From contig DVKQ01000046.1 of assembly GCA_018715925.1 (NCBI GenBank), forward strand, positions 1-32,380: a stretch of 32,380 nucleotides of DNA, written 5' to 3'. The notes beneath the pieces were generated by a model. It ran no database searches and was not told the DNA's origin. It saw only the letters and a program-made list of their open reading frames with translations. Shown in pieces: positions 1-32,380 of this stretch. A program made the position numbers and the translations under genes. The DNA is from Candidatus Onthousia faecipullorum (GTDB taxonomy: Bacteria > Bacillota_I > Bacilli_A > RF39 > UBA660). Each line of letters begins with the position of its first letter. Positions within the stretch are counted from its first letter, which is position 1.

Positions 1-1108
1 GAATTTGAATTTAGATGAAGAATCAAAAAAAATAGCAAATGAAAATTTAAAAAATATATATTTTCAAATTAATGATAATAAAAAAATCATTAGTATAGAT
101 GAAATAAGTGGTAATAGAACCTTAGATGAAATACTAGATATATTTGTTAGAACTAATAGTGGTGGTACAGTTTTAAATAAAACAGATTTATTATTTTCAA
201 CAATTGTTTCAAGTTGGCCAGAAGCTAGAAATAATGTTGAAGAATTATTAGATATTATTAATAATAAAGGTGGTCAAGGGCCTAGATTTAAGTTTACTAA
301 AGATTTTGTTATGAGAACTTTGCTATATCTTTTAGATGAACCTGTTACATTAAAGATAAAAGATATGAAAAAAAATATAGAGATAATTAAAACAAATTGG
401 GATAATTTATCTTCTGCTATAAGAGAAATACCTAACATACTAAAATATTTAGGCTATAGTAGTGAGAATTTAGTTTCATATAATGCAGTTATGCCTATAA
501 TTTATTATTGCTATAAAGGGGGAAAAATAGATGTTTCTACTTTGAATGAGTTTAGAAAATATTTAGTAATAGCTCAATTAAATAAATTATTTGGTGTTGC
601 TAGTAATAGTACACTTACTAATGTTAGAACAGCATTAGTTGATAAAAATAGAAAATTAAAAAATAAAAAATTTAAATTATCAAATTTGAAAAATGTTAAT
701 ATAGTAGGTGATAGAAGTTTTAAAGTAGATAATGATACTTTAGAATCATGGTTTAGATATGATAAAGGCGATTATACATTTATGATATTATCTCTTTTGT
801 ATCCGTGTGCTAATATAGCAAGTAGTACATATCATCAAGATCATATGCATCCTGCATCTATATTAAAAAAGACTAAATTTTCTGATTTAAGAAATCGGCT
901 TGCTAATTTGCAATTACTTGAAGATAAAGAAAATGAGAGTAAACAAGATATGAGTTTAGAAGATTGGTTAAAAAAAGATCGTGTTAGAAGAAAAAATACT
1001 AAATATTTACCAAAATGTTCTTATAAAATTGAAGATTACGAAGTTTTTCTTGAAAAAAGAAAAGAATTAATGAAAAAAGAATTAAAAAAAATTTTAGAAC
1101 TTGATTAA
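1..1108 (+). CDS. DUF262/GmrSD-like protein, C-terminal part (5' end probably outside the window)
   Basis: ORF open from the window edge; DUF262-type motif 'FVRTNSGGTVLNKTDLLFSTI' and downstream 'YHQDHMHPASIL' His-containing motif; no RBS visible for the ATG at 5. Confidence 0.7.
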   Translation, partial: NLNLDEESKKIANENLKNIYFQINDNKKIISIDEISGNRTLDEILDIFVRTNSGGTVLNKTDLLFSTIVSSWPEARNNVEELLDIINNKGGQGPRFKFTKDFVMRTLLYLLDEPVTLKIKDMKKNIEIIKTNWDNLSSAIREIPNILKYLGYSSENLVSYNAVMPIIYYCYKGGKIDVSTLNEFRKYLVIAQLNKLFGVASNSTLTNVRTALVDKNRKLKNKKFKLSNLKNVNIVGDRSFKVDNDTLESWFRYDKGDYTFMILSLLYPCANIASSTYHQDHMHPASILKKTKFSDLRNRLANLQLLEDKENESKQDMSLEDWLKKDRVRRKNTKYLPKCSYKIEDYEVFLEKRKELMKKELKKILELD

Positions 1109-1121
1109 ATATTATTATTGG

Positions 1122-1151
1122 AAATACACTTTTCTTGGGTGTATTTTTCTT
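1122..1151 (+). terminator. Rho-independent terminator
   Basis: aaatacac ... gtgtattt hairpin followed by T-rich run, just after the stop at 1108. Confidence 0.7.
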
Positions 1152-1200
1152 TATAAAAGTTTAATTCTATGATAGACTAATAATAGAAGGGTTGATGTAT

Positions 1201-2115
1201 ATGAAGAAAATTGTAATTATAGGTTGTGGTAATGTAGGACTTAGTTATTTAAAAAAACTATGTATGCTTGATATGTCACTCGATATAAGTTTAATTGATA
1301 TAGATGAAGATAGACTAGAAGGAGAGATTCTTGATTTAGAACATTCTTTAGTTTATAGAAATAGTAATATTAAGATAAAATTTGGTAGTTATAGTGATTG
1401 CGATGATGCAGATATTATTGTTATTACTACTGGAGTTATTCAATCTACTAATGATAGAATGAGTGATTTAGAGAAAGCTAATGAGATAATAATTGATATT
1501 ACTAATAATTTAAGAAAGACTAACTTTAAAGGAATATATTTAGTTGCAACGAATCCTTTAGATGTTATGACTGAATTAGTTTCTCATTATACAGATCATC
1601 CCTATAATAAAGTAATTGGTACGGGATGTATGTTAGATACAGCAAGACTTAAGTCTTTAATAAGTAAAAAAATCAAAGTTAAAGCTAATGATATAAATGT
1701 TTACGTATTAGGAGAACATGGTAATAGTCAGTTTGTCGCTTGGAACAATGCTAATATAGGATTAGAGAACCTGAATAGATTTTTATCTCTTGATGAAAAA
1801 GAAGAGTTAGAAGATAAGACTCGTCATATGGGTAGTATTATAGTTAAGCATAAAGGATATACTAGTGAAGGAGTAGCATCTTGTCTTTTAGAACTGACTT
1901 TATGTATTATTAATGATTTAAAAAAGGTATATTCTGTGTCAAATTATAATACAACTTATGATGTATATCTTTCTACACCTTGTATAATAGGTAGAAATGG
2001 GATAGAAAAAGTTATTAATATTAAATTAACTGATGAAGAAGAAGAAAAATTAGAAGAAGCAAGTGAAGTAATTAGCGAAGCACTTGATAAAATATTACCA
2101 AAGGAGTTATATTAG
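1201..2115 (+). CDS. ldh: L-lactate dehydrogenase family protein
   Basis: N-terminal Rossmann motif GCGNVG; TTGVIQ..R loop; LDTAR; catalytic GEHG; alternative starts at 1192 (TTG) and 1195 (ATG). Confidence 0.88.
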   Translation: MKKIVIIGCGNVGLSYLKKLCMLDMSLDISLIDIDEDRLEGEILDLEHSLVYRNSNIKIKFGSYSDCDDADIIVITTGVIQSTNDRMSDLEKANEIIIDITNNLRKTNFKGIYLVATNPLDVMTELVSHYTDHPYNKVIGTGCMLDTARLKSLISKKIKVKANDINVYVLGEHGNSQFVAWNNANIGLENLNRFLSLDEKEELEDKTRHMGSIIVKHKGYTSEGVASCLLELTLCIINDLKKVYSVSNYNTTYDVYLSTPCIIGRNGIEKVINIKLTDEEEEKLEEASEVISEALDKILPKELY

Positions 2116-2127
2116 GAGGTATTAGTT

Positions 2128-2457
2128 ATGGGTAATTATTTGTTTTTAGTAATTATTTTCTTATTTATGGCTATTGAAGTGGTAAATGCTTATAAGTTTT
2201 TTAGACTTAAAAAAAATAAGTTAGGAATATTTTCAACCCTTTATTTTCTTATTACTTTAATACTTACATTAAGTTATTTTGGAACTCGAGATATTTTAGT
2301 AGAAACAGAACTCGAAAGTCTTATTAATGGTATTAGTGATTTTAATTTATTTGCAATATTAATACTTATTCTTAATATAGGGATGATAATAATTAGTACA
2401 ATTAGTTATGTTAAAGTAATGATGTGGAGTAGAGAATTAAGAAATACTAAAAACTGA
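2128..2457 (+). CDS. small integral membrane protein (about 3 TM), unknown function
   Basis: ORF with good RBS (aggaggt) close behind ldh; hydrophobic segments. Confidence 0.65.
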   Translation: MGNYLFLVIIFLFMAIEVVNAYKFFRLKKNKLGIFSTLYFLITLILTLSYFGTRDILVETELESLINGISDFNLFAILILILNIGMIIISTISYVKVMMWSRELRNTKN

Positions 2458-2470
2458 TTATAATAAAATG

Positions 2471-2503
2471 AAAGAGAATTTTTTAATTAATTCTCTTTTA
2501 TTG
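2471..2503. terminator. bidirectional terminator between convergent genes
   Basis: 10-bp arms aaagagaatt / aattctcttt flanked by A and T runs. Confidence 0.8.
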
Positions 2504-4396
2504 TTTTTCTAAATCTATAACAGTCGGTACTTGATAAGTTACTTCTCCAGTATTTTCTTGTCTTAGATTTCCTGATGTATTAATATTATAATTTATAGTA
2601 TTAGGTGGTGTTACCATATTAGGTATATTATTCATATAACTTTGCTCATTATTAGTATTATAATTTATAGTATTTGTATTATCTTGTGCTTGAGTTTGCT
2701 TAACATCGATAGTAGGCGGTGTTACCATATTAGGTATATTATTCATATAACTTTGTTCATTATTAATATTGTAATTTATAGTATTTGTATTATCTTGTAC
2801 TTGATTAATTCTATTTTGGTTAACATCAATAATAGGTGGAGTTACTGTATTAGAAATGTTTTCTTGTGTAGTATCAACACTAGATGTTAAAGTATCAATT
2901 CTGTTAACTTGATCTTGGTTTATTCCACTTTGATTAATATCTATAGTAGGTACAGTTACTGCATTAGGAATATTTTCTTGGCTAGTATTTATATAACTTT
3001 GTTCTGTACTATCAGTTTTATTAACTTGACTTTGATTATTATTAACGCTGTTAGGATTAATATCATTTTCTTGTATTGGTGTAACATCGATAGATTTTTC
3101 TAAAGGTTGTTCTTCTACTTTATTGTCATTGATTTCCTCATCTGAAGAATTTTGCTTATTATTTTCATCATATTCAATACCTCTAATCTTACAATAAATA
3201 TCTAAATCATCATCAACATCAATAATCTTATATATTTCATCAAATGATGTTTTACTTTCTAATACTTTTAATAATCCATCTTGTAACATTGTAATAACAT
3301 CAGAAGTATAAACTAATTTGTTTAGGTCTTCTTTTTCAAGATTTTCTTCATTTAAAGCATTTCTAATTTCATCATTAATCATTAATACTTCTTGAATAGC
3401 GATACGTCCATGGTATCCTTTATTACATTTGTCACAACCTTCAGGATTAGCATTATATATTTCTTCTACATCTTTATTTAAGGCCATTTTAAATACTTTT
3501 TTCTGATAAGGAGTAGTTTTTTCTTTAATACGACAGTGAGGACAAATCATTTTGGCGAGTTTTTGGGAAATGATACCAGATAGGGCACTTGATAATAAAT
3601 ATCTTTCTACGTTCATATCAAGTAATCTTTCAATAGTACTTAAAGAGTTATTGGTATGGATGGTAGATAAAACTAAATGTCCTGTAATAGAAGCACGTAC
3701 GGCAATTTTGGCAGTTTCACTATCACGAATCTCACCAATTAAAATAACATTTGGGTCTTGTCTTAATATAGATCTTAAGACAGTTGCAAAGTCAAGACCT
3801 ATTTCACTGTTTACTTGAACTTGATTTAATCCCTCTAGATTCATCTCTATTGGATCTTCTACTGTTATAATATTAGTTTCTGTTTTATTTAAAACTTGAA
3901 GAATAGAGTAAACTGTTGTACTTTTACCACTACCAGTCGCACCTGTTATTAAAATAATTCCATTAGGTTCAGCGATCATTTTCTTTAATTTTTTAAAATT
4001 ATCTTCATTAAATCCTAAAGCATCTATTCCTTGTAAACTTCTTGAGTAATCTAGAATACGAATAACGCATTTTTCACCTTCATTAGTAGGTAGAGTAGAA
4101 ACACGAGTTTCTAAGTTAATTCCTTGTATTGTTCCTTTAATAGAACCATCTTGAGGAAGTCTACTTTCAGTTATATTCATATTAGCGATTAATTTTATTC
4201 TTGTAATTAAATTTCTTTCATAAATCTTAGGTATTTTTGTATAATCTTGTAAATCACCATCAACTCTAATTCTTACCATTAAAAAGTCTTCTCTTGGATC
4301 AAAGTGAATATCACTTGCTCCAGCCCGTGAAGCATTGGCAATAATATCATCAACTACATTGACTACTGGTGTTTTCGTCATATCATAAGTAACCAA
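2498..4396 (-). CDS. GspE/PilB-family type II secretion/type IV pilus assembly ATPase with long Asn/Thr/Gln-rich repetitive C-terminal tail
   Basis: Walker A GATGSGKST; ASDIHFDP; GEIRDSETA Walker B; STIHTN; CPHC...CDKC zinc motif; tail of roughly 210 aa with repeated NNIPNMVTPPTIDV. Confidence 0.93.
   Translation of the reverse strand: MVTYDMTKTPVVNVVDDIIANASRAGASDIHFDPREDFLMVRIRVDGDLQDYTKIPKIYERNLITRIKLIANMNITESRLPQDGSIKGTIQGINLETRVSTLPTNEGEKCVIRILDYSRSLQGIDALGFNEDNFKKLKKMIAEPNGIILITGATGSGKSTTVYSILQVLNKTETNIITVEDPIEMNLEGLNQVQVNSEIGLDFATVLRSILRQDPNVILIGEIRDSETAKIAVRASITGHLVLSTIHTNNSLSTIERLLDMNVERYLLSSALSGIISQKLAKMICPHCRIKEKTTPYQKKVFKMALNKDVEEIYNANPEGCDKCNKGYHGRIAIQEVLMINDEIRNALNEENLEKEDLNKLVYTSDVITMLQDGLLKVLESKTSFDEIYKIIDVDDDLDIYCKIRGIEYDENNKQNSSDEEINDNKVEEQPLEKSIDVTPIQENDINPNSVNNNQSQVNKTDSTEQSYINTSQENIPNAVTVPTIDINQSGINQDQVNRIDTLTSSVDTTQENISNTVTPPIIDVNQNRINQVQDNTNTINYNINNEQSYMNNIPNMVTPPTIDVKQTQAQDNTNTINYNTNNEQSYMNNIPNMVTPPNTINYNINTSGNLRQENTGEVTYQVPTVIDLEKQ
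2604..2830. repeat. in-frame direct repeat (offset 111 bp) encoding the repetitive tail of the ATPase
   Basis: ggtgttaccatattaggtatattattcatataactttg at 2607 and again at 2718, followed by near-identical sequence; 111 bp = 37 codons. Confidence 0.85.
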
Positions 4397-4480
4397 AAGT
4401 ATCTCCCCTTTACTTTATTCTTTTTATTTACTATAATAATTATATAGTAATAATAACTTAATTACAAGAGGGAGCTTAAA

Positions 4481-5023
4481 ATGAAAGATAAAAAAGTGTT
4501 AAATAAGAGGGGGTTTATGTTGGTAGAAACATTAATTGTTGGTGTCTTTGTTATGGGAATATTTTCTTTACTTTATACTAACTTTTTCCCCCTCATTGGC
4601 GAATATGAGAGATATAAAACTTATGATACAGTAGAATCTACTTATATTGCCCATTGGGCTCGGATGATAGCATTAAAAGGCCTACCAGATTCAATTTATA
4701 CAACTACAAGAGGTAATGGTTATCTTGATATTAGTGATTGCAATTTATATACTACATCTACTGGTCAATCAGATTGTGCAGCCTTTAAAGTTATGAATAA
4801 TATTTCAAGAATTTATTTAACAACATATTCTACTGTTAATTTTAAAAACTTTATTAAGGATAATTCTGCTTTTAGTAGAAGTTTTAGGGAATATATTTCC
4901 TATTTACCAACATATAGTAAAAATACTAGTAAAACTCCATCAACGGGATATTATAGAGTAATTGTTGAATATGTTTCAAATGATACTTATAAATATGGAA
5001 ATATAGAGGTACATAAGGGATAG
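4481..5023 (+). CDS. type IV prepilin-like protein
   Basis: Class III signal NKRG|FMLVE with Glu at +5 followed by hydrophobic helix. Confidence 0.8.
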   Translation: MKDKKVLNKRGFMLVETLIVGVFVMGIFSLLYTNFFPLIGEYERYKTYDTVESTYIAHWARMIALKGLPDSIYTTTRGNGYLDISDCNLYTTSTGQSDCAAFKVMNNISRIYLTTYSTVNFKNFIKDNSAFSRSFREYISYLPTYSKNTSKTPSTGYYRVIVEYVSNDTYKYGNIEVHKG

Positions 5024-5032
5024 GTGATTTTT

Positions 5033-5536
5033 ATGTTAAATAAAAAGGGAATAACGTCTGTAGAGTTATTAGTATGTTTTATTATTATTTCAACTATAGT
5101 TGTTAGTATGTATAACTTAATATTAAACTATCGTAATAGAGAACAAATAGAAGAGATAAATAATGAAGTAGTAAGTTATGCTAATAACTTACAAGAAGTG
5201 ATTCAAGGTGATCTTGTCATGGGACATTTAGTAAGTGTTTCTAATGTTAGTAATAATGGTTATAAAGCGACATTTACTTTTGATACTCCTAATAATTACA
5301 CAACTACTCTTACAATTAATCCTAATAGTGGAGTTATAAGTTATGGTAGGAGTGGAGAAGTTATTAATTATGAAATACCTAATATAGCAGATTTAATGTT
5401 ATCAAGAGATTCTAAAATTGAGTACTTAAGTGGTGTCAATGGTTATATTAAAATTACTATTATTTTAAATCATCCTAATTTTACTGATGAGACATATTCT
5501 TTTATGATAAACTGCCCTGTTAATTATGCATATTAA
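5033..5536 (+). CDS. type IV prepilin-like protein
   Basis: NKKG|ITSVELLVCFIIISTIVV, Glu at +5; ATG at 5033 preferred over GTG at 5024. Confidence 0.8.
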   Translation: MLNKKGITSVELLVCFIIISTIVVSMYNLILNYRNREQIEEINNEVVSYANNLQEVIQGDLVMGHLVSVSNVSNNGYKATFTFDTPNNYTTTLTINPNSGVISYGRSGEVINYEIPNIADLMLSRDSKIEYLSGVNGYIKITIILNHPNFTDETYSFMINCPVNYAY

Positions 5537-6444
5537 AATATAATATAAATAAGTAATGCTACAGCAGTTTCAATAATTCTACCTAAGAAGAAGTATTTAT
5601 AGTCTAAATCTTCTTCTTTTATATTGTTTAATACTTGTAAATGAACAGAGAAACTACCAAAAGTAATAAATGTTAGGACTAATAGACCTTTTATATAAGT
5701 AGTTGTGTTAATACTATTTACTAAACTAATACCACTTGTCATATCAAGTATTCCTGTAATAATTGTTTTAAAAAAGGGACTTAATGATAAAGAAGAGGTT
5801 AATAATTTACTGAAAAACATAAAGAAAGTAATACTTCCTAACATAAATAATAACACCTTAATAGCACTATTTATCGCTTTAGGTAAGGCTTCTAAAAAAG
5901 ATTTACTTTGATAGTTATTTTTGCTTTTAGAAGTGATTATTTCTTTAGGCCTTAAAATAATGCCAAGAATTATATTAGATATTATCTGTATTATTAATAT
6001 TTTATAGGCAAGGGATATACTATTTAAAACAAGACCACATGTTCCTAGAATAAAAAGAGGGTTAGCGAAGTGGGTAAATGTTAAGAGATAGTTAGCAGTA
6101 TCTTTATTAATAGTTTTATCTTTTAGACTTTCTGTAATATATTTAGAGCCACTAGGAAATCCTGATATTATACTAACTAAGATGATAAAAGAACTATTTC
6201 CTTCTACATGAAATAATCTTTTAAAGATAGGATTTAATTTATTACTTATTTTTGATGCTATACCTAGTTCTAAGGAAAGGGATGCTAAGACAAAGAAAGG
6301 AAATATAGAAGGGAAAAGTTTAGTCTTAAAGATATTAATACTAGTAATACCACTTTCTATAATTAAAGAGGGGTTAATGAATATCCCTAAGTAAAGAAAT
6401 AATATAATTAATACTGCTAATAATTCTTGATATTTTCTTTTCAT
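5533..6444 (-). CDS. ylbJ: YlbJ-like nucleoside-recognition (Gate) domain membrane protein
   Basis: KLFPSIFPFFVLASL, SIISGFPSGSKYI, THFANPLFILG motifs; divergent neighbour of a YlbL-like gene as in the Bacillus ylb region. Confidence 0.75.
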   Translation of the reverse strand: MKRKYQELLAVLIILFLYLGIFINPSLIIESGITSINIFKTKLFPSIFPFFVLASLSLELGIASKISNKLNPIFKRLFHVEGNSSFIILVSIISGFPSGSKYITESLKDKTINKDTANYLLTFTHFANPLFILGTCGLVLNSISLAYKILIIQIISNIILGIILRPKEIITSKSKNNYQSKSFLEALPKAINSAIKVLLFMLGSITFFMFFSKLLTSSLSLSPFFKTIITGILDMTSGISLVNSINTTTYIKGLLVLTFITFGSFSVHLQVLNNIKEEDLDYKYFFLGRIIETAVALLIYIIF

Positions 6445-6489
6445 AATATGACCTTCTTTGATATAATCTAATAGTAAAGGACTGATGAT

Positions 6490-7509
6490 ATGCTTAATAA
6501 AATTTATTTAAGATTTAAAAAAATTATGAAAGAATATTATAAAACAATTATCTTTTTAATAATATGTTACTTTGTATTTACTTTTCCCTTACCTTATTAT
6601 ATATATGCTGGAGGAGGAACTATTAATATTAATGATAGAGTTATAGTAGAAGATAGTTCTCATAGCTCTGGTTCTTTAAACTTTGCTTACGTAAAAGAAC
6701 TTGAAGGTAATGTAGCATCTTTTATTTTAGGTAATATTATTCCTTGGTATGATGTAGAGAAAGAGGAAGATGTAGAGTTAAATGAAGATGAGACTAGTGA
6801 AGATATTATGTTTAGGAATAGAATATATCTTGAAAATGCTAATCAGACTGCTATTATGTTAGGATATACTAAAGCAGGTAAAGAGGTAGATGTTAAAGAT
6901 AAGCATTTTTATATTATTTATGTAGAAGAAAAGGAAGATAATGGGTTAAGAGTAGGGGATGAATTAATAAGTGTAAATGGTAAAGAAATAGATGATGTAA
7001 CTGACTATACTAATGAGATTCAAAATCATGAAGTTGGTGATGAAGTAGAAGTTACTGTTATTAGAGATGATAAAGAAAAAAATGTAGTTGCAACTGTTAA
7101 AGAAGGAGAAGATTACAAAGTAACAGGTGTTTCTGTTAGTACTATTTATGAGTATGATACTAATCCTAAAATAGAACTTAACTTTAAAGATAGTGAAGGT
7201 GGTCCTAGTGGAGGACTTATGTTAACACTTGCTATTTATGATAAATTAACTGATAAAGATTTAACTAATGGTTTAAAAATAGTAGGAACTGGTACTATTA
7301 GTAGTGATGGTACTGTTGGAGAGATAGGTGGTGTTAAATATAAGTTAAATGGAGCGGTTAAGGCTAAAGCTGATTTGTTTTTAGTACCTAAGGGAGATAA
7401 TTATAAAGAAGCTTTAAAAGAAAAAGAAGAACATGATTATGATATTAAAATTAAAGCGATAGGGACTTTTGATGAAGCGGTATCTTATTTAGAAAGTTTA
7501 GAATCTTAA
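6490..7509 (+). CDS. ylbL: YlbL-like PDZ/Lon-type (S16) serine protease
   Basis: N-terminal TM; PDZ segment GLRVGDELISVNGKEI; Lon-like catalytic GGPSGGLMLTLAIYD and conserved Lys in YKLNGAVKAKADLFLVPKGN-like segment. Confidence 0.88.
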   Translation: MLNKIYLRFKKIMKEYYKTIIFLIICYFVFTFPLPYYIYAGGGTININDRVIVEDSSHSSGSLNFAYVKELEGNVASFILGNIIPWYDVEKEEDVELNEDETSEDIMFRNRIYLENANQTAIMLGYTKAGKEVDVKDKHFYIIYVEEKEDNGLRVGDELISVNGKEIDDVTDYTNEIQNHEVGDEVEVTVIRDDKEKNVVATVKEGEDYKVTGVSVSTIYEYDTNPKIELNFKDSEGGPSGGLMLTLAIYDKLTDKDLTNGLKIVGTGTISSDGTVGEIGGVKYKLNGAVKAKADLFLVPKGDNYKEALKEKEEHDYDIKIKAIGTFDEAVSYLESLES

Positions 7510-7643
7510 AAGTCACGGAATGGAATCCTTAAAAAGTGTTCAACGAAAAGCTTAAAAAATGTTCATTTTAATTGCTTAAAATTACTGGTTAAAAGTTAAA
7601 AATATCACGGATTAAAAAGTTAAAATCTCACGGAATAGAATTG
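7505..7643. repeat. degenerate ~23-bp tandem array (about 6 units)
   Basis: Unit starts (c/g)ttaaaa at about 7505, 7528, 7551, 7575, 7595, 7618; TCACGGA core in units 1, 5 and 6 (7513, 7605, 7628); TGTTCA in units 2 and 3. Confidence 0.6.
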
Positions 7644-7669
7644 ATTTTGTTTATCAATTAATATATAAT
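7641..7669 (+). promoter_or_regulatory. sigma-A-type promoter for the DUF4143 ATPase gene
   Basis: TTGATT - 17 bp - TATAAT. Confidence 0.65.
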
Positions 7670-7694
7670 TATATTAATTACGAGGAGGCTAATT

Positions 7695-8972
7695 ATGGAA
7701 ATAAAAAATTATAGAAAGAGAATAGTTGATGAAAAAATAGAAAGATACTTAAAATTATTTGGTGCGATATGCATAGAGGGACCGAAGTATTGTGGTAAAA
7801 CTTGGTCTGGGAGATATCATGCGAAAAGTGAGAGTTTGCTATATACAAAAACTGGTGGGAAATCTAATGAGGTTGAACTTGCAAAAACATCTCCAGAAAT
7901 TATTTTAGAAGGAGAAAAGCCAAAGCTTATTGATGAGTGGCAAGAGGCAACAAATTTATGGGATGAAATAAGATATGATGTTGATAGAACTGGTTTAAAG
8001 GGACAATATATATTAACTGGTTCATCAACACCTAAGCGAGATGGTATATCTCATAGTGGAGCGGGAAGATTTGGTAAAATACAACTAAGGACAATGTCTT
8101 TATATGAATCAGGTGATTCAACAGGTGATATTTCATTAAAAGATATTTGTGATGGGAAAAAAATATCTAAAAATACAGGAAAAGTTAGTTTAAGAAAACT
8201 TGCTAGTTTGATTATAAGAGGAGGATGGCCTGGAAATTTAAATTATTCTAGTGATGATGCAAGAAAATCAGTAAATGAGTATATTAATTTAATAATAGAT
8301 GATGATTTATATAGATTAGATGGTATTAATAGAGATAAACATAAAGTAAAATTATTATTAAAGTCTCTAGCAAGAAATGAAAGTACAACAGTTACTAATG
8401 CCACTTTAAAGAAAGATATAAAAGAAATAGATAATGAAGATATTGATATAGATACAGTAGCAACTTATTTAAATGCTTTAGACAAACTATTTTTATTAGA
8501 TAATGATGAGCCTTTTTCAATTAATATTAGGTCAAGTATAAGAGTTAAACAAGCAGAAAAAAGACATTTTGCAGATCCTTCAATTGCTTGTGCACTTTTA
8601 AATTTAACTGAGGAAAAGCTTATTAATGATTTAGAAACGTTTGGTTTTTTATTTGAAGCTTTGGTAGAACATGATTTAAAAATATATGCTGATTCTTTTG
8701 ATGCTAAATGTTATCATTATCAAGATTATTTAAATAGAGAAATAGATTCAGTAATAGAATTAGAAGATGGTAATTGGTGTGCATTTGAGATAAAATTAGG
8801 AGTAAATGCAATAGATGATGCAGCAAAAAATTTAATTAATATAAGAGATTCAATAAAAAGTGAGAATGGTAAGGCACCTTCAAGTTTATGTGTTATATGT
8901 GGAATGACTAATGCTGCTTATAAAAGACCTGATGGAGTATATGTAGTACCAATAACGGCTTTGAGACCATAA
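7695..8972 (+). CDS. AAA_14/DUF4143 ATP-binding protein
   Basis: GPKYCGKTWSG (Walker A), LIDEWQEATNLWDEIRYDVD, LTGSSTP, GRFGKIQLRTMSLYES, C-terminal DUF4143 HYQDYLNREIDSVIEL..AFEIKLG. Confidence 0.92.
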   Translation: MEIKNYRKRIVDEKIERYLKLFGAICIEGPKYCGKTWSGRYHAKSESLLYTKTGGKSNEVELAKTSPEIILEGEKPKLIDEWQEATNLWDEIRYDVDRTGLKGQYILTGSSTPKRDGISHSGAGRFGKIQLRTMSLYESGDSTGDISLKDICDGKKISKNTGKVSLRKLASLIIRGGWPGNLNYSSDDARKSVNEYINLIIDDDLYRLDGINRDKHKVKLLLKSLARNESTTVTNATLKKDIKEIDNEDIDIDTVATYLNALDKLFLLDNDEPFSINIRSSIRVKQAEKRHFADPSIACALLNLTEEKLINDLETFGFLFEALVEHDLKIYADSFDAKCYHYQDYLNREIDSVIELEDGNWCAFEIKLGVNAIDDAAKNLINIRDSIKSENGKAPSSLCVICGMTNAAYKRPDGVYVVPITALRP

Positions 8973-8973
8973 G

Positions 8974-9005
8974 AAAAGAGATAAGTTTTTGTGCTTATCT
9001 CTTTT
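8974..9005. terminator. bidirectional terminator between convergent genes
   Basis: 12-bp perfect arms aaaagagataag / cttatctctttt. Confidence 0.85.
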
Positions 9006-11031
9006 AAGATTCTGTTGATGTATTTGGTACTTCTGGAATTACATCTTTAATATCATCACTAGGAGGAGTATCAGTACCTTGTTCAGGTGGATCTTCATCA
9101 CTAGGATCTTCTGGTTCTATTGGGATAGGATTAGACTCAATATCTTCATCATCATCCTCTTTTCTATCATCACTAGTAGGTGGAGTATAACTAGGTTCTT
9201 CATAACTGCTACTACCAGATAATGTTAATACAACACTACCACTTATTAAATCTATTCTCTTATTAGCAGGAAGACTTTGACTAACTACATAGCCACTTTC
9301 TCCCTTAAATGTAACTCTAATTCCATGAGCATTGGCATACCTTTCCGCTTGACTCATACTGTCTCCTGTAAAATCAGGTAATAAATCATAAGTAAAAGCA
9401 GTCTTGTAAGGACCAGTACCAGTAACTGTTTTCTCATAGTCTTCATCATTAATAGAGAAGGAAAATTCTTTAATCATATTAGGTTCTTGTTCACCAAGAT
9501 TAATTTTCATCGCTTCAACTATATCATCACGACTTGCAGTATTAGGAACATAGTCCCATAAAACCATTCTACTTCTCTCATCATAAATCATTTGACCAGT
9601 ACCATCTAAATATAATTGTTCAATATTAATAAGATCAGCATCATCTTTTTGTAGGGCATTATTCATTATATCTTTAGCGATATCATAGAAAGATAAAATT
9701 TGTTGTTCAGTAAAGTTAGTATCAAGGTTATTAGTAATTGTATTTAAGACATCCATAACTTGATTAATACTTTTTAATTCTTTCGCTTTATTTAATATTC
9801 CTTGAATAACTAATTGTTGATTTAATCCTCTATCTAAATCTCCACCTGCAAGTTGTTTTCTATTTCTTGCAAGTACTAAAGCTTGTTCACCATTTAGAGT
9901 TTGAACTCCTGCACTTATACAAACTTCTCCTTCACGGTTAGAGTTATCTGTACAAAGGTCTTGAGGAACATCGACAGTAATACCTCCTAAGGTATCAACT
10001 AAACTAACTAATCCTTTAAAGTTAATCTTAGCATAATAATCAATAGTAACATCAAAATAGTTTTCAATAGTATCCATCATACAATCAGTTCCATAAGCAG
10101 CGGCATGGGTTATTTTATTTTCAGGTTGACCACTCCAACAAGCGATTGGAACATAACTATCTCTTGGAATACTTAACATTGTAGCATTTAAAGTATTAGG
10201 ATTAAACGTAACTAATATTAAACTATCTCCATTTGCAACTGTATTTTTAGATAATCCTTCTTGTTCTGAGTCAACTCCCATTAAAAGAATTGTAAATGGT
10301 TCGGTAACAGATTTACCTGTTGATGTGCTTCTATTACTAGTACTTGTTTTTTTCATTTCTTTTTCTTTAGTTAAGATAATTTTCGTATCATCAGTAATAT
10401 TTGTATATGTTTCCATACTTGTAAACATAGAAGGATAATCTGTTGGAACAAAGATAGCATCAACTTCGCCATCATATAAATCAGCCATGACTGTAAAGTA
10501 ATCATCATATTCTACTATTTCATTTTCATCTTTTAATTTATTTTCATCAATAACTTCATTAGGAATTATATATCCTTCTGGAGATGATTCATCTGATAAT
10601 ATTCCAATAGAGTTATCAGCTAGGTCTTCAACACTTTCTATTTCACTACTACTTGCAACTATTAGACTACTAGAATAAGTAACTGTATCTCTATTAATAC
10701 TAGATAGTGTTCCATAAGCATACATTATTAAACCACTAATAGCACAGTTTATAAGTAAATAGAGTATTAAAAAGAAGGTAAGAAGCCTTGACCTCTTTTC
10801 TTTATGTCGTCTTTTAGATCTTACTTTAAAAATAATTACTATATCTAAAACAACGAATATTCCGATAATAATATATCTAACTACTTCTTCAATTGGTCCT
10901 AATAGTAAGATATTATATATAGCGAATAGATTACTTGCTATAACAATTATACTTAGTATAGCGAGCCATAATCTACATTTCTTTTTTTTCTTATCTTTTT
11001 TTTCTTCTTTAATCTCTTTATTCTTTCTCAT
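9004..11031 (-). CDS. multi-domain LytR-CpsA-Psr (LCP) protein: TM helices + SBP3-like domain + LCP + C-terminal PASTA-like domain
   Basis: LCP motifs ILLMGVDS, DSLILVTFNPNT, MLSIPRDSYV, KITHAAAYG, GLVSLVDTLGGITVDVP, ALVLARNRK..GDLDRGLNQQ; SBP3-like SVEDLADNSIGILSDESSPEG..YDGEVDAIFVPTDYP; PASTA-like LPDFTGDSMSQAERYANAHGIRVTF..GYVVSQSLPANKRI..GSVVLTLS. Confidence 0.88.
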   Translation of the reverse strand: MRKNKEIKEEKKDKKKKKCRLWLAILSIIVIASNLFAIYNILLLGPIEEVVRYIIIGIFVVLDIVIIFKVRSKRRHKEKRSRLLTFFLILYLLINCAISGLIMYAYGTLSSINRDTVTYSSSLIVASSSEIESVEDLADNSIGILSDESSPEGYIIPNEVIDENKLKDENEIVEYDDYFTVMADLYDGEVDAIFVPTDYPSMFTSMETYTNITDDTKIILTKEKEMKKTSTSNRSTSTGKSVTEPFTILLMGVDSEQEGLSKNTVANGDSLILVTFNPNTLNATMLSIPRDSYVPIACWSGQPENKITHAAAYGTDCMMDTIENYFDVTIDYYAKINFKGLVSLVDTLGGITVDVPQDLCTDNSNREGEVCISAGVQTLNGEQALVLARNRKQLAGGDLDRGLNQQLVIQGILNKAKELKSINQVMDVLNTITNNLDTNFTEQQILSFYDIAKDIMNNALQKDDADLINIEQLYLDGTGQMIYDERSRMVLWDYVPNTASRDDIVEAMKINLGEQEPNMIKEFSFSINDEDYEKTVTGTGPYKTAFTYDLLPDFTGDSMSQAERYANAHGIRVTFKGESGYVVSQSLPANKRIDLISGSVVLTLSGSSSYEEPSYTPPTSDDRKEDDDEDIESNPIPIEPEDPSDEDPPEQGTDTPPSDDIKDVIPEVPNTSTES

Positions 11032-11172
11032 TAAATAACCTCCACGTAAAACTTAAAACTATACCTTATCATTATAGACTATTATTTAGTATCTTTCAAC
11101 TCTTGTATTTTTGTTTGGTCTGTAAAGTTTACGATTATTATTAGTTTTTTTAAAGTAATTTGTCGAAGTTTC

Positions 11173-11181
11173 TGTTATAAT
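11173..11181 (+). promoter_or_regulatory. extended -10 promoter for the glucosaminidase operon
   Basis: TG-T-TATAAT upstream of aggagga RBS; poor -35. Confidence 0.5.
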
Positions 11182-11204
11182 GTAGATAGAAGAATAGGAG
11201 GAAG

Positions 11205-13019
11205 ATGTGTATGAAGAAAATAACTTATACTTTACTTATCTTTATTATGCTTTTTACTTTTATTCCGAATGTTTTTGCAGATAGTTATATAGTGTTAAAT
11301 GCTAATAAATATTTTAGAGATAAACCGGGTGGTAATTTAATAACTGGAGTAGAGGAAGGCATTTTACTTGCAGGTACTAAAGTAGATGTAATTAGTACTG
11401 ATGGTGATAGTGGTTATGGATGTAGAAATGCTTGGTACAAAGTAAAATATAATGACTTAGAAGGATATATTTGTTCAAGTAATCAAGCGATTATAAACGT
11501 TGCAGATGTTGATCTTAATGGAGATTTTGAAAAAGAAATGTTAAGTAAGGGATTTAGTGAGAGTTATTTACCTTATTTAAAGGCCTTACATGAGAGGCAT
11601 CCTAATTGGACTTTTACAGCTGTTAAGACTAATATAGATTTTCTTGATGCTGTTACTAATGAGAATTATGGAACGATTAGTTTAGTAGATGGATCTGATG
11701 AATCTTTAAGAAGTAAAGAGCTCCCTTATTATCAAAATGGAGTATATCAAGAGATAGAACCTGGATGGTATGTGGCAAGTAGAGATACTGTTTCTTACTA
11801 TTTAGATCCTAGAAATTTCTTATCAGAAGAATATATCTTTATGTTTGAGAATTTAAAATATAACTCATCAATTCATACAGAAGATGCAGTAAGAGGAGTT
11901 ACTAGTGGTACTTTTCTAAATACTAGTGAATATTTAAATATCTTAATGAAGACTGCTAGAACTTATAATGTTAGTCCAGTTTATCTTGCTAGTAGAATTA
12001 GACAAGAAAAAGGGACAGCTGATAGTATTTCTACAACAGGAGGGGCCTTTACTTTTAGTGTTGATAATAATTGTTTAAATAATTTAGGTTCTAATGATTC
12101 TTGGGAGAGATTAAATTCTTGTGGTAATGGAAAAACATATAGTGGTATTTATAATTACTTTAATATAGGAGCATATGGTTCTTATATGTCTCCCCAAATA
12201 AGAGGTTTAATATGGGCTAATGGAGGATTTGATGCTTCTGTTACTACTTATAATAGGCCTTGGAATAGTAAAGAAAAAGCGATTATGGGAGGAACTGAGT
12301 ATATCGCTAGTAAATATATAGATGCTAATCAAAATACTTTATATTATCAGAAGTTTAATGTCTCACCAGATGCAGTTTACCCTACTTATACTCATCAATA
12401 TATGACTAATATAAGAGCTCATTCACAAGAAGCTTATAGTACTTATAAGAGTTATAAGGAAAATAATCTTTTAAATAATACTTATGAATTTTTAATACCA
12501 GTTTATAATAATATGCCTAATGATAATGAAGTAATACTTCCAGATGATGATAGTGAAGAAGAGATAGTAACAGAACCTGATATTGATGTTAATACAGGAG
12601 TTGTCGCATCAGGCTTTAAGATAGATGGAGAAGTTATTTCTAATATTTCCTTTAATACAAGTGTTGATTCTATTAATAGTATGTTAAGTAGTATTAATGC
12701 TAATTTAAAAGTTACTGATTATTTAGATAGATATGGTAATAAAGCTAGTGGTAATGTTGGTACAGGAGATACTCTAGTTATTAGTAATGGAAGTACTAGT
12801 ATATCTTATAAAATTGTTATCTATGGTGATAATAATGGTGATGGTAAAGTTAGTGTTGTAGACCTTTTAAGAGTTCAAAAAGATATTTTAGGAAGTAGTA
12901 ATTTATCTACTTATGATAGGAAAGCTAGTGATACTAATAAAGATGGTAGTGTAGATGTAGTAGACCTACTTAGAGTTCAAAAACAAATACTTGGTAATAA
13001 TGTAATAGAACAGGAGTGA
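11205..13019 (+). CDS. secreted SH3b + endo-beta-N-acetylglucosaminidase with C-terminal type I-like dockerin
   Basis: Signal peptide; SH3-like YFRDKPGGNLITGV..GYICSS; glucosaminidase-type NVSPVYLASRIRQEKGT; duplicated Ca-binding DNNGDGKVSVVDLLRVQKDIL and DTNKDGSVDVVDLLRVQKQIL (dockerin). Confidence 0.88.
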   Translation: MCMKKITYTLLIFIMLFTFIPNVFADSYIVLNANKYFRDKPGGNLITGVEEGILLAGTKVDVISTDGDSGYGCRNAWYKVKYNDLEGYICSSNQAIINVADVDLNGDFEKEMLSKGFSESYLPYLKALHERHPNWTFTAVKTNIDFLDAVTNENYGTISLVDGSDESLRSKELPYYQNGVYQEIEPGWYVASRDTVSYYLDPRNFLSEEYIFMFENLKYNSSIHTEDAVRGVTSGTFLNTSEYLNILMKTARTYNVSPVYLASRIRQEKGTADSISTTGGAFTFSVDNNCLNNLGSNDSWERLNSCGNGKTYSGIYNYFNIGAYGSYMSPQIRGLIWANGGFDASVTTYNRPWNSKEKAIMGGTEYIASKYIDANQNTLYYQKFNVSPDAVYPTYTHQYMTNIRAHSQEAYSTYKSYKENNLLNNTYEFLIPVYNNMPNDNEVILPDDDSEEEIVTEPDIDVNTGVVASGFKIDGEVISNISFNTSVDSINSMLSSINANLKVTDYLDRYGNKASGNVGTGDTLVISNGSTSISYKIVIYGDNNGDGKVSVVDLLRVQKDILGSSNLSTYDRKASDTNKDGSVDVVDLLRVQKQILGNNVIEQE

Positions 13020-14350
13020 TTAACTTGAAAAAGATATTGTTTATATTAGGACTTAGCTTCCTTTTCTTTTGCCCTTATGTAGTAGATGCTGCTTCTATTT
13101 CAGTTAGTAGTTCTACATCTACGGGAACAGTTGGGGGAAATATTACAGTTAGAGTTAATATAAATGAAAGTAGTGGACTTGGTAGTTGGGAATATAGCCT
13201 AGATTATGATAGTAGTAAATTACAGCTTTTGAGTGGTAATACTCATGTAGTTGGTTATGTTTCTAGTGAAGGACAAACTAGTCAAAGTTATACTTATACT
13301 TTTAGAGTTAAAGGAACAGGAAGTACTACTATATCAGTTGTTAATACGGCAATTGCATCATGGGATGAAGTAGTTACTAGTCCAACTGATAGTACAACTA
13401 TTAATTTAGTTAGTAGAAGTGAAGTAGAAGAAAATTATAGTACTGATAATACCCTTGCAAGTCTAGAAGTAGAAGGTTTTAGTTTAAGTCCAGAGTTTAA
13501 TAGTGATACAACCTCTTATAAAGTCGATGCTGATAGTGATACTACTAGTGTTAAAGTTAATGCTAAGGCAAATGATGATAATGCCAAAGTAAGTGGTGAT
13601 GGAGAAATAGAAGTTCATGAAGGCTCTAATACGATAAATGTAGTTGTAGAAGCGGAAAGTGGAGCGACTAAGACTTATACAATAGTAGTTAATGTTAAAG
13701 AAAAAGATCCTATTAATGTAGAAGTTAATAAAGAGAATTTAAGTGTCGTTAGAAAGACAGATGAATTACAAGATTTAGTTAAAGATTATTTTGTAGAGAC
13801 TACTGTTAATATTAATGATGAAGAAGTGCCTGCTTATAAAATAGAATCATTAAATATTACTTTAGTCGCTTTAAAAGATGAGAAAGGTAATATTAACTTT
13901 TATATCTATGATGATGGTAAGTATACTTTATATCAAGAATTAGGAAATGATAATCTTACTGTTCATTTACTAGATGATGGGAAATATCCTAGTAATTATA
14001 AAAAATATACAGTTAAAATAGATGGAGAAGAGTATACAATTTATAAACTTAATAAAGATTCTAAATATTATTTAGTATATGGAGAAAATGTAGAAACAGG
14101 CAAGAAAGGTTTATATCTATATGATAGTGTAGATAAAACATTACAAAGATATTATACAGAAGAAGTAGATAGTCTAAATGATGAATTAAGAATAAATTCT
14201 TTTATAATAATGGGACTTACTTGTTTAATAGTTTTATTATTAATAATTTTCTTAATAGCATTACATACTAAGAATAATGATAAAAGAAAATATAAAAAAG
14301 AAATTAAAAAAAGATTAAAACAAGAGAAAAAAGATTTCTTAAAAGATTAG
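13016..14350 (+). CDS. membrane-anchored cohesin-domain protein with cadherin-like beta-sandwich domain
   Basis: Signal peptide; cohesin-like VGGNITVRVNINESSGLGSWEYSLDYDSSKLQLLSG; Cadherin-like TLASLEVEGFSLSPEFNSDTTSYKV...SGATKTYTIVVNV; C-terminal TM plus basic tail; overlaps upstream stop by 4 nt. Confidence 0.8.
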   Translation: MINLKKILFILGLSFLFFCPYVVDAASISVSSSTSTGTVGGNITVRVNINESSGLGSWEYSLDYDSSKLQLLSGNTHVVGYVSSEGQTSQSYTYTFRVKGTGSTTISVVNTAIASWDEVVTSPTDSTTINLVSRSEVEENYSTDNTLASLEVEGFSLSPEFNSDTTSYKVDADSDTTSVKVNAKANDDNAKVSGDGEIEVHEGSNTINVVVEAESGATKTYTIVVNVKEKDPINVEVNKENLSVVRKTDELQDLVKDYFVETTVNINDEEVPAYKIESLNITLVALKDEKGNINFYIYDDGKYTLYQELGNDNLTVHLLDDGKYPSNYKKYTVKIDGEEYTIYKLNKDSKYYLVYGENVETGKKGLYLYDSVDKTLQRYYTEEVDSLNDELRINSFIIMGLTCLIVLLLIIFLIALHTKNNDKRKYKKEIKKRLKQEKKDFLKD

Positions 14351-14361
14351 GAGTGTAAACT

Positions 14362-14994
14362 ATGGAGGTAAAACGTAATAATAAACATCTAGGAATAATA
14401 ATATTTATTGGTTTTCTATTAATTATTATAGGAATTATTTCTTATGTAGTTATAAATTATAATAGTGATCAAGCAGAAGTTAAAAAGAGAATGGATGAAG
14501 TAAGAGAGTCTTATAAAGTTTTTAAGACTGATGTAGATGCTTTTAATAGTATTAGAGATGATATTTATAATGAAGTTATGCAAGATATGTATTATCAGAT
14601 GTTAAAAGATAATGATGCTCGTTATAAAGAATTATATCAAAGCTATAGTGATAGTTTGGAAAAAATTGATAAAGATTATAATGGAGTTAAGGATAAATGC
14701 ATTAATGTTTTACATCCTGAAGCTGATGTTAATAATAAGTGTGAAGCGATAGTTTCTTCTTATGAAGAAGTTGTTAATATTTATGTAAGTGATGTCAATA
14801 GTTATAATAGTCTAATAGATTCTTATAATAAATGGTTAAGTGATAATAATAGTACTGATACAAAGCTTGATAAGATAAAGTTAGATAGAGATTATCTAGA
14901 TATAAATGGTGATAGAGAGTATAATGGAAGAGTTGATGAAGATATTAATATAAGTGATGAAGAAGATAATACTGGGGTGGTACCTGATGAGTAA
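14362..14994 (+). CDS. single-pass membrane protein with extracytoplasmic helical region, unknown function
   Basis: N-terminal TM LGIIIFIGFLLIIIGIISYVVI then helical, Asp-rich sequence; operonic spacing. Confidence 0.7.
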   Translation: MEVKRNNKHLGIIIFIGFLLIIIGIISYVVINYNSDQAEVKKRMDEVRESYKVFKTDVDAFNSIRDDIYNEVMQDMYYQMLKDNDARYKELYQSYSDSLEKIDKDYNGVKDKCINVLHPEADVNNKCEAIVSSYEEVVNIYVSDVNSYNSLIDSYNKWLSDNNSTDTKLDKIKLDRDYLDINGDREYNGRVDEDINISDEEDNTGVVPDE

Positions 14995-16072
14995 GAAAAA
15001 TTTAGATAAGACAATTTTAATGCCTGGTATTCTAGATGAGATAAAAAAAGAGAAAAGAAAAGAGAAGAAGTTAATTACTAAAATAATAATAGCTCTATTT
15101 ATAATTGGAAGTTCTTTTTCTTTATTTCTTTTTTATGGTCCAATAGATGGTTTTCGTAATTTCTGGATAACTTCAGCGATGACTTCTATGTCTCATCAGT
15201 ACTTGGCTACTTGGTTTTATAATGATGATGTTATTAATGAGGTACTATCTAATAATCATATAATTGAAGTAGATGAAAATACTAATCCAGATTTGATTAA
15301 TTTTAAAGATTATGATACTAATCAGAAGATATATGAAAATGAATATGAGAAAGAGATTTTAACAAAAGATCCTGGTAATGACTTATATAAAGTTATAGAA
15401 GTTAGTGGTAGTGGTTATCAAGGTTATTTAGTAGCGATATATGATCCGTCCCGTGTTTCTATTGCTACAACGGCTTATCTTGGTAAAAGAGGAGAAGCGA
15501 TTACTACAGTTGCAAAAAGAGAAAATGCTATAATTGCTATTAATGCAGGAGGATTTTATGATCCTGATTGGAATAGTAATGGTGCTCTTCCTCATGGAAC
15601 AGTTATCAAAGATGGAAAGATTGTAAGTGATTATGATGATGCTAGAATGGGTGGAGGTTTTGTTGGATTTACTAATGATAATAAACTAGTACTTGGTAAG
15701 ATGAGTGCAGAAGAAGCACTTGCTATGGGTATTAGGGATGCAGTTGAGTTTGGTCCTTTCTTAATAGTTAATGGTAAGAGTAGTTTTGTCAAAGGTAATG
15801 GTGGTTGGGGTATTGCACCTAGAACTGCTATTGGTCAAAGAGAAGATGGTATAGTCTTATTCTTAGTAATTAATGGACGTCTTGCCACATCTATTGGTGC
15901 TGATATGGGAGATTTAACTGAGATAATGGAAAACTATGGTGCTGTAAATGCTGCTAATATGGATGGTGGAAGCTCTAGTGCTTTAGTCATCAATAATGAA
16001 ATTATTAATACACCAGTTGCAGGTGGTAAAGATGGTCTTAGAGATATACCAACATTTTGGATAGTTAAGTAA
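14987..16072 (+). CDS. membrane-anchored phosphodiester glycosidase (NAGPA-like) family protein
   Basis: AIIAINAGGFYDP, GGGFVGFT, EFGPFLIVNGK, APRTAIGQREDG, NAANMDGGSSSALVINN; ATG at 14987 has RBS ggggtgg and 8-nt overlap with the upstream stop, preferred over tracked start 14954. Confidence 0.88.
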   Translation: MSKKNLDKTILMPGILDEIKKEKRKEKKLITKIIIALFIIGSSFSLFLFYGPIDGFRNFWITSAMTSMSHQYLATWFYNDDVINEVLSNNHIIEVDENTNPDLINFKDYDTNQKIYENEYEKEILTKDPGNDLYKVIEVSGSGYQGYLVAIYDPSRVSIATTAYLGKRGEAITTVAKRENAIIAINAGGFYDPDWNSNGALPHGTVIKDGKIVSDYDDARMGGGFVGFTNDNKLVLGKMSAEEALAMGIRDAVEFGPFLIVNGKSSFVKGNGGWGIAPRTAIGQREDGIVLFLVINGRLATSIGADMGDLTEIMENYGAVNAANMDGGSSSALVINNEIINTPVAGGKDGLRDIPTFWIVK

Positions 16073-16089
16073 ATTAACTATTCTTTTAT

Positions 16090-16176
16090 GCAGGAATGGT
16101 GGAATAGGTAGACACACTATCTTGAGGGGGTAGTGATTAATTAATCGTGCGAGTTCGAGTCTCGTTTCCTGCACCA
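16090..16176 (+). tRNA. tRNA-Leu (anticodon GAG), encoded CCA
   Basis: Acceptor gcaggaa/ttcctgc + ACCA; anticodon stem ctatc-TTGAGGG-ggtag; long variable arm; T arm gcgag-ttcgagt-ctcgt. Confidence 0.93.
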
Positions 16177-16216
16177 TTTTAAAAGTTTACTAGTGATTTT
16201 GAGTATTATATAAGAT

Positions 16217-16250
16217 AAATGTAGAACTAGTTTGGTCCTACATTTTATTT
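16217..16250 (+). terminator. terminator downstream of tRNA-Leu
   Basis: aaatgtag ... ctacattt hairpin followed by T-rich sequence. Confidence 0.55.
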
Positions 16251-16373
16251 TGATATTTGTATCAAAATATATAGTGAGTTAGAGTTTTTTGCCTAATATT
16301 TTTGTTTTAGGTATATAAATAAAATCTACTTATTTGCAAATTATATGACAAAATAGTATTAGTTTAAAAAATG

Positions 16374-16399
16374 AATTGGTCAGACACGTCTGACCAATT
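16374..16399. repeat. 26-bp near-perfect palindrome
   Basis: aattggtcagac-ac-gtctgaccaatt, 12-bp perfect arms, 2-nt spacer. Confidence 0.9.
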
Positions 16400-16414
16400 A
16401 AGAAAGGAGCAATT

Positions 16415-16754
16415 ATGTTAGAAAAAGAAAATTCAAAAATGATTCAAGAAATTACTAATTTAGTAAATGAAGTAAAGTCTAATCTGTCTAGTGAAATTAA
16501 TAAATCTATAATTTATGTATATTGGAATATTGGAAAAATAATAGTATCTAATGAGAATGAATTTAATAACCGCTTGGAGTATGGTAAAGAAGTTTTAAAA
16601 GGTTTATCTTTAGAACTTACAAAATATTTAGGAAAAGGATATTCAGTATCTAATTTAAAATATATGAGAACATTTTTTAAAGCATATCCTAATTATAATG
16701 AATTAAATGAAAAAATTAAGCTGGTCTCATTATTACAACTATAGTATATTATAA
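16415..16754 (+). pseudogene. YhcG/DUF1016 N-terminal fragment, frameshifted and truncated
   Basis: QEITNLVNEVKSNLSSEINKSIIYVYWNIGKIIV...GKGYSVSNLKYMRTFFKAYP; expected LSWSHY motif present only in the +1 frame (agc tgg tct cat tat tac = SWSHYY, 16719-16736) followed by stop. Confidence 0.8.
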
Positions 16755-16849
16755 GTGAATGTTAATGTGTATCTTTGGATTCCATCTAGGCAATTTGGAT
16801 GTATCTAGCTTGTTTATTTAATTTTTAGTCTTTATGACAAAAGTTGCTG

Positions 16850-16886
16850 AAAAGTGGTCGTAAAGTGGTCGAAAAGTGGTCGAAAG
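16850..16886. repeat. 11-bp tandem repeat, 3 copies
   Basis: agtggtcg at 16853, 16864, 16875 with exact 11-bp period. Confidence 0.85.
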
Positions 16887-16918
16887 AGTTGATAATGTTT
16901 TAAACTTTGTATATAATA

Positions 16919-18220
16919 ATGTATAATGAAGATCAAAAAACAGAATTAAAAGTTGAGCTTACAAAAGATATAAAGAAAGAAATCGTTGCATTTGCCAATA
17001 CAAATGATGGTACTATTTATATTGGTATTGATGATGATGGAAAGATTGTAGGTTTAACGAATGCTGAAAAAGATTTAGAGGCTTTAAGTGGTATGATAAG
17101 AGAAGGAATTAAATCTGATTTAACGCTTTATACTAAAATTTATATTGAGAAAATCAATAATAAAGATATAATTATAGTTAAAGTTAGTGAGGCACCTAAT
17201 AAACCTTATTATTTATCTGATAAAGGATTAAAATCTTCAGGCGTTTATTTAAGACATGGAAATGTCTCTGTACAAGCAAGTGAGGAAGTTATAAAAAAAT
17301 GCTAGTAGAAAGCAACAGTAATTCTTTTGAAAGCAATATTTCAAAAGAACAAAATCTTCATTTTGATTATTTAAAATGCCTTTTTAAACAACATAATTTA
17401 GAAATTAATGATAATAAATTTAAAACATTAAATATTGTTGATTTAAATAATAGATATACTAATTTAGGATTACTTTTATCAGATGAATGCCCATATTCAA
17501 TAAAATGTGCAATTTTTAATGGTAACAATAAGCTTGAATTTAAAGATAGAAAAGAATTTACTGGCTCAGTTTTAAAGCAAGCCAATGAAGCTTTTGAATA
17601 TTTAAATCTATTTAATAGAATTAAAGGAAAAATTGTAGGACTTGAGAGGGTTGATACAAGAGACTATCCAGAATATGCACTTAGAGAAGCATTATTGAAT
17701 GCTATTATACATAGATTATAATTTTACAGGCAGTATATTAATATCATTATTTGATGAGCGCTTTGAAATTACTTCTTTAGGTGGATTAGTTAAGGGGTTA
17801 AATATGGAGGACTTATATTACGGTGTATCTGAGTCTCGTAATCCAAATTTAGCTAATGTTTTTTATAGATTAAAATATGTTGAAAGCTTTGGTACAGGAA
17901 TAGAAAGGATATTTGAATCGTATGAAAATTATGATAAGAAACCATTATTATTAAATACCAAAAATACATTTAAGGTAGTTTTATATAATGTTAATCATAT
18001 AGATGAAAATAGTGTAAAAAAGTTACCTTCAAATTTAACACAAGAAGAACAAATTATTGAATATCTAAAGAAAAATGAAAAAGTTAATCGTAAAATTGTA
18101 GAAGCTTTACTAAATATATCTAAAACGAGAGCTAATAATATTTTGAATAAGATGGTGGATGACGAAATTTTGGTTAGAATTAATAGTGGTAGAAATGTAT
18201 CATATATATTAAAGAAATAA
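16919..18220 (+). pseudogene. AlbA_2 (Schlafen-type) DNA-binding / HATPase_c_4 protein split by two frameshifts
   Basis: ORFs 16907-17305, 17299-17721 and 17699-18220 together give one family architecture; frame lost at an A7 run (17293-17299) and at a 2-nt deletion near 17713 (HRDY motif split as HRL*/DYNF). Confidence 0.85.
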
Positions 18221-18362
18221 TATAACTATTTTCAAAGCCTTGCAATTTTATGATAGATAATGTATATTATATGTCGAGACGTGCCTAGGAAACTTTATAA
18301 GCCCTAGGTCTTTTTCAATTTATAGATATAATTGTTAATTTTTTCCAATTAACTAAAATGGC

Positions 18363-18391
18363 TTTTCACGAATAAATGTTCGTGATAAAAT
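18363..18391 (+). promoter_or_regulatory. promoter with LexA/SOS-like box in the spacer
   Basis: TTTTCA - 17 bp - TAAAAT; spacer contains CGAATAAATGTTCG (18369-18382), one mismatch to the Firmicutes CGAAC-N4-GTTCG box. Confidence 0.65.
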
Positions 18392-18407
18392 AATTATGGT
18401 GAGTTAA

Positions 18408-19895
18408 ATGGAAAAGGTATATAGTTGTATTGATTTAAAGAGTTTTTATGCATCAGTAGAATGTGTAGAAAGAGGGCTTAATCCTTTAAAAACTAATCTT
18501 GTTGTTGCCGATAAATCTAGAACAGAAAAGACAATATGTTTAGCAGTAAGTCCAGCGTTGAAACAATATGGTATAGGAGGAAGAGCAAGACTTTTTGAAG
18601 TTCTAAGCAAAGTAAAAGAAATAAATAAGATAAGAAGAAAAGATAATGGTTATAAAAAGTTTATAGATAAATCATTTGATGATGATATCTTAAAGAAAGA
18701 TAAGACTAAAGAGTTAGATTTAATCATCGCTCCTCCTAGAATGGCTCATTATATTGATTATTCTGCTAAGATATATAACATTTATTTAAAATATATTGCT
18801 AAAGAAGATATATTTGTCTATTCTATTGATGAAGTTTTTATGGATATAACTAATTACTTAAAATATTATAACTTATCTCCTAAAGACTTAATTACAAAAA
18901 TAATTAAAGATGTCTATGATACAACTGGTATTACAGCGACTGGGGGAATTGGTACTAACTTATTTCTTGCTAAAGTTGCTATGGATGTAGTAGCAAAACA
19001 TACTGAAGCGAATATCTTTGGGGTAAGAATTGCCGAACTTAACGAAATGTCTTATAGACAGTTGATATGGAGTCATGTGCCTATTACAGATATTTGGAGA
19101 ATAGGTAAAGGTATTTCTAAAAGACTAGAGAAGTATGGGATGTATACAATGGGTGATGTTGCAAGATGTTCTATTGATAATGAAGACTTACTATATAAAT
19201 TATTTGGTGTTAATGCTGAACTTCTAATAGATCATGCTTGGGGTTATGAGCCTTGTACAATAGAATCTATAAAAAATTATAAGCCTCTTGCAAAAAGTAT
19301 CAGTAGTGGTCAAGTTTTACATTGTCCATATGATTATAATAAAACAAAGTTAATAGTAAGAGAAATGGCTGATTTATTAGCTTTAGACCTTGTCTCTAAA
19401 AAATTAGTAACAGAACAGTTAGTTTTAACTATTGGTTATGATATAGATAATATTACTAATGATTATAATGGAGAAATTACCATAGACCATTATGGACGTG
19501 CTATACCTAAGTCTAGCCATGGAACTATTAACTTAGATTATAAAACATCATCATCTAAAATAATTATTGAAGCGATGATTAAATTATTTGAAAGAATAAT
19601 AAATCCTAAACTATTAATTAGAAGAGTTAATATGTGTGCAACTAAGTTAGCAAGTGAAGAAGATGAAAAATGTAAAGCAAGATATAGACAATTAGATTTA
19701 TTTTCCTCTTTAGACGATAAAGATAATAAGTTAGATTATGATAGAGAAGCTTTAAAGAAGGAAAATAATCTTCAAAATGCTATGTTAAAGATAAAAGAGA
19801 AGTATGGTAAAAATGCTATTTTAAAAGGTATGGATTTAGAAGATGGGGCAACAACAATGGATAGAAATAGACAAATAGGAGGACATCATGAGTAA
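18408..19895 (+). CDS. Y-family DNA polymerase (UvrX/UmuC-like)
   Basis: CIDLKSFYASVECVERG, VYSIDEVFMDIT, GITATGGIGTNLFLAKVAMD; C-terminal clamp-binding-like QLDLF. Confidence 0.95.
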   Translation: MEKVYSCIDLKSFYASVECVERGLNPLKTNLVVADKSRTEKTICLAVSPALKQYGIGGRARLFEVLSKVKEINKIRRKDNGYKKFIDKSFDDDILKKDKTKELDLIIAPPRMAHYIDYSAKIYNIYLKYIAKEDIFVYSIDEVFMDITNYLKYYNLSPKDLITKIIKDVYDTTGITATGGIGTNLFLAKVAMDVVAKHTEANIFGVRIAELNEMSYRQLIWSHVPITDIWRIGKGISKRLEKYGMYTMGDVARCSIDNEDLLYKLFGVNAELLIDHAWGYEPCTIESIKNYKPLAKSISSGQVLHCPYDYNKTKLIVREMADLLALDLVSKKLVTEQLVLTIGYDIDNITNDYNGEITIDHYGRAIPKSSHGTINLDYKTSSSKIIIEAMIKLFERIINPKLLIRRVNMCATKLASEEDEKCKARYRQLDLFSSLDDKDNKLDYDREALKKENNLQNAMLKIKEKYGKNAILKGMDLEDGATTMDRNRQIGGHHE

Positions 19896-20289
19896 TTATG
19901 ACGATATTATAAACATGCCTCACTATGTATCTAAAATAAGAAAGCCTATGTCTTTACAAAATAGGTCAGCCCAGTTTGCTCCTTTTTCAGCTTTAACAGG
20001 ATATGATGAGAAGATAAGAGAAGTTGCTAGAGAAACATCTAAAAAAATAGAATTAGATGATGGTATAAAATTAATGCTAAATGAGAAGTTATGTCTTATA
20101 AAAAACGATATTAAACTAAGACCTAAAGTAACAATTACTTACTTTGTTAGAGATAATAGGAAAGAAAACAGAGGTAGATATAAAACTATAACTTTAAATG
20201 CTAAGGTAGTTGATGAAGTATATAAAAGAATAATTTTAATAGATAATACTATAATATCTTTTGATAATATTATTGATATTAAAGTTTAA
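19888..20289 (+). CDS. YolD-like protein
   Basis: MPHYVSKIRKPMSLQNRSAQFAPFSALTGYDEKIREVAR; overlaps polymerase stop by 8 nt. Confidence 0.88.
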   Translation: MSNYDDIINMPHYVSKIRKPMSLQNRSAQFAPFSALTGYDEKIREVARETSKKIELDDGIKLMLNEKLCLIKNDIKLRPKVTITYFVRDNRKENRGRYKTITLNAKVVDEVYKRIILIDNTIISFDNIIDIKV

Positions 20290-20338
20290 CTATATACTTT
20301 AAGTATAGTTAAAATCTTAAACTCGAATGTTTTTCCTC

Positions 20339-20367
20339 TTGTTAAATATCAATTAATTATGTATAAT
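20339..20367 (+). promoter_or_regulatory. sigma-A-type promoter for ftsAZ
   Basis: TTGTTA - 17 bp - TATAAT. Confidence 0.6.
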
Positions 20368-20415
20368 TAATCTATAGAGTAAGAAGGGTAAACGGAAAGG
20401 TAGTGATGTTAACTA

Positions 20416-21651
20416 ATGAATCATATCTATACAGGTCTAGATATAGGGAATGGTGAGATTAAAATAGTAGTATTAAATGCTAGTAATAATAATTACCATG
20501 TTTTAGCATCTACCTCAGTAAAAACTTTAGGTTTAAAGAAAAATACAATTTATGATGATAAAAAACTTAAAAGTTCTTTATTAAAAGCTTTTAAAATAAC
20601 AGAAGAAAAACTAGGTATGAAAATAAAAGAAGTAATATTAACTTTACCTGCTAATAGAGCTAGTATGACTATGGAAAGTGGTCTTGTTAACATAAGAGAA
20701 GATAGGGTTAGAGGTAGGGATATAGATGCAGTTACGCGTGATACTATAGAAAATACTTATGATGATAGTCGTGAACTTGTTAGTTGTCTACCCATATCAT
20801 TTACAGTTGATGATGAAGCTAGTGTTATAAATCCTTTAGGAGAAGAGGGAGATAAACTATTCTTAAAAGCGGTAGTAGCATCATCTCCTAAAGAAGAGAT
20901 ATATCCTTTTATTAATCTTGTTAGAAGCATTGGTGTCAATATTACAGATATCATCTATAATACTCAAGCAGATTACTATACAGTTGCATCTAAAGAGCTT
21001 GATCGTAAAATGGGTGCTATCATTAATATAGGAGCTGATATTACTAGTATAGGAGTCTTTAATAAAGGAATAATGATTAAAAACTCATATATTCCTGTTG
21101 GTAGTAGTAGTGTAGATAAAGATATATCTTTTATATATAAAATAGATTTAAAAGAAGCAAGAAAATTAAAAGAAACATTTGCCTTATCAACTTCTAGATA
21201 TGCTGATAGTAATGATAATGTTACTATTACTACTAAAGAAAATAAAAATATTACTATAAATCAAATGCAAATATCTGAAGTAATAGAATCTCGTTTAAAA
21301 GAAATATTAAAACTTGCAAAAAATGAAATAAATCGCTTAACAAAAAGAGAAATAAGTTATATAATTGTAGTAGGTGGTATTAGCGAACTTGCGGGGTTTA
21401 ACTATCTAGTTGAAGAAACTTTAGGTAGAGACTCTAGTTGTTTTAATATGATAGAAATAGGAGCAAGGCATAATAAATACACAAGTGCATTTGGATCATG
21501 TAAGTATTTTGATAAGAAATGTGCTTTGAAAGAGAAAAATATAAATATGTTTGATCTTGATGAAATAGATAATTTTGTATCACCTAAAAAGAAAAATACA
21601 AATAATGATAATATGACAAATAAATTTTTTGGTCACTTTTTTGATAACTAA
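20416..21651 (+). CDS. ftsA: cell division protein FtsA
   Basis: [45 protein letters not shown]-terminal amphipathic end [10 protein letters not shown]; directly upstream of ftsZ. Confidence 0.93.
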
Positions 21652-21665
21652 TTAAGGAGGAACTT

Positions 21666-22811
21666 TTGATGGGAAACGGACTAGAAATGGATCAATTAGC
21701 GAAAATAAAAGTAATCGGCTGTGGCGGCGGCGGTGGTAATGCCGTTAATAGAATGGTAGAATCTGGTGTTAAAGGAGTAGAATTTATAGTTGCTAATACT
21801 GATTTACAAGTATTAAATAATTCTAAAGCAGATGTTAAAATTCAACTTGGTGCTAATCTTACTGATGGACTAGGTGCAGGAAGTCGTCCTGATATTGGAA
21901 GAGAAGCAGCCTTAGAATCTAAAAAAGAAATAGAAGATGCCTTAACAGGTGCAGATATGGTATTTATTACATGTGGAATGGGTGGAGGAACAGGAACAGG
22001 TGCTGCTCCTGTCGTTGCTGAAATTGCCCAAGCTCTTGGGGCATTAACTGTTGCTATTGTTACTAAACCATTTACTTTTGAAGGAAGAAAAAGGATGGAG
22101 AATGCTCTAAAAGGTCTAGCAGAGCTTGAAAAACATGTAGATACTTTAATAGTTATACCTAATGATAGATTAAGAGAAATTATTGATAAAACAACACCTA
22201 TGTTAGAGGCATTTAAAGAAGTTGATAATGTTCTTCGTCGTGGCGTTCAATCTATATCAGATTTAATTGCTGTAGTTGGACTTGTTAACCTTGATTTTGC
22301 TGATGTTCAATCAGTTATGAAAGAATCTGGTCGGGCAATTATTGGTATCGGTATTGGTGTTGGAGAAGAAAGAGCAATTGAAGCTGCTAAACAAGCCGTA
22401 TCTAGTCCTCTTTTGGAAACTAGTATTACAGGGGCAACTGATGCTATTATTAATATTACAGGTGGAGTTAACTTAACACTATTTGAAGCAGAACAAGCTG
22501 CTGAAGTTGTAAGAGCAGCATCTGGTAATGATATAAATACAATATTTGGTTCAGTTATCAATGAGAACTTGTCTGATGAAGTAATTGTTACTGTCATCGC
22601 TACAGGTTTTGATAAAAAAGGAGAAGAGAATACTAAACAACCTGTATTCTCTAATGTAGGACAATCTAGTACACCTAATAGAAGAAGTAGAGAAGAAATA
22701 TCATATGTGGCTACAATGCCTCAATCTAATGATGAAGACGATGATGATGGTGAAATATTAGATGATACAGATTATGATTTTCCTCCATTTTTAAGAGATA
22801 AAAACTTCTAG
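21666..22811 (+). CDS. ftsZ: cell division protein FtsZ
   Basis: [31 protein letters not shown] tubulin signature, C-terminal peptide DFPPFLRDK. Confidence 0.99.
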
Positions 22812-22836
22812 AGCTTATTTTTAAGCTCTTTTCTTT
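22810..22836 (+). terminator. terminator after ftsZ
   Basis: agagctt-attttt-aagctct followed by tttctttt. Confidence 0.8.
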
Positions 22837-22920
22837 TGACTATAATTAAGTTGACTGTAATTTATACTAATGATAATATAATAAATATTAAAACAAAAGT
22901 GTGTAAAAGGACTGATAGGT

Positions 22921-23754
22921 ATGAAACTTTTAGGAGTAATAAGAGATGATAATTATTTAGAATACTTAGATACTGGAATAGATGGGGTTATTTTACCTTT
23001 AGAAAACTTTTCAGTTGATTATTTTAAGTATTATAGTATTTTTGATATAAGAGAATATAGAAAAAATACAGATAAATTATTATTTGTAGTTATAAATAAA
23101 ATGATTTTTAATAGTGAATTAGAAGATTTACTTAAGATATTAAAAGAACTAGAAAATATAAAAGTAGATGGAGTTTTCTTTTATGATTTAGCAGTATTTT
23201 CATTAGTTAAAGAACATAATCTCAATCTTAATTTAATTTATAATGGAACTTTTATGGTTACTAATAGTGATACTATTAACTTATATTATGATTTAGGAGT
23301 AAAAGGAGTATATTTATCTAATGAAATAACTAAAGATGAAGTACTTAATATAAGAAGTAATACTAAAAGCGATTTATTTATTCTATTACTTGGTAATCCT
23401 GTTGTTGCAATGTCTAGGAGAAGTTTACTTACTAGTTATTTTCTTAATAAAAATAAAAGTAAGAGTAATTTAATTACTATTAAAGAACCTAAAAGTGGAC
23501 AGGAGTTTTTAGTTAAAGAAGATAGTAATGGAACTACTTTCTTTTATAATAAGCGACTAAATTTAAGTAATGTTTATAAAGAGTTAAAAGACTCTGGTAT
23601 TAATTATGGAATTATAGAACAAGGTGACTATGATAGTAATCAGTATAAAGAATTAATAAATGCTTTTGTTAATTTTAACAAGAAAAAAATAGATGAATTA
23701 GCAGGACATAATAGAGGGTTCTTATATAGAGAGACTATCTATAAAGTAAAGTAG
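22921..23754 (+). CDS. short U32-peptidase-like protein (YrrN-like position)
   Basis: TIM-barrel-like pattern: GIDGVILPLENF, KVDGVFFYDLAVF, NLIYNGTFMVTNSDTINLYYDLGVKGVYLSNEIT. Confidence 0.65.
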   Translation: MKLLGVIRDDNYLEYLDTGIDGVILPLENFSVDYFKYYSIFDIREYRKNTDKLLFVVINKMIFNSELEDLLKILKELENIKVDGVFFYDLAVFSLVKEHNLNLNLIYNGTFMVTNSDTINLYYDLGVKGVYLSNEITKDEVLNIRSNTKSDLFILLLGNPVVAMSRRSLLTSYFLNKNKSKSNLITIKEPKSGQEFLVKEDSNGTTFFYNKRLNLSNVYKELKDSGINYGIIEQGDYDSNQYKELINAFVNFNKKKIDELAGHNRGFLYRETIYKVK

Positions 23755-23766
23755 GAGGGAGTAGTT

Positions 23767-24369
23767 ATGAAACAAATTATTTTTGCAACTTCAAATGAAT
23801 CTAAAGCAAAGAGATTTAATAAGGGATTAAAAGAATTAGGAATAGAAGTATTATCTTTAAAAGATATTAATCTTAAGTTAAATGTAGAAGAAGATGGAAG
23901 TACTGCTATTGAAAATGCTTTGATAAAAGCTAGAGAGTGTTACAAAAAGACTGGTATGCCTTGTATGGGTATGGATGATACACTATATATGGAAGGAGTT
24001 CCTGAAGATAGGCAACCTGGTTTATTTGTTAGGCGTGTAAATGGTAAGAGTTTAACTGATGAAGAAGTACTTTTATATTATATTAACTTAGTAAAAGAAT
24101 ATGGAAAAGATGGTAAAATTAATTGTAAATGGATATATGGTTTAGCAGTTATTAATGAAAAAGGAGAAGAATCTACCTATACTTGGTCTAAAGATGATTT
24201 TTATATGGTAAGTAATAGAAGTAATAAGATTAATCCAGGATACCCATTAAATTCTATATCTAAATATAAAAAACTAGATAAATATTTTACAGAGGTTACA
24301 GATGAAGACATGAAGTTATTAGAAGTAAATGAAGATGATGTAGTAGACTTTATTGCAAGTCATATATAA
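23767..24369 (+). CDS. HAM1/RdgB-family non-canonical purine NTP pyrophosphatase-like
   Basis: IIFATSNESKAKRFN, NVEEDGSTAIENALIKARECYKKTGMPCMGMDDTL. Confidence 0.82.
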   Translation: MKQIIFATSNESKAKRFNKGLKELGIEVLSLKDINLKLNVEEDGSTAIENALIKARECYKKTGMPCMGMDDTLYMEGVPEDRQPGLFVRRVNGKSLTDEEVLLYYINLVKEYGKDGKINCKWIYGLAVINEKGEESTYTWSKDDFYMVSNRSNKINPGYPLNSISKYKKLDKYFTEVTDEDMKLLEVNEDDVVDFIASHI

Positions 24370-24382
24370 AGTAGGTGATTAG

Positions 24383-25564
24383 ATGAAGAAAATAGAATTA
24401 CTAGCACCAGCAGGAGATTTAGAAAGACTTAAAGTAGTTTTGTTATACGGTGCTGATGCTGTTTATGTTGGAGGAGAAAAATTAAGTTTAAGAGCGAATG
24501 CTACTAATTTTAGTTTGGATGAATTAAAAGAAGGATGTACTTTCGCTCATAAGTTAGGTAAACGTGTCTATTTTACCGCAAATATTGTCTTTCATGATAA
24601 AGATAGAGAGGGTATGGAAGAATATATTAAAGAAGTTATAGAATGTGGCATAGATGCTTTTATTGTTAGTGATTTATATCTTGCCAAATACATTATAGAT
24701 AACTATAAATCTGTAGAAGTTCATATATCGACACAAGACTCTATTACTAATATAAGCAGTGCTAAGTTTTATAGGGACTTGGGAGCAAGTAGAGTTGTTC
24801 TTGCAAGAGAACTATCTAAAGGTGAGATAAAAGAAATATCAAGTATTCCTAATCTAGAGACAGAAGTCTTTATTCATGGGGCTATGTGTACTTGTTTTAG
24901 TGGTAGATGTGCTTTATCTAATTATGTTACAAATCGTGATGCAAACCGTGGAGGATGTGCCCAAGTATGTCGTTTTGCCTTTGATTATAATAATGAAGAT
25001 AAATTTACTCTTGCTACTAAAGACCTTAATATGTCTATTTATATTAAAGATTTAATAGATATTGGAGTTAGTTCTCTAAAAGTAGAAGGTAGAATGAGAA
25101 GTCTTTATTACCTTGCCACAGTTATTGGTAGTTATAGATTCTTAATAGATAGTATTTATGATGAAACTTTAACTAAAGATAAATTAATTGAGTATCAAAA
25201 ACGCCTTGATTCTGTCGCTAATCGTGATACAACAACACAGTATTTTAATCATCTAGCAGATGTAACTGATCAGTATTATACAGGTAGACAAGAAGTATCT
25301 AATCAAGAGTATTTAGGCCTTATAATAGGTTATGATGAAAAAATGAAGTCTATTGTTTTAAAAGAACGTAACTACTTTAAAATAGGTGATGAAGTGGAGA
25401 TATTTACACCTGGTGGGGAGATTTATCAATATAAAATAGAAACTATCTATAATGAAGATAATGAAGAGATTAATGTTGCAAGACATCCTGAAGAAATATT
25501 AAAGTTACCATTTGATACAAGACTTATTCCTTATTCTATGATAAGATTAATAAAGAAAGGATAA
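24383..25564 (+). CDS. U32 family peptidase (TrhP/YrrO-like)
   Basis: LLAPAGDLERLKVVLLYGADAVYVGGEKLSLRANATNF, EVFIHGAMCTCFSGRCALSNYVTNRDANRGGCAQVCRF, SLKVEGRMRS. Confidence 0.95.
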   Translation: MKKIELLAPAGDLERLKVVLLYGADAVYVGGEKLSLRANATNFSLDELKEGCTFAHKLGKRVYFTANIVFHDKDREGMEEYIKEVIECGIDAFIVSDLYLAKYIIDNYKSVEVHISTQDSITNISSAKFYRDLGASRVVLARELSKGEIKEISSIPNLETEVFIHGAMCTCFSGRCALSNYVTNRDANRGGCAQVCRFAFDYNNEDKFTLATKDLNMSIYIKDLIDIGVSSLKVEGRMRSLYYLATVIGSYRFLIDSIYDETLTKDKLIEYQKRLDSVANRDTTTQYFNHLADVTDQYYTGRQEVSNQEYLGLIIGYDEKMKSIVLKERNYFKIGDEVEIFTPGGEIYQYKIETIYNEDNEEINVARHPEEILKLPFDTRLIPYSMIRLIKKG

Positions 25565-25569
25565 TTGTT

Positions 25570-25974
25570 ATGTTTAGATATTATAAAGTCCCGGTTTATG
25601 AGTTACAAGAAGATTTAGTAAGTTATAATCAGTTGGATTATATTGTTGTAACACCATACCATCTATTTGCAAAAGAGCTTTTAACAGGTTATTTTAGTAT
25701 AGAGATTTTAACTAAAGAAATGGTAAATGGTAATAGATTAAAGTTAATTAGGGGAAATACTTTAGAGACTAAGAAACAAAATAGGGGGGTAGCATTATTT
25801 ACATTTAAAGAAGAGTTTATTCCTAAGAATTTAGTAACTAAGCAGTTTTTAGATTATTATGTAGATAATTTTGATAATTCAAAGTTTAATAATATCTACA
25901 AGAATATAGATAATAAGAAATTAAGAAATATTGGTTGTAAGATAAGAAGTTTAAAAAATAGTAAAAGGGGTTAA
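25570..25974 (+). CDS. hypothetical protein
   Basis: ORF in tight operon context; starts MFRYYKVPVYEL. Confidence 0.7.
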   Translation: MFRYYKVPVYELQEDLVSYNQLDYIVVTPYHLFAKELLTGYFSIEILTKEMVNGNRLKLIRGNTLETKKQNRGVALFTFKEEFIPKNLVTKQFLDYYVDNFDNSKFNNIYKNIDNKKLRNIGCKIRSLKNSKRG

Positions 25975-25984
25975 AGAAGTAGTT

Positions 25985-26359
25985 ATGGATAGTAAAGAAT
26001 ATTATATGGTTCCAGTTTATGTTATGCTTGCAGAAGATTTTGGTTGTGGGGAGATTGAATTTGAGCTTTTAGATAAAATAATAGTATCTAAAACTAAAAA
26101 TGGTTATGAAGAATTAGATGGCTTTAATAATTTTGTTGTTTTAAAATCTGAAAGAGATGATAATAAAATATTAAATATTGTTAATTATGATGAATGTTTG
26201 TACTTAAATGAGGATGATATTAAGGAAAAAAATAAAGTAGAAATTAATTATAGCTTTAATAGAGATAATTATATTAAAGATAATTTTGATAATTTTGTTA
26301 AGATGAAAAGAGAAATAGTTAAGACTAAAAAAAAACTATTAAGGGAAGAAGTGATTTAA
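25985..26359 (+). CDS. hypothetical protein, possible paralogue of the upstream gene
   Basis: ORF in tight operon context; starts MDSKEYYMVPVYVM. Confidence 0.7.
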   Translation: MDSKEYYMVPVYVMLAEDFGCGEIEFELLDKIIVSKTKNGYEELDGFNNFVVLKSERDDNKILNIVNYDECLYLNEDDIKEKNKVEINYSFNRDNYIKDNFDNFVKMKREIVKTKKKLLREEVI

Positions 26360-27483
26360 TGGATAATTTTGAGAGTGCTAAAGAGAACTTTTTAAGGAAA
26401 GAAAAAGATTTAAGCCCTTATGCTACTAAAAGTAGTGATGCTATTAGATTTAAAGAGGAAAATGAAGATATTAGACCTCCATTTTTTCATGATATAGATA
26501 GAATAATACATTCTTTATCTTATACAAGATACTTAAATAAGACGCAAGTATATACCTTAAATTCTAATGACCATGTCAGTAGAAGAATTACTCATGTCCA
26601 GTTGGTTAGTAAAATTGCAAGGACTATTGGTAGAGCCTTAAACTTAAATGAAGACTTAATAGAAGCGATTGCCTTAGGCCATGATATAGGGCATACACCT
26701 TTAGGACATACTGGTGAAGCGATACTTAATAGATTATCGCTTAAAGAGTTAGGAGAGTATTTCGCTCATAATATCCAAGGGGTTAGATATTATATGTATG
26801 TATCTAAAGACGGTAGAGGCCTTAATTTAACACTTCAAACATTAGATGGTATTATGACGCATAATGGAGAGATGTTAAGTCCTATATATGAACCAATGAA
26901 GAAGGATAAGGATGAGTTTTTATCCGAATATAATGAAAGTTATAAAGACTTAGAGAAATCTAAAAAGTATCGTCCTATGACATTAGAAGGTTGTGTAGTT
27001 AGAATTAGTGATATTATAGGGTATATTGGTAGAGACATAGAAGATGCTATTATGATAGATAGATTTAAAAGAAATGATATACCAGAAAGTATTAGAAATG
27101 TATTAGGTGATAATAATAGAGATATTGTTAATACTATTGTCTTAGATATTATTAATGAAAGTATAGATAAACCTTATATTAAGATGAGTGATAGAGTCTA
27201 TAAGGCTTTATTTGCTTTAAAGAAATTTAATAATGATAATATTTATAAATATTCTATGACTAAAGAAGAATTAGATTATTATGAGACTGGTATTAATAAA
27301 CTATATAATATCTATTTAGATGATATTAAATCTAATAATAAAGAGAGTATTATTTATAAGATATTTTTAAATCATCAAGATAAAAACTATCTAGAATCTA
27401 CTAATATTAAAAGATGGGTGATAGACTTTATCGCTGGTATGACTGATGACTTTTTAATAAGAGAGATTAAAAATCATGAGTAG
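26359..27483 (+). CDS. HD-domain deoxyguanosinetriphosphate triphosphohydrolase-like protein
   Basis: RIIHSLSYTRYLNKTQVY, RRITHVQLVSKIARTIGRAL, AIALGHDIGHTPLGHTGE. Confidence 0.92.
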   Translation: MDNFESAKENFLRKEKDLSPYATKSSDAIRFKEENEDIRPPFFHDIDRIIHSLSYTRYLNKTQVYTLNSNDHVSRRITHVQLVSKIARTIGRALNLNEDLIEAIALGHDIGHTPLGHTGEAILNRLSLKELGEYFAHNIQGVRYYMYVSKDGRGLNLTLQTLDGIMTHNGEMLSPIYEPMKKDKDEFLSEYNESYKDLEKSKKYRPMTLEGCVVRISDIIGYIGRDIEDAIMIDRFKRNDIPESIRNVLGDNNRDIVNTIVLDIINESIDKPYIKMSDRVYKALFALKKFNNDNIYKYSMTKEELDYYETGINKLYNIYLDDIKSNNKESIIYKIFLNHQDKNYLESTNIKRWVIDFIAGMTDDFLIREIKNHE

Positions 27484-28249
27484 AGTGTTAGATTCTAGTA
27501 CTTTAGTTAGTGTTATACTTACTAAAGTAAAGAAAAGTCTTAAGAAAAATAAACCTTTTCTTGCAATCATAACCTTTAAAGAATCTAAATATAGTGAGTT
27601 ACTAATAGATAAGTGTCTTGATTTTGATATATATTTTAAACATTATAAATTAGATAATCCTAATACAAGAGAAGTGACTTCTTTAATAGATAAATTAAAT
27701 AAAGATAATATGATAACTGGTATTTTATTAGTAGAACCTCTTCCTAAAAGTATTGACAAATACTCTTGTTATGAAGCGATAGACATAAATAAAGATATAG
27801 ATGGAGTTAATCCTATTAATCAGTATAATTTATCTATAAATAGAACTAATATAGTTAATTCTACTGTTCTTGCGGTTATTAGACTATTAGAGTTTTATAA
27901 TATTTCTTTAAGTGGTAAAAATGTTACTATTATAGGTAGAAGTTATAATATTTCTAGACCTCTTGTAAGTTCTTTAATAAATTTAAACTCTACTGTTACA
28001 ATGTGTCACTCTAAGACTAGAGATTTAGTTAGTATCCTTAAAAATAGTGATATTGTGATAAGTGTAACTGGTGTTAATAATTTATTTAAAAGTAGTGATT
28101 TAAAAGATGGTAGTACTATTATAGATATAGGACTAGGAGATGTCTTAATAGATAGTGATAATATTAGTTACACACCTAAGACTAAAGGGATAGGTCCTCT
28201 ATCTATTGCCTTTCTATTAGAAAACTTAGTTACTACTTGTAAAAAGTAA
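27476..28249 (+). CDS. folD: FolD-like protein (divergent methylene-THF dehydrogenase/cyclohydrolase)
   Basis: GILLVEPLP, AIDINKDIDGVNPIN, LLEFYNISLSGKNVTIIGRSYNISRPL, VTMCHSKTRDL, GIGPLSIAFLLENLV. Confidence 0.85.
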   Translation: MSRVLDSSTLVSVILTKVKKSLKKNKPFLAIITFKESKYSELLIDKCLDFDIYFKHYKLDNPNTREVTSLIDKLNKDNMITGILLVEPLPKSIDKYSCYEAIDINKDIDGVNPINQYNLSINRTNIVNSTVLAVIRLLEFYNISLSGKNVTIIGRSYNISRPLVSSLINLNSTVTMCHSKTRDLVSILKNSDIVISVTGVNNLFKSSDLKDGSTIIDIGLGDVLIDSDNISYTPKTKGIGPLSIAFLLENLVTTCKK

Positions 28250-28289
28250 AAATAAAAAATATAATAAATATGGAAAGAAGGTATGATTA

Positions 28290-28661
28290 ATGAAAATTTA
28301 TGTGTGTAAAAAATGTGGAAATGTTATATTAAAATTAGAAGATAAAAGTGAAGCTTTAGTATGTTGTGGAGAGAAAATGGAACTGGTTGAAGCTAACACA
28401 GTAGATGCTGCAACTGAAAAGCATTTACCAGTATATGAGATTAAAGATGGTATAATTAATATCAAAGTAGGAGAGGTAGAACATCCTATGACTGATGAGC
28501 ATTATATTTCTTTTATAATTCTTGCAAGTGATGATAATTATATGATTAAAAAGTTAAAAGCAAAAGATAAACCAGAAGCAAGTTTTCCTTATAGTAGTGA
28601 ATATAATAAAATCTATGCTTATTGTAATTTACATAGTCTTTGGCTTACTGAAATTAAATAA
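28290..28661 (+). CDS. dfx: desulfoferrodoxin / superoxide reductase
   Basis: N-terminal YVCKKCGN..VCCGEKM; SOR-type EKHLPVYE, VEHPMTDEHYI, YAYCNLHSLW. Confidence 0.93.
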   Translation: MKIYVCKKCGNVILKLEDKSEALVCCGEKMELVEANTVDAATEKHLPVYEIKDGIINIKVGEVEHPMTDEHYISFIILASDDNYMIKKLKAKDKPEASFPYSSEYNKIYAYCNLHSLWLTEIK

Positions 28662-28730
28662 AGAAAGAATTATATAGAATCTAGAAAACGATATATACTA
28701 TGAAAAAACATCTATAATCTCTATATAATA

Positions 28731-28765
28731 AAGACATCTAACTTTTTTAAATTAGATGTCTTTTA
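28731..28765 (+). terminator. terminator
   Basis: aagacatctaa ... ttagatgtctt (11-bp arms) + T run. Confidence 0.85.
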
Positions 28766-28830
28766 AATTCTTAGTATCATTTTAAGATGTAAAGCATACT
28801 ATATCTAGTAGTGATTTCTAAAAAAAATAC

Positions 28831-28859
28831 TTGCTATTTTGCTAAAATTATGCTAAAAT
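28831..28859 (+). promoter_or_regulatory. promoter for greA
   Basis: TTGCTA - 17 bp - TAAAAT; followed by 5' UTR hairpin ggttagg-gaga-cctagcc (28874-28891). Confidence 0.55.
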
Positions 28860-28919
28860 TTTACTCGTATTATGGTTAGGGAGACCTAGCCTATTATTAT
28901 TAATTTTGAGGTGATTATA

Positions 28920-29393
28920 ATGGGAAACAAAAAAACAGTTTATTTAACAGAAGAAGGACTTAATGATTTAAAAAATGAGTTAAGTGAATTAATAAATGAA
29001 AAAAGACCTGCTAATATACAGGCAATTAAAGAAGCTCGTAGTTTAGGAGATTTATCTGAAAATGCTGACTATGATGCTGCTAAAAATGAACAAGCACAAA
29101 TTGAAGGTAGAATTAAGACTATTGAGAAAATGCTTGAAAATGTAGAGATTATCAAAGATATACCTAAAGATGTAGTAGGTCTTGGTAGTACAGTTTCTAT
29201 TAAGTATGTAGATGATGAAGATGATACTGATGAATATAAAATTGTAGGTAGCCAAGAAGCAAATCCTTTTGAAGGTAGAATCTCTAATGAAAGTCCTATC
29301 GCTAAAGCCCTACTTAATCATAAAGTAGGAGATATTATTACAGTAGAAAGTCCTAATGGAAGTTATGAAGTTGAAATAACTGAAATAAAATAG
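28920..29393 (+). CDS. greA: transcription elongation factor GreA
   Basis: YLTEEGLNDLKNELSELINEKRPANIQAIKEARSLGDLSENADYDAAKNEQAQIEGRI; ATG at 28920 with RBS gaggtg. Confidence 0.98.
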   Translation: MGNKKTVYLTEEGLNDLKNELSELINEKRPANIQAIKEARSLGDLSENADYDAAKNEQAQIEGRIKTIEKMLENVEIIKDIPKDVVGLGSTVSIKYVDDEDDTDEYKIVGSQEANPFEGRISNESPIAKALLNHKVGDIITVESPNGSYEVEITEIK

Positions 29394-29429
29394 TCCATAG
29401 GACTTTTTCTATTATTAGATAAGTAGTTC

Positions 29430-29588
29430 TTATCTTCTATAATATGGTGGATACATAGGATATAATGGATATATTGGATAATAAAAGTTAGGTCTATTAT
29501 TATAGCCAATACCATATCCTATAACACCACCAATTATTAAAGGAATAAAACCGTTTCTATTATTATTTTGGTAAGGTCTATTGTACAT
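29430..29588 (-). CDS. small Gly/Tyr/Pro-rich protein (52 aa), unknown
   Basis: Not in ORF track. Complement reads MYNRPYQNNNRNGFIPLIIGGVIGYGIGYNNRPNFYYPIYPLYPMYPPYYRR*; strong RBS taaaggaggaaaaagtc immediately upstream (cctcct at 29597-29602). Confidence 0.75.
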   Translation of the reverse strand: MYNRPYQNNNRNGFIPLIIGGVIGYGIGYNNRPNFYYPIYPLYPMYPPYYRR

Positions 29589-29721
29589 GACTTTTTCCTC
29601 CTTTATTTGTAGTTTATGTCTACTGTTACAATGAGAGAGTTTTTCTGCCTAAAATTTGTAAACTATTATTTGCAAAAGGTTAAGTTTGTGTTACAATTAA
29701 CTTAAGTTAGAGGTGAAGATA

Positions 29722-30225
29722 ATGAAAAGTAAAAAGAAACAAAAACAGAATTATGTAATTTTAGTAGTTATATATGTAGTAGTAATAGTTTTAGTGTTGT
29801 ACTTAGCTAGTATTTATAATAGTTGTAAATCATATCAGAAAGAAATACCTGTATTAAAAGATGTTGTTCTTGAAATTAATCCTAGTGAGGTAGAGCATTA
29901 TTTAACTGAGAATCCATCACCAATTTTATATTTATGTACTGCTAGTGATGATGATTGTAGAGAATTTGAAGAGGCTATGAAGTCACCTTTAGAAAAGAAT
30001 AATTATGAAGATTTAGTTTATGTTAATTTAGAAGATATTGAAGATAAAATGACTTTTGTAAATGATTTACTTGCTGGAACTGATTATTCTATTGATAGGG
30101 TACCTTGTTTAATTAAATTTACTGATGGTATTGCAACAGATATTGAAGATGGACTTAATGGTGCAGTTTTGACTAGAGATGAAGCTTTAAACTTTTTAGA
30201 TGCTAATGATAGGACAGAAGAGTAG
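29722..30225 (+). CDS. membrane-anchored thioredoxin-fold-like protein
   Basis: N-terminal TM YVILVVIYVVVIVLVLYLASIY; PSPILYLCTASDDDCREFEEAM..LVYVNLED..IDRVPCLIKFTDG resembles a thioredoxin fold without CXXC. Confidence 0.6.
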   Translation: MKSKKKQKQNYVILVVIYVVVIVLVLYLASIYNSCKSYQKEIPVLKDVVLEINPSEVEHYLTENPSPILYLCTASDDDCREFEEAMKSPLEKNNYEDLVYVNLEDIEDKMTFVNDLLAGTDYSIDRVPCLIKFTDGIATDIEDGLNGAVLTRDEALNFLDANDRTEE

Positions 30226-30235
30226 TGGAGTTGTT

Positions 30236-30757
30236 ATGAATCATATTGTCTTGTTTGAACCTGAAATACCACAAAATACAGGTAATATTATGAGAACTTG
30301 TGTGGCAACTAATACAAAATTACACCTAATTAAGCCATTAGGTTTTTCTTTAGATGAGGCACATTTAAAAAGAAGTGCTGTTAACTATATAGATAAATTA
30401 GACTATGAAGTCTATGAGAACTTTGATGATTTTAAATCTAAAAATAAAGGAATTTACTATTATTTGACTAGATATGGAAGGAGGTCACATACTAGTTTTG
30501 ATTATAGTAATAAAGATAATTTAGATTTATATTTTATCTTTGGAAAAGAATCTACTGGTATTCCTAAAAAAATATTAAAAAATGATCTATCTCATTGTCT
30601 TAGAATACCTATGACATCTAATGTTAGAGCTTTAAATGTATCTAATAGTGTGGCTATTGTTATATATGAAGTATTAAGACAACAGAATTTTAATGATTTA
30701 CTTAGAGAAGAACCTGATGATGATAATCATAAAGGAAAAGATTATTTAGAAAGATAA
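30236..30757 (+). CDS. trmL: tRNA (cytidine(34)-2'-O)-methyltransferase TrmL (SPOUT)
   Basis: HIVLFEPEIPQNTGNIMRTC, LHLIKPLGFSLDEAHLKRSAVNY, IFGKESTGIP, CLRIPMTSNVRALNVSNSVAI; ATG at 30236 preferred over 30200. Confidence 0.95.
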   Translation: MNHIVLFEPEIPQNTGNIMRTCVATNTKLHLIKPLGFSLDEAHLKRSAVNYIDKLDYEVYENFDDFKSKNKGIYYYLTRYGRRSHTSFDYSNKDNLDLYFIFGKESTGIPKKILKNDLSHCLRIPMTSNVRALNVSNSVAIVIYEVLRQQNFNDLLREEPDDDNHKGKDYLER

Positions 30758-30763
30758 TAAAAA

Positions 30764-30795
30764 ATAATCACCTTAATAGGCGATTATCTTTTTCT
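30764..30795. terminator. bidirectional terminator between trmL and rpmB
   Basis: ataatcacct ... aggcgattat hairpin (one mismatch) flanked by A and T runs. Confidence 0.65.
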
Positions 30796-30796
30796 T

Positions 30797-30979
30797 TTAT
30801 GCAGCTTGTTTATCTTGTTTTCTTAAACTTCTTATTTCTCTTGCACTCATTCTAATTTTTGTTCCATCTTCAAGTCTTATTACTTGTAAATTTGGTTTTT
30901 GTTGTTTTTTAGTAGCATTTAAAGCATACGATCTACTATTTCCAGTTAAAGGCTTTTTGCTAGTAACTTTCTTTGCCAT
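30797..30979 (-). CDS. rpmB: 50S ribosomal protein bL28
   Basis: KKPLTGNSRSYALNATKKQQKPNLQVIRLEDGTKIRMSAREIRSLRK; good RBS (aggagg on minus strand). Confidence 0.85.
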   Translation of the reverse strand: MAKKVTSKKPLTGNSRSYALNATKKQQKPNLQVIRLEDGTKIRMSAREIRSLRKQDKQAA

Positions 30980-31063
30980 AATAATTCCTCCTTTACTAAA
31001 CGTTTCTGCTTTATAACTTTATCACAAATATAACTTAAAGTCAAATAAAATGTGCAAATTATG

Positions 31064-31092
31064 TTGACTCACATACGTTTGTATGCTATAAA
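31064..31092 (+). promoter_or_regulatory. dnaE promoter with palindromic / LexA-like element in the spacer
   Basis: TTGACT - 17 bp - TATAAA; overlapping CTCACATACGTTTG (31068-31081) and palindrome catac-gttt-gtatg (31072-31085). Confidence 0.65.
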
Positions 31093-31114
31093 AGAAGAGA
31101 GGAGAGTGATTATT

Positions 31115-32380
31115 ATGTATAATATGTTATATGTTAAGAGTAATTACTCTTTACTTTCTAGTCTTTTAACAATAGATGATATTATAGATTATAATATTAA
31201 AAATAATAGAAGTAGTGCCATTATTTGTGATGATAATATGTATGGAGTAATGGAGTTTATTAAGAAATGTAATCTTAAGAATATAAAGCCCGTTGTTGGG
31301 TTAGAAGTTTCTATTAATAACTATAAAATACTATTATATATAAAAAATTATCAAGGATATCTTAATCTAATTAAGATATGTACAAGAGTAAATGATAATA
31401 GTATTACAATAGATGATATTATTAAATATAAAGATAATCTTTTCTTTTTAATACCGTTTAGTAGTTTAAACTTTTACTTAGAATATAAAGATAAAATTAC
31501 TGATATTTATCTTGGCTTTAGTAATAAGAAAGAAGAGAGTGATGCTTTAGTTATTACTAAAGATGTAGTATATTTAAAGCCTTGTTTATATAAAAATAAA
31601 GAAGATAGTGATTACTTAAAATATCTTTATTTAATTAGAGATGGTAAGACTCTTAATGATAATGTTACTTATGATATATTAGATAAAGCAATAGAAGATA
31701 GTGATGTTATTAATGCTTATAGTAATATAGGACTTCTTAATACTTTAAAAATAGTAGATGCTTGTAATTTAGAGTTTCCTAAAGCTAGTTTATTACTTCC
31801 TATATACGAGTGTCCTAAAGGAGTAGATTCATCTATTTATTTAATTTCTCTTGCTAAAGCAGGACTTACTAAGAGACTTAATAATAATATTACTAAAGAT
31901 TATCTTGATAGATTAAGTTATGAACTTGATATCATTAAAAATATGGGTTTTTCTAATTACTTTCTTGTTGTATATGACTTTATTAGATATGCTAAAAAGA
32001 AAGGAATATTAGTAGGACCTGGTAGGGGTAGTGCAGCAGGAAGTTTAGTGGCATACTCTTTAGGTATTACAGAAATAGATCCTTTAAAATATAATTTACT
32101 ATTTGAAAGATTTTTAAATCCAGAACGTAAAACAATGCCTGATATAGATACAGATATACCTGATATATATAGAGATGATATTATTAATTACGTTACTAAT
32201 AAATATGGTAAAAAACGTGTATCTGGTATTGTTACATTTGGTACTCTTGCTGCAAAACAAGTATTAAGAGATACTTCTCGTATATTTAATGTACCTTTAT
32301 ATAAAGTAGATAGATTAACATCTTTTATACCTGTTATGTCTCATAAAAAACTTAATGAATTTTATAAAGAGAATAATAAC
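31115..32380 (+). CDS. dnaE: DNA polymerase III alpha subunit DnaE (3' end cut by the window)
   Basis: Open frame of 422 codons to the window end; LVGPGRGSAAGSLVAYSLGIT, MPDIDTDIPD, GIVTFGTLAAKQVLRD. Confidence 0.95.
   Translation, partial: MYNMLYVKSNYSLLSSLLTIDDIIDYNIKNNRSSAIICDDNMYGVMEFIKKCNLKNIKPVVGLEVSINNYKILLYIKNYQGYLNLIKICTRVNDNSITIDDIIKYKDNLFFLIPFSSLNFYLEYKDKITDIYLGFSNKKEESDALVITKDVVYLKPCLYKNKEDSDYLKYLYLIRDGKTLNDNVTYDILDKAIEDSDVINAYSNIGLLNTLKIVDACNLEFPKASLLLPIYECPKGVDSSIYLISLAKAGLTKRLNNNITKDYLDRLSYELDIIKNMGFSNYFLVVYDFIRYAKKKGILVGPGRGSAAGSLVAYSLGITEIDPLKYNLLFERFLNPERKTMPDIDTDIPDIYRDDIINYVTNKYGKKRVSGIVTFGTLAAKQVLRDTSRIFNVPLYKVDRLTSFIPVMSHKKLNEFYKENNN

Follow-up and report, generated by a model that had tools for sequence, protein, structure and literature searches.

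A dockerin-bearing, GH73-like hydrolase and an adjacent cohesin membrane protein in Candidatus Onthousia faecipullorum and related Bacilli: a probable one-to-one tether

Non-cellulosomal cohesins and dockerins, cohesins anchored by a transmembrane (TM) segment and the SagB–SpdC pair of Staphylococcus aureus are all already known. In Clostridium perfringens, cohesin and dockerin modules sit on glycosidases. The NagJ cohesin (2jh2) and the hyaluronidase dockerin (2ozn) resemble the locus described here in making cohesin–dockerin contacts outside a cellulosome, but of the present pair only one member is an enzyme, the other being a membrane anchor. Cellulosomes, including those with anchoring scaffoldins that end in a C-terminal TM helix (PMC11557425), share with this locus the combination of a type I dockerin enzyme and a cell-anchored cohesin. 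They differ in that the present system has one enzyme and one cohesin, with no multi-cohesin scaffoldin and a predicted peptidoglycan hydrolase in place of plant-polysaccharide enzymes, and in that its cohesin (about 112 aa) is shorter than cellulosomal ones. Ruminococcus bromii is also a gut Firmicute in which modules of a cell-surface complex adjoin wall-hydrolase domains; the passage concerned places X modules near autolysins in this amylosome organism and describes no dedicated hydrolase–anchor pair (PMC5814915). In S. aureus, SagB and the membrane protein SpdC trim or release nascent strands (PMC10581084, PMC12272431), and the likeness to the present pair lies in a SagB-like GH73 domain accompanied by a dedicated membrane protein. 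However, SagB is itself membrane-associated, whereas only a signal-peptide-like segment was seen in the enzyme here, and SpdC is CAAX-protease-like, whereas the partner here is a single-TM cohesin/cadherin-like protein. A search of the open-licence literature found no report of a conserved one-to-one cohesin–dockerin pair serving a wall hydrolase.

The window, which is the whole 32,380-nucleotide stretch of contig DVKQ01000046.1 (assembly GCA_018715925.1) that was analysed, carries the pair and its surroundings as listed below. An earlier note, made from the letters of this DNA, had placed the enzyme at 11205–13019 and the membrane protein at 13016–14350, and both open reading frames (ORFs) were recovered there.

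9004–11031, − strand: LytR-CpsA-Psr protein with a PASTA domain (Pfam; synteny)
11205–13019, + strand: dockerin-bearing, putative SagB-like GH73 glucosaminidase (ORF, 604 aa; Dockerin_1 4.3e-12; family profile matching SagB structures)
11532–12518, + strand: predicted GH73-like catalytic domain (alignments to 5wqw and SagB)
12006–12008, + strand: E268, aligned to the Glu conserved among GH73 enzymes of solved structure
12597–12809, + strand: pre-dockerin module (alignment; no match in a Pfam scan)
12816–13013, + strand: type I dockerin (PF00404; alignment of relatives)
12828–12863 and 12930–12965, + strand: the two canonical Ca-binding loops of the dockerin (alignment)
13016–14350, + strand: membrane anchor with signal peptide, cohesin, cadherin-like domain, 150-aa domain, TM segment and basic tail (ORF, Pfam, hydropathy)
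13085–13423, + strand: cohesin domain, about 112 aa (PF00963; PDB profile search; Foldseek of a homologue model)
13457–13693, + strand: cadherin-like beta sandwich, PF12733 (Pfam 3e-11)
13700–14161, + strand: conserved membrane-proximal 150-aa domain (conservation; predicted at pLDDT 96)
14201–14347, + strand: C-terminal TM segment (14201–14257) and Lys/Arg-rich tail (hydropathy)
14362–14994, + strand: 210-aa coiled-coil-like protein with an N-terminal TM segment (synteny; adjoins the pair in the genus and its near relatives alone)
14954–16072, + strand: TM-anchored phosphodiester glycosidase, NAGPA (PF09992, 2.9e-43; synteny, as a conserved neighbour restricted to the genus and its near relatives)
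20416–22811: FtsA and FtsZ genes, about 4 kb past the cluster

The secreted enzyme combines a catalytic domain with a type I dockerin and also shows a weak SH3-like region. The duplicated C-terminal Ca-binding repeat described in the earlier note proved to be a full match to Dockerin_1 (PF00404; 46.5 bits against a cut-off of 22.9, residues 540–596), made of two 22-residue repeats whose DxNxDGxxxxxD loops are both intact in the translation. Its IxQ C-terminus is common to all 16 aligned relatives, and two canonical Ca loops are kept in 119 of 142 dockerins of the family. E268 of the catalytic domain is likewise invariant among 16 relatives. The name glucosaminidase, given in the earlier note, stands as a profile-based assignment: the enzyme-family profile matches the SagB structures 6fxp and 6u0o in the PDB at 1e-25, ahead of AtlA, AtlE and Acp, and the domain thus reads at sequence level as GH73-like and closest to S. 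aureus SagB. It does not stand as a Pfam call, as PF01832 (Glucosaminidase) matched neither the full-length enzyme nor its catalytic domain scanned separately. The NCBI SagB model NF052642 scored 36 bits, far under its cut-off of 425. When membrane association of the enzyme's own was sought, a signal-peptide-like segment alone was seen. The starts of relatives indicate that translation probably begins at ATG 11211.

The second gene has the architecture that had been proposed for it, with a signal peptide, a cohesin-like domain, a cadherin-like domain, a TM segment and a basic tail (PF00963, PF12733, hydropathy); the TM segment comprises residues 396–414 and is followed by a 30-residue tail of net charge +8. 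Docking would be undercut if the N-terminal domain were a generic Ig or adhesion fold, a point raised in the earlier note. On examination, the domain is a cohesin by HMM, by PDB profile and by the predicted fold of a homologue. PF00963 was matched at 28.5 bits (cut-off 24.1) when segment 13079–13429 was scanned alone, and it matches the isolated domain of 33 of 34 family members; Pfam did not call it in the full-length anchor, nor did the genome scan. The match spans only profile positions 4–56 of 139, which together with the length of about 112 aa marks the domain as a short cohesin. Cohesins ranked first in a PDB profile search with the anchor N-terminal family, and Foldseek on a model of a homologous pair (L018) returned the C. 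perfringens cohesin 2jh2 at the top (1e-8), with many cellulosomal cohesins besides. The 150-aa membrane-proximal domain, absent from the domain list of the earlier note, is conserved in three families of the class. It matches neither Pfam nor any PDB fold despite its pLDDT of 96, and for want of a fold match it offers no functional hint. The start codon of the anchor is probably TTG 13025, which aligns with the starts of relatives and lies 9 nt downstream of GGAG. The 4-nt gene overlap noted earlier applies if GTG 13016 is the start; from TTG 13025 the genes are separated by a 5-nt gap, and the overlap is thus probably a start-codon artefact.

The genome encodes a single dockerin, a single cohesin and a single member of the GH73-like enzyme family; a check for other dockerin proteins, as the earlier note had advised, found none besides the enzyme. 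A cellulosome, with many dockerin enzymes and a multi-cohesin scaffoldin, was ruled out on the basis of this gene content. Close relatives of the pair occur in Candidatus Onthousia and other uncultured Bacilli or Tenericutes, and these names point to RF39 as the order surveyed. At the named loci with a dockerin enzyme, the anchor is the next gene wherever the contig continues, down to 27–35% identity; L036 and L039 have an enzyme without a dockerin and no cohesin gene next to it. A survey of 193 genomes of the order gave 149 strong anchor hits in 144 genomes, with a strong Pfam dockerin directly upstream of the anchor in 104 of the 149. The remaining pair cases that were inspected have weaker dockerins at the same position, G025 excepted. 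In 79 of 80 re-read regions of the order, a dockerin protein directly precedes the anchor, and the 80th ends at a contig edge. The enzyme family is also missing from the 18 genomes in which no anchor was matched and from G099, of the same genus. Enzyme and anchor are retained or lost jointly within the order. Among small gut bacteria of RF39 and related lineages, a pair of one enzyme and one anchor appears to be conserved in considerably more than 100 genomes. At the excepted locus (L073, G025:C5:4000-9500), the anchor cohesin is kept and the enzyme has several N-terminal SH3 repeats and no dockerin.

Adjacency of this kind would also be seen if the two genes were only co-expressed and the dockerin served as a Ca-stabilised C-terminal cap, without docking. 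This reading could draw on anchors that have no recognisable cohesin: the family cohesin HMM fails to recognise the N-terminal domain in 19 of the 79 re-read regions, which implies that a domain of the Ig-like kind, shorter or diverged, is the partner there. Pairwise distances of six regions across 142 pairs were compared by partial correlation. The dockerin and the anchor N-terminal domain, encoded by different genes, co-diverge with a partial r of 0.65, and no other region co-diverges comparably with the anchor N-terminal domain. The dockerin against its own upstream pre-dockerin module gave 0.09, and the N-terminal domain against its own downstream cadherin-like domain gave 0.07. In a dereplicated set of 95 pairs, the dockerin–cohesin-side correlation was 0.66, and the maximum of 1999 permutations was 0.20. 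So specific a co-divergence across genes, with neither domain tracking its own neighbour, makes an undocked cap very unlikely; in addition, the two anchors that lack the N-terminal domain (G365 and G411) both sit in genomes without any dockerin.

The same low values for neighbours in the DNA argue that physical linkage alone does not explain the co-divergence. Because the dockerin and the N-terminal domain are adjacent in the DNA, a single recombination tract could exchange the 3′ end of the enzyme gene together with the 5′ end of the anchor gene, and correlated divergence would follow without binding. Such tracts should, however, often carry the pre-dockerin module or the cadherin-like domain as well, which the partial correlations speak against, and joint replacement would itself suggest that dockerin and N-terminal domain must match. 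We regard this explanation as highly improbable.

Docking was also approached by structure prediction. In some relatives the enzyme and anchor genes are in frame, so that reading the stop codon as Gly yields a single dockerin–cohesin chain. AlphaFold2 modelled this natural read-through cognate chain from 28 paired rows with a pLDDT of 85 and a pTM of 0.76, where simple arithmetic gives an expectation of about 0.5–0.6 for independently placed domains. By this prediction the two modules are packed against each other in a fixed orientation. At residue level, direct-coupling analysis gave dockerin–cohesin couplings no stronger than controls. The top couplings link dockerin L555 and L589, which occupy corresponding places in the two repeats, to cohesin L55 and G56; they were discounted, as shuffled pairings and the dockerin against the membrane-proximal domain gave similar maxima.

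The earlier note had proposed that the dockerin attaches a cell-wall hydrolase to the cell's own membrane anchor, and the cohesin matches, the co-divergence and the predicted packing lend this support. Domains, one-to-one content, adjacency, joint retention or loss and co-divergence come from sequence and its comparison, and the docked fold is a prediction. A mechanism is proposed in which the glucosaminidase would be secreted in unanchored form and its C-terminal dockerin would, presumably with Ca2+, bind the cohesin that forms the tip of the neighbouring anchor protein. Once docked, the enzyme would be kept on the outer side of the cytoplasmic membrane and could there cleave glycan strands of the cell's own wall that lie close to the membrane; a peptidoglycan wall is predicted for most RF39 species (PMC10868615). 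That a dedicated one-to-one cohesin–dockerin tether keeps a peptidoglycan hydrolase at the membrane is, in our judgement, probable. A SagB-like role for the tethered enzyme, by analogy with membrane-bound SagB of S. aureus, is put forward more tentatively, as a possibility that falls somewhat short of an even call.

The complex could be real and yet face a different substrate. A docked enzyme that faced outward would act on peptidoglycan debris, or on neighbours' walls, and feed the cell muropeptides, instead of remodelling its own wall. RF39 is predicted to have incomplete synthesis of peptidoglycan precursors and possibly to need scavenged muropeptides (PMC10868615), and a second type of anchor, which pairs with a dockerin-bearing M6 peptidase, looks nutritional or offensive. 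With a membrane anchor, however, the enzyme would be located under or within the wall, and the closest match of its catalytic domain is SagB, an enzyme that acts on nascent strands of its own cell (PMC12272431); outward action is accordingly thought unlikely. Somewhat more room is left for a complex that serves sporulation or cell separation and not the trimming of nascent strands, an option to which we give a small but real chance. Sporulation is predicted for RF39 (PMC10868615), and the FtsA and FtsZ genes, 4–7 kb past the cluster and within the window, would fit cell separation. Against this, none of the genes of the cluster was seen to be a sporulation gene, and the resemblance to SagB again favours work on nascent strands.

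The anchor is found beside more than one kind of hydrolase. In two further families of the class (f9 and f14), the same anchor stands behind dockerin-bearing canonical PF01832 glucosaminidases in 9 of 10 cases examined, one of the nine lying slightly below the Pfam cut-off; in the tenth case it stands behind a GH25 muramidase. A broader and tentative proposal, which we hold with less than even confidence, is that the envelope of RF39 and related Bacilli could have, as a core device, a swappable one-to-one tether for a peptidoglycan hydrolase of the cell itself. The anchor would take a SagB-type GH73, canonical GH73 or GH25 enzyme, the plug and socket types would co-evolve, and larger dockerin sets in the order would be elaborations. 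Cohesins and dockerins have been studied almost wholly within cellulosomes, and a minimal pair for hydrolase tethering, if true, would give them a housekeeping role. It would also hint at how gut Bacilli with reduced envelopes confine a hydrolase to the place that requires it, and would make many natural dockerin–cohesin types available for orthogonality tests.

Upstream of the pair, the LytR-CpsA-Psr gene is divergently transcribed and is a conserved neighbour in the genus; its product includes a stretch similar to phosphonate-binding periplasmic proteins (PF12974, 6e-8). Elsewhere in the order, the second anchor type occurs in six genomes (L080–L084 and L095), with a shorter Ig-like domain followed by a 950–1050-aa protein that ends in a dockerin; all three of these dockerin proteins that were typed by Pfam are M6 peptidases. 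At a further locus of the same order (L085, G169:C7:6000-25900), a multi-dockerin cluster adjoins an anchor with a clear Pfam cohesin, and its dockerin proteins are a papain-like peptidase with a lectin-like domain, an LRR-like protein and a Big_2 protein.
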